64,000 nucleotides of DNA from Cognatishimia sp. 1_MG-2023 (GTDB lineage Bacteria > Pseudomonadota > Alphaproteobacteria > Rhodobacterales > Rhodobacteraceae). Below the pieces are notes generated by a model. It searched no databases. It saw only the letters and a list, made by a program, of their open reading frames with translations, and had not been told where the DNA came from. The first letter of the stretch is position 1, and each line of letters begins with the position of its first letter. Below, in pieces: positions 1 through 64,000 of this stretch. Position numbers and translations under genes: made by a program. The DNA lies in NCBI RefSeq assembly GCF_030548175.1, contig NZ_JAUORX010000004.1, forward strand, positions 62,001 through 126,000, written 5' to 3'.

Positions 1-1031
1 ATATGCGCGACAAGGCCAGAGGTCAGCGGCACTGTGGCCAACCACAATGACCCCATAGCGATGGAAAACAGGATCACAGTCGCGGGTGTCATTGGCGTTA
101 GGATAAAGGCCGCGGCAACCACAGTTCGCGCGGTGTAAATTCCCGCCAGCAAGTATTTCTTGGAATAGCGTTTACCCAGATAGCCCGCGTAAAGCGTGCC
201 CGCGATATTGGCCAAACCGATCAACGAAATCGCTACCGCGCCCAGCCGCGAGGTGGAGCCAATGCCAACCGAGGCCAGAATGCCGGATGGATCAATTGCC
301 CCGCAAACCTCTGTCACAAAGGCCGGGAAGTGCGCGGTGATAAAGGCCAGTTGATAGCCGCAGGAAAAGAAGCCCAGAAAGATCAGCGTGTAGGTCGGAT
401 CGCGAAAGGCTTTCTTCAGGATCTGCCCCATGCTTTCCTCTAGCTCGGCCTTGGTCGCGGGCGGCGTTGGGGAGCGCATCATCGGCAAGGTCAGCAGAAC
501 CGCAAGGATCGCCGCGGCGAACACAAGGAAGGTATTCTGCCAGCTCATATAGCTCAGCATGATTTCCGCCACAGGCGCGCCAAACACCTGCCCCGCACTG
601 CCTGCAGCGGTGGCAATCGCCAGTGACATACTGCGGTTTTCATCTGAACTGGCGCGGCCGACCACGGCCAAGATCACACCAAAGCCGGTCCCAGCGATAC
701 CGAAACCGACCAACACTTCGTACATCTGATGGGCTTCGGGCGTGATCGCAAAGGATGACAACACAAGCCCCGCCGCATAGATCAGCGCACCCATGATGAT
801 CGCTTTGCGGTCGCCAATCTTTTCAGCAAGCGCGCCAAAAATCGGCTGACCAATGCCCCAGGCCAGGTTCTGAATCGCAATCGCTAATGAAAACTCGGAC
901 CGCAACCAGCCAAACTCTTCAGCAATTGGAATTTGGAACACGCCAAAGCTGGCGCGGATCGCAAAGGACACAAGGATAATGACACAGCCGACAATCAGAA
1001 CCGGCGTAAAAAGTGGGGTGCGCGCGACCAT
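1..1031 (-). CDS. MFS transporter (3' end outside window)
   Basis: A major facilitator superfamily permease. The visible 343 codons encode alternating hydrophobic helices and short polar loops, beginning with the N-terminal residues MVARTPLFTPVLIVG followed by a first transmembrane segment. A typical MFS cytoplasmic loop with the residues GALAEKIGDRKAI lies between TM2 and TM3, and an acidic/basic central loop (about residues 195-215) separates the two six-helix halves. The gene runs off the left edge, so the last helices are missing; about 400 residues would be the usual length. The start at 1031 is supported by a GGAG about 5 bases upstream. The substrate cannot be told from sequence; the best resemblance is to the organic-acid type of MFS permease. 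No regulator is adjacent. Confidence 0.85.
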   Translation of the reverse strand, partial: MVARTPLFTPVLIVGCVIILVSFAIRASFGVFQIPIAEEFGWLRSEFSLAIAIQNLAWGIGQPIFGALAEKIGDRKAIIMGALIYAAGLVLSSFAITPEAHQMYEVLVGFGIAGTGFGVILAVVGRASSDENRSMSLAIATAAGSAGQVFGAPVAEIMLSYMSWQNTFLVFAAAILAVLLTLPMMRSPTPPATKAELEESMGQILKKAFRDPTYTLIFLGFFSCGYQLAFITAHFPAFVTEVCGAIDPSGILASVGIGSTSRLGAVAISLIGLANIAGTLYAGYLGKRYSKKYLLAGIYTARTVVAAAFILTPMTPATVILFSIAMGSLWLATVPLTSGLVAH

Positions 1032-1127
1032 AGCAATCTCCAGAAGGTTGCGCGGATCATGCAGGGGCACCCGCCCACGGTCAAATCAGAATTTGTGCGG
1101 GCGGGATTCAGTGATTGTGATTAAGGC

Positions 1128-1541
1128 TTAGGGATGGTGCGCGAAATGCGGCACGCCTTCGGGCAATGTGATGCCCGGCGCCTTGCGGCTGGTCCAGATT
1201 TGGATCGCCTTAGAAAAATCAATTGGATCATCCAATGAACCCGCGCGCACCTTTAGCATTGCGTCCTTTTCGATGTCGCCATGCCACACGCGCGTGCCGC
1301 AAGTCTCGCAGAAGTTCGCGAGGACTTCGTTGCCGCTGTCTGCCACGCGCAGCCACTGTTTTGGCTGACCAGACACCACAGAGACGGCTTCTGTTGGTAC
1401 AACAATCACGGAACCAAAGGCCGATGCAGATTGCTTTTGGCAGCTTGCGCAGTGGCACATGATCGCTTTTTCATCTGTCGGCGCGATGATGAATTTGATG
1501 GCGCCGCATTCGCAGCTGCCTGTTCTTTCAGTTGTTGCCAT
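1128..1541 (-). CDS. GFA family (Mss4-like fold) zinc protein
   Basis: A 137-residue protein of the GFA family (glutathione-dependent formaldehyde-activating enzyme-like, Mss4-like fold). The cysteine pattern expected for two zinc sites is present: C10-x-C12, C29-x-C31-x2-C34 and C78-x2-C81. Family members are often labelled formaldehyde-activating, but most have no proven activity, so the biochemical role here is open. It sits 20 bases downstream of a glutathione transferase on the same strand, so the two are probably co-transcribed, which fits a glutathione-linked detoxification role. That link is inference. Confidence 0.85.
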   Translation of the reverse strand: MATTERTGSCECGAIKFIIAPTDEKAIMCHCASCQKQSASAFGSVIVVPTEAVSVVSGQPKQWLRVADSGNEVLANFCETCGTRVWHGDIEKDAMLKVRAGSLDDPIDFSKAIQIWTSRKAPGITLPEGVPHFAHHP

Positions 1542-1561
1542 TGTGTCGTCCTTTCAAGGGC

Positions 1562-2194
1562 TTATTCAGGGCGTGGGATAGGTCCCACGTCCAAAGGTTG
1601 GGCATATCCACGCTGAAAACCGGGACGGTCTGCCAGTCGCAGGTACCAGTCTTTGACAGCGGGGAAGTCGTTTAGATCGACCTTGTGATAGTCAAACCGC
1701 GCGGCCCAAGGCCAAATGGCGAACTCACAAATAGATAGATCATCAAGGATGTAGTCGCGGCCCGTCAGATGGGCGTTTAGAATGCCGTAAAGCCGCTTGG
1801 CTTCGTCATTGTAGCGCTTTTCCGAATAATCAGAGAGGCCGGGGTTATAGTGCAAAAAGTGATGCGCTTGCCCCAACATCGGGCCAAAGCCGCTCATCTG
1901 CCACATCAGCCATCGCATCATTTCCCAATAGTCGGGCGTGCCGTGGGCGGGGGCGAATTTGCCGGACTTCTCTGCCAGATACAAAAGGATCGCACCGGAT
2001 TCGTTAATCGCCGCACCGGTTTCATCCACTAAGGCGGGGATTTTATGGTTAGGGTTCACGGCCAAAAAGGCCGGATCGTGCTGCGCACCCTTGGTGATGT
2101 CGATAGGAACAGCCGTGTAGTCCAAACCCATTTCTTCTAACGCGATAGAGATTTTGCGGCCGTTTGGGGTGGTCCATGAATACAGTGTCAGCAA
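1562..2194 (-). CDS. Glutathione S-transferase family protein
   Basis: A 210-residue cytosolic glutathione transferase. The N-terminal thioredoxin-like domain (about 1-80) has the segment TPNGRKI in place of a catalytic Ser/Tyr/Cys motif, a cis-proline region (KIPALVD) and the glutathione-binding E-S pair in INESGAI. The all-helical C-terminal domain carries WLMWQMSGFGPMLGQ, a stretch I associate with the YfcG/YghU (Nu or Ure2-like) group, which often act as disulfide-bond reductases rather than conjugating enzymes. The substrate is unknown. The GFA protein follows on the same strand. Confidence 0.88.
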   Translation of the reverse strand: MLTLYSWTTPNGRKISIALEEMGLDYTAVPIDITKGAQHDPAFLAVNPNHKIPALVDETGAAINESGAILLYLAEKSGKFAPAHGTPDYWEMMRWLMWQMSGFGPMLGQAHHFLHYNPGLSDYSEKRYNDEAKRLYGILNAHLTGRDYILDDLSICEFAIWPWAARFDYHKVDLNDFPAVKDWYLRLADRPGFQRGYAQPLDVGPIPRPE

Positions 2195-2369
2195 AATATT
2201 TCCTTTCTTTGGGGCAACGCGGCCCGTCCAGAAGTGTTCAATGATGGAATACCAGCGCTGCGTGACCGATAATTCCGAATAACCTGACCCAAAAGCCGAA
2301 ACACACAGAGACGTCGGGTATTCCTAAACAGTACTTTTCATGCCAGCCCACGCAAGATATTCAATCCAC

Positions 2370-3443
2370 ATGACATCGATGCAGGATATTTACGCCGCCC
2401 TCGTGGCCTCAGGCGACCTCACCCCGGACCCGGCGCAAGAAGCCGTTTTGCCAGAATTCGACCGCGTCCGAGAAGGCCTTGCTGCCCCCGCACCCAAAGG
2501 CGGATGGTTTCGCAAAGCCAAACCAGATCCGGTAAGGGGCCTGTACCTATGGGGCGGTGTGGGGCGCGGCAAATCTATGTTGATGGATTTATTCGTGGAT
2601 CACGTCGACCAACCTGCGCGCCGCGTGCATTTCCATGCCTTCATGCAGGAAATCCACGCAGGGATGCACCAGGCCCGCCAAGACGGCGTTGATGATGCGC
2701 TGGCACCGGTGGCCGCCAAGGTCGCCGAAGAGGTGCGCTTGCTGGCCTTTGACGAAATGCAGATCACCGACATCACCGATGCGATGATCGTGGGGCGTCT
2801 GTTTGAAATGTTGTTTGCCGCTGGGGTCACGGTCGTGACCACATCAAACCGCGTGCCGGATGATCTGTACAAAGACGGGTTGAACCGCCAGTTGTTCCTG
2901 CCGTTCATCGATATCCTGAAAGAAAAGATGGTGGTTTGGGAAATGGTCTCGCCCACCGATTACCGCCAAAACCGCCTGTCAGGACAACAGGTCTATTTCG
3001 TACAAGCCCGTGGCGAAGCGCGTGAACAGATGCGATCTATCTTTGACGATCTGACAGGCGGCGCAGCGAGTCCCCTGACGATCACCGTCAAAGGCCGCGA
3101 GGTTGAAATCCCCGCGTTTCGCAATGGCGTCGGTCGCGCGACGTTCTTTGATCTGTGTGGCAAGATGCTTGGCCCGGGTGATTACCTAGCCATCGCCGAA
3201 GCGTTGAAGGTTCTGGTCCTAGAAGACATCCCAAACCTAAGCCGAAGCAACTTTAACGAAGCCAAACGCTTTGTGACTCTGATTGATGCGCTTTACGAAG
3301 CCAAAGTGCGCTTGATCTGCTCTGCCGCGGCAGAGCCAGAGATGCTGTATCTAGAGGGCGAAGGCACGTTTGAATTTGAACGCACCGCCAGCCGCCTGCG
3401 CGAGATGCAGGATGCCGATTGGGGCAAGACCGAATCAGTCTAA
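2370..3443 (+). CDS. zapE: Cell division protein ZapE (AFG1-like ATPase)
   Basis: A P-loop ATPase of the ZapE/AFG1 family, which in gammaproteobacteria associates with the Z-ring and in mitochondria (LACE1/AFG1) with protein quality control. The Walker A motif GGVGRGKS lies at residues 62-69 and the Walker B region reads LLAFDEMQITD. The length of 357 residues matches the family. I chose the ATG at 2370, which gives MTSMQDIYAALVAS as the first residues. An in-frame ATG at 2340 would add ten residues of little family resemblance, and neither has a strong ribosome site. It is a single gene, divergent from the glutathione transferase. Confidence 0.9.
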   Translation: MTSMQDIYAALVASGDLTPDPAQEAVLPEFDRVREGLAAPAPKGGWFRKAKPDPVRGLYLWGGVGRGKSMLMDLFVDHVDQPARRVHFHAFMQEIHAGMHQARQDGVDDALAPVAAKVAEEVRLLAFDEMQITDITDAMIVGRLFEMLFAAGVTVVTTSNRVPDDLYKDGLNRQLFLPFIDILKEKMVVWEMVSPTDYRQNRLSGQQVYFVQARGEAREQMRSIFDDLTGGAASPLTITVKGREVEIPAFRNGVGRATFFDLCGKMLGPGDYLAIAEALKVLVLEDIPNLSRSNFNEAKRFVTLIDALYEAKVRLICSAAAEPEMLYLEGEGTFEFERTASRLREMQDADWGKTESV

Positions 3444-3462
3444 CTTTGGGGTAAAAACGAAA

Positions 3463-3486
3463 CAGGGGATGCCGAAACATCCCCTG
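3463..3486. terminator. Hairpin downstream of zapE
   Basis: A perfect 9-bp stem (CAGGGGATG / CATCCCCTG) with loop CCGAAA lies 20 bases after the zapE stop codon. On the plus strand no immediate T-run follows. On the minus strand the sequence after the stem is T-rich (TTTCGTTTTTAC), so it could stop transcription leaving folC, which ends about 215 bases away. Direction is uncertain. The rest of 3487-3700 holds no supported gene. Confidence 0.45.
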
Positions 3487-3700
3487 AAACTCGATGATTT
3501 TTGCCTGCATGACGAAATAGAAGTGCTGCTCGGCCACCCTCTATCCCACTGCCATCATTGAAAAATGTTCTATTGAAGTGACTATACGCCTCTACAAACG
3601 AATCGGTCAAGGGCCCGCGAATCGCTTTTGCCGAATCAATCACATAACGATTCGCAGAAGTGAGTCGTTTCAACGACTTAGCCTGTGAAAAAAATTTGCG

Positions 3701-4972
3701 TCAGCCGTTCTCGCGTAGGATGTTTCCAGCAAGGTACAAAGACCCGCAAATCAGCACCCGCGCGTTAGAGGTCTCTTCGTTAATAGAGGTTAACGCAGAG
3801 CTAACGTTTTCAGCGATTTTAGCCGACATCCCGACCTGTTTTGCCGCCAGCGCAGTAGCCTCTGCAGGCAATGTATTTGCCTCGCCCGGGATGGTGACCG
3901 CGGTCAGACTTTCTACCTGTGATTGCAACGGTGCTAGGTAACCCGTCACGTCTTTGGTATTCAGCATCCCGCAGATCAGATGGGTTTCACGCGGTGGTAA
4001 GCTGGCCAGAAGCTTGGCTATCGCCTCGCCTGCCGCCGCGTTGTGACCACCGTCGAGCCATAGCTCAATCTCTGGTGCGGCTTCGACCAACGGCCCTACT
4101 TTCAGCTTTTGCATCCGCGCGGGCCACTCGGCATTCACCATGGCTGCCTCACAGGCTGCTTCGTCCGCACCAAGGTAGCGCAGCGCCGCCAAAGCCGCCC
4201 CTGCGTTCATCACTTGATGTTCCCCCAATAGCGCGGGCATCGGCAAATCCAACAAGCCGCGATCATCCTGATAGACCAAACGCCCACGCTCTGTTGTGAC
4301 ATGCCAATGCTGCCCATGGGCCAACAACGGCGCGCCCAAACGCATCGCCGTCGCTTCGATCACATCCATCGCGTCTTCCTGCTGCGGACCAACCACACAA
4401 GGCACACCGCGCTTGATGATCCCGGCCTTTTCCGCCGCGATCTTGGCAAGCGTATCCCCTAGAAATTGCTCATGATCTATCGACACCGGCGTGATCACCG
4501 ACAGCTCTGGTGTGATGACATTCGTCGCGTCCAACCGGCCACCCAGCCCAACCTCTAGCAAGGTATAATCCGCAGGCGTCCGCGCAAAGGCCAGCAGCCC
4601 AGCGCAGGTCGTGATTTCGAAATACGTAATGTCGATGCCGCCGTTCTTGGCATAGCATTCGTCCAACACTTCGGTCAGGTAATCCTCGGAGATCAACGCA
4701 CCCGCCAGCCGGATACGCTCGTGAAACCGTGCCAAATGCGGAGACGTATAAGCATGGGCGGTCTTGCCCATCCCTTCAATCCCAGCACGGATCATGGATT
4801 GCGTTGACCCTTTGCCATTCGTGCCCGCGATATGGATCACCGGAGGCAGCTTTTCCTGCGGATTGTCCAATGCCGCCAACAACCGCCACATGCGGTCCAA
4901 CGTCAAATCAATGACCTTGGGGTGCAGGGCCATCATACGGTCTAGGATTTTGTCAGAAGATTGGGCTGTCAT
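3701..4972 (-). CDS. folC: Bifunctional folylpolyglutamate/dihydrofolate synthase
   Basis: Adds glutamate to dihydropteroate (making dihydrofolate) and to reduced folates, in the cytoplasm, using ATP. At 423 residues it is the usual size. The Mur-ligase-like ATP loop GTNGKGST is at residues 50-57, followed by the substrate segment YTSPHLARFHERIR and the region ITPVSIDHEQFLG that carries a metal and ATP ligand. The C-terminal domain has the LDGGHNAAA motif. It follows accD on the same strand after about 100 bases; the accD-folC pairing is conserved in many proteobacteria. Confidence 0.95.
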   Translation of the reverse strand: MTAQSSDKILDRMMALHPKVIDLTLDRMWRLLAALDNPQEKLPPVIHIAGTNGKGSTQSMIRAGIEGMGKTAHAYTSPHLARFHERIRLAGALISEDYLTEVLDECYAKNGGIDITYFEITTCAGLLAFARTPADYTLLEVGLGGRLDATNVITPELSVITPVSIDHEQFLGDTLAKIAAEKAGIIKRGVPCVVGPQQEDAMDVIEATAMRLGAPLLAHGQHWHVTTERGRLVYQDDRGLLDLPMPALLGEHQVMNAGAALAALRYLGADEAACEAAMVNAEWPARMQKLKVGPLVEAAPEIELWLDGGHNAAAGEAIAKLLASLPPRETHLICGMLNTKDVTGYLAPLQSQVESLTAVTIPGEANTLPAEATALAAKQVGMSAKIAENVSSALTSINEETSNARVLICGSLYLAGNILRENG

Positions 4973-5043
4973 GTCAGGCTCACGAAACTAAAGCTTTTAA
5001 GCGCCTTAGCGAAAATCCGTGAGCCGCACAACCAAAGCGAGTC

Positions 5044-5061
5044 GCTCGGGTCGCCCCGAGC
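5044..5061. other. Short GC-rich hairpin between accD and folC
   Basis: GCTCGGG and CCCGAGC flank a four-base loop in the 101-base gap between the accD stop and the folC start. No T-run follows on either strand, so it is not a convincing terminator. It could attenuate or stabilise the accD-folC message. Confidence 0.35.
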
Positions 5062-5073
5062 CACTCAAATGCG

Positions 5074-6015
5074 TTAGGCTTTTGCGTCTTCTGCAGGCTC
5101 TTCGGCCTCTGCAGGGGCAGCCTCTTCAACCGCTCCTGGCGCAGGCAGATCACCAACGATCGCAGGTGGCATGTCCATCAGCATACGAACGATTGTGATC
5201 AATTCGTTCCGCATGTCGGTCCGCTTGGTCACGCGATCCAGCATACCGTGATCCAGCAGGTATTCCGCGCGTTGGAAGCCCTCTGGTAGCTTTTCACGGA
5301 TCGTTTGTTCAATCACGCGCGCTCCAGCAAAACCGATCAACGCATTTGGCTCCGCGATTTGCACGTCGCCCAGCATCGCATAGGACGCGGTCACACCACC
5401 GGTTGTTGGGTGGGTCAGCACAACGATATACGGCAAGCCTGCTTCTTTCAGCATTTGCACAGCAATTGTAGTACGCGGCATTTGCATCAGGCCAAGAATG
5501 CCCTCTTGCATACGCGCGCCACCGGCAGCCGAGAACAGAACCAATGGCCGCTTCAATTCAACAGCACGTTCCGCGGCCGCGACAATGGCGTTGCCGACAT
5601 ACATCGACATAGAGCCGCCCATAAAGGAAAAGTCCTGCGCACAGGCAACGATTGGTGTCCGGCCAATCTCACCTTCGGCAACCAGCATGGCCTCGGCCTC
5701 GCCGGTTTTCTTTTGCGCGGCCTTCATGCGCTCTGGGTATTTCTTTTGGTCTTTGAATTGCAAAGGGTCCGCGATGGGCGTTGGCACGTCGATCTCGACA
5801 AAGATGCCGCCGTCAAACAAGGCCAAGAAACGATCCCGTGGCGAAATCGCCATGTGGTGATCACATTGAGTACAAACGTTCAGATTGTCCTTAAGCTCAC
5901 GATGAAACAGCATCGTGCCGCATTCTTTACACTTAGACCAAAGATTCTCTGGCACCTCACGGCGCGAAAAAATCGAATTGATCCGTGGACGGACGTAGTT
6001 TGTAATCCAGTTCAT
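5074..6015 (-). CDS. accD: Acetyl-CoA carboxylase carboxyltransferase subunit beta
   Basis: The beta subunit of the carboxyltransferase that moves CO2 from carboxybiotin to acetyl-CoA, the first step of fatty acid synthesis; it works with AccA, encoded elsewhere. The N-terminal zinc ribbon is intact (C29, C32, C48, C51), and the crotonase-type core with the glycine-rich oxyanion regions (FMGGSMSMYVG, SAAGGARMQEG) follows. At 313 residues it is slightly longer than the E. coli protein because of an alanine/glutamate-rich tail of about 25 residues (AAPAEAEEPAEDAKA). The order accD-folC on the minus strand is an expected operon. Confidence 0.96.
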   Translation of the reverse strand: MNWITNYVRPRINSIFSRREVPENLWSKCKECGTMLFHRELKDNLNVCTQCDHHMAISPRDRFLALFDGGIFVEIDVPTPIADPLQFKDQKKYPERMKAAQKKTGEAEAMLVAEGEIGRTPIVACAQDFSFMGGSMSMYVGNAIVAAAERAVELKRPLVLFSAAGGARMQEGILGLMQMPRTTIAVQMLKEAGLPYIVVLTHPTTGGVTASYAMLGDVQIAEPNALIGFAGARVIEQTIREKLPEGFQRAEYLLDHGMLDRVTKRTDMRNELITIVRMLMDMPPAIVGDLPAPGAVEEAAPAEAEEPAEDAKA

Positions 6016-6076
6016 ACGCGTTAACCCCTAAGTCGCGAAACAAACCCGAAATAAGCTGCAATGACGGGAATTGCAA

Positions 6077-6958
6077 TCAGCGCCTTATGGCAATTCGTGC
6101 TGCCAGCCATAGACACAGCAAAACTGGCCCCTCTATCAGCAAAGCCGTTCGCACAATATCCGTATCGTCTGGACCATAGGGCACATGTAGCAAGGCTAGA
6201 CCATCCCAATGGCCTGACATGGCCATGATCAGCAGAGCAGAGACATTGTTCACAAAATGCAACGCAATGGCTGGGCCAAGGTTACCCGCGCGCGCCGTTA
6301 GGTCGGCGGCCACGATGCCAAAACCAACCGCCCAAAGCGCAATAATCACCGCATTATCGCCATAGGTTTCGGGCGATAGATGCAGAAAGCCGAACAACAC
6401 ACTCGGCAAGACCATCCAAACCGCAGGATGCGTGAATCGCGCCGCCAGCTGGCTTTGCAGATAGCCTCGGAAAATAAGCTCTTCGGTCGAAACCTGTATC
6501 AGAAGGGCCAGCACACCAAGCGGCACCAATGGCAGCCAATCGGCGAAACTCATGTGGAAATCTGGTCGCAAGGCTTCGGGCATGGGAATGATCAAAAACA
6601 CACCCAACATCACCAGCCCAACACGCAAGACCTTATAGAAATCGTGAAACGCCTCGCGCAATGGCCCAAACAAACTGCGTAAACCGCGTTTATGGATCAA
6701 TCGCAACGACACCCATAGCGCACCGGCCGGTAATACAAAGGACACCAAAGTAATCAGAACTCCGCGCGCGGTTGACCCATCTGTCAGTTCAACCTGCAAC
6801 TGCGCCCAATCGGACCGCCCCTGAAGCCATTCCAACAGAGCCAAATTAAACGCCCCAACGGCGAAAATCAGAAACACAAAGCTTCCGATCAAACGAGGCA
6901 CCCCAGCGCTCGCGCGGGCAGGTGCAATGAAATCTTGGTGGCGGTCATACGGCGTCAT
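6077..6958 (-). CDS. CPBP family intramembrane metalloprotease
   Basis: A polytopic membrane protein of the CPBP (CAAX protease and bacteriocin-processing, Abi) family, 293 residues. The catalytic motifs are all visible: EExxxR at E159-E160/R164 (in STEELIFRGYLQ), the FxxxH-type motif ending in H193 (FGFLHLS), and HxxxN at H235-N239 region (ALHFVNN). Roughly seven to eight transmembrane segments surround them. The natural substrate in alphaproteobacteria is unknown. The start at 6958 gives MTPYDRHQDFIAP. It lies 61 bases upstream of accD on the same strand. Confidence 0.9.
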   Translation of the reverse strand: MTPYDRHQDFIAPARASAGVPRLIGSFVFLIFAVGAFNLALLEWLQGRSDWAQLQVELTDGSTARGVLITLVSFVLPAGALWVSLRLIHKRGLRSLFGPLREAFHDFYKVLRVGLVMLGVFLIIPMPEALRPDFHMSFADWLPLVPLGVLALLIQVSTEELIFRGYLQSQLAARFTHPAVWMVLPSVLFGFLHLSPETYGDNAVIIALWAVGFGIVAADLTARAGNLGPAIALHFVNNVSALLIMAMSGHWDGLALLHVPYGPDDTDIVRTALLIEGPVLLCLWLAARIAIRR

Positions 6959-7115
6959 GGGTCAGGCCTAACCATTTTTTAGTCACAGGTACAGATAAAG
7001 ACCGGCGGAGGTCTGCCCATAGAGGCGTTTTGGAGTGGAATTTCCCCCTGCCCATCGCTTGCTCCATTGGGGCCGCTCGGCTATCCATCTTGCATTGGGG
7101 ATCTAGGAGCTTGTG

Positions 7116-7856
7116 ATGATCAAGCAAAACACAGCCCGCGGTATCACGCTGGCACTTGCTGCATTAACCATTTTGTCGGGATGTATGCCAAGCTTGAATG
7201 ACGGCAATACAGAACGCCGCGGCTTTCTTGCTGGGCGCGATCGCCCGGACGAACAGCACCTCCCCGGCCCACGCCAACGCAACCTCGCAGATGGTGACGT
7301 TATTGTTAAAGCACCGGATGCCTATTGCGTTGATCCTTCCGTTGTCACGTCCGACAACTTTGCGCTCTTGGCTGAATGCGGCACGCTAAACAACACCCCT
7401 GCCATTCATGCCGAAGATCGCGGCGTGATGACCGTCAGCGTCAGCGCGGCCTTTCCACCAGAATTCCTACCACAAGACATGCGCCCGTTTTTGGGCGAAG
7501 GCCAAGACGTTGACACCAACGTAAAAGGCCTTGCGATCAAACGCATCAACGCGGGCGAGACCGCTCCGCTCCCCGGTGCCGATCCACGCTATTGGCGCGG
7601 CGCGATGCAGATCAACGGCCACGTTGTCACCTTTGCCGTCTACGGCCCACCTGATGGCGCGGCTTTGGAGGCCCACGGCAAATACCTGATCGAAGAGCTG
7701 GCCAAGAACACGCAATCCGCAAGTCCACGTCGGTTACGCGCCGCCAAACGAGTCAAAAGTCCCAATCCGAGACAACAAAATGCAGAAAATTCGCAACAAC
7801 CGCGCTTTGGAGGCATTGGGCGTTTGTTTCAAATAAACCAATCGGATACACAATAA
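7116..7856 (+). CDS. Putative lipoprotein of unknown function
   Basis: A 246-residue protein with a clear lipoprotein signal: charged MIKQNTARG, a hydrophobic stretch and a lipobox LSGC with the acylated cysteine at residue 23. The mature part starts with a proline/charge-rich linker, then contains four further cysteines in two short clusters (about residues 70-90) and an alpha/beta-looking block ending YWRGAMQINGHVVTFAVYG. The tail is basic (SPRRLRAAKRVKSPNPRQQ) and probably disordered. I do not recognise a named domain. ATG 7116 is preferred to GTG 7113 because TAGGAG ends 6 bases before it. The next gene starts about 60 bases later. Confidence 0.7.
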   Translation: MIKQNTARGITLALAALTILSGCMPSLNDGNTERRGFLAGRDRPDEQHLPGPRQRNLADGDVIVKAPDAYCVDPSVVTSDNFALLAECGTLNNTPAIHAEDRGVMTVSVSAAFPPEFLPQDMRPFLGEGQDVDTNVKGLAIKRINAGETAPLPGADPRYWRGAMQINGHVVTFAVYGPPDGAALEAHGKYLIEELAKNTQSASPRRLRAAKRVKSPNPRQQNAENSQQPRFGGIGRLFQINQSDTQ

Positions 7857-7916
7857 AGCAACGTGTCGCGAATTGTTTCCAGTTCGCGATCAGTCAGCAA
7901 GACGACGCGGGGCAAA

Positions 7917-8690
7917 ATGGGACGACGATCTAGACAAGTATTGCAAAAGGTATTGCAACGCGCCGTAGCGCGCTTTTGGGCACAGGCCGCACGCGAAGCG
8001 ACAAACAGCAGCCTGCCAACGCTCCGCCGCCGCCGGAACGCGGCCCGCCGCCTGCGCACCCACCTTGATGGGTTGATCTCAGTCGCCGATGGCCGCCTTG
8101 CCCTGCCGATCGTCGGATCAAACACCTTTCACAAACCGCATGGCACCGATTGGGCCTGGCGCCCAAGCCTATGGCGCAACAGCCTACCGACCAAAGGCCG
8201 CGTAGCCGTACAAAGCAAAGAGGGCCTCGGCAAAGAGGTCACGCTGTTTCATGACTGCAGCATTTCCGAACTGACCCTGCGCCAGCTCCGCAACCTGCGC
8301 GAAAAAGACCTCGCACCTTTCGGCCTGCGTATGGATGTTTTCCGCTTTGACGGCTCGTTCCTGTCCTTGGTGATCGAATTGCCACCAGAGGCCCTGCAAA
8401 ACCTAGACCGCCACTTCCTGATCCGCATGGACACCATCGTGGAAATGGAAAAACCGCTGGAAATCTTTGCGCGGCTTAACATCAAACACGGCCCGAATAC
8501 CGAACAGATCGTGCGCGAACTGCCGTTGCACGAAGAGGACATCATGGTCGAATTCGACCTCGCCTATTCGCGCCTGAACGAAAAACGCATCGAAAAAGCC
8601 TGGATCGACCTGATCTTTGAAGGCCCCGAGATGAACCAAGTCATCCTCCGCGATGTCACCTTTAGCCGCCGCCCCCGCGCCGAATTGTAA
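7917..8690 (+). CDS. DUF6478-like protein
   Basis: A 257-residue soluble protein that resembles the DUF6478 family, which I know only from Rhodobacteraceae. The N-terminal 45 residues are strongly basic (MGRRSRQVLQKVLQRAVARF...TLRRRRNAARRLR), and the C-terminal two thirds look like a beta-rich domain with the segments DWAWRPSLWR, HDCSISELTLRQLRNLR and WIDLIFEGPEMNQVILRD. Function is unknown. An upstream in-frame GTG at 7863 would add 18 residues, but the basic start at 7917 looks more natural. The next gene begins 10 bases after the stop, so the two are likely co-transcribed. Confidence 0.72.
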   Translation: MGRRSRQVLQKVLQRAVARFWAQAAREATNSSLPTLRRRRNAARRLRTHLDGLISVADGRLALPIVGSNTFHKPHGTDWAWRPSLWRNSLPTKGRVAVQSKEGLGKEVTLFHDCSISELTLRQLRNLREKDLAPFGLRMDVFRFDGSFLSLVIELPPEALQNLDRHFLIRMDTIVEMEKPLEIFARLNIKHGPNTEQIVRELPLHEEDIMVEFDLAYSRLNEKRIEKAWIDLIFEGPEMNQVILRDVTFSRRPRAEL

Positions 8691-8700
8691 GGACGCCGTC

Positions 8701-9075
8701 ATGAGCCAATATTCCGTCTCCAAAACCCGACTCTTCGAAGGTGTCTGGGAAGGTGTGGTTTCCACATCCGATGACAGCGCTGGCCAACCCCAGATCGACG
8801 CGACCCATCAAGAACAACCGCTCCCAAACCTGCGCCTCACCGATGACGGGCACGGCAAATGGACACTGCGCATTCCAATTCCGGCCAACTTGCTGGCGGA
8901 CGGCGTACAAACCATCCTGATCCGCGACAGCAGCACCCATGAAACGCTCGACAGCATCGTGATCGTCTCTGGCGAACCGCTCTCCGAAGACATCCGCGCC
9001 GAAATGGACCTCCTCCGCGCAGAGCTAGACATGCTAAAACGGGCGTTCCGCCGGCATTGTTTAGAGACGATGTAA
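8701..9075 (+). CDS. Small protein of unknown function
   Basis: A 124-residue protein starting MSQYSVSKTRLFEG, with AAGGA 8 bases upstream of ATG 8701. The middle (about 40-85) looks like a beta domain that reads WTLRIPIPANLLADGVQTILI, and the last 35 residues form an acidic, leucine-rich helix (AEMDLLRAELDMLKRAFRRH) with heptad spacing suited to a coiled coil. I do not recognise the family. Its position 10 bases after the DUF6478-like gene suggests that the two proteins act together, possibly through the C-terminal helix. That is inference. Confidence 0.68.
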   Translation: MSQYSVSKTRLFEGVWEGVVSTSDDSAGQPQIDATHQEQPLPNLRLTDDGHGKWTLRIPIPANLLADGVQTILIRDSSTHETLDSIVIVSGEPLSEDIRAEMDLLRAELDMLKRAFRRHCLETM

Positions 9076-9142
9076 CAGAGGCAGGATAAATAGAATGGAG
9101 AGCTTACAGATTCACTAGCTTCCCAGCAATTGGCTTCCGCTC

Positions 9143-9568
9143 TCAAAGAATGTCTGGAAGTTCGACCTCAGCCTTTTCGCTTACAGGTATGAACCGTATC
9201 GCAACGCCATCCGGCGCACTTGGCGTTTCGAAAAAGCCACCTAAATAGATCAAATCTTCATAATATGGAGATGCGTCGCCGTCCTGCCTGCGCGCATCAT
9301 TCCTCTTCTTACACGAGATGTTCGATCGAACCTCGAAAGACAAGGGCGAGAGCTCGAAGCCAAAACATCCGTTTTGGCCCTCGTGGATTTCGGCTGCCCC
9401 AAATTTCACACTAACTGAACGTGTCCAGTCACTATGAAATCCAAACTTGGGCTCTACAGTATAGGTAATGGTTAAATCATCTTGAGGCGATGTCGATGCA
9501 TGGTATGCATTCGGCCAACACGCAAAAATCAGCATCAGCAAACTTGGAATTGCTATCCATTTCCACAT
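9143..9568 (-). CDS. Small exported protein of unknown function
   Basis: A 141-residue protein with an N-terminal hydrophobic segment (MWKWIAIPSLLMLIFACWPNAYHA) that reads as a signal peptide or a single membrane anchor. The LIFAC sequence could serve as a lipobox with cysteine at residue 17. The remainder has several beta-strand-like stretches and two cysteines (in NGCFGFE and SNISCKK). No family is recognised. It is a single gene pointing toward the small protein at 8701-9075, with 67 bases between the two stop codons. Base composition is a little more AT-rich than its neighbours. Confidence 0.6.
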   Translation of the reverse strand: MWKWIAIPSLLMLIFACWPNAYHASTSPQDDLTITYTVEPKFGFHSDWTRSVSVKFGAAEIHEGQNGCFGFELSPLSFEVRSNISCKKRNDARRQDGDASPYYEDLIYLGGFFETPSAPDGVAIRFIPVSEKAEVELPDIL

Positions 9569-9713
9569 CTAACGCTTTCCCTCCAGCGACGCGGTAGCCC
9601 GCAGTTACTCACGACGTTAAAGGCATTACAACTCACTCCAATCAACACAATTAGGCTTATCGCACACAGCCCCCAACCTTACCTAACACCCCCTTACGTC
9701 ACGTTGCGCATGA

Positions 9714-11792
<2,079 letters not shown>

Positions 11793-11849
11793 TAGGGGCT
11801 TTGCCCCCTTGGCCTACAGCCAATTCCCCCAGAGTATTTGTCGAAAGAT

Positions 11850-11873
11850 GAAGGGAGCGGTGAAGCTCCCTTC
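11850..11873. other. Perfect 9-bp hairpin in the 3' region
   Basis: GAAGGGAGC and GCTCCCTTC flank the loop GGTGAA between the convergent flavoenzyme and GNAT genes. It is preceded by a GGGGCTTTGCCCC hairpin (about 11796-11809) and by CCCCCAGAGTATTTGTCGAA (11826-11845), which resembles an extragenic sequence I recall recurring in Rhodobacteraceae genomes. There is no T-run on either strand, so it is not a classic terminator. Confidence 0.45.
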
Positions 11874-11880
11874 GGGTGGT

Positions 11881-12306
11881 TTAGGCTCTGAATTCCAACT
11901 CGAGGGTTGGTAAACCCGCGTAGTCGTCGATGAACTCTTTGACCTCTGTAAATCCATAAGCCGCATAAAAGGCGCGGCCGATGGCGTTGTCGCGGAAGAC
12001 TTCAACCGTTAGATCACCATGTTGCTGGACTGCATGATCCATCAACGCGCGGCCAATCCCCGCTCCGTGATGATCAGGATGTAAGAACAACCCGCCCACC
12101 ATGTTGCCAAGCAAGGCGATAAACCCAACGGGCGTGCCATTCAGTTCCGCAACCCATGTCTCTGCTTTGGGCAGATAAATGTCACGGATCGCTTGATCTG
12201 ATTGATCCAAGAAGTCTTGGCTTAGAAAAGGATGCGCCAATTCGCTGGCTTTGCGCCAAGCAACCAAAAGCGCATCTGTGTCGTCAGTTTGAAAAGGTCT
12301 GATCAT
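11881..12306 (-). CDS. GNAT family N-acetyltransferase
   Basis: A 141-residue acetyltransferase. The acetyl-CoA-binding turn is seen in HPDHHGAGIGRALMDHA, and the C-terminal beta-bulge region reads VEVFRDNAIGRAFYAAYGF, both standard for the GNAT fold. The length matches a single-domain enzyme. The substrate is unknown. The gene converges on the flavoenzyme at 9765-11792. The 214 bases upstream (12307-12520) contain no supported gene. Confidence 0.87.
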   Translation of the reverse strand: MIRPFQTDDTDALLVAWRKASELAHPFLSQDFLDQSDQAIRDIYLPKAETWVAELNGTPVGFIALLGNMVGGLFLHPDHHGAGIGRALMDHAVQQHGDLTVEVFRDNAIGRAFYAAYGFTEVKEFIDDYAGLPTLELEFRA

Positions 12307-12520
12307 TGTCAGAATCGTCTTTCATATCTTTGGGCCAATACGACCCCTGCATTTAGGAAAGAACCGGGCACGCAGATTCAGCCGCAAAAGCGGTGAATGT
12401 ATCGTTGTTTCCGGGGGGCGGCGGGCCTTGGTTGTGGCTGCGCCGCGGGTTCCTTAGCAGGACATGAAATCTCCATCTGAATCTTCGCCCAGCATAGGCT
12501 GGCGCGACCAATACACAAGT

Positions 12521-12865
12521 CTAGTCGTGCGTTGCGCGGCTATCATCCGGCGCTTGATCGCGGTCGGTCATGCCGTAGTCGCGCAAGACATGCACAACCT
12601 TCAGCCGGTAGTCGCTAAAGATCCCCGCGCGACCCTGCGCTTGCCCTGCCCGATGCTTTTCGATGTTGCGCCAATCCGCCACCGCCTGTTCATCGCGGTA
12701 ATAAGATAGAGACAACAGCTTGTCCGGGTTGCTCAGGCTTTGAAACCGCTCGACCGAGATAAAGCCATCCACCTGTTCCAGCAGTGGCTTTAACTCTGCG
12801 GCGATGTCCAAATAGTCAGCCTTGCGGCCCGGTGCGATCTCAACTTCAAAGATAACAGCGATCAT
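12521..12865 (-). CDS. Antibiotic biosynthesis monooxygenase (ABM) domain protein
   Basis: A 114-residue dimeric alpha-beta barrel protein of the ABM type. The N-terminal strand reads MIAVIFEVEIAPGRKADYLD, followed by a helix and the strand FISVERFQSLSNPDKLLSLSYY, the usual ferredoxin-like arrangement. Such proteins can oxidise aromatic substrates or degrade heme without cofactors, but many have no known activity. Its start overlaps the stop of the upstream NIPSNAP gene (12862-12865, an ATGA junction), so the two are translationally coupled. Confidence 0.85.
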   Translation of the reverse strand: MIAVIFEVEIAPGRKADYLDIAAELKPLLEQVDGFISVERFQSLSNPDKLLSLSYYRDEQAVADWRNIEKHRAGQAQGRAGIFSDYRLKVVHVLRDYGMTDRDQAPDDSRATHD

Positions 12866-13185
12866 GTGGTGGCTCCATGTGGGGTAGAGGCGAGTTTCAA
12901 GAATGTGCGGTCCTCGCGCAAGATGAAACGTTCGGATTGCGCAAATTCGTAGTTTCGCTTGCCAATAGGATCTGCCGCCAAACGGGCGCGGTACGCTTCG
13001 TATTCAGCAAGGCTCTCGACGTTATATATGCCGTAGGCCAGGGTCGATGATCCTTCGTGTGGGGCGTAGTAGCCGATCAAGTCAGCCCCATTGCGTGGAA
13101 TAGCTTGGCCCCAGTTGCGCGCGTATTCTTCAAATTGCGCTTTCTTCGTGGGGTCGATTTGATAGCGGATAATACAGGTCAGCAT
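12862..13185 (-). CDS. NIPSNAP family protein
   Basis: A 107-residue protein of the NIPSNAP / dimeric alpha-beta barrel family; the start residues MLTCIIRYQIDPTKKAQFEEYA form the first strand and helix, and SSTLAYGIYNVESLAEYEAYRARLAADP is a typical NIPSNAP segment. ATG 13185 has AAAAGGAG 7 bases upstream and is preferred to the upstream in-frame start at 13212. It lies head-to-head with an ArsR regulator (gap about 70 bases) and is coupled to the ABM gene, so regulation by that ArsR protein is likely. Confidence 0.85.
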   Translation of the reverse strand: MLTCIIRYQIDPTKKAQFEEYARNWGQAIPRNGADLIGYYAPHEGSSTLAYGIYNVESLAEYEAYRARLAADPIGKRNYEFAQSERFILREDRTFLKLASTPHGATT

Positions 13186-13256
13186 AATATGGCTCCTTTT
13201 GCTTTCCCCCATCTTAGCCCCTTGATCGACTCACATGCTTCGCTCATGATCGAAGT

Positions 13257-13952
13257 ATGAAAGAAGGACCAGACATCGCCCGCCTTGCCGCCCTGATCGG
13301 CGACCCCGCCCGCGCGAACATCCTAACCGCCTTGATGAGCGGCAAAGCCCTAACCGCCAGCGAACTTGCGTTCGAGGCAGGCGTCACCGCGCAAACCGCC
13401 AGCAGCCATTTGGCAAAGCTCGCCGATGGTGGGTTGGTCGCCATGCGCAAATCGGGTCGGCACAAGTATTTCACCCTAGCCAATGATGCTGTCGCCGCCA
13501 CGTTAGAATCACTGATGGGTTTGGCCGCAGGCTCTGGCCATTTGCGCACGCGTACCGGCCCCAAAGACGCCGCCATGCGTCAGGCCCGCGTCTGTTACAA
13601 CCACTTGGCGGGCGAGCGTGGGGTGCAAATGTATCAGGCGATGCAGGCCAAAGGATTCTTACGCCACAGCGACGACGCCTTGGAATTGACAGAATTGGGC
13701 GTGGCCTTTGTTTCCGATTTGGGGATCAATCTAGCAGAACTGCCCGCCGGAAAAGCCCCACTTTGCCGCGATTGTCTGGACTGGAGCGCGCGCCAATCCC
13801 ATTTAGCGGGTAAACTTGGGCGCGCCTTACTCAGCCACTTCATTCAACACGGCTGGGCGAAACGCCAAGAAAACAGCCGCGTTATCACCTTTACCCCCAA
13901 AGGCGCGCAGCAGTTCGACGCACAGTTTTCTGCACCGCAACATCACCCATAG
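13257..13952 (+). CDS. ArsR family transcriptional regulator, long form
   Basis: A winged-helix DNA-binding protein. The ArsR-type domain occupies about residues 1-85 (GDPARANILTALMSGKALTASELA, then VTAQTASSHLAKLADGGLVAMRKSGRHKYF, the recognition helix and wing). At 231 residues it is about twice the length of classic ArsR/SmtB proteins; the extra C-terminal part has a conserved-looking segment APLCRDCLDWSARQSHLAG. The two closely spaced cysteines could bind metal or sense redox state, but no ligand is known. It is divergently transcribed from the NIPSNAP-ABM pair, which is the likely target. Confidence 0.85.
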   Translation: MKEGPDIARLAALIGDPARANILTALMSGKALTASELAFEAGVTAQTASSHLAKLADGGLVAMRKSGRHKYFTLANDAVAATLESLMGLAAGSGHLRTRTGPKDAAMRQARVCYNHLAGERGVQMYQAMQAKGFLRHSDDALELTELGVAFVSDLGINLAELPAGKAPLCRDCLDWSARQSHLAGKLGRALLSHFIQHGWAKRQENSRVITFTPKGAQQFDAQFSAPQHHP

Positions 13953-14082
13953 GATGAGGAAACAACCGTTTCCCTGCCATTAACGATCCTTGTGATTACC
14001 CCGATATTGTCCGCGGGCTGCCCCTTTCATGCCCCATTTGCCCGTCAAACCTAGTCTCAACACGATAGACAAGGATTGCGAA

Positions 14083-14988
14083 ATGGATCGCCTGACAGAA
14101 ATGGAAGCCTTTGCAACGGTAGTAGACCAAGGTGGTTTTACCGATGCTGCAAAGAAAATGGGTATCTCTAAATCCGCTGTGTCAAAGCATGTCTCTAGCC
14201 TAGAGGCCCGCTTGGGCGCTCGGCTTCTAAACCGTACAACCCGCCGCGTTAGCCCAACTGAAATTGGCCTAGCCTACTATGACCGCGCCCGCCGCGTTCT
14301 AAATGACGCCGGTGAGGCCGACAGCCTTGTGACCTCGATGCAATCAGCACCCTCGGGCCTGTTGCGCATCAGCGTTGCTACAGATTTCGGTGTGAACCAC
14401 CTATCACCGGTGCTGGGCGAATTCCTTGCGGACTTCCCAGATATCACCGTGAACATGGTGCTGAACAACCGCTACGTTGAACTGATTTCCGAAGGCTTTG
14501 ATATGGCCATCCGCATTGGCGAGCTGGAAGACAGCTCTTTGCGGGCCCGCAAGCTGACGGACACAACCAAACGTATGATCGCAAGCCCCGAGTATCTTGA
14601 AAAACACGGGCGTCCGCAAAAGATCGACGATTTGAACGAACACAAGCTGCTGCATTATTCCAGCCAGTCCAATGGCGCGGTCTGGAAACTAACAGCGCCC
14701 TCCGGTGAAAAACGCCAAGTGCGCACCGCCGGTTGGTTGTCTGTGAATGACGGGCAGTCATTGCTAAACGCAGCAATCGCAGGTCTGGGCATCGCCTATC
14801 TGCCAAGTTTTCTATATGCCGAAGCGATGGAGCAAGGTCTGGTCGTGGATGCGATCCCAGAACTGCCTGTCGAAACCCAAGGCATCTACGCGGTCTACCC
14901 TCCGGGGCGGTTCACGCAGCCAAAGGTCCGCGCGTTTATCGACTTTCTGGTCCACGCCTTTGCCGACAAAGGTCCGACCAACTGGTAA
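14083..14988 (+). CDS. LysR family transcriptional regulator
   Basis: A 301-residue LysR-type regulator. The N-terminal helix-turn-helix (about residues 1-60) reads MDRLTEMEAFATVVDQGGFT and SKSAVSKHVSSLEARLGARLLNRTTRRV, followed by a linker helix and a two-lobed effector domain with the typical FPDITVNMVLNN and EGFDMAIRIGELEDSSLRARKL segments. The domain pattern is closest to the CrgA/DsdC-like LysR group. An upstream in-frame ATG at 14029 would add 18 residues of no family resemblance. No clear target is divergent to it; the EamA exporter downstream is in the same direction but separated by a terminator. Confidence 0.92.
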   Translation: MDRLTEMEAFATVVDQGGFTDAAKKMGISKSAVSKHVSSLEARLGARLLNRTTRRVSPTEIGLAYYDRARRVLNDAGEADSLVTSMQSAPSGLLRISVATDFGVNHLSPVLGEFLADFPDITVNMVLNNRYVELISEGFDMAIRIGELEDSSLRARKLTDTTKRMIASPEYLEKHGRPQKIDDLNEHKLLHYSSQSNGAVWKLTAPSGEKRQVRTAGWLSVNDGQSLLNAAIAGLGIAYLPSFLYAEAMEQGLVVDAIPELPVETQGIYAVYPPGRFTQPKVRAFIDFLVHAFADKGPTNW

Positions 14989-15027
14989 CAGCACCATTTT
15001 TCCCGAGGCTATCCCAAGCCAACCTTT

Positions 15028-15055
15028 TCCCCGGCCATGCGTCGGGGATTTTTTT
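15028..15055 (+). terminator. Rho-independent terminator of the LysR gene
   Basis: TCCCCG (15028-15033) pairs with CGGGGA (15043-15048) across a 9-base loop and is followed by seven T residues. It lies 40 bases after the LysR stop codon. Confidence 0.85.
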
Positions 15056-15095
15056 GTTTAAACTGTAAGGGAATAAGTGCACTGGTGGGGTAAAG

Positions 15096-15115
15096 CGGTT
15101 TGTATTGTCAAACCG
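15096..15115. promoter_or_regulatory. 20-base inverted repeat upstream of the EamA exporter
   Basis: CGGTTTG-TATTGT-CAAACCG is a perfect 7-bp inverted repeat with a 6-base spacer, ending 23 bases before the EamA start. No T-run follows, so an operator is more likely than a terminator. The binding protein is not known. Confidence 0.45.
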
Positions 15116-15138
15116 AGCCCAAACACCGGACTTGCAGA

Positions 15139-16038
15139 ATGAACACCAGCCAACCCAACAACCGCGCCAATCTGATTGGCAGTCTTTGGATGACGTTAGC
15201 CATGGCCATCTTTGCCATCGAAGACGTGTTCATCAAAGCCGCATCCAGCAGCGTACCGACTGGACAAATCCTGATCATCTTCGGTCTGGGCGGAGTTGCG
15301 ATCTTTGCAACCATCGCATCAGCACAAAAAGAGTCGCTGTTCCCAAAAGCCGTTTTGTCAAAAGCCATGCGCATCCGTATGGTCTTTGAAATCACAGGCC
15401 GTTTGTTTTTCGTATTGGCCATCACGCTAACCCCATTGTCCTCGGTCACCGTGATCTTACAAGCAACGCCCATTTGCGTGGTCGCCGCGGCCACCATTCT
15501 GTTTTCGGAAAAGGTCGGTTGGCGACGCTGGTCCGCAATCATTCTTGGCCTCATCGGCGTCCTGATCATCCTGCAACCCGGCACCGACAGCTTTGCCCCT
15601 CTGTCCATTCTTGCTGTCATTGGCATGCTCGGCTTTGCAGCCCGCGACCTTGCAAGCCGCGCCGCCCCTGCCTCGCTCAGCACAGCAGTCCTTGGGTTCT
15701 ATGGCTTCATCGCCCTGATCATCGCGGGCAGTGCCTATGCGCTCTGGCAAGGGGTCCCCTTTGTTTGGCCACAGGGGCTCGCCATTCTGTACCTCGTCGG
15801 CGCAATCCTAGCCGGCGTTGCTGCCTATTCGTGCCTCATGAAAGCCATGCGCACGGGCGAAGTATCTGCCGTCACGCCCTTCCGCTACACACGCCTCATC
15901 TTTGGCGTCGGCTGCGGCGTTGTTCTGTTTGGGGAAACCCTCTCTTCGACCATGTTGCTGGGATCTGGTCTAATCGTCCTCTCTGGCCTTTTCATCCTGT
16001 GGCGCAGCAAACAAGCCGCGCCACAGAAAGCGCGTTAG
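15139..16038 (+). CDS. DMT superfamily transporter (EamA family)
   Basis: A 299-residue inner-membrane protein with about ten transmembrane helices in two EamA repeats (first about 10-140, second about 155-290). The end of the first repeat has the typical LTPLSSVTVILQATPICVVAAATILF segment, and the second ends with FGETLSSTMLLGSGLIVLSGL. Members export metabolites or amino-acid-like compounds; the substrate cannot be inferred. I chose ATG 15139 (MNTSQPNNRANLIG) over an upstream in-frame start at 15100, which would lie inside the inverted repeat. The stop overlaps the stop of the convergent gene by four bases. Confidence 0.88.
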   Translation: MNTSQPNNRANLIGSLWMTLAMAIFAIEDVFIKAASSSVPTGQILIIFGLGGVAIFATIASAQKESLFPKAVLSKAMRIRMVFEITGRLFFVLAITLTPLSSVTVILQATPICVVAAATILFSEKVGWRRWSAIILGLIGVLIILQPGTDSFAPLSILAVIGMLGFAARDLASRAAPASLSTAVLGFYGFIALIIAGSAYALWQGVPFVWPQGLAILYLVGAILAGVAAYSCLMKAMRTGEVSAVTPFRYTRLIFGVGCGVVLFGETLSSTMLLGSGLIVLSGLFILWRSKQAAPQKAR

Positions 16039-16514
16039 GTGAGGCCAATCTGCAAATGCGGCACCCCATCCGAGGTCATCTCACGTGATCGCCCTTGCGG
16101 CCCAACGCTGCCCTGAACACGCTGCCGAAAGTTGGAAAACGATGCGAATTTCACCACATCAATCGGCACGTCAAAATCAATGACAACACGTGCCCATCCC
16201 GGCTCAAGCTGGGTGACGCGGTGCAACGTCCCTGCAAACGGATGCCCAAGATAAAGCCCACGCACCCGATCGCCAAAAGTAAACGGCAGGTTGTCACCCT
16301 CTTTCAACGCGGCGGCCATCACATTCCAATCACGATACCCGTTCTTACGCGCCACACGTTCCAGCGCCTGACTATGGCTAATCGCCCTGCCGAACTTTGC
16401 CAACTCGGCCCGCAAGGCACGCGCCTGTGCCTTCGCCCATTCGGCGGAACGCGGTGGTTCCATGCTGTCCTTAATAGGACCCATCTCGAATATATTCTTT
16501 GTAGAGTCAGACAT
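16035..16514 (-). CDS. Glyoxalase_8-type (glyoxalase superfamily) protein
   Basis: A 159-residue protein whose central part (SHSQALERVARKNGYRDWNVMAAALKEG, about 44-72) matches the short helical domain I know as Glyoxalase_8, found at the N or C terminus of glyoxalase-superfamily and plasmid-associated proteins. The remaining C-terminal half is beta-rich (VRGLYLGHPFAGTLHRVTQLE, WARVVIDFDVPIDVVKF) and may be a small nucleic-acid or ligand-binding barrel. Function is unknown. GGGAGAATG stands 5-12 bases ahead of the start at 16514. It is preceded by a long non-coding stretch. Confidence 0.75.
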   Translation of the reverse strand: MSDSTKNIFEMGPIKDSMEPPRSAEWAKAQARALRAELAKFGRAISHSQALERVARKNGYRDWNVMAAALKEGDNLPFTFGDRVRGLYLGHPFAGTLHRVTQLEPGWARVVIDFDVPIDVVKFASFSNFRQRVQGSVGPQGRSREMTSDGVPHLQIGLT

Positions 16515-16956
16515 GACTCATTCTCCCATAAATCAAACGTGCAATTCGGTAGGGGTCCGCATTACCAACCACGCACGCCGCGAGGAGGATGATTCATCGT
16601 CGAAAGCTGAACTTCACCGTGGACCGAAGTCTGCGGAAGGCCGGTGTCAGCAACCGTCCTCAGACATAGGTTCGTTAAAAATGGAAAGCAAGTAGGGTTT
16701 TAAAAGTTAATTTTTGCAATTCGAGAACGGCAAAATGCGCTCGTCGAATGCCAGCGGTTTCCAAAAATTTCACACAATAGATCGGCTGCATTAACCAGAT
16801 TCGCTGCCTAAATCGCTGAAACGTACGTTTCAGACCGCGAATCGCACGAAACTCACATTTACGAAAAAATAAGCCATGGTTCTTTGCGGCACTAGGACCG
16901 CAACACCGCAAAATATGGTGCCGTTTTTCTGCACAAATCTCTATCAGGCATAAAAA
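16515..16956. other. 442-base non-coding stretch with palindromes
   Basis: Between the Glyoxalase_8-type gene and the mlaC terminator I see no credible gene on either strand; the short open frames here have no family resemblance. It holds a perfect 18-base palindrome (16816-16833) and a hairpin TTGCGG-N8-CCGCAA (16884-16903). The region is visibly more AT-rich than its neighbours and should carry the promoter of the gene at 16035-16514. Confidence 0.6.
16816..16833. promoter_or_regulatory. Perfect 18-base palindrome
   Basis: CTGAAACGT followed by its exact reverse complement ACGTTTCAG, with no spacer. It sits about 300 bases upstream of the gene at 16035-16514 and 120 bases beyond the mlaC terminator. 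A spacer-free 18-base palindrome suggests a dimeric repressor operator; nothing identifies the protein. Confidence 0.45.
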
Positions 16957-16979
16957 AACCGGGCCAGTTTAGCCCGGTT
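16957..16979 (-). terminator. Rho-independent terminator of mlaA-mlaC
   Basis: On the minus strand AACCGGGC pairs with GCCCGGTT across a 7-base loop and is followed directly by a run of T residues (the A-run at 16952-16958 on the plus strand). It is 33 bases after the mlaC stop codon. Confidence 0.9.
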
Positions 16980-17011
16980 AAAATAACGTACGTCAGTCCA
17001 GCAACAGCGGC

Positions 17012-17596
17012 TTATCCGGCCTTTTTCAGGTCCGCGATCAGCGCGTCTAAGTTGCCTTTGCGTTTGTCCAACATCGCACCAATTTCGCTTTTTTCGGTCA
17101 AACGCAGGCTGATACCTTCAATCACCATATCGAAAAACAGGTTCTTGCCGGACTTGTCAGACACAAGGAAATTCAGCTCGAATGGTGACTCACCTTTTAG
17201 GTAAGCCGTGCCGCGAACTTCATAGAAACTTTTGACTTTGCGCGTGCTATCAACTTCAACGCGCCCACCAACGAACTCATTGAAACGCTTACCATATTTA
17301 CGTGAAATATAGCCTGTGAACGCACTCACATATGCTTTTTGCTGAGACTTCGTCAGGCGGCGTGCATCAGCGCCCAAAGCGGATCGCGCGATGATTTGCA
17401 CATCCCCATACCGCAGGAAAATGCGTTCAAAGTCTTTGATCATGCTCGGCAAACCCTTACCGGATTTGATCACTGCATTGATATCGTTGACCACTTTGCC
17501 AACCAAAACCTCAGCCTGAGAGCTTGTCAGCGCCAAAGCATGCATCGGAACCAAGGCTGTCGCCGCCACTGCGGCCAAAAAACTACGGCGTTTCAT
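17012..17596 (-). CDS. mlaC: MlaC/Ttg2D-type phospholipid-binding protein
   Basis: A 194-residue periplasmic protein of the MlaC (Ttg2D, Tol_Tol_Ttg2) family, which carries phospholipids between the outer-membrane MlaA complex and the inner-membrane MlaFEDB transporter. The segments YGDVQIIARSALGADARRLTKSQQKAY and TAYLKGESPFELNFLVSDKSG are typical. The signal peptide begins MKRRSFLAAV, with an RR-x-FL pattern resembling a twin-arginine signal. Start 17596 is chosen because it gives this signal peptide; the frame stays open upstream without meaning. It follows mlaA by 10 bases. No mlaFED genes are in the window. Confidence 0.9.
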   Translation of the reverse strand: MKRRSFLAAVAATALVPMHALALTSSQAEVLVGKVVNDINAVIKSGKGLPSMIKDFERIFLRYGDVQIIARSALGADARRLTKSQQKAYVSAFTGYISRKYGKRFNEFVGGRVEVDSTRKVKSFYEVRGTAYLKGESPFELNFLVSDKSGKNLFFDMVIEGISLRLTEKSEIGAMLDKRKGNLDALIADLKKAG

Positions 17597-17606
17597 AGGG
17601 TTACTC

Positions 17607-18386
17607 TTACTCAGAATAGGGATCATCATACGGGTCGAGATAGGCATCTTCGGACGAAACGCCAAGTTCAAAGCGGCGATTCTGTAGGTAAAGAATTCGT
17701 GCTTGGCTGTAACTGTCTGCACTTTCATACAAAACTGAATCAATGGTGCCCCGCAATTCATAACGGTCCCCCATCCGATCCGCCACATTCGCAGCCGTAC
17801 CGATATATTTCTCTGGATTCGGCAACAAAGCTGACACCGGATCAAGGGTGAAATCTAGGATCGTCCCCATCGCGTCACGCTCTGTCGAAGGACCAAGCAA
17901 AGGCAGTTCAACATAGGCGCCTTCTTTCATTCCCCAGACGTGGAACGTTTCACCAAAATCGGTTTTCCGACGCGGAATATGGATCGCCTCGGAAGGATCG
18001 GCAATGCCACCCAAACCAAACAACGTATTGAAAACTAATCGGAAACTGTTGCTACCAGCACCCTTAAGGTCACCTTGCAATAGGTTATTCACGATATCCG
18101 CGGGTAACGACAAATGATCGGAAAAGTTCGAAACAATCAGTCGAACATCTTCATGCACGCCCTCGCCATAACCGTTAGAAACAGGTCGGAATATCGCACT
18201 ATCGACCTTGCGGTTGAACTCGTGGACCTTCCTATTCGATTCCTCCTGCGGATCATAAATCTCCGCAGACGAAACAGTATTATTGGCCGCACAAGCTGCG
18301 ACCAAGCTAGTAGCAAGCAATACGATGAATAGGCGACCCAAAGGTCGCGTGTTTTTGCTAATTGGCTGCAGCACAGAAATTCTCAA
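17607..18386 (-). CDS. mlaA: MlaA (VacJ) family outer-membrane lipoprotein
   Basis: A 259-residue lipoprotein that in E. coli removes mislocalised phospholipids from the outer leaflet of the outer membrane. The signal peptide ends in LVAAC (acylated cysteine near residue 33). The body has the family hallmarks YDPQEESNRKVHEFNRKVD, RPVSNGYGEGV, FNTLFGLGGIADPSEA and the helix-rich region ending in LLPNPEKYIG. The C-terminal tail is acidic (YLDPYDDPYSE). It leads the mlaA-mlaC operon and is divergent from the type I secretion genes, with 140 bases between start codons for both promoters. Confidence 0.93.
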   Translation of the reverse strand: MRISVLQPISKNTRPLGRLFIVLLATSLVAACAANNTVSSAEIYDPQEESNRKVHEFNRKVDSAIFRPVSNGYGEGVHEDVRLIVSNFSDHLSLPADIVNNLLQGDLKGAGSNSFRLVFNTLFGLGGIADPSEAIHIPRRKTDFGETFHVWGMKEGAYVELPLLGPSTERDAMGTILDFTLDPVSALLPNPEKYIGTAANVADRMGDRYELRGTIDSVLYESADSYSQARILYLQNRRFELGVSSEDAYLDPYDDPYSE

Positions 18387-18526
18387 CTTTTACGAGTTAG
18401 CTTCCATTTAGTTTACAGCTGGCCAGATGACACACCCAGCTTTGTTTTACATGTGATATTGTGGCAGATCGGTAACAGGCAATAATTTGCTCAACCGCGA
18501 CGCCTCACAGGCAAAAAAGTGGCGAA

Positions 18527-20266
18527 ATGAGTATGAGAAACGATCATCTGCGCGCAGGCCTAAACGAACTCAGATCAGCAAGGCGCGAAAGCCGGTCATT
18601 GTACTGGGCGGTTGGTATTTTCAGCATATTTGCCAATATGTTAATGCTCACCGGCCCCCTGTATATGCTGCAGGTCTATGACCGAGTTCTCAGCAGCCGA
18701 TCCGTTGAAACCCTTGTCGCGCTCACGCTTCTGGTGGCGTTTCTATATGGCATCATGGGCATCCTCGACTTTGTGCGAGGGCGCGTTTTGTCACGTATTG
18801 GTGCACAGTTTCAAACGCGCCTCGACAGACGCGTTTTTGACGCCGCCCTAGCCCGTTCCAGTAAACCCCACGATGAAAATGCCCAAACCAGCTTGGCTGA
18901 TCTCGAGGCAATCCAACGTTTCATCGCATCTCCTGCGCCGAACGCCCTATTTGATATGCCTTGGACCCCGATTTTTTTGATCGGTATCTCTATATTCCAT
19001 CCTTGGTTAGGCTACCTAGCGCTATCCGGCGGGGTGGTCTTAATCCTGACGGCTGTTTTGAATCAAATCCTGTCCAGAAACCCAATTATACAGGCCAATA
19101 TCACGACACACTCCGCATCTTTATTGGGGGAACAACTCCGTTCAGAGGCAGAAATGCTGCGAAGCCTTGGGATGCAAGACAATGCTTTTGATCGCTGGCA
19201 AATCGCTAGGCGCGCCTCGCTGACACATCAGCTAAACGCGACCGATGTTAGCAGTAGTTTCAGTGCATTAACCAAGACGTTTCGTCTGTTTCTGCAATCT
19301 GCCATGCTGGGCCTTGGTGCATATCTGGCATTAATGGGCGAGTTGTCCCCGGGTGCCATGATTGCGGGTTCCATCCTGATGGGGCGCGCCCTTGCGCCGA
19401 TCGAACTTGCCGTTGGGCAATGGTCGATCTTGCAACGCGCGCATCGCGGCTGGTGGAATCTTGCAGCCTTGTTAACTGCATCCCCACCTGACCAACCACG
19501 CACAAACTTGCCTGTTCCGAAGGCAAAATTGAATGTGGAATCGGTAACGCTGATCCCGCCCGGCCAATCGCAGGCGTCGCTGCGGTTGGTGTCCTTTACC
19601 GTGCACCCGGGCGAAGCGATCGGTGTTATTGGCTCTTCCGGGGCGGGGAAATCAACCTTGGCCCGTGCACTAACAGCGACATGGCCGGTGGCCGGTGGAA
19701 ATGTGCGTTTAGACAATGCTGCGATTGACCATTATCCCCCTGGAAAACTTGGAGAATACATTGGGTATTTGCCCCAACGCGTCCAATTGTTTGACGGTAC
19801 GATTGCGGAAAATATCGCGCGGCTGGCACCAAATCCTGATCCAGAAAAGATTGTAAACGCCGCCAAGAAAGCCGACGCGCACGCCATGATTTTGAAACTA
19901 CCAGATGGCTATGACACTATGGTTTCCGGCAACGGTGGGCGATTATCAGGCGGGCAAATTCAGCGGATCGGCTTGGCACGGGCGCTATTTTCTGACCCAG
20001 TTATTCTTGTCTTGGACGAGCCGAATTCAAGCCTAGATAATGCGGGATCAGAGGCATTGAACACGGTCATCCGCAACATGAAGGCCGCACAGAAATCCGT
20101 GATCATCATGGCCCATCGCCCCGCAGCCATTCGCGAATGCGACATGCTTTTGATGCTTGAAAACGGGGCAGTAAAAATCTTTGGGCCACGTGACGAGGTC
20201 TTGCGAAAGGTGGTTAAAAACCACACCGAAATCCAAGCGGCCCAAAGCGTTGGAGGTGTGCAATGA
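18527..20266 (+). CDS. Type I secretion system permease/ATPase (PrtD/PrsD-like)
   Basis: A 579-residue ABC exporter of the type I secretion class, powering export of an unfolded protein straight across both membranes. The N-terminal membrane domain (about 25-310) begins YWAVGIFSIFANMLMLTGPLYMLQVYDRVL, a signature of the PrtD/HasD group. The ATPase domain has Walker A GSSGAGKST (about 368-376), the ABC signature LSGGQIQR (about 473) and Walker B VILVLDEPNSSLD. It lacks the C39-like N-terminal domain. The stop overlaps the adaptor start by four bases. No RTX-type substrate or TolC gene lies in the window. Confidence 0.93.
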   Translation: MSMRNDHLRAGLNELRSARRESRSLYWAVGIFSIFANMLMLTGPLYMLQVYDRVLSSRSVETLVALTLLVAFLYGIMGILDFVRGRVLSRIGAQFQTRLDRRVFDAALARSSKPHDENAQTSLADLEAIQRFIASPAPNALFDMPWTPIFLIGISIFHPWLGYLALSGGVVLILTAVLNQILSRNPIIQANITTHSASLLGEQLRSEAEMLRSLGMQDNAFDRWQIARRASLTHQLNATDVSSSFSALTKTFRLFLQSAMLGLGAYLALMGELSPGAMIAGSILMGRALAPIELAVGQWSILQRAHRGWWNLAALLTASPPDQPRTNLPVPKAKLNVESVTLIPPGQSQASLRLVSFTVHPGEAIGVIGSSGAGKSTLARALTATWPVAGGNVRLDNAAIDHYPPGKLGEYIGYLPQRVQLFDGTIAENIARLAPNPDPEKIVNAAKKADAHAMILKLPDGYDTMVSGNGGRLSGGQIQRIGLARALFSDPVILVLDEPNSSLDNAGSEALNTVIRNMKAAQKSVIIMAHRPAAIRECDMLLMLENGAVKIFGPRDEVLRKVVKNHTEIQAAQSVGGVQ

Positions 20267-21570
20267 CAGAGCGATCAAGCAGCATGTCACCGCGTGGCTT
20301 CCTTGTCTTTGGCTTTGTCGCTTTGTTTGTTCTAGTCGGTGGCTTTGGCACCTGGTCTGTGCTTACCCAAATTTCAGGGGCCGTTATTGCAAATGGCCGT
20401 ATTGAAGTAGACAGCAATAGGCAGGTCGTGCAGCACCTCGATGGCGGGCAAGTGGCGGACATTCTTGTAAGTGAAGGATCAACCGTAAAGGCCGGCGATC
20501 CGTTGATTTTACTCGACGATACGCGCCTCAACTCAGAAGAGATCATTCTTGAAGGTCAGCTTTATGAAATGATGGCGCGCCGTGGCCGGTTAGAGACCGA
20601 GCGTGATGGCCGAAAGGCGATTAATTTTGAACCGGAATTACTGCAGGCCGCGACGCGTGATGCCGACATCGCAGATTTGGTGGACGGCCAAAGCCGGTTA
20701 TTTCAGGCCCGCAATACAGCGATGGCCCAAGAAGCAGAGCAATTGGGAAAACGCCGCACACAAATTGCGGATCAGATCGTTGGAATAGAGGCGCAGACAG
20801 ATGCGCTGCGCCGCCAGATAGAATTGATAGAAAAGGAATTAGCGGATCAGCAATTCTTGTTGGACCGTGGATTGGCACAGGCTGGGCGCGTTCTAAGTTT
20901 GCAACGTGAGCAGGCCCGTCTGTCAGGGCAACATGGCGAATTGATCGCCAGCCGCGCCCAAGCGGAAGGGCGCATTACAGAGATCGAGATTGAAATCCTT
21001 AGAAACGAAACGGCCCGCCGTGAAACTGCGATCGCTACTTTGCGGGATTTGCAATACCGAGAGTTGGAGGTACGCGAACAACGCAATGCTTTGCGTGAAA
21101 AACTGTCTCGGCTGGTGATCCGCGCCCCTGTCTCTGGCATTGTTTATGGTATGACTGTCTTTGCGAAGAATTCGGTAATCCGACCAGCAGAACCATTGCT
21201 GTATTTGGTCCCACAGGATCGCCCGCTTGTCATAACCGCGCATATTGAACCGACACACATTGAAGAAGTTCATATAGGGCAACCCGTGATCCTACGGTTT
21301 TCAACGTTTGATCAACGTACAACGCCCGAGTTGCTCGGCACCATTAACCAAGTCTCTGCCGACATTTTCTTAGATGAGGCCACGCAAATTGGATATTACC
21401 GCGCCGAGATTTTGGTCATTGACGGTGAATTAGATAAACTGCCGGACAACATATCATTGATCCCCGGCATGCCGGTAGAAAGCTTTGTTAAAACGCAAGA
21501 TCGCACGCCGCTCGGGTATTTGGTCAAACCATTTTCCGACTATCTAGCCAAAGCTTTTCGCGAAAGCTAA
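20263..21570 (+). CDS. HlyD family type I secretion periplasmic adaptor
   Basis: The 435-residue membrane fusion protein that joins the ABC exporter to an outer-membrane channel. One N-terminal transmembrane helix (about residues 10-32, GFLVFGFVALFVLVGGF) precedes a half-lipoyl motif (SNRQVVQHLDGGQVADILV), a long coiled coil (about 90-280) and the second half-lipoyl motif (RLVIRAPVSGIVYGM). The C-terminal beta-barrel ends GMPVESFVKTQDRTPLGYLVKP, typical of PrtE/PrsE adaptors. Translation is coupled to the exporter gene. Confidence 0.93.
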   Translation: MTERSSSMSPRGFLVFGFVALFVLVGGFGTWSVLTQISGAVIANGRIEVDSNRQVVQHLDGGQVADILVSEGSTVKAGDPLILLDDTRLNSEEIILEGQLYEMMARRGRLETERDGRKAINFEPELLQAATRDADIADLVDGQSRLFQARNTAMAQEAEQLGKRRTQIADQIVGIEAQTDALRRQIELIEKELADQQFLLDRGLAQAGRVLSLQREQARLSGQHGELIASRAQAEGRITEIEIEILRNETARRETAIATLRDLQYRELEVREQRNALREKLSRLVIRAPVSGIVYGMTVFAKNSVIRPAEPLLYLVPQDRPLVITAHIEPTHIEEVHIGQPVILRFSTFDQRTTPELLGTINQVSADIFLDEATQIGYYRAEILVIDGELDKLPDNISLIPGMPVESFVKTQDRTPLGYLVKPFSDYLAKAFRES

Positions 21571-21644
21571 TCCCACTCTCTTTTCGCTTTCCCTCGATGA
21601 TTGACGGCACTAGCTTGCCTTCAAAGAGTCAAAGGAGACGAGAC

Positions 21645-22106
21645 ATGAGCGGTTACGAAACCAAACTAGCAGAATTGGGTGTAACTCTACCAGATGCCCC
21701 TGCCCCAGCGGCCAACTATGTGCCGTTTGTTCAGGTTGGCGACTTGGTGCATGTCTCTGGCCAAATCTCGGCTGGGTCTGACGGGTTCATCACCGGAAAG
21801 CTGGGCGATGATATGAATGTTGAGGCTGGCGCTGCAGCAGCACGGTCTTGCGCGATCTCATTGCTGGCGCAAGTAAAGGCAGCCTGCGGTGGTGATCTGG
21901 ACCGGCTTGTTCGTGTGGTTAAGCTGGTTGGCTTCGTAAACTCGACATCGGATTTCGTGGATCAGCCCAAGGTCATCAACGGCGCATCCGATTTTATGGC
22001 AGAGGCCTTGGGCGAAGCGGGTCGGCATGCGCGGTCAGCGGTATCAGCGTCATCCTTGCCATTTGGTGTTGCGGTTGAAATCGAAGGGATCTTTCAGATC
22101 AAATGA
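21645..22106 (+). CDS. ridA: RidA family protein
   Basis: A 153-residue member of the RidA (YjgF/YER057c/UK114) family; the founding enzymes deaminate reactive enamine/imine intermediates such as 2-aminoacrylate. The N-terminal segment APAANYVPFVQVGDLVHVSGQIS and the C-terminal SAVSASSLPFGVAVEIEGIF are characteristic; the arginine that holds the substrate carboxylate in RidA is represented in the RHARSAVS region. It belongs to the longer variant with an insertion, so it may not have the canonical activity. ATG 21645 has AAAGGAG 7 bases upstream. Its stop overlaps the next start by four bases. Confidence 0.88.
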   Translation: MSGYETKLAELGVTLPDAPAPAANYVPFVQVGDLVHVSGQISAGSDGFITGKLGDDMNVEAGAAAARSCAISLLAQVKAACGGDLDRLVRVVKLVGFVNSTSDFVDQPKVINGASDFMAEALGEAGRHARSAVSASSLPFGVAVEIEGIFQIK

Positions 22107-22870
22107 CCCGTCTAAGCACATCCTTTCTGACAACGCCTTTCGCCCACCGCGCTTTGCATGATGTCACGGACGGTCGTCCGGAAAACAGCCGCGCGGCAAT
22201 TCGTGCGGCTATTGATGCAGGGTATGGCATTGAAATTGACCTGCAATTGTCAGCTGATGACGAGGCGATGGTGTTTCATGACTACCAGCTAGCCCGCCTA
22301 GCCGAAGGCACAGGATCAGTTCGGCAAAAGACTGCGACCGAACTTAGCGCAATTCCATTGATTGGTGGGCAAGAAGGTATTCCAACGTTGGCCGAGGTGT
22401 TGGACTTGGTCGATGGCCAAGTTCCGCTGTTGATTGAGTTCAAGGACCAAGACGGCCAAATGGGTACTTCGATTGGCCCGTTAGAAGAGGCTGCTGCGTC
22501 ATTGTTAAACGCCTATCAGGGCCCTGTGGCTGTCATGTCCTTTAATCCTCATTCAGTGGCCCGAATGGCGCAGCTTTGCCCGCAGATACCGCGCGGTATC
22601 GTAACCAGCGCCTATGACCCGTCGGCATGGGCCCCGTTGGCGACAGAGGTTTGTGACCACTTGCGCGACATTCCAGATTACGACCGTGCGCAGGCCTCAT
22701 TCATCAGTCACGAGGTTGCGGATTTGTCCCGGCCACGGGTTGCGGAATTGAAAGTGCAGGGCGCAAATATTCTATGCTGGACCGTCACGTCGCCGGAAGT
22801 TGAAGCACAAGCGCGTGAAATTGCTGAAAATATCACGTTTGAACAATACTTAGCACCACATACAGCTTGA
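22103..22870 (+). CDS. Glycerophosphodiester phosphodiesterase family protein
   Basis: A 255-residue GDPD-type TIM barrel that would hydrolyse glycerophosphodiesters to glycerol-3-phosphate and an alcohol. The active-site start reads FAHRALHDVTDGRPENSRAAIRAAID (His and Arg of the HR motif, Glu of the PENS motif), followed by GIEIDLQLSADDEAMVFHDY with the metal-binding E-x-D and the catalytic second histidine. No signal peptide is evident, so it should act in the cytoplasm. It is translationally coupled to ridA. Confidence 0.92.
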   Translation: MTRLSTSFLTTPFAHRALHDVTDGRPENSRAAIRAAIDAGYGIEIDLQLSADDEAMVFHDYQLARLAEGTGSVRQKTATELSAIPLIGGQEGIPTLAEVLDLVDGQVPLLIEFKDQDGQMGTSIGPLEEAAASLLNAYQGPVAVMSFNPHSVARMAQLCPQIPRGIVTSAYDPSAWAPLATEVCDHLRDIPDYDRAQASFISHEVADLSRPRVAELKVQGANILCWTVTSPEVEAQAREIAENITFEQYLAPHTA

Positions 22871-22915
22871 ACATGTGCAGTGACGGGCCAAGTATTGCCC
22901 GACAAGGGAAACGCC

Positions 22916-24097
22916 ATGACTGCAGCTATCGAAATTCAGGTTCACGCATCGCTTGCATCAATAGACGCGCGGGAATGGGACCAATGCGCCTGCCCCGAAG
23001 CAACGGATGGACGCGCGGTTGATCCTTTTACCACCTATCGTTTTCTGAAGGCGCTGGAGGACAGCGGCTCTGTTGGACCGGGGACGGGTTGGCAGCCGCA
23101 ATATGTCACCGCACACGCCGATGGTGCTATGATCGCGGTCGCTCCGCTTTATGCAAAAGGACATAGTCAGGGCGAATATGTCTTTGACCACAATTGGGCC
23201 CATGCATTCGAAAATGCCGGTGGCCGCTATTATCCCAAATTGCAGGTCGCAGTGCCGTTTACGCCCGTCACTGGGCGGCGTTTTCTGGTTAAGCCGGGCT
23301 TTGAAGAGATCGGTCAAGCGGCATTGATGCAGGGGGCCGTTCAGGTCGCTGAGGCCAACAACCTTAGTTCGATCCACGCCACCTTTTGTTCCGAAACGGA
23401 AGTTGAAGTAGGGCGCCAGTTGGGGCTTATGCACCGGACTGGCCAGCAGTTTCACTGGATCAACGAAGGCTATGAAGACTTCGAAGGTTTTCTAAGCAGT
23501 CTCAGCGCGCGAAAACGCAAGAATATCCGCAAAGAACGCAAACAGGCGCAGCAGTTTGGCGGTAAAATAGCCTGTTATTCTGGCGATGACATTCGCCCCG
23601 AGCATTGGGATGCGATTTGGACATTTTATCAAGACACCGGTAGTCGAAAATGGGGCACACCCTATTTGACACGCGCCTTCTTTGACATCGCGCATGAAAC
23701 ACTGCGCGACGACATCCTGTTGATATTCGCAGAACGCGAGGGGTCTCCTGTTGCGGGCGCGATGAATGTGATTGGTCGCGAAGCGCTTTTTGGCCGGTAT
23801 TGGGGATGCATCGAACACCACGCCTGCATGCATTTCGAAATATGCTACTATCAAGCAATTGAATGGGCCATTTCCAACGGTTTAGCCCGCGTTGAGGCGG
23901 GTGCCCAAGGGGAGCATAAATTGGCACGTGGCTATTTGCCGGTAACGACGCATTCACTACATTGGATAGCGGATGCCGGATTTGCTGATGCTGTGGCCCG
24001 CTACCTTGTTGCAGAACGCGAGTCCGTTGCAGAAGAGATCGAAGTTCTGACGGCCTACGGCCCATTTCGCAATGAAACACGGGAGGAGCAGGAATGA
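22916..24097 (+). CDS. FemAB-like acyltransferase (PF04339-type, GNAT fold)
   Basis: A 393-residue protein of the family once called DUF482, with a double-GNAT fold like FemAB peptidyltransferases. Typical segments are FSSL-like [29 protein letters not shown]-like [20 protein letters not shown], and the RYWG / [14 protein letters not shown] region. Biochemical function is unproven; proposed roles include lipid or peptide acylation. I chose ATG 22916, with AAGGGAA 5 bases upstream. It overlaps phhB by four bases. Confidence 0.88.
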
Positions 24098-24384
24098 CTG
24101 AGAAGCTAAGCACTGCTGCCAGAGATGCGATGCTGGGGCCGCTGTTTGAAAGTGGATGGGTCGTTGTCGAGGATCGCGATGCAATTGCGAAGACGTTTCA
24201 GTTTAGCAATTTTATCGAGGCCTTTGGGTGGATGACGCGTGTCGCGATCTGGGCCGAGAAATGGAACCATCACCCAGAGTGGTCTAACGTTTACAATCGT
24301 GTTGAGGTTATTTTGACAACGCATGATGTCGACGGGCTGTCGTCACTGGACGTGAAACTCGCGAGAAAGATGGACAGCCTGTAG
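24094..24384 (+). CDS. phhB: Pterin-4a-carbinolamine dehydratase
   Basis: A 96-residue enzyme that dehydrates 4a-hydroxytetrahydrobiopterin during cofactor recycling by aromatic amino acid hydroxylases; it also serves as a molybdopterin-related protein in some bacteria. The catalytic block is intact: [28 protein letters not shown], with the paired histidines and a third histidine. It is the last gene of the ridA-GDPD-acyltransferase-phhB operon and is followed by a terminator. Confidence 0.93.
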
Positions 24385-24394
24385 CGGCTGAGTA

Positions 24395-24426
24395 GGGCGG
24401 GACTGATCCCGCCCTGTTGTTTTTTA
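24395..24426 (+). terminator. Rho-independent terminator after phhB
   Basis: GGGCGGG (24395-24401) pairs with CCCGCCC (24408-24414) across ACTGAT and is followed by TGTTGTTTTTT. Its T-run overlaps the end of the convergent peroxiredoxin gene. Confidence 0.9.
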
Positions 24427-24912
24427 AACAGCTTCAAGCATTGTTTCACCTGAAGACAGATTACAAACGCCTGCGTCTTCATCAAGGTTCACAACTTTGA
24501 CGTCACCATTCTCTGCCAAAAGCGCGTAGCGCTTTGAGCGATCGTGAAAGCCAATTGCCGGAACACTGAATGCCATGTCGATGGCTTTGGTCAGTTCGCT
24601 TTGTGCATCCGCAAGCATTGTGATGCCTGCTTTGTCTGCGCCTGTATCTTTGGCCCAGGCATCAACGACGAAGGGATCGTTAACAGACACACAGATAATC
24701 TCATCGACACCCTTGGATTTCAGAGCGTCCGCATTGCGCATAAAGCTTGGGACATGTGAGGTAGAGCATGTACCGGTGAATGCACCGGGAAGTCCGAAAA
24801 GAACAACCTTACGGCCATTCGTCAGGCTGGATAGGGAAACAGTTTCTGGGCCCTCTGCACCCATTTTCGAAAGTGTCGCCTCTGGTAGTTTATCTCCGAC
24901 AGAAATGGTCAT
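24424..24912 (-). CDS. Peroxiredoxin (Prx5-like)
   Basis: A 162-residue thiol peroxidase of the Prx5 group that reduces hydrogen peroxide and alkyl hydroperoxides, probably using glutathione/glutaredoxin. The peroxidatic cysteine is C49 in the motif PGAFTGTCST, with the threonine and downstream arginine region expected. The start residues MTISVGDKLPEATLSKMG fit the family; the frame is open further upstream but without homology. It is divergent from the ferredoxin-reductase-like gene, with 84 bases between the start codons. Confidence 0.93.
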   Translation of the reverse strand: MTISVGDKLPEATLSKMGAEGPETVSLSSLTNGRKVVLFGLPGAFTGTCSTSHVPSFMRNADALKSKGVDEIICVSVNDPFVVDAWAKDTGADKAGITMLADAQSELTKAIDMAFSVPAIGFHDRSKRYALLAENGDVKVVNLDEDAGVCNLSSGETMLEAV

Positions 24913-24996
24913 TGCGCGTCTCCATGATTGCGTTTTCCTTGTTAGCGGATATAGGGTCAGCGCTGTTAACGGCAATGTTTTTTCGAAGGATTCGAC

Positions 24997-26205
24997 ATGA
25001 GTCATGTGGTTGTGGTCGGCGCTGGGCAAGCGGGAGCCTCTTGTGTGGCCAAGCTACGCAACAGCGGATTTGATGGCGAGATTACTTTGATTGGTGCCGA
25101 AACCGCCCTACCGTATCAACGCCCGCCCTTGTCCAAAGGCTATTTGCTGGGTGACATGGCGCTAGAGCGTATGTTCCTACGCCCTGCCTCCTTTTACGAA
25201 GATAACAACATCACCCTACGCCTTGGCGCGCCGGTGACGGCCGTTGAGGCCGCGGCTCAGACAATCAGCCTTGGCAACGAAACCATCAATTATGACGAGC
25301 TTGTTTTAACGACAGGCTCTACGCCACGCCGCTTGCCCAACGCGATTGGTGGTGATTTGCAGGGTGTTTATACCGTGCGTGATCTTGCGGATGTCGATGC
25401 GATGGCGCCTGAGTTCGTAGAAGGCAAACACGTGCTTGTGGTTGGTGGCGGATATATCGGCCTAGAAGCCGCCGCCATCGCTGCCAAGAAGGGCCTACGC
25501 GTGACTTTGGTAGAAATGGGCGACCGCATTCTTCAACGTGTTGCGGCGCCAGAAACGTCGGATTTTTTCCGCGTCTTGCATCAAAAACATGGCGTTGAGG
25601 TTTTAGAGGGCGTTGGCCTAGAACGGCTGACAGGCGAAAACCGCGTTACCGGAGCTGCCCTGAGCAATGGCATAACCCTCGACGTGGATTTTGTGATTGT
25701 TGGTGTTGGTATTTTCCCGGCCTCAGCGCTTGCCGAAATGGCAGGGGTAGAAATTGAGAATGGCATCAAAACGAATGCGCAAGGACGTACATCCGTGCCC
25801 CATATCTGGGCAGCCGGGGATTGTGCGTCTTTCCCGTATCGCGAAACTCGTATCCGTTTGGAAAGTGTTCCAAATGCGATTGATCAAGCCGAAGTTGTTG
25901 CAGAAAACATTATGGGTGCTGCAAAAGACTACGTCGCGAAACCTTGGTTCTGGTCTGATCAATATGACGTCAAATTGCAAATTGCGGGTCTAAACACAGG
26001 CTACAACCGCGTTATCTCGCGGGAAACCGGCACTGGGGTTCTTTCGTTTTGGTATTATCAGGACGATACGCTTTTAGCCGTTGATGCTATGAACGCACCG
26101 CGTGATTACATGATCGCGAAACGACTGATAGAGGCCGGTAAATCGCCATCACCAGATGCAATTGCCAATCCCGATACAGACATGAAAGCGTTATTGAAGT
26201 CGTGA
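24997..26205 (+). CDS. FAD-dependent ferredoxin reductase-like oxidoreductase
   Basis: A 402-residue pyridine-nucleotide-disulfide-type flavoprotein resembling ferredoxin/rhodocoxin reductases that feed electrons from NADH to [2Fe-2S] ferredoxins. The FAD motif VVVGAGQAGASCVAKLR is at the N terminus, PYQRPPLSKGYLLG is the diagnostic FAD contact of this family, and VLVVGGGYIGLEAAAIAAKKG is the NADH-binding motif. A GDCASFPY motif binds the flavin ribityl chain. The C-terminal reductase domain is present. AAGGA precedes the start. Its stop overlaps the rsmD start. Confidence 0.93.
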   Translation: MSHVVVVGAGQAGASCVAKLRNSGFDGEITLIGAETALPYQRPPLSKGYLLGDMALERMFLRPASFYEDNNITLRLGAPVTAVEAAAQTISLGNETINYDELVLTTGSTPRRLPNAIGGDLQGVYTVRDLADVDAMAPEFVEGKHVLVVGGGYIGLEAAAIAAKKGLRVTLVEMGDRILQRVAAPETSDFFRVLHQKHGVEVLEGVGLERLTGENRVTGAALSNGITLDVDFVIVGVGIFPASALAEMAGVEIENGIKTNAQGRTSVPHIWAAGDCASFPYRETRIRLESVPNAIDQAEVVAENIMGAAKDYVAKPWFWSDQYDVKLQIAGLNTGYNRVISRETGTGVLSFWYYQDDTLLAVDAMNAPRDYMIAKRLIEAGKSPSPDAIANPDTDMKALLKS

Positions 26206-26771
26206 GAATTATCGCAGGACAATTTCGCGGCATTGCACTGGCTTCTGTCGGCAAAGGGGATGCCGGTGCCCACTTGCGGCCCACAACAGATCGCGTTCGT
26301 GAAAGCCTATTCAACGTTTTGATAGGTGGGAAATTTGGTGACCCGATCGCTGATATGCGTGTGCTCGATCTGTTCGCAGGCACTGGCGCTTTGGGATTAG
26401 AGGCATTGTCGCGTGGTGCGAAAGAGGTTTGCTTTGTTGACGATGGGCGTAAATCGCAGAGCCTGTTGCGGCAAAATATCCAGATTACGCGCAGTAAAGC
26501 TCAAACAAAGATCATTGCGCGGGATGCCACACGGCTAACGGCGAATCCCGAAGCGCCATTTGATCTGGTGTTTCTCGATCCACCCTATGGCAAAGGCATG
26601 GGCCTTCGCGCACTTGAAGCGGCCCGAGATGGTGGGTGGGTTTCACCAGACGCCCTGATCGTATTCGAAGAAAACACACCGCAAAACGCACCAGACGGCT
26701 TTGAGTTACTGGATCATCGCAAATACGGTGATACCCATGTGACGTTCTTAGAGGCTGCGTCTGACGGCTGA
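26202..26771 (+). CDS. rsmD: 16S rRNA (guanine(966)-N(2))-methyltransferase RsmD
   Basis: Methylates N2 of G966 in 16S rRNA on the assembling 30S subunit. At 189 residues it has the normal size; the SAM-binding motif reads VLDLFAGTGALGLEALSRGA and the catalytic motif is LDPPYGKG. The N-terminal RIIAGQFRG and RPTTDRVRESLFN segments are diagnostic. The start is GTG 26202, overlapping the end of the upstream flavoprotein by four bases (GTGA), which supports that start. Confidence 0.95.
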   Translation: MRIIAGQFRGIALASVGKGDAGAHLRPTTDRVRESLFNVLIGGKFGDPIADMRVLDLFAGTGALGLEALSRGAKEVCFVDDGRKSQSLLRQNIQITRSKAQTKIIARDATRLTANPEAPFDLVFLDPPYGKGMGLRALEAARDGGWVSPDALIVFEENTPQNAPDGFELLDHRKYGDTHVTFLEAASDG

Positions 26772-26983
26772 TCGCTTGGCTTAAGTTCGCGTTTCAGTTT
26801 GGTTTTCTCGCCATTGTGATCTGCAAAGTGATCCGCAAAACCCTTTTTTGTGTTACACTTAACCCAGATCGCGGGCCGCCGAGTTGTATTCACATGCGCT
26901 GGCCCAATAACTTTGCAATTGCCTGAAGGGCAAAGCGCAGCACCTCGTGATCACGGCCTGCTTGTGTAAACAAGGAGGAAGGC

Positions 26984-27844
26984 ATGGTTCAGACAATAGG
27001 AAATCCGCTGTCCTGGGGCGCGCGCGCTTTGGGTGATGCGGGACGAACGGCTGGTGATGTGGCCACTCATCTGGGCAGCAGCGAAGATCTAAAACCAAAC
27101 GTTCGATCCCTAGGGCTGTATGACGTCCGGGCGGCCCTATCACTTGGCTGGCAGGACATGATGCGCTTTCGCAGTGATGTTCTGGCGCTCGTATTCATTT
27201 ACCCGATGATCGGCCTTGCCTTGGCGTTTTTGGCGTTTGAACAAGCGCTTTTGCCAATGCTGTTCCCTTTGGCAGCTGGTTTTGCCCTACTCGGGCCGGT
27301 GGCCTCAATCGGAATGTATGAAATTAGCCGCCAACAAGAAGACAGTGGAACGGCAAGCTGGGGGTCCGCTTTGGCCGCATTGCGCGGCCGTGTTGTTGGC
27401 CCTGTCATGGTGTTAGGGCTCTTTTTGCTAGGGTGGTTTATGCTGTGGATGGCTGCCGCCTTTGCCATCTATTCCATGACACTGGGGCCAGCCATGCCCG
27501 AAAGCACTGTGGGGTTTGTAAGCGATGTCTTCACGACTTCTGCTGGCTGGATGATGATATTCTTGGGGATGGCCGTTGGCGCAATATTTGCGACGGTGGT
27601 TTTGATCGTCTCGGCGATTGGTTTTCCAATGCTGATTGATAAGCCCGTGGGCCTGCCGGTGGCAGTTGTTACATCAGCTAAGGTTTTTGATCAAAACCGC
27701 GCAACGATGTTGATGTGGGGGATCTGTGTCGCCGTTCTATTGGCGATTGCAACCATTCCCGTCTTTCTGGGGCTGATCCTAGTATTGCCATGGCTTGGAC
27801 ATGCGACGTGGCACTTGTATCGTATGGCTGTTTCTTACGACTGA
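26984..27844 (+). CDS. DUF2189 domain integral membrane protein
   Basis: A 286-residue protein with about six transmembrane segments that matches DUF2189. The first 55 residues are soluble; helices then run from about residue 65 (VLALVFIYPMIGLALAFLAF) to the end (ATIPVFLGLILVLPWLGHATWHLYR). The motif LGPVASIGMYEISRQQE between helices 2 and 3 is a strong family signature. Function is unknown; some relatives occur near cytochrome oxidase or envelope genes. AAGGAGG stands 7 bases upstream of the start. Confidence 0.88.
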   Translation: MVQTIGNPLSWGARALGDAGRTAGDVATHLGSSEDLKPNVRSLGLYDVRAALSLGWQDMMRFRSDVLALVFIYPMIGLALAFLAFEQALLPMLFPLAAGFALLGPVASIGMYEISRQQEDSGTASWGSALAALRGRVVGPVMVLGLFLLGWFMLWMAAAFAIYSMTLGPAMPESTVGFVSDVFTTSAGWMMIFLGMAVGAIFATVVLIVSAIGFPMLIDKPVGLPVAVVTSAKVFDQNRATMLMWGICVAVLLAIATIPVFLGLILVLPWLGHATWHLYRMAVSYD

Positions 27845-27853
27845 ATATAAAGT

Positions 27854-27876
27854 GGGGCGCTGTAGCGCCCCTTTTT
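27854..27876 (+). terminator. Rho-independent terminator after the DUF2189 gene
   Basis: GGGGCGC pairs with GCGCCCC across TGTA and is followed by five T residues. It ends 10 bases before the convergent map stop codon. Confidence 0.88.
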
Positions 27877-27885
27877 GTAGCTTTT

Positions 27886-28692
27886 TTATCCGTATGTCGG
27901 ATGGAATTTTCCGGTTGGCGAAAGAGTGAAAATCTCTGCCCCGTCTTTGGTCACGCCGATCGAATGCTCGAATTGCGCAGACAGCGATTTATCGCGTGTC
28001 ACAGCTGTCCAATCATCGGCAAGAACTTTTGTCTCGGCGCGGCCCAAATTGACCATTGGTTCGATGGTAAAGAACATGCCCTCTTCGAGAGTCGGACCTG
28101 TTCCAGGACGCCCGTAATGCAGAACATTTGGCGGCGCGTGAAAAACGCGACCCAGACCGTGGCCACAGAAATCGCGCACAATGCTCATTCGGTTGCTTTC
28201 AGCATAGACCTGAATGGCATGACCAATATCACCAAAGGTATTCCCTGGCTTCACGGCCTCAATGCCTTTCATTAGGGCATCGTGGGTCACTTGGATCAAA
28301 CGCTCTGCCTTACGCGATAGCTTGCCAGCGACATACATGCGGCTTGAATCACCGAACCAGCCATCAACAATGGTCGTGACGTCGATATTTAGGATGTCAC
28401 CATCCTTTAGCTTTTTGTCACCCGGAATACCGTGGCAAACAACGTGGTTTACAGAAATACAGCTCGCGTGCTGATAGCCCTTGTAACCAATCGTAGCCGA
28501 GGTTGCGCCTGCCTCTTCAACCTTTTGGGTGATGATGCGGTCAATCTCTCCGGTTGTCTGCCCAACAAAAACATGTTCGGCGATTTCATCCAGAATGCGC
28601 GCAGTCAGTGCGCCTGCGGCATGCATTCCTGCATAGTCCGCTTCTTGGTAAATTCTGATCCCGTCACGGGTTTGGCCAGCCCTGCCGATCAT
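27886..28692 (-). CDS. map: Type I methionine aminopeptidase
   Basis: Removes the initiator methionine from nascent proteins. At 268 residues it is the expected size, and all five metal ligands are in their contexts: the two aspartates in ILNIDVTTIVDGWFGDSSRM, the histidine in GHGLGRVFHAPPN, the glutamate in FTIEPMVN and the glutamate in AQFEHSIGVT. It is followed by no gene on its strand; sfsA lies 68 bases upstream on the same strand, so sfsA-map may be one unit. Confidence 0.96.
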   Translation of the reverse strand: MIGRAGQTRDGIRIYQEADYAGMHAAGALTARILDEIAEHVFVGQTTGEIDRIITQKVEEAGATSATIGYKGYQHASCISVNHVVCHGIPGDKKLKDGDILNIDVTTIVDGWFGDSSRMYVAGKLSRKAERLIQVTHDALMKGIEAVKPGNTFGDIGHAIQVYAESNRMSIVRDFCGHGLGRVFHAPPNVLHYGRPGTGPTLEEGMFFTIEPMVNLGRAETKVLADDWTAVTRDKSLSAQFEHSIGVTKDGAEIFTLSPTGKFHPTYG

Positions 28693-28760
28693 GTTGGGTG
28701 CTCCGATAAGTCATAATGCCCCTCTACTTAGGACGGTTTTCGACAAAGAACCAGAGGGGG

Positions 28761-29465
28761 CTAACGCCGAAATGGCACCCGTTTGCCCAAAACAATTGCG
28801 TCCGGCGTGATCTCGCAGTCATAGGCCAAGACCTCTACCCCAGCGCTTTGGGCCCTATCAAAGGCTGCAGCGTACGTTGGATCAATATCCTCTGCGAGCG
28901 TCACAAATTCAACGTCAGTCCGTTGAACTAAGTAGAACAGCATCGCGCGATGACCCTGCGCGATCATTTCCGTAAGCTCGTTCAGATGCTTTGTGCCGCG
29001 CGCGGTTACGCTATCTGGGAATTCACCTTTGCCTGCCTCGCGCAAAAGCGTGACACATTTAACCTCGACGTAAAAGTCGGGTTTTCCGGGGTGAGTTAGA
29101 AGGAAATCAATCCGGCTATTCTGGCCGTATTTCACTTCTGGACGAATTGTCTCGTAGTCCGCCAATTCGGAGATCTCGCGTGCCAACAACGATTGGCGCA
29201 ACGCACGATTTGGCACCGACGTGTCCACGCCTGTGAAATGACCATTTTCGTGATCAACCAAACGCCAGCCATATTTCAGCTTTTTCTTGGGGTCATCGTT
29301 TGGCTCTAACCAAATACGCATCCCCTCATCTTTGAGTCCCAACATCGACCCCGGATTGGCGCAATGCGCAGTGATTTCGGTTCCATCTTCTAGCCGAGCG
29401 TCCGCAAGAAAACGCTTGTATCGACGAAGTAGAGTGGCGGGGATCAGGGGCTGCGCGAATTTCAT
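28761..29465 (-). CDS. sfsA: SfsA family protein (sugar fermentation stimulation)
   Basis: A 234-residue protein of the SfsA family, an OB-fold plus PD-(D/E)XK-like nuclease fold with unproven activity. Diagnostic segments are RYKRFLADARLEDG, TAHCANPGSMLGL, SRIDFLLTHPGKPDFYVEVKCVTL and DSVTARGTKHLNEL. It is a common neighbour of map in Rhodobacteraceae. It is divergent from a TetR regulator, 136 bases apart. Confidence 0.94.
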   Translation of the reverse strand: MKFAQPLIPATLLRRYKRFLADARLEDGTEITAHCANPGSMLGLKDEGMRIWLEPNDDPKKKLKYGWRLVDHENGHFTGVDTSVPNRALRQSLLAREISELADYETIRPEVKYGQNSRIDFLLTHPGKPDFYVEVKCVTLLREAGKGEFPDSVTARGTKHLNELTEMIAQGHRAMLFYLVQRTDVEFVTLAEDIDPTYAAAFDRAQSAGVEVLAYDCEITPDAIVLGKRVPFRR

Positions 29466-29580
29466 GCGCCATTGCTATCTGACCCCCACCAAGTTTCAAA
29501 GCCCTCAGTTTCGACGAGGATATACCCCCCTAACACTAGCGGTTGATTACGATTACATTTGCGAAATCTCCGATCACGCC

Positions 29581-29594
29581 CTATCTGCAGGTAG
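29581..29594. promoter_or_regulatory. Candidate TetR operator
   Basis: CTATCTGCAGGTAG is a 14-base palindrome with a single mismatch pair, immediately upstream of the TetR gene start. Autorepressing TetR proteins often bind such sites. The identity of the site is inference only. Confidence 0.3.
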
Positions 29595-29601
29595 GTAATC
29601 A

Positions 29602-30153
29602 ATGCGGCGTGAAAATATGGCTTATTCAGAAACAGCATCTCGAATAATGGACATCGCCGAGCGCCTTGCCCGGCAAGGTGGCTACAATGCGTTTAGCTTT
29701 CGCGAAATCGCGAATGAGATTGGTATTAAGTCTGCCTCTGTTCACTATCACTTCCCAACCAAAGATGCGTTAGGCGAAGCCCTAGCGGAACGGTACACAG
29801 ATCGCTTTATCGGCGCGCTTGGCCAACCTGACGATGCGGCCGCTGAGGACATTCTAAGGCGATACATCACCGCCTGCGGTATTGCGTTGAAGGAAGATAA
29901 GTTGATGTGCCTTTGTGGTATGTTCGGCGCTGAGATTGAACACTTGCCCGTACCCGTGGCCGGTAAAACCAAAGGCTTCTTTCAGCAGAGTTTAGCTTGG
30001 CTTACCAAGGCCTATATGGCCAAAGGTGAAACAGAGGAACAAGCAAAAAACTCTGCTGCACGCATGATTTCGACGGTAGAAGGTGCCATGATACTGGCAC
30101 GTGCGTTGGACGACCTGACCTTATTCGACGCCGCCACCGCCGACCTCGTGTAA
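29602..30153 (+). CDS. TetR/AcrR family transcriptional regulator
   Basis: A 183-residue regulator with an N-terminal TetR helix-turn-helix (SRIMDIAERLARQGGYNAFSFREIANEIG, then KSASVHYHFPTKDALGEALAERY). The C-terminal domain carries LMCLCGMFGAEIEHLPVPV, a cysteine-containing stretch shared by TetR proteins such as NemR/AcuR that respond to electrophiles or acrylate-like ligands; that role here is only a suggestion. ATG 29617 (MAYSETA) is an alternative start. The obvious divergent target, sfsA, is a housekeeping gene, so the regulon may be elsewhere. Confidence 0.88.
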   Translation: MRRENMAYSETASRIMDIAERLARQGGYNAFSFREIANEIGIKSASVHYHFPTKDALGEALAERYTDRFIGALGQPDDAAAEDILRRYITACGIALKEDKLMCLCGMFGAEIEHLPVPVAGKTKGFFQQSLAWLTKAYMAKGETEEQAKNSAARMISTVEGAMILARALDDLTLFDAATADLV

Positions 30154-30217
30154 ATTCGCTTTCAGCTTGTGCTGCTATTTGAGCGAGTTATTTTGCACGC
30201 AGCTATCTGGAGGCCCC

Positions 30218-30937
30218 ATGTCGAACCCAACAGCCGCAATGCTTGTCATTGGCGATGAAATCCTTTCCGGGCGCACGCGCGACGCCAACATGTATTACTT
30301 GGCAGGTGCGCTTACCGATCAGGGTGTCGATCTTAAAGAAGTACGGGTCGTCAGCGACGATGCGGATGCAATTGTTTCGGCTATCAAAGCCCTATCTGCA
30401 GTACACGATCACGTCTTTACGTCTGGCGGGATTGGGCCAACCCATGATGACATCACTGCTGATTGCATTGCCAAAGCGTTTGGCGCCAACATCGGGATCC
30501 GTGAAGATGCGCGCGCATTGCTTGCAGCGCATTACGAAAAGACCGGAAAAGAACTTAACGAGGCACGGCTTCGAATGGCCCGAATTCCAGACGGTGCAAC
30601 ACTGATCGACAACCCAGTTTCAATCGCACCGGGATTTTCGATAGAGAATGTTCATGTCATGGCCGGTGTTCCATCCGTCTTTAAGGCAATGGTTGCCAGT
30701 GTATTGCCCCACATTACCGGCGGCGCACCCGTATTGTCCCAGTCCTTACGCGTTGAAAGAGGCGAAGGTGATATTGCTGGTCCGCTCGGGCTTTTGGCAG
30801 AAGAATTTTCAGACCTTTCGATTGGATCTTACCCCTTTCAGGACAACGGTATTTACGGCGCGAACATTGTGGTCCGTGGCACTGATGGCCCGCGAATTGA
30901 CTCTGCCATGATCAAGCTTGCGAGGATATTTTCGTGA
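30218..30937 (+). CDS. CinA N-terminal (molybdopterin-binding, MoaB-like) protein
   Basis: A 239-residue single-domain version of competence/damage-inducible protein CinA: the MoaB-like (COG1058) part without the nicotinamide-nucleotide amidase domain. The opening reads AAMLVIGDEILSGRTRDANMYYLAGAL, and VFTSGGIGPTHDDIT is the conserved loop. In full CinA this domain is an ADP-ribose pyrophosphatase. GGAGG lies about 6 bases upstream of ATG 30218 (in CTGGAGGCCCC). It overlaps the next gene by four bases. Confidence 0.9.
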   Translation: MSNPTAAMLVIGDEILSGRTRDANMYYLAGALTDQGVDLKEVRVVSDDADAIVSAIKALSAVHDHVFTSGGIGPTHDDITADCIAKAFGANIGIREDARALLAAHYEKTGKELNEARLRMARIPDGATLIDNPVSIAPGFSIENVHVMAGVPSVFKAMVASVLPHITGGAPVLSQSLRVERGEGDIAGPLGLLAEEFSDLSIGSYPFQDNGIYGANIVVRGTDGPRIDSAMIKLARIFS

Positions 30938-31659
30938 CAGCCCTTAGTGCTGAAAAATTATACGAAGTGATCGAAGCGACGTGGCCACCGGCCGCCAAGT
31001 CACGCAACGCCGCCTTTACTATTCGGGACGGTCAAGGTGGTGGCAAGCGTGTCTCTGCAGCGACGTTAGACGGCAGCCTATCCGTTGGAGACATACGCAG
31101 CGCTGAGGATGCAATGCGCGCACTTGGTCAAACACCGCTGTTTCAAATTCGCCATGGCGAAGAAGCCCTCGACGAAATGTTAGAGGCCGCAGGGTACCAG
31201 ATTGCTGATCCCGTCAATATGTATGCTGCTTCTGCTGAGCATATTGCTACAGAGCTTCCGCCGCGCACAATCGCGATCCCCGCTTGGGAACCTCTCCAGA
31301 TAATGGAGGAAATTTGGGCCACTGGCGGCATTGGTCGCGAACGGATCAATGTAATGCATCGTGGCTGCACGCCCAAAAGTGCGTTTGTGAGCCGTTGGAA
31401 TGACAAACCAGCAGGCGCTTCTTTTGTTGCCATGCACGACGGCATAGCCATGCTGCACGCGCTGGAAATCTTACCAGAACAAAGGCGCAATGGCTTAGCC
31501 CGCTGGGCCATGCGACGCGCTGCGTTTTGGACGATCGCACAAGGCGGCCACACGCTTTCTGTGATTTGCACCAAGGAAAATGACGCAGCGAATGCCTTGT
31601 ATTCTCGCCTTGGTATGGATGTGATTGGACAATACCACTATCGCATCAAACCGGAGTAA
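30934..31659 (+). CDS. GNAT family N-acetyltransferase
   Basis: A 241-residue acetyltransferase with a substrate-specific N-terminal part (about 1-110) and a C-terminal GNAT domain: LEILPEQRRNGLARWAMRRAAFW holds the acetyl-CoA pyrophosphate-binding turn, and CTKENDAANALYSRLGMDVIGQYHYR the C-terminal strand. It is translationally coupled to the CinA-type gene (GTGA overlap), and the CMD protein starts 4 bases after its stop, which makes an operon of three. The substrate is unknown. Confidence 0.85.
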   Translation: MTALSAEKLYEVIEATWPPAAKSRNAAFTIRDGQGGGKRVSAATLDGSLSVGDIRSAEDAMRALGQTPLFQIRHGEEALDEMLEAAGYQIADPVNMYAASAEHIATELPPRTIAIPAWEPLQIMEEIWATGGIGRERINVMHRGCTPKSAFVSRWNDKPAGASFVAMHDGIAMLHALEILPEQRRNGLARWAMRRAAFWTIAQGGHTLSVICTKENDAANALYSRLGMDVIGQYHYRIKPE

Positions 31660-31663
31660 CCTA

Positions 31664-32236
31664 ATGAGCACCGCTGATCTACCTACTGCCCTAGACCTGC
31701 CAATGGTCGCCCCTCTTCCGGATGACATTCAGAAGTATTTTGACATCTGTCAGGACAAGCTGGGCATGGTTCCTAATGTGCTGAAAGCCTATGCTTTTGA
31801 TATCGACAAGCTCAACGCATTTACAGGCATGTATAATGACCTGATGCTGGCGGATAGCGGACTGTCTAAACTGGAACGCGAGATGATTGCGGTTGTCGTC
31901 AGCTCCATAAACAAATGTTTCTACTGCTTAGTCGCGCATGGTGCAGCCGTTCGGCAAATGTCTGGCGATCCTCAACTCGGAGAACAGTTAGTTATGAATT
32001 ACCGAGTTGCCGGGTTAGATACGCGACAACGCGCAATGCTGGATTTCGCTTTCAAGATGACAAACGCGAGCGCCACTATCGAAGAAAACGATCGCCAAGA
32101 ATTGCGCGAGGCGGGGTTTACGGATCGTGATATTTGGGACATTGCAAATGTCACCGGTTTCTTCAACATGACAAATCGGGTGGCCAGTGCCACGATGATG
32201 CAACCTAACCCAGAATATCACGCGCAGTTCAGATGA
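31664..32236 (+). CDS. Peroxidase-related protein (carboxymuconolactone decarboxylase/AhpD fold)
   Basis: A 190-residue all-helical protein of the CMD/AhpD class. The redox motif with two cysteines and a histidine is intact in NKCFYCLVAHGAAVRQ, as in AhpD, which acts as a thiol-dependent peroxidase partner. ATG 31664 (MSTADLPTALDLP) is preferred to an upstream in-frame start inside the previous gene. The stop overlaps the OmpA gene start by four bases. Confidence 0.9.
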   Translation: MSTADLPTALDLPMVAPLPDDIQKYFDICQDKLGMVPNVLKAYAFDIDKLNAFTGMYNDLMLADSGLSKLEREMIAVVVSSINKCFYCLVAHGAAVRQMSGDPQLGEQLVMNYRVAGLDTRQRAMLDFAFKMTNASATIEENDRQELREAGFTDRDIWDIANVTGFFNMTNRVASATMMQPNPEYHAQFR

Positions 32237-33183
32237 TCCGATTAACGGCCCTTTCCATTTTGACTTTTTTGCCAGTAAGCGCTCTGGCGCTAGATTTGGC
32301 AATGCCTCAGGGCAGTACGCTTGCCGTCGATAAAATCACCGAGGCCGGCAGTTATGCTTTGCCTGAGGGCCCCTTTGCTGATGGCGCGTTGTCTACGCAA
32401 CAAATCACCGGATATGTATCGCGTCAGGTCTGGCATTTAGCAGATGCCACACTGTCCACGGATCACTTGATTGACCCGCTACGCGCACAAATCAAAGCCG
32501 CAGGTTTCGCCGTGTTGTTAGATTGTGACGCAGCCAGTTGCGGTGGATTCGATTTTCGTTTCGCTACAGAGGTTTTGCCCGCCCCCGACATGTTTGTCGA
32601 TTTGATTGACTACCGGTTTCTCTCCGCCACTCGCGATACCGATGAAGGCCGCGAGGCGCTTAGCGTCTTAGTCAGCAGAACAGACACAACGGGTATTATG
32701 CAGCTCATTGCGGTTCAGCCAAGTACCGGGAGTTCAACCTTACCGCTTGCTAAACCCGTAGGTGGCCAGCCCTTTGTTCCGATAAGCGTTGCTAACCCAC
32801 AGATGCCATCTGAATTTATCAAAGCGCTAGAAGTTGGCGGTCATGTCATTTTAAATGATCTAGCATTTGAGACCGGTTCTTCGAACTTAGCGGATCAACC
32901 CTTTAGCTCACTCGAAGCTCTGGCGACTTACCTGATCGCCAATCCGGACATTCGGCTAGCGCTTGTTGGTCATACCGATAGCGTTGGGGGCCTAGATGGC
33001 AATATGTCCCTTTCGCAGAAACGTGCGCTTGCGGTGCGCACGCGACTGATTGAGACGCACAGCGTGCCTGCGAGTCAGCTCGAAGCGAATGGTGTGGGTT
33101 ATTTGGCTCCGTTAGCATCAAACCTTACCGAAGCAGGCCGTACAGCCAACCGCCGCGTCGAAGCGGTTGTTCTGACCAAATAA
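32233..33183 (+). CDS. OmpA family outer-membrane/periplasmic protein
   Basis: A 316-residue exported protein. A signal peptide (MIRLTALSILTFLPVSALA) is followed by about 180 residues with no domain I recognise and then a peptidoglycan-binding OmpA domain (about 200-316): LNDLAFETGSSNLAD, LVGHTDSVGG with the binding aspartate, and TANRRVEAVV with the arginine. There is no eight-stranded OmpA barrel, so it probably stays in the periplasm or is anchored by the N-terminal part. It is the fourth gene of the CinA-GNAT-CMD-OmpA run. Confidence 0.88.
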   Translation: MIRLTALSILTFLPVSALALDLAMPQGSTLAVDKITEAGSYALPEGPFADGALSTQQITGYVSRQVWHLADATLSTDHLIDPLRAQIKAAGFAVLLDCDAASCGGFDFRFATEVLPAPDMFVDLIDYRFLSATRDTDEGREALSVLVSRTDTTGIMQLIAVQPSTGSSTLPLAKPVGGQPFVPISVANPQMPSEFIKALEVGGHVILNDLAFETGSSNLADQPFSSLEALATYLIANPDIRLALVGHTDSVGGLDGNMSLSQKRALAVRTRLIETHSVPASQLEANGVGYLAPLASNLTEAGRTANRRVEAVVLTK

Positions 33184-33200
33184 CAGTAGCGGTTGGGCGC

Positions 33201-35360
33201 CTAGTTGACGCCCAAGATACCTTTTAACAACTGCTCTAAGACATTTTCACGATTGTTCTCGCGCTTTGGCGGCAGGGGGCGTGGCTTTTGCTTTGGCGTA
33301 AAGGCAGGTAGCGGTCGTGGGGACATGCCATCCGTGACCCGCTTCATGGACTCATGCCAAATCTCGGCAGGCAAGCCCCCACCGGTGACGCCGGACAATG
33401 GCGTATTGTCATCATAGCCCATCCAAACGCCCACGACGTAGTCCGCCGTGAAACCGATAAACCATGCATCTTTGGCAGCGCTTGTGGTGCCCGTTTTACC
33501 GGCTACTTGCCAACCCGGCAATTTCGCACGAGAGCCAGTGCCCTCAGAGACCACCTTTTCCATCATGTAGATCAGCTCGCGTGCGGCACCATCGCTGATG
33601 ACACGTTCACCGATACCCCCGCCTGATCCCATCAGCGGCTCTGGATCACCCTGCAACCGCAGTTGGATCAAACCATATGGAGTAACGGACGAACCACCGT
33701 TTAGAATGCCGGCATAGGCGCCAGTCATCTCTAGCAATGAGGCTTCTGATGCCCCAAGCGCAAGTGCAGGGCCATCTGCTAGGCTGCTAGAAATCCCGAA
33801 GTCACCTGCCACTTTGCGCACGTTGTCACGACCAACGGATTCCGAAATCTTAACCGCAGGGATATTCAACGAGTTCTGCAACGCCCATTCAACAGACACT
33901 TCACCATAGTATTTGTTCGTGTAGTTACGGGGGCACCATTCGCCGGATCCGGGAATGTTCATGCAATACGGGGCGTCCAGAACAGTATCAATATGGGAAT
34001 ACCCCAGATCAAGCGCGGTGGCATATACGAACGGCTTAAATGCAGAACCCGTTTGCCGCTTTGCTTGTACCGCCCGGTTAAACGCGCCCGACACTTTCGT
34101 TTTACGCCCGCCAACCATGGCACGTACCGCGCCATCAGCTGACATGACAACAATCGCAGCCTCGGCCTTGGAGCCTTCGCGAACCTTATTGTCAAAGACC
34201 CATTTCAAACCATCCTCGGCCGCACGTTGAATGCGGCGATCAAGGGTCGTGGAAATAATGACGTCTTCGGTCGTGTTATTTGTAAAGAATTCTGGCCCTG
34301 TCGACATAACCCAATCGGCAAAATATCCGCCTGCCTTGGCCTGGGCCGTACTGGATAGCGTCGCGGGCTCTGCCTGCCCTTGGGCAGTTTGCGCATCCGT
34401 TAGAAAATCCTGCTCGTTCATCAAGCGCAGAACCGTGGCAGCGCGATTTTGAGACCGTTCAAGATTACTTGTGGGTGCAAGGCGCGATGGCGCCGTTAAC
34501 AAACCGGCAATCATGGCGCTTTGTGCGGCATTCAGTTCAGCTGCCGCTTTTCCAAAGTACCGCTGTGCAGCAGCTTCTGCACCGTAGGCACCGCCGCCCA
34601 TATAGGCACGATTCAAGTAGATTGATAGGATATCGTCTTTGGAGTACTTCGCCTCCATCGCGAGGGCATAGACAGCCTCTTTGATTTTACGGCCCATTGA
34701 ACCACGGCGACAATCAGCAACATATGCGGCTTCGCTGTCCCATTGCGCCTTGTCATACTCAACGCCTAGGCACAAAAGCTTGGCAGTCTGCTGGGTAATG
34801 GTCGAACCACCATGCCCAGACAAGGGACCTCGTCCTTCGCGCAAATTGATCCGCACCGCCGACGCAACACCACGGGGACTAATGCCTATATGTTTGTAGA
34901 ACCGTTTATCCTCGGTCGCTACGACAGCGTTTTTCAAATGGGGTGAGACCGTACTTGCTGTAACGACGCCGCCAAATTGATCGCCACGCCAGGCAAATAC
35001 TTCGTTCTCGCGATCTAGCAGAGTGACAGACCCCTGTGCGCGGCCATCCAATAACTCAGTGACGTCGGGCAGCTGCATATATTCATAGCCAACAGCAAGC
35101 CCGATGATCAAGAAAACGACCATCGCGATGCGCCAGGTTACAGTCCAGATCAAGCGGATGAGCCACGCGATAATGCCACGGAAGAACCCTAAGATACCTG
35201 TCCGCTTTGGCGCCGCCTTGCGACGCGCAGCTCCGCGTGCTCGCTTTTTAACAGGCGTTTTAGGTTTGGGCTTGGGTTTGGCTTTCGTCGCAGTCGTATT
35301 GCGCGCGCCATAGCGTTTATCAGCCACCAATGGCGCCTTCCGTTTTTTGGAATCACTCAT
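33201..35360 (-). CDS. Class A penicillin-binding protein (PBP1A type)
   Basis: A bifunctional peptidoglycan glycosyltransferase/transpeptidase of 719 residues. A lysine/proline-rich cytoplasmic tail (about 1-60) precedes one transmembrane helix (about 68-92). The GT51 domain has the catalytic glutamate E150 in ATEDKRFYKH and the GGSTITQQTAKL motif; the transpeptidase has SxxK in TGSAFKPF, SxN in NSLN and KTG in GKTGTT. The start at 35360 gives MSDSKKRKAP; the frame is open to 35459, but the extra residues have no homology. It is divergent from glnK. Confidence 0.95.
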   Translation of the reverse strand: MSDSKKRKAPLVADKRYGARNTTATKAKPKPKPKTPVKKRARGAARRKAAPKRTGILGFFRGIIAWLIRLIWTVTWRIAMVVFLIIGLAVGYEYMQLPDVTELLDGRAQGSVTLLDRENEVFAWRGDQFGGVVTASTVSPHLKNAVVATEDKRFYKHIGISPRGVASAVRINLREGRGPLSGHGGSTITQQTAKLLCLGVEYDKAQWDSEAAYVADCRRGSMGRKIKEAVYALAMEAKYSKDDILSIYLNRAYMGGGAYGAEAAAQRYFGKAAAELNAAQSAMIAGLLTAPSRLAPTSNLERSQNRAATVLRLMNEQDFLTDAQTAQGQAEPATLSSTAQAKAGGYFADWVMSTGPEFFTNNTTEDVIISTTLDRRIQRAAEDGLKWVFDNKVREGSKAEAAIVVMSADGAVRAMVGGRKTKVSGAFNRAVQAKRQTGSAFKPFVYATALDLGYSHIDTVLDAPYCMNIPGSGEWCPRNYTNKYYGEVSVEWALQNSLNIPAVKISESVGRDNVRKVAGDFGISSSLADGPALALGASEASLLEMTGAYAGILNGGSSVTPYGLIQLRLQGDPEPLMGSGGGIGERVISDGAARELIYMMEKVVSEGTGSRAKLPGWQVAGKTGTTSAAKDAWFIGFTADYVVGVWMGYDDNTPLSGVTGGGLPAEIWHESMKRVTDGMSPRPLPAFTPKQKPRPLPPKRENNRENVLEQLLKGILGVN

Positions 35361-35455
35361 CCAATAATTGCCCGCATTTTGTTGTTTTCCGCATTTTAGC
35401 GAAAGTGAAAGCAAATGTAGAGGTGAACTTTGGCGTCTTTTCGCCTTCTTTCCTC

Positions 35456-35499
35456 GCACATTTTTTAATCAACAACCACCATTTGTGCAAAAAATGTGC
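35456..35499. promoter_or_regulatory. Inverted repeat in the PBP1A-glnK intergenic region
   Basis: GCACATTTTTT (35456-35466) and its exact reverse complement AAAAAATGTGC (35489-35499) are separated by 22 bases. The pair lies about 130-170 bases upstream of glnK, where an NtrC-type enhancer element would be expected, but it does not match the NtrC consensus closely and I see no clear sigma-54 promoter. Confidence 0.4.
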
Positions 35500-35627
35500 G
35501 TTTTACTCTGCATTAACGGCCAAAAAGACAGCGTTTTTCTTCGGATTGCCCGCCAAACACGCTTTTCTGCGTTTGCAAACGTAACGACTGCGTGACGGCT
35601 GTACAGCCAGTGAAAAAGGGGATCAGG

Positions 35628-35966
35628 GTGAAACTGATTATTGCAACGATCAAACCGTTCAAACTGGAGGAAGTTCGCGAAGCGCTGACTGAAATCGGTG
35701 TACGCGGCCTAATGGTAACTGAAATCAAAGGCTTTGGCGCACAGTCAGGCCACACTGAGATTTACCGCGGTGCGGAATACACAGTGAATTTCGTACCGAA
35801 AGTGAAACTAGAGCTCGTCGTCTCTGCTTCGATGGTTGACCAAGTGGTCGAGACTATCAGCGAAACGGCACGTACCGGCAAAATCGGTGACGGTAAAATC
35901 TTCGTTCTGGACGTGGCGCAAGCCGTACGTGTTCGGACCGGCGAAACCAACGAGGACGCGCTGTAA
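35628..35966 (+). CDS. glnK: Nitrogen regulatory protein P-II (GlnK type)
   Basis: A 112-residue P-II signal protein that binds ATP/ADP and 2-oxoglutarate and reports nitrogen status; beside amtB it docks on the ammonium channel to close it. The T-loop reads [11 protein letters not shown], with Y51 at the site of uridylylation. Start GTG 35628 gives the invariant [20 protein letters not shown]; an upstream in-frame ATG at 35592 adds residues that no P-II protein has. The C-terminal signature [14 protein letters not shown] is present. It precedes amtB by 29 bases. Confidence 0.95.
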
Positions 35967-35995
35967 AGCGCGCCAGAGAAAAGGGACTTCTCATA

Positions 35996-37333
35996 ATGAA
36001 ACTCGCAAGCAAAATTGGGCTTACCGCTGCAGCGGTTATGTTGCCCTCGCTGGCCCTGGCCCAAGATGGTCCAGTCGCCGGTGTAAACGCCTCGACCGAC
36101 ACGGTCTTTATCCTTAACTCACTACTGTTCCTTGTTGGCGGCTTCCTCGTTTTCTGGATGGCTGCTGGTTTTGCCATGCTCGAAGCAGGCCTGGTACGTG
36201 GCAAGAACGTGACTATGCAGCTGACAAAGAACATCGCATTGTTCTCTTTGGCGGCGATCTTTTATTACCTGATCGGCTACAACCTGATGTACCCACTGGG
36301 TACATGGTCTGTTGATGGCGTTCTATCTGGCGTCTGGGGCACAGCAGCACTGGAAGCTGTAGGCGTAACTGCAGAAACAGCAGACGACTATTCCTATGCA
36401 TCCACTGGCTCTGACTTCTTCTTCCAGCTCATGTTCTGCGCAACTACCGCGTCTATCGTTTCCGGTACTTTGGCCGAGCGCATCAAACTGTGGCCATTCC
36501 TGTTGTTCACAATCGTTTTGACAGCGGTCATCTATCCTTTGCAGGCTTCCTGGAAATGGGGCGGCGGCTTCTTGGACGAAGCAGGCTTCCTAGACTTCGC
36601 GGGTTCTACCGTTGTTCACTCTGTTGGCGGCTGGGCTGCTTTGACAGGCGCGATCATCCTTGGCCCACGTATCGGCAAGTATAACAAAGAAGGCCGCACA
36701 ATCCCTATGCCGGGTTCCAACCTGACACTGGCAACACTGGGTACATTCATCCTGTGGCTCGGTTGGTTCGGCTTTAACGGCGGCTCTCAGCTGGCGATGG
36801 GCACAGTAGGCGATGTTGGCGACGTATCTCGTATCTTCGCAAACACAAACACAGCTGCTGCTGGTGGTGCAATCGCCGCTCTGTTGCTGACACAGTTCAT
36901 GTACAAAAAGCCTGACCTTACAATGATCCTAAACGGCGCATTGGCTGGCCTCGTTTCCATCACTGCAGAGCCACTGACCCCAACATTGGGTGAAGCAACT
37001 CTGATCGGTGCAGTTGGCGGTGTAATCGTAGTCTTCGCGGTTCCATTCCTTGATAAGCTGAAAATCGATGACGTGGTTGGTGCGATCCCAGTTCACTTGA
37101 TCGCTGGTATCTGGGGCACAATCGCAGTTGTCTTCACAAACGGCGACGCGTCCTTGGGCACACAGCTGTACTCCATCCTTGTGGTTGGTCTGTTCACAGT
37201 GGTTGTTTCCGGTGCCGTTTGGTTCATCTTGAAAGTCACAATGGGCATCCGAGTAACCGAAGAAGACGAAATCAACGGTTTGGACATGGCAGAATTGGGC
37301 ATGGAAGCATACCCAGAGTTCTCCAAAGGCTAA
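35996..37333 (+). CDS. amtB: Ammonium transporter AmtB
   Basis: A 445-residue trimeric ammonium channel. A cleavable signal peptide (MKLASKIGLTAAAVMLPSLALAQ) is followed by eleven transmembrane helices. Typical features are the FWMAAGFAMLEAGLVR helix, the twin-histidine region beginning DFAGSTVVHSVGGWAALTGA, and the second pore histidine in DVVGAIPVHLIAGIWG. The cytoplasmic tail (about 25 residues, ITEEDEINGLDMAELGMEAYPEF in type) is the P-II contact. It forms an operon with glnK and ends at a strong terminator. Confidence 0.96.
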   Translation: MKLASKIGLTAAAVMLPSLALAQDGPVAGVNASTDTVFILNSLLFLVGGFLVFWMAAGFAMLEAGLVRGKNVTMQLTKNIALFSLAAIFYYLIGYNLMYPLGTWSVDGVLSGVWGTAALEAVGVTAETADDYSYASTGSDFFFQLMFCATTASIVSGTLAERIKLWPFLLFTIVLTAVIYPLQASWKWGGGFLDEAGFLDFAGSTVVHSVGGWAALTGAIILGPRIGKYNKEGRTIPMPGSNLTLATLGTFILWLGWFGFNGGSQLAMGTVGDVGDVSRIFANTNTAAAGGAIAALLLTQFMYKKPDLTMILNGALAGLVSITAEPLTPTLGEATLIGAVGGVIVVFAVPFLDKLKIDDVVGAIPVHLIAGIWGTIAVVFTNGDASLGTQLYSILVVGLFTVVVSGAVWFILKVTMGIRVTEEDEINGLDMAELGMEAYPEFSKG

Positions 37334-37356
37334 GCCTTTCCACACATAACCTGGAA

Positions 37357-37387
37357 AAGCCCGGAGCATCGCTTCGGGCTTTTTTTA
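37357..37387 (+). terminator. Rho-independent terminator of glnK-amtB
   Basis: An 11-bp stem (AAGCCCGGAGC / GCTTCGGGCTT, one G-T pair) with loop ATC is followed by a run of T residues to 37387. It begins 23 bases after the amtB stop. Confidence 0.95.
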
Positions 37388-37415
37388 TTCAATTTCAAAG
37401 TTCTATCTTCTCTGA

Positions 37416-37601
37416 ATAATTGAGATCTCAGTTACAGTGTCGGTATTCGCAAAGCTGCTAAAAACAGGCAGATCGTCAATGACAATTCAGGCATGGCGAC
37501 GACGACGCGACCAAGCCCATTCCGAAGCCGTGACAGAAGCACAATTTGTTTTTGTTTCAGTGGATCAGGACGGCAAATCACGCCCCTTGAAGGCTGAGTA
37601 G
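37416..37601 (+). pseudogene. Remnant of an acyl-CoA thioesterase (3' end only)
   Basis: In one frame that is open for 61 codons and ends at TAG 37599-37601, I read a peptide whose last 45 residues match the C-terminal half of hot-dog-fold acyl-CoA thioesterases: VFAKLLKTGRSSM, then QAWRRRRD, then VTEAQFVFVSVDQDGKSRPL. The N-terminal half, including the conserved catalytic helix region (MPSDTN.NG..FGG type), is missing and the sequence upstream is the amtB terminator. ATG 37479 could in principle start a 40-residue peptide, but without the catalytic part it cannot be an active enzyme. This is a truncated gene. Confidence 0.72.
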
Positions 37602-37604
37602 CGT

Positions 37605-38009
37605 TTATGGGCGCCCATCGGTGAACTGTACCAAATCCCAAAGCGTTCCATATAGGTCCTTAAACACGGCAACGACGCCATATTCTGCTTCCTTGGGTGG
37701 TCGGACGAACTCTACACCTTTCTCTAGGTAGGCGTGATAATCGCGCCAGAAATCATCGGTACGCAGGAATAGAAACACGCGACCGCCTGCTTGGTCCCCA
37801 ACAAAGGCCTGCTGTCGTTCATTCGAAGCCTTTGCAAGTAGGATCGAGGCCGCGCCATCACCTTTCGGCGTCACCACCACCCATCGCTTATCTTGTTCGG
37901 GCTGATAGCTATCTTCGACCAACTCAAAACCAAGCGTATCCACGTAGAACGAAATCGCTTCTTCATAATCACGCACAACCAACGAGATGTGGGCAAGTGT
38001 TTGGGGCAT
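37605..38009 (-). CDS. VOC family protein (glyoxalase fold)
   Basis: A 134-residue vicinal oxygen chelate protein with a typical pair of beta-alpha-beta-beta-beta units: LAHISLVVRDYEEAISFYVDTLGFELVEDSY first, and GGRVFLFLRTDDFWRDYHAYLEKGVEFV, then VVAVFKDLYGTLWDLVQ second. The histidine in AHISLVV and the late acidic residue region are possible metal ligands. Substrate unknown. ATG 38009 is preceded by AAAGGAG 7 bases upstream, so the upstream in-frame codons to 38057 are excluded. It ends three bases from the thioesterase remnant. Confidence 0.9.
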   Translation of the reverse strand: MPQTLAHISLVVRDYEEAISFYVDTLGFELVEDSYQPEQDKRWVVVTPKGDGAASILLAKASNERQQAFVGDQAGGRVFLFLRTDDFWRDYHAYLEKGVEFVRPPKEAEYGVVAVFKDLYGTLWDLVQFTDGRP

Positions 38010-38081
38010 GTCGCACTCCTTTGGCGATACCATTCCCGTGCTTCGGGAAAACGACAATACACAAAATGGTCTGCAACAAAA

Positions 38082-38105
38082 AAGGCGCCAAAACTGGCGC
38101 CTTTT
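38082..38105 (-). terminator. Rho-independent terminator of tyrB
   Basis: AAGGCGCCA pairs with TGGCGCCTT across AAAC. On the minus strand the stem is followed by TTTTTTGTTG, so it ends transcription coming from tyrB, 22 bases after its stop codon. The plus strand also has a T-rich tail, so it may act in both directions. Confidence 0.9.
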
Positions 38106-38126
38106 CTTAAATCTGAAAACTTGGCT

Positions 38127-39311
38127 TTAGATACCAGCCTCGACAATGGCTTTCGCCAAAATCGGCACGGTCTCGGCGTTCAAGCCAGCGATATTCATGC
38201 GGCTGTCGCCGACCATGTAAATACCGTTGTCAGCACGGAGTTTTTCAACCAATTCCGGTGTTGTACCGATTTGGCTGAACATACCGCGGTGCTCAGCAAT
38301 AAAGCCAAACCGATCAGAGCCTGAAAGCTTGCGTAATTCATCCGCCAATTGCTCGCGCAGCGCCAACATACCCAACCGAATTTCTTCCAACTCAGCGGCC
38401 CAATCAGCGCGCAATTCTGGGTCTGTCAAAATCGTTGTAACAACCCGTGCACCATGGTCCGGTGGGAAGGAATAGTTTTGGCGGTTTAGGAAGTTTAGGT
38501 TCTGCTGAACGAGTGGCGTTGATGCCGCATCCTCTGAGATTGCCATCAAAATGCCTGTACGTTCCCGATAAACACCGAAGTTCTTAGAGCAGCTACCCGC
38601 GATCAAGCATTCTTTGACAGAAGACGCGACCAAACGTGTGGCGGCTGCATCTTCCTCTAGACCATCACCAAAGCCTTGGTACGCGATGTCGACCATCGCG
38701 ATTAGGCCTTTATCGTTGATCAAATCAACAACTGCCTGCCATTCGGTCAGGTTCAGGTTTGCACCTGTTGGGTTGTGGCAGCAGCCGTGTAATAGCACAA
38801 CATCGCCCGATTTGGCTTCGCTCAGATCAGCCATCATGCCATCGAAATCAACAGCACGTGTTTCAGTATCAAAATACCGATAAGCGACAGTTTCGATACC
38901 AACGTACTTCAGGATCGAAACATGGTTCGGCCAAGTTGGGTTAGACACGAACACGCGCGCTGTTGGGTTCGCCATCTTAACCAGCTCAAACGCTTGACGA
39001 ACGGCACCCGTCCCACCAGGGGTCGCGACTGCTGCGATCTTTTCACGCTGAACCGCATTGCCCAAAACAAGGCCAATCATCGCATCTGCAAACGCTGGAT
39101 CACCTGCCAAGGCCACATAGCTTTTGGTCTCTTGCTCAGCGACTAAGCGGCGCTCAGCTTCTTTCACCGCGCGCATCACTGGGGTCACGCCCTCAGCGTT
39201 TTTGTAAACACCAACACCTAGATCGATCTTGGTAGGGCGCGGATCCTCTTTGTACTTCGCCATCAAGGCGAGGATCTTATCCGCAGGTTGCTGTTTTAAG
39301 GTGCTAAGCAT
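38127..39311 (-). CDS. tyrB: Aromatic/aspartate aminotransferase (class I)
   Basis: A 394-residue PLP-dependent aminotransferase of the AspC/TyrB subgroup, which interconverts aspartate, glutamate and aromatic amino acids with their oxo-acids in the cytoplasm. Segments typical of this subgroup are KIDLGVGVYKNAEGVTPVM and SNPTWPNHVSI, and the PLP lysine is in AGSCSKNFGVYRERTG. The C-terminal arginine contact lies in GDSRMNIAGLN. Whether aspartate or aromatic substrates dominate cannot be read from sequence. It starts directly after the sseA stop codon. Confidence 0.93.
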   Translation of the reverse strand: MLSTLKQQPADKILALMAKYKEDPRPTKIDLGVGVYKNAEGVTPVMRAVKEAERRLVAEQETKSYVALAGDPAFADAMIGLVLGNAVQREKIAAVATPGGTGAVRQAFELVKMANPTARVFVSNPTWPNHVSILKYVGIETVAYRYFDTETRAVDFDGMMADLSEAKSGDVVLLHGCCHNPTGANLNLTEWQAVVDLINDKGLIAMVDIAYQGFGDGLEEDAAATRLVASSVKECLIAGSCSKNFGVYRERTGILMAISEDAASTPLVQQNLNFLNRQNYSFPPDHGARVVTTILTDPELRADWAAELEEIRLGMLALREQLADELRKLSGSDRFGFIAEHRGMFSQIGTTPELVEKLRADNGIYMVGDSRMNIAGLNAETVPILAKAIVEAGI

Positions 39312-40169
39312 TCAAGCTTCTCCGGTTGCAATAGGGACTGTTGGGAAGGCGCCCCATTCAGTCCAGGACCCATCATAGAGCGCATGATCGGTCTTACCAA
39401 AACGCTCCATCGCTAGGCAAAGGATCGCGGCAGTTATGCCCGATCCACAGGTTGTAATAGCTGGTTTATTCAAATCCACACCGGCGGCTTCAAAGATGGC
39501 ACGCAATTCGGTTGGGGATTTCATAGTCTTGTCAGCATTCAGCAATGCACCAAAAGGCACATTGCGTGCCTTTGGGATGTGGCCAGATCGAATGCCTTCA
39601 CGTGGTTCTTCGACTTCACCGCGAAACCGTTCGCCAGCGCGCGCATCAATGATAGCAAAATCACCCAACTTGGACGCATGGGAAACTTGTGTAACATCCT
39701 TAACCATCTGATCTTGGCGCGTCACAAACATGTGGCGATCGCGGATCAATGGGCGTTCTGTTGTGACCGGCCGGTTTTCGGCCTTCCACTTAGGCAGGCC
39801 ACCGTCCAAAACAGCAATATCATTCTGCCCCATCAGCTTAAACAGCCACCACACGCGGGCCGCAGAAAACAGGCCAGAGCCATCGTAGACAACGATCTGA
39901 TGACCATCGCCGACACCCATGGCCCGTACACGAGACATGAATTTCTCTACGGGTGGAACCATATGAGGCAGGTCTGATCGCAGATCGGAAATCTCATCAA
40001 TATCAAAGAAGCGAGCCCCCGGAATATGCCCTGCTTCATATTCAGCTTTTGGGTCACGGCCTTCTGCTGGCATAAACCACGATGCGTCCAGAACCCGTAG
40101 GTCAGGATCTTTCAAGTTTGCCGCCAACCATTCGGTCGAGACAAGCGTTCTTGGATCATCTTGTGACAT
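39312..40169 (-). CDS. sseA: 3-mercaptopyruvate sulfurtransferase
   Basis: A 285-residue two-domain rhodanese that transfers sulfur from 3-mercaptopyruvate to thiol acceptors. The second domain has the active-site loop TTCGSGITAA, the CG-S/T-G-V/I-T form that marks mercaptopyruvate enzymes rather than thiosulfate ones. The N-terminal domain begins LVSTEWLAANLKDPDLRVLDASWFMP. It is upstream of and contiguous with tyrB (stop and start adjacent), so cysteine-derived mercaptopyruvate could be made by the neighbouring transaminase. That link is a reasonable inference. Confidence 0.93.
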   Translation of the reverse strand: MSQDDPRTLVSTEWLAANLKDPDLRVLDASWFMPAEGRDPKAEYEAGHIPGARFFDIDEISDLRSDLPHMVPPVEKFMSRVRAMGVGDGHQIVVYDGSGLFSAARVWWLFKLMGQNDIAVLDGGLPKWKAENRPVTTERPLIRDRHMFVTRQDQMVKDVTQVSHASKLGDFAIIDARAGERFRGEVEEPREGIRSGHIPKARNVPFGALLNADKTMKSPTELRAIFEAAGVDLNKPAITTCGSGITAAILCLAMERFGKTDHALYDGSWTEWGAFPTVPIATGEA

Positions 40170-40271
40170 GAAGGCCCCAAAAATTTGAAAACGAATATTG
40201 CCTACTACTCAGGGCATGCAGAGGCAAGGCCGGACCCCATGTTTCAGGGGCCCTTGCCAAGTTTTTACATA

Positions 40272-40553
40272 TTATTTTGCCATCGCTTTGCGAACAGCGC
40301 CAACAATCGCAAGAACTACGCCACCGCCAACACCGCCACCGGCGACCTGGCCAATGATGGCGCCAATATCTAACCCGCCAGCTGCACCACCCATTTCAGG
40401 CGCGCCAAGCATCGACAAAATAGTACCACCAAGGCCACCACCTACAATTCCAGACAGCGAGTTGATCAGCGTTCCTTGGTTCAATCCCTTAAGAGCGCCG
40501 CCCGCGACATTGCCCCCAACAGCACCCGCAATTAGACTAATGATTAGTTCCAT
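40272..40553 (-). CDS. Small glycine-rich membrane protein
   Basis: A 93-residue, very glycine- and alanine-rich protein with two or three hydrophobic stretches (MELIISLIAGAVGGNVAGGAL, LSGIVGGGLGGTILSML, IIGQVAGGGVGGGVVLAIVGAV) and a short basic end (RKAMAK). The pattern resembles small membrane proteins often auto-annotated as hypothetical, in the style of GlsB/YeaQ. AGGAGGG stands 6 bases upstream of the start, a strong ribosome site. It is isolated between sseA and a 378-base non-coding region. Confidence 0.78.
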   Translation of the reverse strand: MELIISLIAGAVGGNVAGGALKGLNQGTLINSLSGIVGGGLGGTILSMLGAPEMGGAAGGLDIGAIIGQVAGGGVGGGVVLAIVGAVRKAMAK

Positions 40554-40831
40554 TGAATTCCCTCCTGGTCCGAAAAATCCGGCCGCTCATAAGGATCCAT
40601 CCCCGCGGCGATCTCAGGCTATTCTGCGTTCCAAAGGAAAAAACGGGGAATTCAGGACGGACTTCCCCCAATCACTGGACAACAAATGGCTGATCGCAAT
40701 TTCGTGATCAGGCCAACTCATCGTTTCTTGCTATGAAAATAGAGGTTATTGGGAAACAGATTTCCAAAGTTAGCGCATTTGTGAACATAATAGTCCCAAA
40801 ACTGCGCAAAATTCGTTAGTATCATTCATAT

Positions 40832-40918
40832 ACCTTCGAATCGAAGGTCCGACATACGAGTGCCAGGGAGTTACGAGTGGCCCCATGTTGTGGAAACACA
40901 GCATGGGGTTTTATTTTT
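40832..40918 (+). ncRNA. Candidate small RNA (3' part)
   Basis: Two plus-strand hairpins follow each other: ACCTTCGA-A-TCGAAGGT (40832-40848) and a strong terminator (40881-40908) with the T-rich tail TTTTATTTTT. The nearest plus-strand gene upstream that could need this terminator ends more than 3 kb away, beyond several minus-strand genes, so an independent transcript is the simplest explanation. The 5' end is unknown; a start somewhere in 40740-40830 would give an RNA of about 90-180 bases. I do not recognise the family. Confidence 0.5.
40881..40918 (+). terminator. Orphan rho-independent terminator
   Basis: CCCCATG-T-TGTG pairs with CACA-G-CATGGGG around a GAAA loop, followed by TTTTATTTTT. 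The minus strand has no T-run after the stem. No plus-strand gene precedes it. Confidence 0.85.
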
Positions 40919-40931
40919 CTGCTGAAGCAAT

Positions 40932-41408
40932 CTATTCGCCGTGGCGCAGCAATCGTTGCTTTTGGCGGCCCCAGTCGCGTTTTGCTTCTGTCGCGCGCTT
41001 ATCGTGCAACTTCTTACCTTTGCCGATACCGACTTTGAGTTTCACATAACCCTTGTGATTGAAATACATAACGATAGGGACAATGGTCATGCCTTTTCGC
41101 TGTGTCTCATTCCAAAGACGCGACAACTCACGCTTGCTTACCAACAGCTTACGACGACGGCGTTCTTCATGTGAAAACATGGCGCGGTCGTAGGGGGCGA
41201 TATAGCTATTCACCAACCACAGCTCGCCATCTTTCACTTCGGCGTAGCTTTCCGCGACGTTGGCGGAATTCTCGCGAAGCGACTTCACCTCAGACCCAGT
41301 CAGAATGACCCCGCATTCGATATCATCGTCGATAGCATAGTCAAACCGTGCGCGCCGGTTTTCGGCGATCACTTTATAATTGGGGTCACTTTTAGGTTTC
41401 TGAGCCAT
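40932..41408 (-). CDS. smpB: SsrA-binding protein SmpB
   Basis: Binds tmRNA and delivers it to stalled ribosomes for trans-translation. The 158-residue length and the motifs [29 protein letters not shown] and [33 protein letters not shown] (basic C-terminal tail that reads the mRNA channel) are diagnostic. No tmRNA gene is seen in the window. It is followed 90 bases upstream by rppH on the same strand. Confidence 0.96.
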
Positions 41409-41497
41409 AGTCGGGATTGATTACATGTGCGGTCGCGCACTGTCCATTGGTTTCACGGTCACAAGATATGAAAGCAGCGCTGATTTTCAATCCACGG

Positions 41498-41989
41498 TCA
41501 GGATTGTGAAAGGTAGGGTTCAAATTCTGCGACCACCTGCTCATAGACTGATCGCTTGAATGGTACGATATTTTCAACCAGTTCATTGACTGGTAGCCAT
41601 CGCCACTCAGAGAACTCCTGATGATCCACCTCAATGTTCACATCAGCATCTGATCCGTGAAAGCGGAAAAGAAACCACATCTGCTCTTGGCCTTTGTAAC
41701 GGCCCTTCCAGATGCGTGGCACCAGATCATGAGGCAAGTCATAAGCGACCCAGTCTTTGGTCTCTGCCACGAGCGTTACCAAATCAGGGGAAACGCCTGT
41801 CTCTTCCTCAAGTTCGCGCAAAGCGGCAGTCTTAGCATCTTCACCTTTGTCGATTCCACCTTGTGGCATCTGCCATGCGGGAACATCGCTATCCAAGCGT
41901 TGGCCGACGAAAGCCTCGCCCTGCGCATTGACAAGCATGACGCCAACATTGCGACGATAGGGTAGTTTTGCGATCTCTTCTGGTGACAT
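41498..41989 (-). CDS. rppH: RNA pyrophosphohydrolase RppH
   Basis: A Nudix hydrolase that removes pyrophosphate from the 5' end of mRNA and so starts RNase E-dependent decay. The Nudix box [23 protein letters not shown] is complete, and [24 protein letters not shown] plus [11 protein letters not shown] are specific to the RppH subgroup. The start at 41989 ([13 protein letters not shown]) gives 163 residues with GGAG 8 bases upstream; an in-frame ATG at 42001 is possible. It follows ctpA, 150 bases downstream on the same strand. Confidence 0.93.
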
Positions 41990-42136
41990 GAATATCTCCA
42001 TCTTCGCCCTAGAAGCCCAATAGGCACTTTGGGACAAGGGCGCTTCAACCGAACAACCTCGCTCTTTTGCGAAACGCAAATGAGCGAGGCTTAATGCGCG
42101 CCAAAGGCACACTTGATAACGGTTGCCGCTATTGGG

Positions 42137-43480
42137 TTAGTTTTTTGGTGCCAGCGCTGACAGGCCCTTCAAAATATCAATTGCATAGGCCAGTTGATAA
42201 TCGTCCTCGCGAAGCTTCGCTGCTGCTTCAGCCGTGGCGCGGTCTTCCTCAATTTGACGAATTTCATCTTCGCTTAGGCTGTCGTTATTCAAAGATCCAC
42301 GCAAATCTGCCTCTGTACGGCTACGACGCGTTTCTTCTGCTACTTCTTCCTCACTAGCGGGGGCACGGCGCGGCTGTTCAACAACGATGTCAGGTGACAC
42401 GCCAAGCGCCTGAATGGATCGGCCTGAAGGCGTGTAGTAACGCGCTGTTGTCAGGCGCATCGCGCCTTCGCCGCGCAATGGCATGACCGTTTGCACGGAC
42501 CCTTTACCAAAGCTCTTGGTCCCAACAACAATCGCGCGACGGTGATCTTTCAATGCACCAGCAACGATTTCAGATGCGGATGCAGAACCGCCATTGATCA
42601 GAACAACCAATGGCTTGCCATCAATCAAATCGCCCGGAGTCGCATTGTAGCGTTCGCCATCTGCTGCTTCGCGGCCACGCGTCGAAACGATCTCGCCTTT
42701 TTCAAGGAATGCGTCAGACACGCGGATCGCCTGCGTCAGCAATCCGCCTGGGTTATTACGCAGGTCCAAGACCAGACCATTCACGTTCTCCATGCCGCCA
42801 GCGGCTTCGATCTCTTTCTCAATACCCTCTTTTAGGTTTGGATATGTTTGATCATTAAACGTGGTCACACGCATTACCAAAGTATCACCTTCGGTACGTG
42901 CACGAACTGCAGTCAATTTAATGGTGTCACGGATGATCGACACGTCAAACGCCTCGGTTTCGCCTTCGCGTGCAATCGTGACGATAATTTCAGACCCGAC
43001 CGGACCGCGCATCAATTCAACGGCTTGATCCAAGGTTAGACCCAACACACTTTCACCGTCGACATGCGTGATGAAATCACCCGCTTCGATTCCAGCCTCA
43101 GATGCAGGCGTGCCATCAATCGGAGAAACGACTTTAACAAAGCCTTCTTCTTGTGTGACTTCGATACCTAATCCGCCGAACTCACCACGTGTCTGCAAGC
43201 GCATCTGCGCCGCATCTTGTGGAGCAAGATAGCTGGAATGCGGATCAAGCGACGTAAGCATGCCGTTAATGGCAGCTTCGATCAATTCACCCTCATCGAC
43301 GTCCTCGACATATTGTGCGCGGATGCGCTCAAAAATATCACCGAATAGATCAAGCTGCTCGTAAACGTTGGCTTTGCGATCATTCTCTTGGGCAATCAAT
43401 GGCCCCGCAATCTGGGTGGTGGCCAATATGCCGGCCAAAGTGCCGCCCAGTGCGGCTACGACGAATCTTCTCATCCTCAT
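42137..43480 (-). CDS. ctpA: S41 family C-terminal processing peptidase (CtpA)
   Basis: A periplasmic tail-specific protease of 447 residues that trims envelope proteins and, in several bacteria, degrades peptidoglycan hydrolases. A signal/anchor segment (FVVAALGGTLAGILATTQIAGPL) is followed by a PDZ domain (GIEVTQEEGFVKVVSPIDG...AGDFITHVDGES, about 100-180) and the S41 core with the catalytic serine in NGGSASASEIVAGAL and lysine in SFGKGSVQT. A C-terminal tail of about 70 charged residues follows. Start 43480 overlaps the envC stop (ATGA); ATG 43474 is an alternative. The envC-ctpA coupling supports a role in cell wall turnover. Confidence 0.93.
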   Translation of the reverse strand: MRMRRFVVAALGGTLAGILATTQIAGPLIAQENDRKANVYEQLDLFGDIFERIRAQYVEDVDEGELIEAAINGMLTSLDPHSSYLAPQDAAQMRLQTRGEFGGLGIEVTQEEGFVKVVSPIDGTPASEAGIEAGDFITHVDGESVLGLTLDQAVELMRGPVGSEIIVTIAREGETEAFDVSIIRDTIKLTAVRARTEGDTLVMRVTTFNDQTYPNLKEGIEKEIEAAGGMENVNGLVLDLRNNPGGLLTQAIRVSDAFLEKGEIVSTRGREAADGERYNATPGDLIDGKPLVVLINGGSASASEIVAGALKDHRRAIVVGTKSFGKGSVQTVMPLRGEGAMRLTTARYYTPSGRSIQALGVSPDIVVEQPRRAPASEEEVAEETRRSRTEADLRGSLNNDSLSEDEIRQIEEDRATAEAAAKLREDDYQLAYAIDILKGLSALAPKN

Positions 43481-44613
43481 CCATCCTTGTTGGTTTGGAA
43501 CCAATCCTCCGGGTTCACCGGAGTCTTACCCTGTCTAACTTCTATATAGAGCGTTTCCGTGCGGTCCTGACCAGAGCCATCACTCGACTGTGAAAGAATG
43601 GCACCGATTTCTGGGTCATTTCCGCCCATTAATCCCACCGGAGCGCCACTTGGCACCACTTCTCCCACGTCTCCGTAAACAGTTTCTAGCCCTGCGAACA
43701 CAAAAAGCAGCCCTGGCTGTGGCTCTAAGACCATCACATTACCGTAATCCAATAGCGGCCCGCGATAACGAATCGTAGCTGCGGCAGGTGAAGTCACCAG
43801 CGCATTTGGCCGCGCGGCCAAGACCAATCCGGGGCGGCGCAATCCTGCGGCATCTGCCTCACCAGGCCTACGCAAAATCTCGGCCTGTACTGGTAATGGC
43901 AAATTACCTTTGCGATGTGAAATATCAGGCAAGCTTGCCAGACCTTCTGGCTCTGGCGCCATTTCCGTAAGGCCGCTCGCAAATCCCTCAAGCGTTTCAG
44001 TGGAGGCAATCAATAACGCAGTCTGAACGGGGTCTTCGATAAAGCGTTTTGGCAAATTCGTTCGATCCGAAATCGCCTTTGCCAATGCCGCACGCGCCGC
44101 TTGCGCGCCATCCAGCCCATTTTGCAAAGTATCCGCAGCGCCTTGTTGTAGTTCGGCGAGGATTTGCACCTCTTCCAAACTTTCCCGCAATTTAGCAGCT
44201 TGGACGTCTAAAGCAGGCGTAATATCGGCCAAAATCATCCCAGCGCGTGCAGTGCCCTCTGGCCCGTCAGGATGCAAAAGTAATGTCGGGCTGCTATTGC
44301 CACCTAACGATTGCAGAACGCCCAACAACCGAGCAATCTCATTCTCTTGCGACTTTAACTGCTGATCCAACTGCTTTTCTCGGATGGCAGCTTTGCGCAA
44401 CCCTTCGCGCAAGGCAGACAGCCCTTCTTCGTAAGCTTGAACAGCCTGCGTTAAAGCTTTCACGCGGTTACGAGACGTCTTTGCTCCCTGCAAAGAAATG
44501 GATGCCTGCTCTAACTTATCAGCTGCGTCGCGCGCTGTTACTGCCGCATCAACTTCAGCATGAGCTGCGCCCACGCCAAGTAAGACAGACAGAAGTAGCG
44601 CAAACAATCTCAT
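43477..44613 (-). CDS. envC: EnvC-like murein hydrolase activator
   Basis: A 378-residue periplasmic protein. Signal peptide (MRLFALLLSVLLGVGAAHA), then a long coiled-coil region (about 25-200, with repeated LEQ/AxxL heptads), then a LytM (peptidase M23) domain at the C terminus (about 265-378). The HxxxD/HxH zinc ligands of active LytM enzymes are not visible: the usual final HL region reads FVFAGLETVYGDVGEVV. That degeneracy is what is seen in EnvC, which activates amidases instead of cutting. Its start overlaps the gpmI stop by four bases. Confidence 0.9.
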   Translation of the reverse strand: MRLFALLLSVLLGVGAAHAEVDAAVTARDAADKLEQASISLQGAKTSRNRVKALTQAVQAYEEGLSALREGLRKAAIREKQLDQQLKSQENEIARLLGVLQSLGGNSSPTLLLHPDGPEGTARAGMILADITPALDVQAAKLRESLEEVQILAELQQGAADTLQNGLDGAQAARAALAKAISDRTNLPKRFIEDPVQTALLIASTETLEGFASGLTEMAPEPEGLASLPDISHRKGNLPLPVQAEILRRPGEADAAGLRRPGLVLAARPNALVTSPAAATIRYRGPLLDYGNVMVLEPQPGLLFVFAGLETVYGDVGEVVPSGAPVGLMGGNDPEIGAILSQSSDGSGQDRTETLYIEVRQGKTPVNPEDWFQTNKDG

Positions 44614-46130
44614 CGTTTAATCAAGCTTTCGCCGGTCATTTCTGCAGGCTGCGGTAATCCCATTAGGTCCAGCAAGCTCGGAGCGAGATCCGCCAATCGC
44701 CCACCTTGACGCAGCGATGCCCCCTCGGGGCCGTTTACCAAGACCACCGGAACAAGGTTTGTTGTGTGCGCAGTATGCGGCCCACCAGAAATCGGGTCGA
44801 TCATCATCTCGCAATTCCCATGATCTGCTGTCACAATCATAGCACCGCCAGCTTTCAACAACGCGTCTTGGACCGCGCCAAGCCCGCTATCCACTGCACT
44901 GCAGGCCGCCATTGCAGCGTTCAAATCACCCGTATGGCCAACCATGTCTGGATTTGCGTAGTTGGTCACAATCAGATCATAACCTGCCTCAATCGCAGCG
45001 ACGAATTTCTCGGTCACTTCGCTTGATGACATCTCTGGTTGCAGGTCATAGGTCGCCACCTTCGGAGACATCGGCATAAAGCGATCTTCGCCTTCGCTTG
45101 GTGTCTCTTCTCCGCCGTTCAAAAAGAACGTCACATGCGGGTATTTTTCTGTTTCTGCCAAACGGAACTGCGTCTTACCTTGCGCCGCAACCCATTCACC
45201 AAGCGTGTTGACGATAGGTTTCTTCGGATAAGCAGATGTCATGTATTTCGTATGCGCGTCAGAGTAATCCACCATGCCCAGCATCTCGAGCTTGGGTCGC
45301 GCACCGACATCGAAACCGTCAAAATCCGGCTGCCCAATCGCCGCCAGAATTTCACGCGCACGATCAGCCCGGAAGTTTAGGCAGAACAGACCATCACCAT
45401 CTTTCACGCCCGCATAATCGCCAAGAACAGTTGCTTGGATAAACTCATCATTTTCGTCGCGCGCATAGGCTTCGTTTACGGCAGAAATGGCATCTGTTGA
45501 CTGCAAACCTTTTGCGTGGATCATCGCGTCATAGGCCTGCGATACGCGCTCCCAACGGTTATCGCGATCCATTGCGAAATATCGACCAGTCAACGTGCCA
45601 ACTGTCACGCCTTCGGCCAATCCTGCATTCAACGTTTCAATGTACTTTAATGCAGAGATCGGAGCCACGTCACGCCCATCGGTGATCGCGTGCAATACTA
45701 CAGGAACGCCATGATCTGCCACGGCTTTTGCCGCTGCTAAAACATGTGTCAGGTGCCCATGAACACCACCGTCCGAAATGACACCCATCAAATGCGCTGT
45801 GCCTTTGGTCACTTTTAGTTTCGCGACGAAACCTAGGATTTCCTCGTTAGAGAAAAACGAACCGTCCTCAATAGCCAAATCAATCTGCCCAAGGTCCATC
45901 GCGACAACACGACCGGCACCAATATTGGTATGGCCAACTTCAGAGTTTCCCATTTGCCCGCTTGGCAACCCCACATCAGGACCATGTGTGATCAGCGTGG
46001 CGTTCGGGCAATTTGCCATCATTCCGTCGAATACAGGTGTTTCCGCGAGAACAGGCGCATTGCCTTCGGTCGTGTCACTCAGTCCCCAACCATCAAGAAT
46101 GCAAAGAACTACGGGTTTCGGCGTTGGCAT
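44610..46130 (-). CDS. gpmI: 2,3-bisphosphoglycerate-independent phosphoglycerate mutase
   Basis: The manganese-dependent phosphoglycerate mutase of glycolysis/gluconeogenesis. At 506 residues it is full length; the metal aspartate is in LDGWGLSD (D13), and the catalytic serine is S63 in SGQMGNSEVGHTN. The C-terminal metal cluster includes the TADHGNCEMM motif. The start at 46130 (MPTPKPVVLC) has CCGGAG nine bases upstream and matches the family; an in-frame ATG at 46151 is less likely. The order gpmI-envC-ctpA is conserved across many proteobacteria although no metabolic reason is known. Confidence 0.96.
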   Translation of the reverse strand: MPTPKPVVLCILDGWGLSDTTEGNAPVLAETPVFDGMMANCPNATLITHGPDVGLPSGQMGNSEVGHTNIGAGRVVAMDLGQIDLAIEDGSFFSNEEILGFVAKLKVTKGTAHLMGVISDGGVHGHLTHVLAAAKAVADHGVPVVLHAITDGRDVAPISALKYIETLNAGLAEGVTVGTLTGRYFAMDRDNRWERVSQAYDAMIHAKGLQSTDAISAVNEAYARDENDEFIQATVLGDYAGVKDGDGLFCLNFRADRAREILAAIGQPDFDGFDVGARPKLEMLGMVDYSDAHTKYMTSAYPKKPIVNTLGEWVAAQGKTQFRLAETEKYPHVTFFLNGGEETPSEGEDRFMPMSPKVATYDLQPEMSSSEVTEKFVAAIEAGYDLIVTNYANPDMVGHTGDLNAAMAACSAVDSGLGAVQDALLKAGGAMIVTADHGNCEMMIDPISGGPHTAHTTNLVPVVLVNGPEGASLRQGGRLADLAPSLLDLMGLPQPAEMTGESLIKR

Positions 46131-46211
46131 AGCAATGGCTCCGGTCATCAATATGCCTGCGTTTTAGCGCGGCTTGCCCCTAGATTGAACTGCTTTGTTG
46201 AAAGTCCGGCG

Positions 46212-48251
46212 TTATTGCCTACCTTCGCGCAACCAGCCGCCGATAATCAGCGCTGACAGCAGCAATAAAACGATCCAACCCGGCAAAAGTGACGCGCGTG
46301 AAACACTCAGTGTTTCGTAAGCACCGCGCGGGGTTAATCCAATCCAACCGTTGCCCGCCGCAGGTCGGCCAGGTCGTACGTTACGTATTGAGGGAAGACC
46401 GCTGTCTAGCGCTTTGATGCCCCCGCGCATCGTTTGAATGATGGGCTCCATAACAGCGCCCGTGGCAATGACGTTGGCAAATTCCTTTGGTGACGCAGGC
46501 CCCAAGCCGATAACAGACGTCAAGTCGCCGTTGGTCAAACGATACAGCCCAATCTCCGGTCCTTCATATTGTGTTTCGAAAAGCCCCGGTTGCGTCTCAA
46601 CCAATGGCAAGACAACCATTTCACCGGATGGTGTTTCAACTGTAACTGATCCAACTTGGGCCTCAAGCGAACGACGTAGGATGCGTAATTTTTGGCCGTT
46701 TGCTTCAGCCCAAAGCGCCTCTTCCTCCAGATCAGGTTCACCCATCATCCAATGCGCCAAGCGCCGCAGCAATTCCAATTGTGGGCCACCACCATCATAA
46801 CCACGCGCCCAAAGCCACGCTTGGTCAGAAGCCAATAGCGCCACACGCCCCTTGCCGACGCGATCCAATACCAACAGAGGCCGATCCCCCGCGCCGGTCA
46901 TAACGATATTCCCTTTGTCCGGCTGCACATCGACCAGTCGCAGCCATTCGCCCCACTCTTCAGAGCCACCAAGCCCAGAGGTCACTGGGTGCCGCTGACC
47001 CACGTCACTGATTTGCGGCACAAACGGTTGGTCGATCACCAAAGCCGTGGGTCCCGCCGGTAATATGTCCGCCAGAGGTGAGCGATATAGGCTATCCGCC
47101 GTCGCAAAGTCTGGACCCGCCGCCAATAAAACTGCGCCACCGTTGTTCACGTAATCCACCACATTGTCTAAATATAATGACGGTAAAATGCCGCGTCGCT
47201 TGTATCGGTCAAAGATGATCAAATCGAAATCTTCGATCTTTTCCAGAAACAGCTCGCGCGTTGGGAATGCGATCAGCGAAAGCTCATCAACAGGCACACC
47301 GTCTTGCTTTTCTGGGGGCCGCAGGATGGTGAAATGAACCAAATCAACCGAACTATCGGATTTCAAAAGGTTCCGCCAAGTTCGACCACCGGGGTGCGGT
47401 TCCCCGCTGACAAGCAGAACACGTAGACGATCCCGAACACCATTGATTTGAACGATGGCCGTATTGTTGCGATCTGTCAGCTCTTGATCCGCTTCTGGGA
47501 CGGAGAACTGCAATACATTCCGCCCACCATGGGGCAGGGTTACGGGCACCTCCATATCAACACCAATCGGGATGTTAAAACGCTGAGGCGGTTCCCCATC
47601 AATGGAAACATCAAGCGGAGCCTCACGCGCGCCGGGGGCAGCGCCCATATCGTCAATGCGAAGCGACAGCGTAATCGGCTCTCCTAGAATGGCAAACGCG
47701 GGTGCATTCTTTACAATCAACCGCCTGTCCCAATCATCGGGCCGACCGCTGTGTAGCAAATGGAGAGGAGCAGGTAACTCGGGTGCCTTTTCCATATCGT
47801 GAATCAAACCATCTGACAGAACGACAATCCCGGCAACGCGAGCGACAGGCTCTTGCGCCAAGGCGTCGGTCAGTGACTGCATCAAAGCCGTGCCACCATC
47901 ACCTGCAGCATCCGGGACAATAATCCGACGCACATCCGTGTTTCGTCGCGCATCCAATTGCGCCTCAAGCACATCCGCAGCACTGGTGGTCTGGTCGGGT
48001 CGATCGCTTAGCTGTTGGCTCGCGGTCTGATCTTCGAGCAGCAAAACAATATCCGTCAATGGCGAACGGTCTTCGCGCTGCAATACGGGTCCCATCAGTG
48101 CAGCCAAAACGACAATCGCACCAAAGCCACGCAACCACCAACCAGATAGCCCACGCCACATGGCAATGCCGACCATCACCACCGCACAACCTGCGAGCAC
48201 CCAAATCATCCAAAACGGCAACAGCGGGTCAAAGAAAATTGTTCCTGTCAT
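46212..48251 (-). CDS. Large membrane protein with glutamine-amidotransferase-like domain
   Basis: A 679-residue inner-membrane protein. Two transmembrane helices lie at the N terminus (FWMIWVLAGCAVVMVGIAMW and RGFGAIVVLAALMGPVL), a third at the C terminus (SLLPGWIVLLLLSALIIGGWL), with a large domain between them on the periplasmic side. The segment IVLLLEDQTASQQLSD followed by GIVVLSDGLIHD looks like a von Willebrand A-type fold; the centre (about 340-375) carries FDLIIFDRYKRRGILPSLYLDNVVDYVNNGGAVLLA, typical of the class I glutamine-amidotransferase-like fold without a catalytic cysteine. It overlaps the DUF4159 gene by four bases. Function unknown. Confidence 0.8.
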   Translation of the reverse strand: MTGTIFFDPLLPFWMIWVLAGCAVVMVGIAMWRGLSGWWLRGFGAIVVLAALMGPVLQREDRSPLTDIVLLLEDQTASQQLSDRPDQTTSAADVLEAQLDARRNTDVRRIIVPDAAGDGGTALMQSLTDALAQEPVARVAGIVVLSDGLIHDMEKAPELPAPLHLLHSGRPDDWDRRLIVKNAPAFAILGEPITLSLRIDDMGAAPGAREAPLDVSIDGEPPQRFNIPIGVDMEVPVTLPHGGRNVLQFSVPEADQELTDRNNTAIVQINGVRDRLRVLLVSGEPHPGGRTWRNLLKSDSSVDLVHFTILRPPEKQDGVPVDELSLIAFPTRELFLEKIEDFDLIIFDRYKRRGILPSLYLDNVVDYVNNGGAVLLAAGPDFATADSLYRSPLADILPAGPTALVIDQPFVPQISDVGQRHPVTSGLGGSEEWGEWLRLVDVQPDKGNIVMTGAGDRPLLVLDRVGKGRVALLASDQAWLWARGYDGGGPQLELLRRLAHWMMGEPDLEEEALWAEANGQKLRILRRSLEAQVGSVTVETPSGEMVVLPLVETQPGLFETQYEGPEIGLYRLTNGDLTSVIGLGPASPKEFANVIATGAVMEPIIQTMRGGIKALDSGLPSIRNVRPGRPAAGNGWIGLTPRGAYETLSVSRASLLPGWIVLLLLSALIIGGWLREGRQ

Positions 48252-50986
48252 TGACCCAACCTATCCAGCAATGCAGGGACGTGAACTTGATCGGATTTAT
48301 AGTTTCCGGTCAGAACATGCATGATCAAATTAACCCCAAACCGATACGCCAATTCACGTTGACGCTCGCCAGTAGAGCCGCGACCTACAGGATACAAATG
48401 CGTGCCCTGCCGATTGGTAGCCCAAGCAGATGCCCAATCGTTTCCGCCGATGATCACAGGCGTAACGCCATCGTTTAGATTCCGAAACGGCATACCTTCA
48501 ACCTGCTCAGCATCAGGGGCCGCGGCCTCAACCCAAACATCTCGGCTGACGTATCGCCCGGGAAAATCCTGTAGCAAATAAAAGGTGCGGGTTAGGACAT
48601 GATCCGCAGGAATAGGCTCTAATGCAGGGATGTCCAGTGCACTGGCCAATTGCTGTAAAGCTCGCCCATTGGGACTGGATGCACCTAACCGCGCGACATC
48701 AGAGTCGCGTGTATCAAATAGGATCATCCCACCAGATCGCAGATATTGGTTCAGTTTTTCATTTGCTTCGGCGGACGGCCTAGGTTGGCCAGCTTGAACC
48801 GGCCAATACAAAAATGGAAAGAACGCCAATTCGTCACGCTCTAGATCGACACCGACAGGATCCGCAGGTTCGACGGACGTGCGAAAGTAAAGCGTGTTGC
48901 TCAGCCCATATAAGCCCGCAAATGATAGGTCATCTTGGGCACGATCACCTGTTAGCACATAAGCCAATGCTATTTCGTCAGTAATTTGCGTTCGCTCTGA
49001 TTGCTGTGCGTCAGCTCCTGACGCCACTAACATTGCAGCCACAAAACCCGTAGCCATCCCAAAGCCACGCATGCGGCCCGACAGGATTAGGGATGCAAAC
49101 GTATCGACCAATAGCAATATCAGCGCAGTCGATAAAAACACGGCTGTCAAATCACGGGCAGTCGGCCGATTGAGTCCCTGAACCGTCACACCGGCAGGCC
49201 AATCAAACGCTACAAGGACATCGTCCGAACGTAAAACATTGCGCGCATAACTTCGTTGCCCATCGCGATATAACCCAGGCCGGATCGCAGCGCCAACTGG
49301 GGATTCTGCCAGTTCAACGCCACCCACACCCGGCAATGTCTGCCCATCCAGTAGCCGCCCTTGGCCATCAAGCACCTGCAAAGGCTGCCATGTGGTGCCT
49401 TCCATAACGCCACTTTCGCTTTGACCGGTTGCCGACAAAACAGCCAAACGATCTAACATCTGCACAAATAGCCCCGATAGCGGAAGCCCGGACCATTCTG
49501 CATTGGCCGTTACATGGAAAAGCACCACCTGCCCCTGACCAATCGCTTTGCGTGTAACCAAAGGCGTACCGTCGCTTAGCTCCGCCAAAACACGCTCTGC
49601 TAAATTGGGATCAGGCTGCGCTACGACTTGGGCGGTCACGCGTAAATCATCGGGGATAGTTAATCCGGCAAAGGGTCCATCGTCGCCAAAAGGTGCCAGC
49701 GCCTTGGGTTCTCCCCAACTCATTGCACCACCAACCGTTCGACCACCCGCCCTTAGACGAACCGGCATCAACGGATGTTCTTCCGAACGGCTTAGATCGC
49801 TTGCCGCCAATTGAGGTCCGGCAAAACGCAGCAATAGACCACCAGCCTCTGCCCATTCAACAACAGCGTTCTGTTCAGCTGGGGCCAAAGTTGCGACATC
49901 GGGTAAAATGATAACATCTGGATTCGCAGGCAAAACATCAGGAATGGAGCCTTCAATCACCTCAGCTGTTTCGACCAAAGCTTGGCGCAAATAATGGCTT
50001 GGTGAAAGCAATTCCAGCCCTTCTCGATCCGTACGTGAAGTAACAATCGCAATCTCTCGACGCCGGATACTGTCATCCGTCAGATAGGTCGCACCTGCGG
50101 AAGTGACACCATCAATCTGAAAGCGCGTAACGCGCCCACGCAGCTCAGCCGGGAGTGAGAATTCGATTGTTGAAATCTGCGAATTGGCCTCGAAATTCAA
50201 GGCGCCCGTCGCCAACACGCGCTCAGCCCCGGTCGGGTCTTTCCCCATAATAGAGACTGTTTTCGGTTCAGCACCACGCGCAGCCGCTTGAGCCGTCACA
50301 GTTAAAATACCATCCTGAAGCGCCACATCAGACAACGCCACGACAAGTTCGTCTCGTTGAACGACCTGCAAATCGCCGCGGCTTTCGAATGCCTCTATTA
50401 GTGCTGAACGACCGTCATGGGCCAACCCATCCGACACCCAAAGCGTATCAAAAGTATTGTCGCCGAGTTGTCCAATAATGGCGTCCACCTTAGCTGCATC
50501 CGGCTGCCAAGGTAGCGGTTCAAATTCAGCCACACGTCGCGCCCAAGCTCCAGCTGGTAAAAACTCAGGCTCAGCCGGGGTTGTTAGACGCAAAATAGCG
50601 GCGTCGCGACCCAGCCGATCAGCCTCTTCCAGTACCGACACCAATACCGCGCTTTGCGCACGCCAATGCGGCGCTGATGCCCAACCACCATCTAACGCAA
50701 TCAACAAAGGACGATCCGAGGTTGCTTGCTCCTGTGGATTTAGAACAGGACCAGCAAAGCCAATAATCGCGGCAGCCACAACGCACATACGCAAGAGCAA
50801 CAGCCACCAAGGCGTGCGATCCATGACACTTTCGTCGTCTTCCAAACCCAGAAGCAAGACTACACCTGGGAACCGCCGACGAATAGGAGCTGGGGGAACC
50901 GCCCGCAGCAAAAACCAAAGAACAGGCAAAGCCCCAAGGGCGATCAGCACCCAAGGTGCAGCAAATCCAATCGGCAACCCCAGCAT
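48248..50986 (-). CDS. BatA/DUF4159 domain membrane protein
   Basis: A 912-residue protein that begins with the BatA-type N-terminal domain (FAAPWVLIALGALPVLWFLLRAVPPAPIRRRFPGV; two transmembrane segments with the second at WWLLLLRMCVVAAAIIGF), continues with a VWA-like and class I glutamine-amidotransferase-like part, has another transmembrane pair near residues 620-660, and ends with DUF4159 (LSFAGLYGLSNTLYFRT...PFLYWPVQAGQ...LRSGGMILFDTRDSD, about 700-900). Start 50986 shares a base with the DUF58 stop (TGATG). In this family the protein is presumed to be a membrane partner of the MoxR ATPase; the substrate is unknown. Confidence 0.85.
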   Translation of the reverse strand: MLGLPIGFAAPWVLIALGALPVLWFLLRAVPPAPIRRRFPGVVLLLGLEDDESVMDRTPWWLLLLRMCVVAAAIIGFAGPVLNPQEQATSDRPLLIALDGGWASAPHWRAQSAVLVSVLEEADRLGRDAAILRLTTPAEPEFLPAGAWARRVAEFEPLPWQPDAAKVDAIIGQLGDNTFDTLWVSDGLAHDGRSALIEAFESRGDLQVVQRDELVVALSDVALQDGILTVTAQAAARGAEPKTVSIMGKDPTGAERVLATGALNFEANSQISTIEFSLPAELRGRVTRFQIDGVTSAGATYLTDDSIRRREIAIVTSRTDREGLELLSPSHYLRQALVETAEVIEGSIPDVLPANPDVIILPDVATLAPAEQNAVVEWAEAGGLLLRFAGPQLAASDLSRSEEHPLMPVRLRAGGRTVGGAMSWGEPKALAPFGDDGPFAGLTIPDDLRVTAQVVAQPDPNLAERVLAELSDGTPLVTRKAIGQGQVVLFHVTANAEWSGLPLSGLFVQMLDRLAVLSATGQSESGVMEGTTWQPLQVLDGQGRLLDGQTLPGVGGVELAESPVGAAIRPGLYRDGQRSYARNVLRSDDVLVAFDWPAGVTVQGLNRPTARDLTAVFLSTALILLLVDTFASLILSGRMRGFGMATGFVAAMLVASGADAQQSERTQITDEIALAYVLTGDRAQDDLSFAGLYGLSNTLYFRTSVEPADPVGVDLERDELAFFPFLYWPVQAGQPRPSAEANEKLNQYLRSGGMILFDTRDSDVARLGASSPNGRALQQLASALDIPALEPIPADHVLTRTFYLLQDFPGRYVSRDVWVEAAAPDAEQVEGMPFRNLNDGVTPVIIGGNDWASAWATNRQGTHLYPVGRGSTGERQRELAYRFGVNLIMHVLTGNYKSDQVHVPALLDRLGQ

Positions 50987-51858
50987 CACCGACCTCTTTC
51001 CATGGCACGATAAAGCCATAATAGAGCCTGTTGCACCGGCGCATTGGTCAAATGACATTCATACTGCCAACCGGTAGCGCGCGCCAAATTTCTCAACGCA
51101 AGCTTGCGTTCGCGCATACGCTCAATGTACCGCTCCTTCAGGTCATTGGCCTTTCGGGTTTCATGATTAACTTGCGCTTTCATGCTTTCAAAAACCGCAC
51201 GCCCATGAAACGGAAACTCTTCTTCGGCGGGATCTAGTATTTGCAGCATCACGCCACTAACGCCCCGATCTGCGGCTTTGGCCAAAGCAAATTCGATCTG
51301 CTCGAAATCACCTAAAAAATCGGAAATATACAGCGCACGTGATTTTGGAATCATAGCGCGCGCTTCGGGTGCTCCGTAATCGTCGCTGCCATCGTTCATC
51401 AACGCTTGAGCCAATCGCCAAATTTGACCGTCACCTCGTTTGGGCGGCAGGTCATACCCTGTAAGGCCAACACGTTCCCCGGCACGCACCAACAATATTG
51501 ATACGGCCATCGCCAGCAGGCGCGCCCGATCTGATTTTGCCAGTAAATCCTTATGGCTCGAGTATTCCATAGAGGCGGCATTATCGACCCAAAGGGTAAC
51601 TGATTGCGCGATTTGCCATTCCTTCTGACGTACGAATTGCGCATCGCTCTTTGCAGATCGGCGCCAATCAATCATACGATACCCATCGCCGGGCTGAACC
51701 GGCCGGTACTGCCAGAAATCATCTCCTAAACCGGCACGTCTCCGCCCGTGATCGCCCAGCAAAACAGTATTTGCCATATGCTCAGCACGCGCCAGCAACG
51801 GCGGCAGGCGCGAGGCCGCCGCCTCTGCTCTGCGTCGTAACTGAGGGTGGGCGCTCAA
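50986..51858 (-). CDS. DUF58 domain protein
   Basis: A 290-residue soluble protein of the DUF58 family, the usual partner of MoxR AAA+ ATPases. The diagnostic segment GLGDDFWQYRPVQPGDGYRMIDWRRSAKSDAQFVRQ is at about 42-77. The following 160 residues are VWA-like (SVTLWVDNAASMEYSS has a D-x-x-x-S metal-site pattern). The start overlaps the moxR stop by four bases (ATGA). Confidence 0.92.
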   Translation of the reverse strand: MSAHPQLRRRAEAAASRLPPLLARAEHMANTVLLGDHGRRRAGLGDDFWQYRPVQPGDGYRMIDWRRSAKSDAQFVRQKEWQIAQSVTLWVDNAASMEYSSHKDLLAKSDRARLLAMAVSILLVRAGERVGLTGYDLPPKRGDGQIWRLAQALMNDGSDDYGAPEARAMIPKSRALYISDFLGDFEQIEFALAKAADRGVSGVMLQILDPAEEEFPFHGRAVFESMKAQVNHETRKANDLKERYIERMRERKLALRNLARATGWQYECHLTNAPVQQALLWLYRAMERGR

Positions 51859-52862
51859 GCTACGGCCTCGCGTTTTTCAGTCGCCAATACAACGTCTCGG
51901 ATCACATCATGCATATCCTCGCCACGTGCCCGTGCTGCAAAGTTCAACGCCATTCGGTGACTAAGCACCGGGCCAGCCAGATCAATCACGTCTTCAACTG
52001 ATGGCGCCAAACGCCCATTCAACAACGCCCAAGCCCGCGCCATCATCATAAAGGCCTGCGCCGCACGTGGCCCCGGCCCCCAAGACACAACATCGCGAAC
52101 CCGATCGCCTGAGCTTTCGTCATCTGGGCGGCAGGCCCGAACGATGTCCAAAATGCGCTCCATCACGCTTTCACCGACGGGCATCCGCCGCAACATATCC
52201 TGTGCCGCAATGAGCTCTTCCGCTGAAAATACCTGATGTGCATCCTCTTCGGCGACACCGGTCGTAGATAACAAAATATCCCGTTCTGTATCGCGATCTG
52301 GATAGGGCACATCAATCTGCACCAAAAACCGATCCAACTGCGCCTCTGGCAACGGATATGTCCCTTCTTGTTCAATCGGGTTTTGCGTGGCCAAAACATG
52401 GAACGGCGCGTCCAGCGGCCGATCAGCACCCGCGACAGTAACTTTGCGTTCTTGCATCGCTTGCAGCAGTGCAGATTGCGTACGTGGACTCGCCCGGTTG
52501 ATTTCATCCGCCATCAACAGCTGACAAAAGATCGGCCCCGGTACAAATCGGAATTCCCGCGTGCCATTCTTGCCCTTTTCAAGGATCTCAGAACCCAGAA
52601 TATCGGCCGGCATCAAGTCAGGCGTAAACTGCACACGATTGCCATCAAGGCCCATAACGGTTGAAAGCGTTTCAACCAGCCGTGTCTTGCCAAGCCCCGG
52701 CAAACCAATCAGCAAAGCGTGGCCACCGCACAAAAGCGACGCAAGGGTCAGATCGACAACGCGCTCTTGTCCGATAAAGCGCTTGGTGATCGCCTCTTTG
52801 GCCTGGCCCAGCTTGCCGCCAAGTGTTTCAATTTCACCTAACAAGCGTTCAGGATCGGTCAT
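51855..52862 (-). CDS. MoxR family AAA+ ATPase
   Basis: A 335-residue AAA+ ATPase of the MoxR group, thought to act as a chaperone that matures or remodels partner complexes with VWA proteins. The Walker A motif is GLPGLGKTRLVE (about 53-64), Walker B and sensor region MADEINRASPRTQSALLQAMQE (about 115-136), with an arginine finger region in YPLPEAQLDRFLV. The lid domain has the MoxR-typical SWGPGPRAAQAFMM. It leads a four-gene block with overlapping junctions and is divergent from the DUF1285 gene, 54 bases apart. Confidence 0.94.
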   Translation of the reverse strand: MTDPERLLGEIETLGGKLGQAKEAITKRFIGQERVVDLTLASLLCGGHALLIGLPGLGKTRLVETLSTVMGLDGNRVQFTPDLMPADILGSEILEKGKNGTREFRFVPGPIFCQLLMADEINRASPRTQSALLQAMQERKVTVAGADRPLDAPFHVLATQNPIEQEGTYPLPEAQLDRFLVQIDVPYPDRDTERDILLSTTGVAEEDAHQVFSAEELIAAQDMLRRMPVGESVMERILDIVRACRPDDESSGDRVRDVVSWGPGPRAAQAFMMMARAWALLNGRLAPSVEDVIDLAGPVLSHRMALNFAARARGEDMHDVIRDVVLATEKREAVA

Positions 52863-52916
52863 GACAAATCTCCTGCTTTCTCTATACTTAAGCGAAGTCT
52901 ATCGACTATCGCGGAA

Positions 52917-53501
52917 ATGGCAAAACCAATGAGTACACAAAATGTTGTAAAATCAACGGCTGACGGGATCGCTGCGGCCGCGCGCAAGGCGCAGGGCAAG
53001 GGATTGCCGCCGGTTCACCTTTGGAATCCGCCCTTTTGCGGTGACCTAGACATGCGTATCGCGCGTGATGGCACTTGGTTTTACATGGGCACGCCTATCG
53101 GCCGGTTTGAGCTTGTTAAGCTATTTTCGTCCATTCTGCGCAAAGACGACGACAATTACTTCTTAGTGACTCCCGTTGAAAAAGTGGGAATCACCGTCGA
53201 CGACGCGCCATTCATCGCGACGGATTTCACCGTTACTGGTCAAGATGACGGCCAAGCCCTAAGCTTTCAAACTCACGTCGGCGATCAAGTGGCCGCTGGC
53301 CCGGACAATCCAATCCGCGTGGTGATTGACCCTGAAACAGGCGAACCCGCGCCCTACATTCTGGTTCGCGCAAACCTAGAAGCATTGATTGACCGCAAAA
53401 CGTTCTACCGGCTCGTAGATTTGGGATTTGACCAAAATGGCTGGTTTGGCGTGCAATCAAACGGCGCCTTCTTCCCGATCATTGAAACATCAAAACTCTG
53501 A
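52917..53501 (+). CDS. DUF1285 domain protein
   Basis: A 194-residue cytoplasmic protein matching DUF1285. The segment PPVHLWNPPFCGDLDMRIARDGTWFYMGTPIGRFELVKLFSSIL at about 24-67 is the family signature, followed by a second beta-rich half. Function is unknown. An in-frame ATG at 52929 is possible. It is divergent from the moxR block; this juxtaposition with the MoxR genes is known to me from other Rhodobacteraceae and may be functional. Confidence 0.9.
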   Translation: MAKPMSTQNVVKSTADGIAAAARKAQGKGLPPVHLWNPPFCGDLDMRIARDGTWFYMGTPIGRFELVKLFSSILRKDDDNYFLVTPVEKVGITVDDAPFIATDFTVTGQDDGQALSFQTHVGDQVAAGPDNPIRVVIDPETGEPAPYILVRANLEALIDRKTFYRLVDLGFDQNGWFGVQSNGAFFPIIETSKL

Positions 53502-53566
53502 GATTGCTGCCAAAAACTGACAGCACTGACTGCTAGTGAATAGCTCTACCTTAATGGAGCTTCCCA

Positions 53567-53944
53567 ATGACCTATCCCGTAAAAGACACCGTTGTTTGGT
53601 GTGAAATCCCAGTTACCGATTTAGACCAAGGTATCGCCTTTTATAGTGCTGTTTTTAATTTCGAGATGGAACTCACAGAGATGGGCCCAAACCCCGTGTC
53701 ATTCTTTCCAAAACAGGGCGAAAATGACGTGTCGGGCCACATCTACCCTGGCAAGCCTGCCCAAAATGGCGAAGGTCCCAGCGTGCATTTGCATGCGCCT
53801 GACACTCTGGAAGCCACCGTTGCACGCGCCAAAGAAGCAGGCGCTGAAATCGTCGGGCCGATCATCGTGCTACCATTTGGCCGTTTTCAATACGCGATTG
53901 ATCCCTTTGGCAATTCGCTTGGAATCTTTTCTAAGCTGTCTTAA
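53567..53944 (+). CDS. VOC family protein
   Basis: A 125-residue glyoxalase-fold protein. The strands VVWCEIPVTDLDQGIAFYSAVFNFEMEL and VSGHIYPGKPA form the first unit, and VHLHAPDTLEATVARAKEAGAEIVGPIIVL with FGRFQYAIDPFGNSLGIF the second. Metal ligands cannot be fixed with confidence. Its stop codon overlaps that of polA on the other strand (53941-53944). Confidence 0.9.
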   Translation: MTYPVKDTVVWCEIPVTDLDQGIAFYSAVFNFEMELTEMGPNPVSFFPKQGENDVSGHIYPGKPAQNGEGPSVHLHAPDTLEATVARAKEAGAEIVGPIIVLPFGRFQYAIDPFGNSLGIFSKLS

Positions 53945-56760
53945 TGCGCTTCGGCCCAGTTATCGCCAGTTCCAGCGTCCACAATCAAAGGCACATCCAG
54001 CTTAATCGCTGGGTCTGCCGCCCCCTGCATGACATCGCGCGCCGCTGCGATGGTGTCATCCACGGCATCCTCAGCCACTTCGAAAATCAATTCATCGTGG
54101 ACCTGTAGCAGCATCTTGGCTGGCAGGTCTTTGATCGCAGCAGGCATTCTGATCATAGCACGGCGAATAATATCCGCAGCTGTCCCTTGGATCGGTGCGT
54201 TGATCGCGGCACGCGCTGCGAAACCAGCGTGCGGCCCCTTGGCATTAATTTGCGGCATATTGATTTTGCGCCCAAACAGCGTCTGTACATACAGGTTCTC
54301 TTTCGCAAATGCCTTGGTGTCATCCATGTAAGTACGGATGCCCGGGAAGCGCTCAAAATACCGCGTGATAAAGGCCTGAGCGTCACCACGAGGGATGTGC
54401 AAATTACGTGCCAAACCAAAGGCCGAGATGCCGTAAATTACACCAAAGTTAATGGCTTTTGCCTGTCGCCGGATATCTGGTGTCATTTGGTCCAACGGCA
54501 CATCAAACATTTCCGAAGCCGTCATCGCATGAATATCGTGTCCATCGCGGAACGCTTGCTTTAACGCTTCGATGTCAGCGATATGCGCCAAGATGCGTAG
54601 CTCGATCTGGCTGTAGTCGAGGCTGATCAACTTATTACCCGGTGCCGCAACAAAGGCTTCGCGAATACGCCGCCCCTCTTCTGAGCGTACTGGAATATTC
54701 TGCAAATTTGGATCAGACGACGCAAAACGCCCGGTATTAGCCCCTGTCTGAAGGTAAGAGGTGTGCACGCGGCCCGTGTCCGGGTCGATATGATCCTGCA
54801 AAGCATCAGTATAGGTCGATTTTAGCTTTTGCAGCTGTCGGTAATCCAACACGCGGCGGGGAAAATCGTGGCTCGCGGCCAAATCTTCCAATACGTCCGC
54901 TGGGGTGGACCATTGGCCGGTCTTGGTTTTCTTACCGCCCTCAAGTTCCAGATCCTCAAACAGGATTTGACCCACTTGCGCTGGCGATTGCACGTTGAAC
55001 GGCTTACCCGCCATCTCGTGCAATTCTGCCTCGTATTGCGCCATCTTTTGCGCAAAGGCGTTCGACATCCGGCTCAATGTGTCGCGATCAACTTTGACAC
55101 CGTGCATTTCCATTTCGGCCAGCACGGGTACCAGTGGTCGCTCCAGCGTTTCATAAACGGTTGTAACCTGCTTTTGATGCAACTGAGGTTTGAACTTCTG
55201 CCAGAGGCGCAGTGTAATATCTGCATCCTCGGCCGCATATTTCACCGCGTCGTCAACAGGTACCTTATCAAAGGTAATTGCCGATTTGCCGGAGCCAAGC
55301 AGCGTCTTAATCGAGATCGGCTTATGGCTCAGATACGTCTCGCTAAGGATATCCATACCGTGGTTATGGATACCTGCATTCATTGCATAGGACATCAGCA
55401 TCGTGTCATCGACAGGCGCAACGGAAACGCCATATCGTTTGAACATCTTGCAATCGTATTTCGCGTTCTGAAAGATTTTCATCACGGCATCATCTTCAAG
55501 CATCGGCTTCAAAATCGCCAAAGCCTCGTCTAATCCCATCTGACCCGGCGCAAGTTCATCGCTGCCAAACAAATCATCCGCATCACCTTTGGTATGGGCC
55601 AGCGGGATGTAACAGGCCTCTCCCGCCTCGACACACAGGGAAATGCCAACCAGATCGGCCTGCATTTCATTCAAGCCTGTGGTCTCAGTATCAACAGCAA
55701 TCCAACCACGTTTATGCGCTTTGGCGACCCACGCCTCTAACGCCGCCGCATCTGACACATGTTCGTAGGCATCAACGTCAATTGGCTTATCTTCGGGTGC
55801 ATCAATTGCTGTGGCTTTCGCAGAAGCCGGGGCTTCGGACACGACCGGTGCCTCAACACCCGCGTGTTCTGCGATGCGTTTAACAAGCGTTCGAAACTCC
55901 ATCTCAGACAAGAATTTCAGCAACTTTTCAGGATCAGGATCTTGGACTTCCAAATCCTCAATCGTGAACCCAAGCTCCATCTCGCAATCAAGCTGCACAA
56001 GTTTGCGCGACAGCTCAATTTGCTCTCGATTGTCAATCAAAGTCTGGCGCCGCTTGGGTTGTTTGATTTCCCCAGCCCGATCTAGCAGCGAATCCAGATC
56101 ACCGAATTCGTTAATCAGCAAAGCTGCCGTCTTTATCCCAATGCCCGGCGCACCCGGCACGTTATCCACGCTGTCGCCAGCCAATGCCTGCACATCAACC
56201 ACGCGCTCCGGCCCAACACCGAATTTCTCGACAACGCCATCCCGATCAATGCGCTTGTTCTTCATCGCATCAAGCATTTCGACGCCATCACCAACAAGCT
56301 GCATCAAATCTTTATCTGAACTGATGATTGTGCAACGGCCACCGGCTTCGCGAGCCTGACAGGCCAAAGTGGCCATAATGTCATCCGCTTCAAAGCCTTC
56401 AATCTCTTTGCATGCAATATTAAAGGCAATCGTCGCCTCGCGCGTCAGCGGGAACTGCGGGCGCAAATCCTCGGGCGCAGGCGGTCGGTTTGCTTTGTAC
56501 AAGTCGTACAAATCGTTACGAAACGTCTTGCCAGAATGATCGAAAATCACAGCCACATGGGTCGGCGCATCGGGGCCGGTATTCCCCTCAACATAGCGAT
56601 GCAGCATATTGCAAAACCCAGCAACCGCGCCAATCGGCAATCCATCTGATTTTCGCGTCAAAGGGGGCAACGCATGGTATGCGCGGAAAATAAACGCCGA
56701 CCCGTCGATTAGGTGCAAATGACAGCCTTTGCCAAACGTGCTTTCACCGGTTTTCGTCAT
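53941..56760 (-). CDS. polA: DNA polymerase I
   Basis: A 939-residue polymerase used in Okazaki-fragment processing and repair. The N-terminal 5'-3' exonuclease domain has HLIDGSAFIFRAYHALPPLTR and SDKDLMQLVGDGVEMLD; the 3'-5' proofreading domain has the DxE motif in VAVDTETTGLN; and the polymerase domain has motif A (SLDYSQIELRILAHIA), motif B (RRQAKAINFGVIYGISAFGLA) and motif C (QVHDELIFEV). The reading frame stays open to 57108, but I chose ATG 56760, where GGGAG lies 6 bases upstream and the family homology begins. Downstream are a convergent VOC gene and no terminator. Confidence 0.97.
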   Translation of the reverse strand: MTKTGESTFGKGCHLHLIDGSAFIFRAYHALPPLTRKSDGLPIGAVAGFCNMLHRYVEGNTGPDAPTHVAVIFDHSGKTFRNDLYDLYKANRPPAPEDLRPQFPLTREATIAFNIACKEIEGFEADDIMATLACQAREAGGRCTIISSDKDLMQLVGDGVEMLDAMKNKRIDRDGVVEKFGVGPERVVDVQALAGDSVDNVPGAPGIGIKTAALLINEFGDLDSLLDRAGEIKQPKRRQTLIDNREQIELSRKLVQLDCEMELGFTIEDLEVQDPDPEKLLKFLSEMEFRTLVKRIAEHAGVEAPVVSEAPASAKATAIDAPEDKPIDVDAYEHVSDAAALEAWVAKAHKRGWIAVDTETTGLNEMQADLVGISLCVEAGEACYIPLAHTKGDADDLFGSDELAPGQMGLDEALAILKPMLEDDAVMKIFQNAKYDCKMFKRYGVSVAPVDDTMLMSYAMNAGIHNHGMDILSETYLSHKPISIKTLLGSGKSAITFDKVPVDDAVKYAAEDADITLRLWQKFKPQLHQKQVTTVYETLERPLVPVLAEMEMHGVKVDRDTLSRMSNAFAQKMAQYEAELHEMAGKPFNVQSPAQVGQILFEDLELEGGKKTKTGQWSTPADVLEDLAASHDFPRRVLDYRQLQKLKSTYTDALQDHIDPDTGRVHTSYLQTGANTGRFASSDPNLQNIPVRSEEGRRIREAFVAAPGNKLISLDYSQIELRILAHIADIEALKQAFRDGHDIHAMTASEMFDVPLDQMTPDIRRQAKAINFGVIYGISAFGLARNLHIPRGDAQAFITRYFERFPGIRTYMDDTKAFAKENLYVQTLFGRKINMPQINAKGPHAGFAARAAINAPIQGTAADIIRRAMIRMPAAIKDLPAKMLLQVHDELIFEVAEDAVDDTIAAARDVMQGAADPAIKLDVPLIVDAGTGDNWAEAH

Positions 56761-57340
56761 GTTGCGCTCCCTCTGTGCTGGCTCTCTTTTGCCACGCCAA
56801 AGCCTTCGGGGCCAGAGCCGATGTCTGTTAAATAATCCAGACCATTTGTGTCTGTGAATTCGATTTGTATTTTGCAATCTACCCTGATTTATCTTGCTCA
56901 AAGCAAAGAAAACCGCACCATGACACACCTCTAAATCCGCGCAGAACAACGCGCAAACGAAGATCGCGTTGGGCTTACACCCGACGGCGTAACAAAGCTC
57001 ATGGCCAAGGGCATTCGTGTTACTGTAAAAGACAGCCAAACGCGCACCATTCCCCGAAATCCTTGCACATGACCTCTTTGTAAACTGCATCTTCACACGC
57101 CCCGGCAAACCGGTTTTGGTACCAGCTTCAGCCTAGACATCTGAGCGCCGACTATCAGTCATCGGCGACGTCGCTTGATGACCTAAACGACCCTGTTTGG
57201 ACACGCGCAGAAGCAGACTATAGAAAACATGCCGAAAACCTATAATTGGCCAGAAACAAAAGCCGAGAATTTGAACTGTTAAGCGCAGGGTAAGACCTTC
57301 CGCCTAAGCTCCATTTTGGGTGAGTAAAATAGGTGGTGAA
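56761..57340. other. 580-base gap containing a decayed gene
   Basis: The gap between polA and motB has no intact gene. It contains the saccharopine dehydrogenase remnant (56920-57245). The left part (56761-56919) has the polA upstream region and an AT-rich stretch; I see no clear terminator. The right part (57246-57340) should hold the promoter of motB. Confidence 0.7.
56920..57245 (+). pseudogene. Decayed saccharopine dehydrogenase (LYS1-like)
   Basis: ATG 56920 begins MTHL, then an in-frame stop TAA at 56932, then IRAEQRANEDRVGLTPDG with AKGIRVTVKDS, an almost complete N-terminal segment of the NAD-dependent (L-lysine-forming) saccharopine dehydrogenase. In a shifted frame follow HDLFVNCIFTRPGKPVLVP, a stop, and RRLSVIGDVA, which belong to the catalytic part of the same protein, and then in a third frame DPVWTRAEADYRKH, similar to the C terminus. 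About 250 codons in the middle are missing. There are at least two frameshifts and several stops, so this gene is dead. Confidence 0.78.
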
Positions 57341-58195
57341 ATGACAGCGCAAAGCAATGTTGCGCCAGTCATCATCAAACGGAAAAAAGTCTCTGGCGGC
57401 GACGGGCATCATGGTGGTGCTTGGAAGGTGGCGTATGCCGACTTCGTAACCGCAATGATGGCGTTTTTCATGTTGATGTGGCTGTTGAATGCAACGACAG
57501 AAAAACAACGAAAAGGGATCGCGGACTACTTCCATCCCACGATTCCTATCAACCGCATCTCTGGCGGTGGCGAAGGATCATTTGGGGGCGAATCCGTCTT
57601 TTCTTCGACGATCTTGGCCAAGAACGGCTCGGGTGGCGTTCCCCCAATGCCGGTTTCCTCGAGCGATCCAAGTGGCTTTAACAAAAGCCAACCTGGCGGT
57701 TCAGTCAAAGGCGATGACGAGTCTGGAAAACAAGATGAAGCCCTTCAAGAAGTCGAAAATTTCCTACTAGGGAATGGCGGCGAGAGTTTCGCGTTAGAAA
57801 ACGTTTTTAAGCACGTGGCGACCAGACAAACCGACGAAGGGTTGATCATTGAGCTGTTTGATACAGCCGATCAATCGCTGTTCAAACAAGGGGAATCCAC
57901 TCCCTTTCCAATACTTGTCGAACTGGCGCGCGTTATAACAGATGCCGCACGTCTTGTTGGCAATGACATCGCAGTTGAAGGGCATGTAGCGTCAAAACCT
58001 CTGGTCGTCGCAGATCGGCAAATCTGGAGCTTATCTTCCGCACGTGCCGATCAAATGCGTCGCTTGCTAGAGGCGCAGGGCACAGCAAATACCCGGATGT
58101 CTCGCATCACAGGACATGCTGACCGCGAATTGGTGCAGGATGATCCCCTTAGCGGGCGCAACAACCGGCTCGAGATCATTCTATTACGGCAATAG
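57341..58195 (+). CDS. motB: Flagellar motor protein MotB
   Basis: A 284-residue stator subunit that anchors the motor to peptidoglycan and carries the ion path with MotA. The single transmembrane helix is WKVAYADFVTAMMAFFMLMWLL, with the essential aspartate D34. The C-terminal OmpA/MotB domain (about 160-284) has VEGHVASKPLV, RADQMRRLLEAQG and SGRNNRLEIILL. Start ATG 57341 (MTAQSNVAP) is preceded by GGTGGTGA; GTG 57320 is also in frame. The gene motA is not in the window. Confidence 0.94.
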   Translation: MTAQSNVAPVIIKRKKVSGGDGHHGGAWKVAYADFVTAMMAFFMLMWLLNATTEKQRKGIADYFHPTIPINRISGGGEGSFGGESVFSSTILAKNGSGGVPPMPVSSSDPSGFNKSQPGGSVKGDDESGKQDEALQEVENFLLGNGGESFALENVFKHVATRQTDEGLIIELFDTADQSLFKQGESTPFPILVELARVITDAARLVGNDIAVEGHVASKPLVVADRQIWSLSSARADQMRRLLEAQGTANTRMSRITGHADRELVQDDPLSGRNNRLEIILLRQ

Positions 58196-58220
58196 CCCAC
58201 GAGAAACGTGTGAAATTTTA

Positions 58221-58260
58221 ACTGTTAGCCTACTGTTAAGTGCCGATGGCCTAACTGTTG
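58221..58260. promoter_or_regulatory. Phased ACTGTT repeats upstream of flgE
   Basis: ACTGTTA starts at 58221 and 58232, and ACTGTTG at 58254: spacings of 11 and 22 bases, close to one and two turns of the helix. They lie between motB and flgE, about 35-75 bases upstream of the flgE start. A repeated regulator site or promoter element is likely, but no flagellar regulator can be named from this. Confidence 0.4.
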
Positions 58261-58293
58261 CGTCAACCATGGACGCAGCAGAAAGGCTAAGGC

Positions 58294-59595
58294 ATGACCA
58301 TATCTTCTTCTTTGAACGCCAGTGTGGCGGGACTTACCGCAAACGCAAGCAAGCTTGCCGCCATTTCAGATAACATCGCGAATGCGTCCACGTTTGGCTA
58401 CAAGCGAGTCGAGGCTGACTTTCATTCGATGGTCATCTCACGGTCCGGTGGGCACTATACGGCGGGCGGTGTGCGCGCCACGTCACAACGATTGATCGAC
58501 GAGCGAGGTTCGCTGGTAACGACGACAAACGCGACCGATTTGGCGGTACGTGGTCGTGGCATGTTGCCGGTCACCAAAATTTCTGAAGTCACGTCAGGGA
58601 ACGGCGCGCCACAAATGTTGCTGACCTCCACCGGATCATTCCGAACAGATGCGCAGGGGTATCTGGTCACCAAATCTGGATTGGTCCTAATGGGCTGGCC
58701 TGCGAACCCCGATGGCACTTTCCCGAGCTACCCCCGCGACACAAGTGCCGGTCTGGAACCCATCCAAACCAACGTAAACCAACTGACAAGCGAACCAACC
58801 ACATCCATGGTATTGGGCGTCAACCTGCCAGCGACAGCCACAGATTCAACATCCGCAGGTGACATTCAGGAACTCACAATCGAATATTTCGACAATTTGG
58901 GTAAATCCGAAAACCTCGAAGTCACATTTACGCCGACCGTTCCAGCCACGGGATCTTCAAACGAATGGACCATGGTCATTCAAGACAGCGCAGATCCAGG
59001 CGTTACCATTGGTGAATACACTCTAACCTTCGATGACAGCCAAACATCGGGCGGTACCCTAACTTCTGTAACCACGGTAACGGGCGGCACCTATGACCCA
59101 GCCAACGGCAATGTCATCGTCAATGTGGTCGGCGGCCCAATGGAAATCAACATAGGTGAGCTTGGTGCAAGCGATGGCTTGACACAACTTGGTGACAAAT
59201 TCGCGCCACTTCAGATTGGCAAAGATGGCTCACCCGTCGGCAATATGACCTCCGTCGAAGTCGATCAAAACGGATTGGTACACGCCTATTTTGATACAGG
59301 TATCACGCGCACAATTTACCAAGTCCCGCTTGTCGATCTACCTAATCCGAACGGCATGGTCGCGCTTGATCAGCAAACATATATCCCATCACCCGACAGC
59401 GGCTCATTTTTCCTTTGGGATGCGGGTGATGGTCCGACAGGCGACATCGTTGCCTATTCACGTGAAGAGTCAGCCACCGATGTTGCTGGCGAGTTGACGG
59501 ATATGATCCAAACACAACGTGCCTATAGCTCAAACGCGAAGGTCATTCAGACCGTCGATGAGATGCTGCAAGAAACCACAAACATCAAACGATAG
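58294..59595 (+). CDS. flgE: Flagellar hook protein FlgE
   Basis: A 433-residue hook subunit. The N-terminal heptad zone (SSSLNASVAGLTANASKLAAISDNIANASTFGYKRVEADFHSM) and the C-terminal one (ELTDMIQTQRAYSSNAKVIQTVDEMLQETTNI) are the axial-protein signature, and the central FlgE D1/D2 domains lie between (about 90-370). No signal peptide is present, as expected for a subunit exported by the flagellar type III system. It starts a run of plus-strand flagellar genes ending in flgI. Confidence 0.95.
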   Translation: MTISSSLNASVAGLTANASKLAAISDNIANASTFGYKRVEADFHSMVISRSGGHYTAGGVRATSQRLIDERGSLVTTTNATDLAVRGRGMLPVTKISEVTSGNGAPQMLLTSTGSFRTDAQGYLVTKSGLVLMGWPANPDGTFPSYPRDTSAGLEPIQTNVNQLTSEPTTSMVLGVNLPATATDSTSAGDIQELTIEYFDNLGKSENLEVTFTPTVPATGSSNEWTMVIQDSADPGVTIGEYTLTFDDSQTSGGTLTSVTTVTGGTYDPANGNVIVNVVGGPMEINIGELGASDGLTQLGDKFAPLQIGKDGSPVGNMTSVEVDQNGLVHAYFDTGITRTIYQVPLVDLPNPNGMVALDQQTYIPSPDSGSFFLWDAGDGPTGDIVAYSREESATDVAGELTDMIQTQRAYSSNAKVIQTVDEMLQETTNIKR

Positions 59596-59626
59596 AGCGA
59601 AACTCATCCATAAAAGGAGGTGACAC

Positions 59627-61081
59627 ATGAGCATCACCGGCGCTCTAAACAATGCACTCACGGGCCTATCCGCAAGCGCACGCGCGGCCCAAATAACGGC
59701 ATCCAATCTGTCAAACGCCCTTACTCCGGGCTACGGCAGGCGCGAGCTAGACTTAATTTCGCAAGGCCAAGGCGCCACGGGCGGGGTTCGCATCACGGGC
59801 ACAACCCGCCATGTCGATGCAGGGCTAATCGCGGATCGTAGAATGGCGGGTTCCAATCACCTAGAAGCCAGCAGCAAAGCCGCATATCACAACAAGCTCG
59901 AGCTACTTGTGGGACTTTCGGATGCACCCGGTAGCCTAAGCCAACGCTTTGCCGATTTCGAAAGTGCGCTCGTTGCGGCCAGTAGTCGGCCTGATGAACA
60001 AGTCAGGTTAGATCATGTTGCAACTGCGGCCGAAAAACTAACCGACCGTTTTCGCGACATCGCGACGGGCATCCAAGCGATGCGTGAACAGGCTGACACA
60101 AATATCAACCAAATGATCCACCAACTGAATGCCTCGCTAGAACAAGTCGAGAAACTGAACATTCAGATAACAAAGCTTCAAAACTCACCCGATGATGCCC
60201 TGTCCCTTCTCGACAGCAGGCAACGCGTTATTGACGATATTTCCAACATTGTCCCTGTGCGCGTCGTGGCGCGCGACAATGGCGCGGTTGCATTATTTTC
60301 GGCAGGCGGGGCCATCCTAATCGACGGTCCTGCGCCAACGCTGGAATTCACGCCAACGCCGACAATCGCACCACATTTTTCTACCGGAAACGGCCTGCTA
60401 TCAGGAATATCCATCAATGGTCACGCGGTTAATGTTGACCCAAAAAATGGCCCGCTGATCGGTGGCGATCTGGCTGCACAATTCGCAGTTCGCGATGAGC
60501 TAAGTATCACCTCGCAAGCGACGCTAGATGGGCTAGCCCTTGATGTCATCTCACGCTTTCAGGACCCAGCGCTTGACCCCACACTTGGGGCAACAGATGC
60601 CGGTCTATTTACGGATCAGGGCAGCGCATTTGTCGCGGGTTCCGAAACCGGCATTTCAGGGCGTATTGAGTTAAATGCCCTCGTTTCTCAAAACGGTGCC
60701 GACGAAACATGGCGCATTCGAGCAGGCCTTGGTGCCGCCACTTCGGGTGCTACCGGCGATGCCACCCTGATCAACACGATGATTACAACTTTGGCAGATA
60801 GGCGCACGCCTGCCTCGTCGGAGTACGGTACCACCCCACAGTCGGTCGTTGGCTTGATCGGCAATCTATCCACCCGGTTTTCAACGGAAAAATATGCAAC
60901 GGATCGAGAGTTGGGATTCCTATCAAACCAACTCACCACACTTGAAGAGCGTGAGTTGTCACTGGGTGTCGATAGCGATCAAGAAATGCAACGGCTTCTC
61001 TTGATCGAGCAATCCTATGCAGCGAATGCAAAAATGATCGAAACCGTTGACGAGCTCATTCAAACCCTGCTGAGGATTTAA
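59627..61081 (+). CDS. flgK: Flagellar hook-associated protein FlgK
   Basis: A 484-residue hook-filament junction protein. The N-terminal zone reads ALNNALTGLSASARAAQITASNLSNALTPGYGRRELDL and the C-terminal zone ELSLGVDSDQEMQRLLLIEQSYAANAKMIETVDELIQTLL. AAAAGGAGG stands about 7 bases upstream of the ATG. It starts 31 bases after the flgE stop; flgL begins 3 bases after its own stop. Confidence 0.95.
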   Translation: MSITGALNNALTGLSASARAAQITASNLSNALTPGYGRRELDLISQGQGATGGVRITGTTRHVDAGLIADRRMAGSNHLEASSKAAYHNKLELLVGLSDAPGSLSQRFADFESALVAASSRPDEQVRLDHVATAAEKLTDRFRDIATGIQAMREQADTNINQMIHQLNASLEQVEKLNIQITKLQNSPDDALSLLDSRQRVIDDISNIVPVRVVARDNGAVALFSAGGAILIDGPAPTLEFTPTPTIAPHFSTGNGLLSGISINGHAVNVDPKNGPLIGGDLAAQFAVRDELSITSQATLDGLALDVISRFQDPALDPTLGATDAGLFTDQGSAFVAGSETGISGRIELNALVSQNGADETWRIRAGLGAATSGATGDATLINTMITTLADRRTPASSEYGTTPQSVVGLIGNLSTRFSTEKYATDRELGFLSNQLTTLEERELSLGVDSDQEMQRLLLIEQSYAANAKMIETVDELIQTLLRI

Positions 61082-61083
61082 AA

Positions 61084-62094
61084 ATGCCTGTGACACATGT
61101 CGGCGATTTGTCTCGCAATTATATGTTCCGGGCTGAAAGTGCCCGCCTAAAGACACAGCTCACGCGCCTGACCCAAGAATTGTCTTCAGGCATAACAACG
61201 GACAAAACCGAGCATCTAAAAGGAAATCAATCGCTGATTTCCGCCATTGATCACGCGCTATCGATGTCATCAGCCTACGAGATTGCTGCCCAAGAAGCGA
61301 AATCGTTAGCGGATGCAAAGCAGACAGCATTTTCCTACATGCAAAATAACTTCTCGCAGTTTTCATCATCGCTTTTGGCGGCCGCGCAATCACAACAGCC
61401 TGTTGCCTTTGATACGCTTGCCCTGCAAGCCAACCAGAACTTTTCCAATGTAATCGCCAAACTCAACACTACAGTTGCAGGACGCAGTGTGTTCGCCGGG
61501 AATGCCACTGAAAGCGCAGCTATGGCCCAACCTGATGTAATATTGGCCGACTTACAGGCCGCTGTTGCGGGCAGCGTAACCACCGCAGATTTCCTGAACG
61601 CAATAGACAATTGGTTCTTCACCCCAGGTGGCGGGTTTGAAACCACCGGTTATATCGGTGCCACCGATGACCTTGATCCGTTGCCGATAGCCAAAGATCA
61701 AAGTGTTTCATTGTCACAACGCGCTGACGAAGATGGCATTCGGCAAATGCTACGCGACTTGGCGGTGATGGCCTTGTCAACTGATACAACGCTGGGCTTC
61801 AACGCACTTGAGCTGAAAAACATCACGACCGAAACTGCGGAAAGTACATTTCAAACGCAATCCAACGTCACTACAATGCGCGCAACATTAGGGTTAACGC
61901 AGGGCCAGATTGATCACGGCATTACGGCCCTCAACGCAGATAAAACTGCGCAAACTTTAGCGCGCAATGCACTTGTTGCCGTCGATCCATTTGAAACAGC
62001 TACTGAACTTGAAAACATCCAATTTCAGATGGAAGCGCTGTATTCAATAACCGCGCGGCTCTCTCGTCTATCTTTAACGGAGTATCTGAGATGA
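61084..62094 (+). CDS. flgL: Flagellar hook-filament junction protein FlgL
   Basis: A 336-residue flagellin-like protein of the hook-associated class (HAP3). The N-terminal helix zone reads LSRNYMFRAESARLKTQLTRLTQELSSGI and the C-terminal zone ATELENIQFQMEALYSITARLSRLSLTEYL. It is shorter than flagellin, with no variable central domain of note. The genomic position directly after flgK supports the FlgL assignment over flagellin. Its stop overlaps flgI by four bases. Confidence 0.92.
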   Translation: MPVTHVGDLSRNYMFRAESARLKTQLTRLTQELSSGITTDKTEHLKGNQSLISAIDHALSMSSAYEIAAQEAKSLADAKQTAFSYMQNNFSQFSSSLLAAAQSQQPVAFDTLALQANQNFSNVIAKLNTTVAGRSVFAGNATESAAMAQPDVILADLQAAVAGSVTTADFLNAIDNWFFTPGGGFETTGYIGATDDLDPLPIAKDQSVSLSQRADEDGIRQMLRDLAVMALSTDTTLGFNALELKNITTETAESTFQTQSNVTTMRATLGLTQGQIDHGITALNADKTAQTLARNALVAVDPFETATELENIQFQMEALYSITARLSRLSLTEYLR

Positions 62095-63206
62095 GCATTC
62101 GCCTAATCTTGACCATAGCATTCGCCATAACCTTCACACAGCTTCCGACCACCAGCTACGGATCATCAATCCGCATCAAGGATCTTGTGGAATTCGACGG
62201 TGTCCGCAGCAACGATCTTGTTGGTTACGGCCTCGTCGTTGGCCTGCGCGGCACCGGGGATGGACTCAGAAACTCGCCTTTCACCGAAGACATCATGGGC
62301 AATATTCTAGAACGCCTCGGCGTTAACGTCACAGGCGAGCAATTTCGCCCGAAAAACGTTGCTGCCGTTTTGGTCACTGGCGAACTGCCACCATTCGCGC
62401 GGGCCGGAGGACGCATCGACGTTACCGTTTCCGCGATTGGCGACGCCAAAAGCCTATTAGGGGGCACCCTGATTATGACACCTATGAATGCGGCAGATGG
62501 CCAGATTTATGCAGTCGCGCAGGGCACGGTTATCGCTGGCGGTGCTGTCGCCGAAGGCGAAGCCGAAACAGTTGTACAGGGTGTGCCAACATCAGGGTCT
62601 ATCCCTGCAGGCGCCCGCGTTGAAAGAGAGGTTGATTTCAATTTCGCCTCCCTAACCACATTGCGGTTAGCACTACGTGAGCCGGATTTCACCACCGCCG
62701 AACGCATTGAAAAGGCGATCAATTCGTCCTTTCATCGCAGAATCGCCCTTATGCTTGATGCCGGCACAATCAAGATTGACGTAAATGCAGCTGGTGCACG
62801 CTCCCCAGCGCACGCGGTCAGCCGTATTGAAAACATCTCTGTTTCGCCTGAACGCCGCGCCCGCGTAGTCGTTGATCAGCGGTCCGGTACAATTGTCATG
62901 GGCGAAGACGTACGAATTTCTCGCGTTGCTGTGTCACAAGGGAACCTGACGCTTCGCATCCGTGAAACGCCGCTGGCGATTCAACCCAATCCTTTCGCTG
63001 AAGGCCAAACAGTTGTCGTCCCACGAACCAACGCCGAACTTGACGAAGATCCAGGCATCAAACTCGCCGAAGTGCCAGAGGGAACGTCGCTTAGCGAAGT
63101 CATCGCAGGCTTAAACGCATTGGGTGTATCCCCAAGAGATATGATCGACATATTGAAAAGCATCAAAGCCGCCGGGGCGCTTCATGCTGAATTTGTGGTG
63201 CGCTAG
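62091..63206 (+). CDS. flgI: Flagellar P-ring protein FlgI
   Basis: A 371-residue periplasmic protein that forms the peptidoglycan ring of the basal body. The signal peptide (MSIRLILTIAFAITFTQLPTTSYG) is followed by the conserved IRIKDLVEFDGVRSNDLVGYGLVVGLRGTGDG, SVSAIGDAKSLLGGTLIMTPM and RTNAELDEDPG... segments. The last 60 residues (LSEVIAGLNALGVSPRDMIDILKSIKAAGALHAEFVV) are the FlgI C-terminal domain. The stop is 13 bases from the convergent fliP stop. Confidence 0.96.
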   Translation: MSIRLILTIAFAITFTQLPTTSYGSSIRIKDLVEFDGVRSNDLVGYGLVVGLRGTGDGLRNSPFTEDIMGNILERLGVNVTGEQFRPKNVAAVLVTGELPPFARAGGRIDVTVSAIGDAKSLLGGTLIMTPMNAADGQIYAVAQGTVIAGGAVAEGEAETVVQGVPTSGSIPAGARVEREVDFNFASLTTLRLALREPDFTTAERIEKAINSSFHRRIALMLDAGTIKIDVNAAGARSPAHAVSRIENISVSPERRARVVVDQRSGTIVMGEDVRISRVAVSQGNLTLRIRETPLAIQPNPFAEGQTVVVPRTNAELDEDPGIKLAEVPEGTSLSEVIAGLNALGVSPRDMIDILKSIKAAGALHAEFVVR

Positions 63207-63219
63207 TTGGTGTGGTTAA

Positions 63220-63957
63220 TCAAAAATAACCACGCACCAAGCTCTCAGAGATCAGCGCCCAGCCATCAGCAATCACAAAAAATGCTAACTTAAATGGCAA
63301 AGAAACCACGACGGGTGGAACCATCATCATACCCATCGACATCAAAACTGTTGCGACTACCAGGTCGATGATCAGGAATGGCAAATAGATGATAAACCCG
63401 ATCTGAAATGCCCTAGCCAATTCCGACAGCAGAAAGCTTGGCAATAACTGCGCCAACGAAATCGGGTCAGTATCAGCAGGATTTTCAGGTCGCAGCGCAG
63501 AAATCGTTTCCAACGTTTCCGGATCAACACGGTTCAACATGAATGTCCTAAAAGGCTCAATAACAGCCTCAAAAGCAGCAGAGATTTCAATTCTTTTGTC
63601 CAAATAGGGCGTTATACCGTCGGCCCAAGCTGTCTCAAACACTGGTGCCATGATGAAATAAGACAGAAACAGCGCTAAGCTGACAATCACCATATTTGGT
63701 GGCGCTTGCTGCAATCCGATGGCCTGCCGTAAAATCGAAAGCACCGTCACGATAAATGGAAAGCACGTCACCATCATGGCCAGCCCAGGGGCGAGGCTTA
63801 GCAACGTCAATAGAACAAAAAGCTGAATCCCACGTGCCGTTATTGAGTTTTCCGCGTCAAAGGATAGCGAGACCTCTTGAGCATTCGCGATGGACGGCGC
63901 GGCTACGAGCGCGCACACAAACAGGGCGGCAATCCCTACTGCCATGAAACGACACAT
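63220..63957 (-). CDS. fliP: Flagellar export protein FliP
   Basis: A 245-residue component of the flagellar type III export gate. A cleaved signal peptide (MCRFMAVGIAALFVCALVAAPSIANAQ) precedes the first membrane helix (GIQLFVLLTLLSLAPGLAMMVTCF); later signatures are RQAIGLQQAPPNMVIVSLALFLSYF, LLPSFLLSELARAFQIGFIIYLPFLIIDLVVATVLMSMGMMMVPPVVVSLPFKLAFF. The start at 63957 follows the upstream fliN stop by a single base; a TTG at 63981 in frame is less likely. Confidence 0.95.
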   Translation of the reverse strand: MCRFMAVGIAALFVCALVAAPSIANAQEVSLSFDAENSITARGIQLFVLLTLLSLAPGLAMMVTCFPFIVTVLSILRQAIGLQQAPPNMVIVSLALFLSYFIMAPVFETAWADGITPYLDKRIEISAAFEAVIEPFRTFMLNRVDPETLETISALRPENPADTDPISLAQLLPSFLLSELARAFQIGFIIYLPFLIIDLVVATVLMSMGMMMVPPVVVSLPFKLAFFVIADGWALISESLVRGYF

Positions 63958-63958
63958 T

Positions 63959-64000
63959 TTAGGTATTCTGAAAATCAGCAATTTCAGTCAGGCGCACACC
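63959..64000 (-). CDS. fliN: FliN C-terminus (gene continues beyond window)
   Basis: The last 13 codons of a minus-strand gene end with TAA at 63959-63961 and encode GVRLTEIADFQNT. GVRLTEI is the characteristic end of FliN, the flagellar switch protein (GVRVTEI in other species), and fliN-fliP is a common order in this group. One base separates its stop from the fliP start. Only the tail is seen, so the identity is an inference from this short match and context. Confidence 0.6.
   Translation of the reverse strand, partial: GVRLTEIADFQNT

Follow-up and report, generated by a model that had tools for sequence, protein, structure and literature searches.

Between smpB and a glycine-rich open reading frame (ORF) of Cognatishimia sp. 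1_MG-2023, a gap of 378 bp holds a palindrome and a one-way terminator on the plus strand, and comparison with related genomes indicates that they belong to a selected, structured, noncoding unit of a single polarity. Since a 24-nt core within this unit has stayed nearly unchanged while its surroundings drifted freely, the predicted RNA very probably has a real function. We consider it probable that the unit is a stand-alone gene of ~85-90 nt (~40829-40918) for a trans-acting small RNA (sRNA) of the Hfq type. All positions refer to the window, which is the whole stretch of 64,000 nucleotides that was analysed, and the features are as follows.

Ends at 37333, plus strand: ammonium transporter gene, with its own terminator at 37353-37385
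40272-40553, minus strand: glycine-rich ORF without a Pfam family match
40779-40787, plus strand: conserved upstream box TTGTGAACA, a possible activator site ~43-51 bp before the predicted start
40817-40822, plus strand: predicted -10 element TAGTAT (alternative TATCAT, 40820-40825)
40832-40848, plus strand: 5' hairpin, a perfect 17-base palindrome ACCTTCGAATCGAAGGT, seen in the sequence
40838-40842, no strand assigned: GANTC, a putative CcrM site within the 5' palindrome and the sole GANTC between 35355 and 41851
40855-40878, plus strand: invariant core TACGAGTGCCAGGGAGTTAYGAGT, a candidate seed or binding site, from the 8-genome alignment
40879-40918, plus strand: intrinsic terminator stem-loop and U-rich tail, from sequence, terminator scan and folding
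Stop end at 40932, minus strand: smpB, identified by a Pfam SmpB match

The original prediction had proposed a small plus-strand RNA between the glycine-rich ORF and smpB, and the structure conserved in 8 of 9 Cognatishimia genomes supports this. The start that had been given, 40740, is too early because conservation indicates an RNA of ~40829-40918; we place the start near 40829-40832. The description of the ORF at 40272-40553 as a membrane protein was a mere impression, and the ORF has no Pfam family. In all eight RNA-bearing genomes (G000 to G007), the RNA locus lies between smpB and sseA and is convergent with smpB.

The strongest evidence for selection comes from the core, where 23 of the 24 columns are identical across the eight genomes. 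In the same genomes, smpB has only 2 of 49 fourfold-degenerate sites and 20 of 158 third positions invariant, a mean DNA identity of 80% and a longest invariant run of 8 bases. If the 49 fourfold smpB sites are taken to give the neutral rate, the invariance of the core has a P of ~3e-31. The whole RNA alignment contains 41 invariant columns, and nearly all of them are found in the core and the terminator stem. The predicted sRNA, which appears with one genus, is far more constrained than the silent positions of the neighbouring core protein gene.

Minimum free energy (MFE) folds of the eight RNAs pair parts of the core, differently from genome to genome. The hairpin that the core can form by itself is weak (-0.6 to -1.8 kcal/mol, equalled by 126 to 189 of 200 shuffles), and the helix predicted within the core shows one-sided changes only. 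Because of these one-sided changes and the thermodynamic weakness, the core was treated as mainly single-stranded. Most sRNA seeds are shorter than 24 nt, and an invariance of this length suits a protein or a structured partner at least as well. It is conceivable, though unlikely, that a real RNA binds a protein as a sponge or a 6S-like decoy and that the core is the protein site. The core would then perhaps fold into a weak hairpin UAC-GA-GUG/UAY-GA-GUR with tandem G-A pairs and CAGGGA in the loop. This would explain that the whole core is invariant, beyond a seed of 7-10 nt, and that the variable core column and the column just after it retain G-Y in 8/8 and U-R in 7/8 genomes; however, the core hairpin is no better than its shuffles, and CsrA, the natural candidate, is absent from the genome. 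CsrA recognises CARGGA, and a CsrA sponge was rejected after PF02599 had given 0 matches in the genome of this strain.

A small protein encoded across the core was also considered. The GTG frame (GTG CCA GGG AGT TAY GAG) is open and its single variable base is synonymous, but the other synonymous positions are frozen, while only 20 of 158 smpB third positions are invariant. Moreover, the frame continues through the terminator, and neither a conserved stop nor a clear ribosome site was recognised by eye, so that we regard this explanation as extremely improbable. When the alignment was inspected by eye, no stop codon was conserved in any frame; at the position of an ATG in four genomes, the remaining four carry ACG. 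The noncoding reading is accordingly the better one for the aligned sequences.

Downstream of the core, the terminator stem (40879-40910) consists of 14 pairs with a GAAA loop and is followed by TTATTTTTCT. The strong GAAA-capped plus-strand terminator of the original prediction was thus found again, as was the 17-base inverted repeat ahead of it, which is the palindrome ACCTTCGAATCGAAGGT at 40832-40848. By pair count, the terminator is among the two strongest terminator-like sites in 36000-46000. As a class, such sites are not enriched in this region (7 found, 10.9 expected), and the terminator scan by itself was therefore not taken as evidence. The 5' arm CCCCATG is invariant across the eight genomes, whereas G001, G005 and G006 have a weak U-tail. 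No T-run follows the stem on the minus strand, where the flank ACTCRTAACTCCC is identical in 8/8 homologues save 1-2 bases. The plus-strand polarity is kept in all eight genomes, which bears out the earlier claim that the terminator has one sensible direction. With this intrinsic terminator and its U-rich end, the intergenic locus has the form expected of an independent gene for an Hfq-dependent sRNA.

The region 40820-40920 folds with -36.8 kcal/mol (z -4.3), and none of 200 shuffles was as good. Covariation was analysed with the RNAalifold structure of the 8-genome alignment, which was compared to 500 shuffles and to the structure slid along the alignment. Helix 1, the 5' hairpin, was paired in 89.4% of the alignment cells and had 4 of its 6 pairs changed on both sides; for helix 3, the terminator, the values were 98.9% of the cells and 2 of 11 pairs. 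For the structure overall, 96.3% of the cells were paired (88.4% shuffled, at most 49.5% slid) and the covariation score was 0.311 (0.164 shuffled, reached in 0/500; at most 0.07 slid). Cells changed on both sides numbered 17, compared to 5.9 in the shuffles (0/500). In total, three of the five measures were better than all 500 shuffles, and two were not significant, namely the number of pairs changed on both sides (65/500) and that of further pair types (245/500). In the MFE folds, which were computed for a single fixed-length stretch per genome, hairpin 1 was present in G000, G001, G005 and G006 and absent in G002, G003, G004 and G007. This weakens the case for hairpin 1, which nevertheless still stands.

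These structural results bear on two further explanations. The first is that the conserved stretch acts as DNA, either as the site of a regulator or recombinase or as a sigma-54 promoter of the opposite strand. The palindrome, the GANTC site, the direct repeat TAYGAGT in the conserved stretch and a TGGCAC on the minus strand would fit such an element. The compensatory changes in the hairpin arms and the terminator present in 8/8 genomes fit an RNA instead, and phages and plasmids gave no match and viral contigs no exact core, which makes a DNA element very improbable. The sigma-54 consensus is GG-N10-GC; a minus-strand promoter of this type was rejected, since the -12 GC doublet is missing in 8/8 genomes. 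A mobile origin was likewise rejected, as no acceptable match was obtained in phages, plasmids or viral contigs.

The second is that the terminator is merely conserved without a separate transcript. Terminator matches are common, and the examined matches of our covariance model outside the genus are GC-rich stems. But a plain terminator leaves the 24-nt invariant stretch ahead of the stem and the covarying second hairpin unexplained, and no family-supported plus-strand gene was found to end within 3.4 kb upstream, a result that covers part of the intervening ORFs. We find this explanation scarcely credible. The earlier claim that no plus-strand gene exists for over 3 kb upstream holds for family-supported genes in this sense; most of the plus-strand ORFs between the ammonium transporter gene and the RNA lie opposite minus-strand ORFs.

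The position beside smpB raised the question of an antisense function. Transcription of smpB points toward the RNA, and ~13 bp separate smpB from the terminator. An RNA that is cis-antisense to the 3' end of the smpB mRNA, or that insulates the convergent pair, would agree with the convergent arrangement in 8/8 genomes and with the minus strand lacking a T-run, so that smpB transcripts may read into the RNA. On the other hand, the locus positions in G001 and G006 put the terminator ~110 bp from the smpB stop, and an antisense-only role needs no invariant sequence, since the complementarity to the opposite strand is automatic. We therefore hold this role for improbable. The core showed no special pairing with the 5' regions of smpB, the glycine-rich ORF, gcrA and hfq, for which the boundaries of the family matches served as approximate gene starts. 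A tie to tmRNA was rejected, as the tmRNA gene is on a different contig and the core showed no special pairing with either of its strands. We conclude that the link between the RNA and smpB is purely positional.

Returning to the sRNA gene as the preferred reading, its predicted promoter was examined by comparison between the species. In five of the eight genomes, a hexamer that agrees with TATAAT at 4 to 6 of its 6 positions is located 38-39 bases ahead of ACGAGTG. It is clear in G000, G002, G003, G004 and G005, ambiguous in G007 and poor in G001 and G006. Since a scan with the sigma-70 consensus gave no promoter at the RNA locus, the -10 call is based on this comparison alone. Further upstream, the box was recognised by eye in five of eight genomes: it is exact in G000, G003 and G007, reads TGTGAACA in G004 and TTGTGAAAA in G002, and was not seen in G001, G005 and G006. 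The window contains 3 copies of it where 0.73 were expected. The box, as TTGTGAACA(CAA), is near-palindromic, and its two further exact copies in the window are at 6247 and 36504 on the minus strand.

The palindrome of the 5' hairpin contains a GANTC, a sequence that is depleted in the window (87 found, 231 expected). In seven of the eight genomes (not in G006) a GANTC occurs at most 45 bases before the core, where the local background predicts 0.056 per genome. The corresponding P of ~1e-8 is a post hoc value that takes no account of shared ancestry, and a palindromic hairpin by itself raises the odds of a GANTC at its centre. In the five genomes with a clear hexamer, the GANTC begins 14-16 bases after the hexamer (12 in G000 with the alternative hexamer), which places it at about +8 to +11 relative to the presumed start. 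In these five genomes, the site is at the apex of the hairpin with G, A, T and C fixed and N being A in G000, T in G002, C in G003, T in G004 and A in G005.

In Caulobacter, CcrM marks have been reported to recruit GcrA to promoters, and mutation of the sites cripples several of them (PMC3667746); GcrA is encoded in the genome of our strain. The catalogued cell-cycle promoters of Caulobacter carry their GANTC no more than 50 bp ahead of the start (PMC4287350), whereas the GANTC of the RNA lies downstream of the predicted start. For this reason, methylation control stays a lead. If the site is functional, the sRNA gene would be timed by a methylation mark inside its transcribed region. The palindrome might then be used doubly, as a DNA methylation switch and as the 5' stem of the RNA, which would explain the fixed GANTC letters at the apex despite the varying N and the covarying arms. 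We rate it as doubtful, though worth keeping, that a young sRNA born in this genus carries a CcrM site in its first hairpin and that replication-dependent hemimethylation sets the timing of its expression, once in each cell cycle. The small RNAs EcpR1 and CcnA belong to alphaproteobacterial cell-cycle circuits (PMC4414408, PMC8959179) and are of the kind that this lead would predict. CcnA is located in the replication origin and has tentatively been placed under CtrA (PMC8959179), whereas the Cognatishimia RNA is beside smpB with a GANTC; the sequences were compared only through the Rfam search described below. Independent of the RNA, five GANTC sites were noticed within 67 bp (3600-3666) of the window, which is ~2.7-fold depleted of GANTC. 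They lie where an AFG1-type ATPase gene and a folC-like gene of the Mur ligase family converge, in the gap between the two.

In the gene that we propose, a promoter and a 5' stem-loop precede the invariant core of 24 nt, after which comes an intrinsic terminator whose tail is U-rich. Once transcribed, the RNA would be loaded on Hfq via its U-rich 3' end, and Hfq is encoded in the genome (PF17209, E 2.3e-33). The 5' hairpin may protect the end of the RNA and keep the core open, and the core would pair in trans with one or several mRNAs or another RNA, possibly extending into the CCCCAUG arm of the terminator. An sRNA with comparable features is StsR (RSs0827) of Rhodobacter sphaeroides, a stress-related RNA of 72 nt for which Hfq binding and base pairing have been reported (PMC8307010). 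Both RNAs are short and from the same broad bacterial group, a comparison made by description only.

Possible targets were searched in nine genomes with two patterns complementary to the core halves, allowing at most 3 mismatches, and with the reversed patterns as controls; short or wobble-rich seeds are missed by these patterns. The half-core complements were found at 26 and 54 non-self places, the reversed controls at 23 and 154. When 51 of these 80 places were compared for orthology, three orthologous groups emerged. Two of them are confined to the near-twins G001 and G006, and the third, which falls within the gene of ribosomal protein L9, links G003, G005 and G007. Among the 51 places, no target was common to most genomes and the genome of our strain did not appear in any orthologous group. 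The site GCTCGTAACTTCCTGC in the gene of ribosomal protein L9 (L143 1501-1516; L152, L153) allows 15 consecutive pairs with the core by eye, G-U included. It is found in G003, G005 and G007, which form a single clade, and encodes a conserved ARNFLL stretch. In the other six genomes, that of our strain included, no such site was listed at up to 3 mismatches, and it was therefore taken as a codon coincidence; a clade-specific target is possible.

The distribution of the RNA was analysed at several depths. With blastn, the region was matched in 8 of 40 genomes including its own, all eight of them Cognatishimia. The covariance model R1 matched eight of the nine Cognatishimia genomes with E values no higher than 1.7e-27, which is expected for training sequences since R1 was built from these eight. 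The original prediction was to be judged in part by the conservation of both stems in relatives, and both stems and the linker are indeed found in 8 of 9 genus genomes; among the genomes sampled, this conservation ends at the genus boundary. G008, which is 99% complete, gave no match and has no RNA, indicating that one species can do without it. With up to 3 mismatches allowed, the core was present in 1 of 295 genomes of the family, the own genome, and in none of the other 294. Among named genomes, the exact core was found in four records (C. maritima, C. activa, Cognatishimia sp. SS12 and a Cognatishimia MAG). R1 gave matches in 28 of the 295 family genomes, 27 of them other than the own. Those outside the genus were rejected as homologues, since the 28 examined of 31 places other than the gene itself are GC-rich terminator stems without the core. 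In G000, G006 and G007, R1 also matched extra places, which are either GC-rich stems or the same site on the opposite strand. Downstream of smpB in other genera, no core was found in the loci examined (L054-L082, 29 loci, 60 genomes matched), a comparison in which the motif pattern missed 12 of the 29 loci. Rfam gave 0 matches in the window; two local matches (E 2.1 and 9.6) are far below the gathering scores. Taken together, these searches indicate that the RNA is found only in Cognatishimia among the genomes sampled.

The literature offers an experimentally found sRNA catalogue for another roseobacter, Ruegeria pomeroyi DSS-3, the main text of which does not mention smpB (PMC4809877). In searches that largely covered papers outside subscription, Cognatishimia and sRNA were not found together, and the matches listed for smpB with sRNA and for roseobacter sRNAs contained no description of the RNA.

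The glycine-rich ORF allowed us to follow the locus further back. In other genera, it is beside smpB without the core at L060 and L068 (by tblastn) and at L062 (by eye), and in G008 an ORF 80% identical to that of the window is beside smpB with the RNA missing. Among the eight RNA-bearing genomes, tblastn found it whole in G000 and, in G002, over 53 residues with 45% identity; it was undetected in the other six. Since these six keep the RNA without a detectable glycine-rich gene, the RNA is not simply its cis-regulator. In a tree of two proteins, which has one weak node within the genus (0.47) and a partial SseA of G007, G002 is near the base and G008 groups with G001 and G006 (support 0.967). 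From this placement, a gain at the genus stem and a single loss in G008 would be the simplest history; recombination at G008 is a possible alternative. The RNA was probably born at the genus stem, in the region that lies upstream of the glycine-rich gene and is divergent from it, and in most species it would have persisted after the gene had gone. Because living relatives show the locus both with and without the RNA, the birth of an sRNA becomes datable and testable.

Two observations concern the neighbouring genes. In the six RNA-bearing genomes where it is undetected, the glycine-rich gene was apparently lost after the RNA arose; it is intact in G000 and G008 (window 40272-40553; L084, L089). 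In the Cognatishimia MAG, a second ammonium transporter-like match (L041 86-2852) faces the first near the smpB locus and is 73% identical to the transporter of the window.
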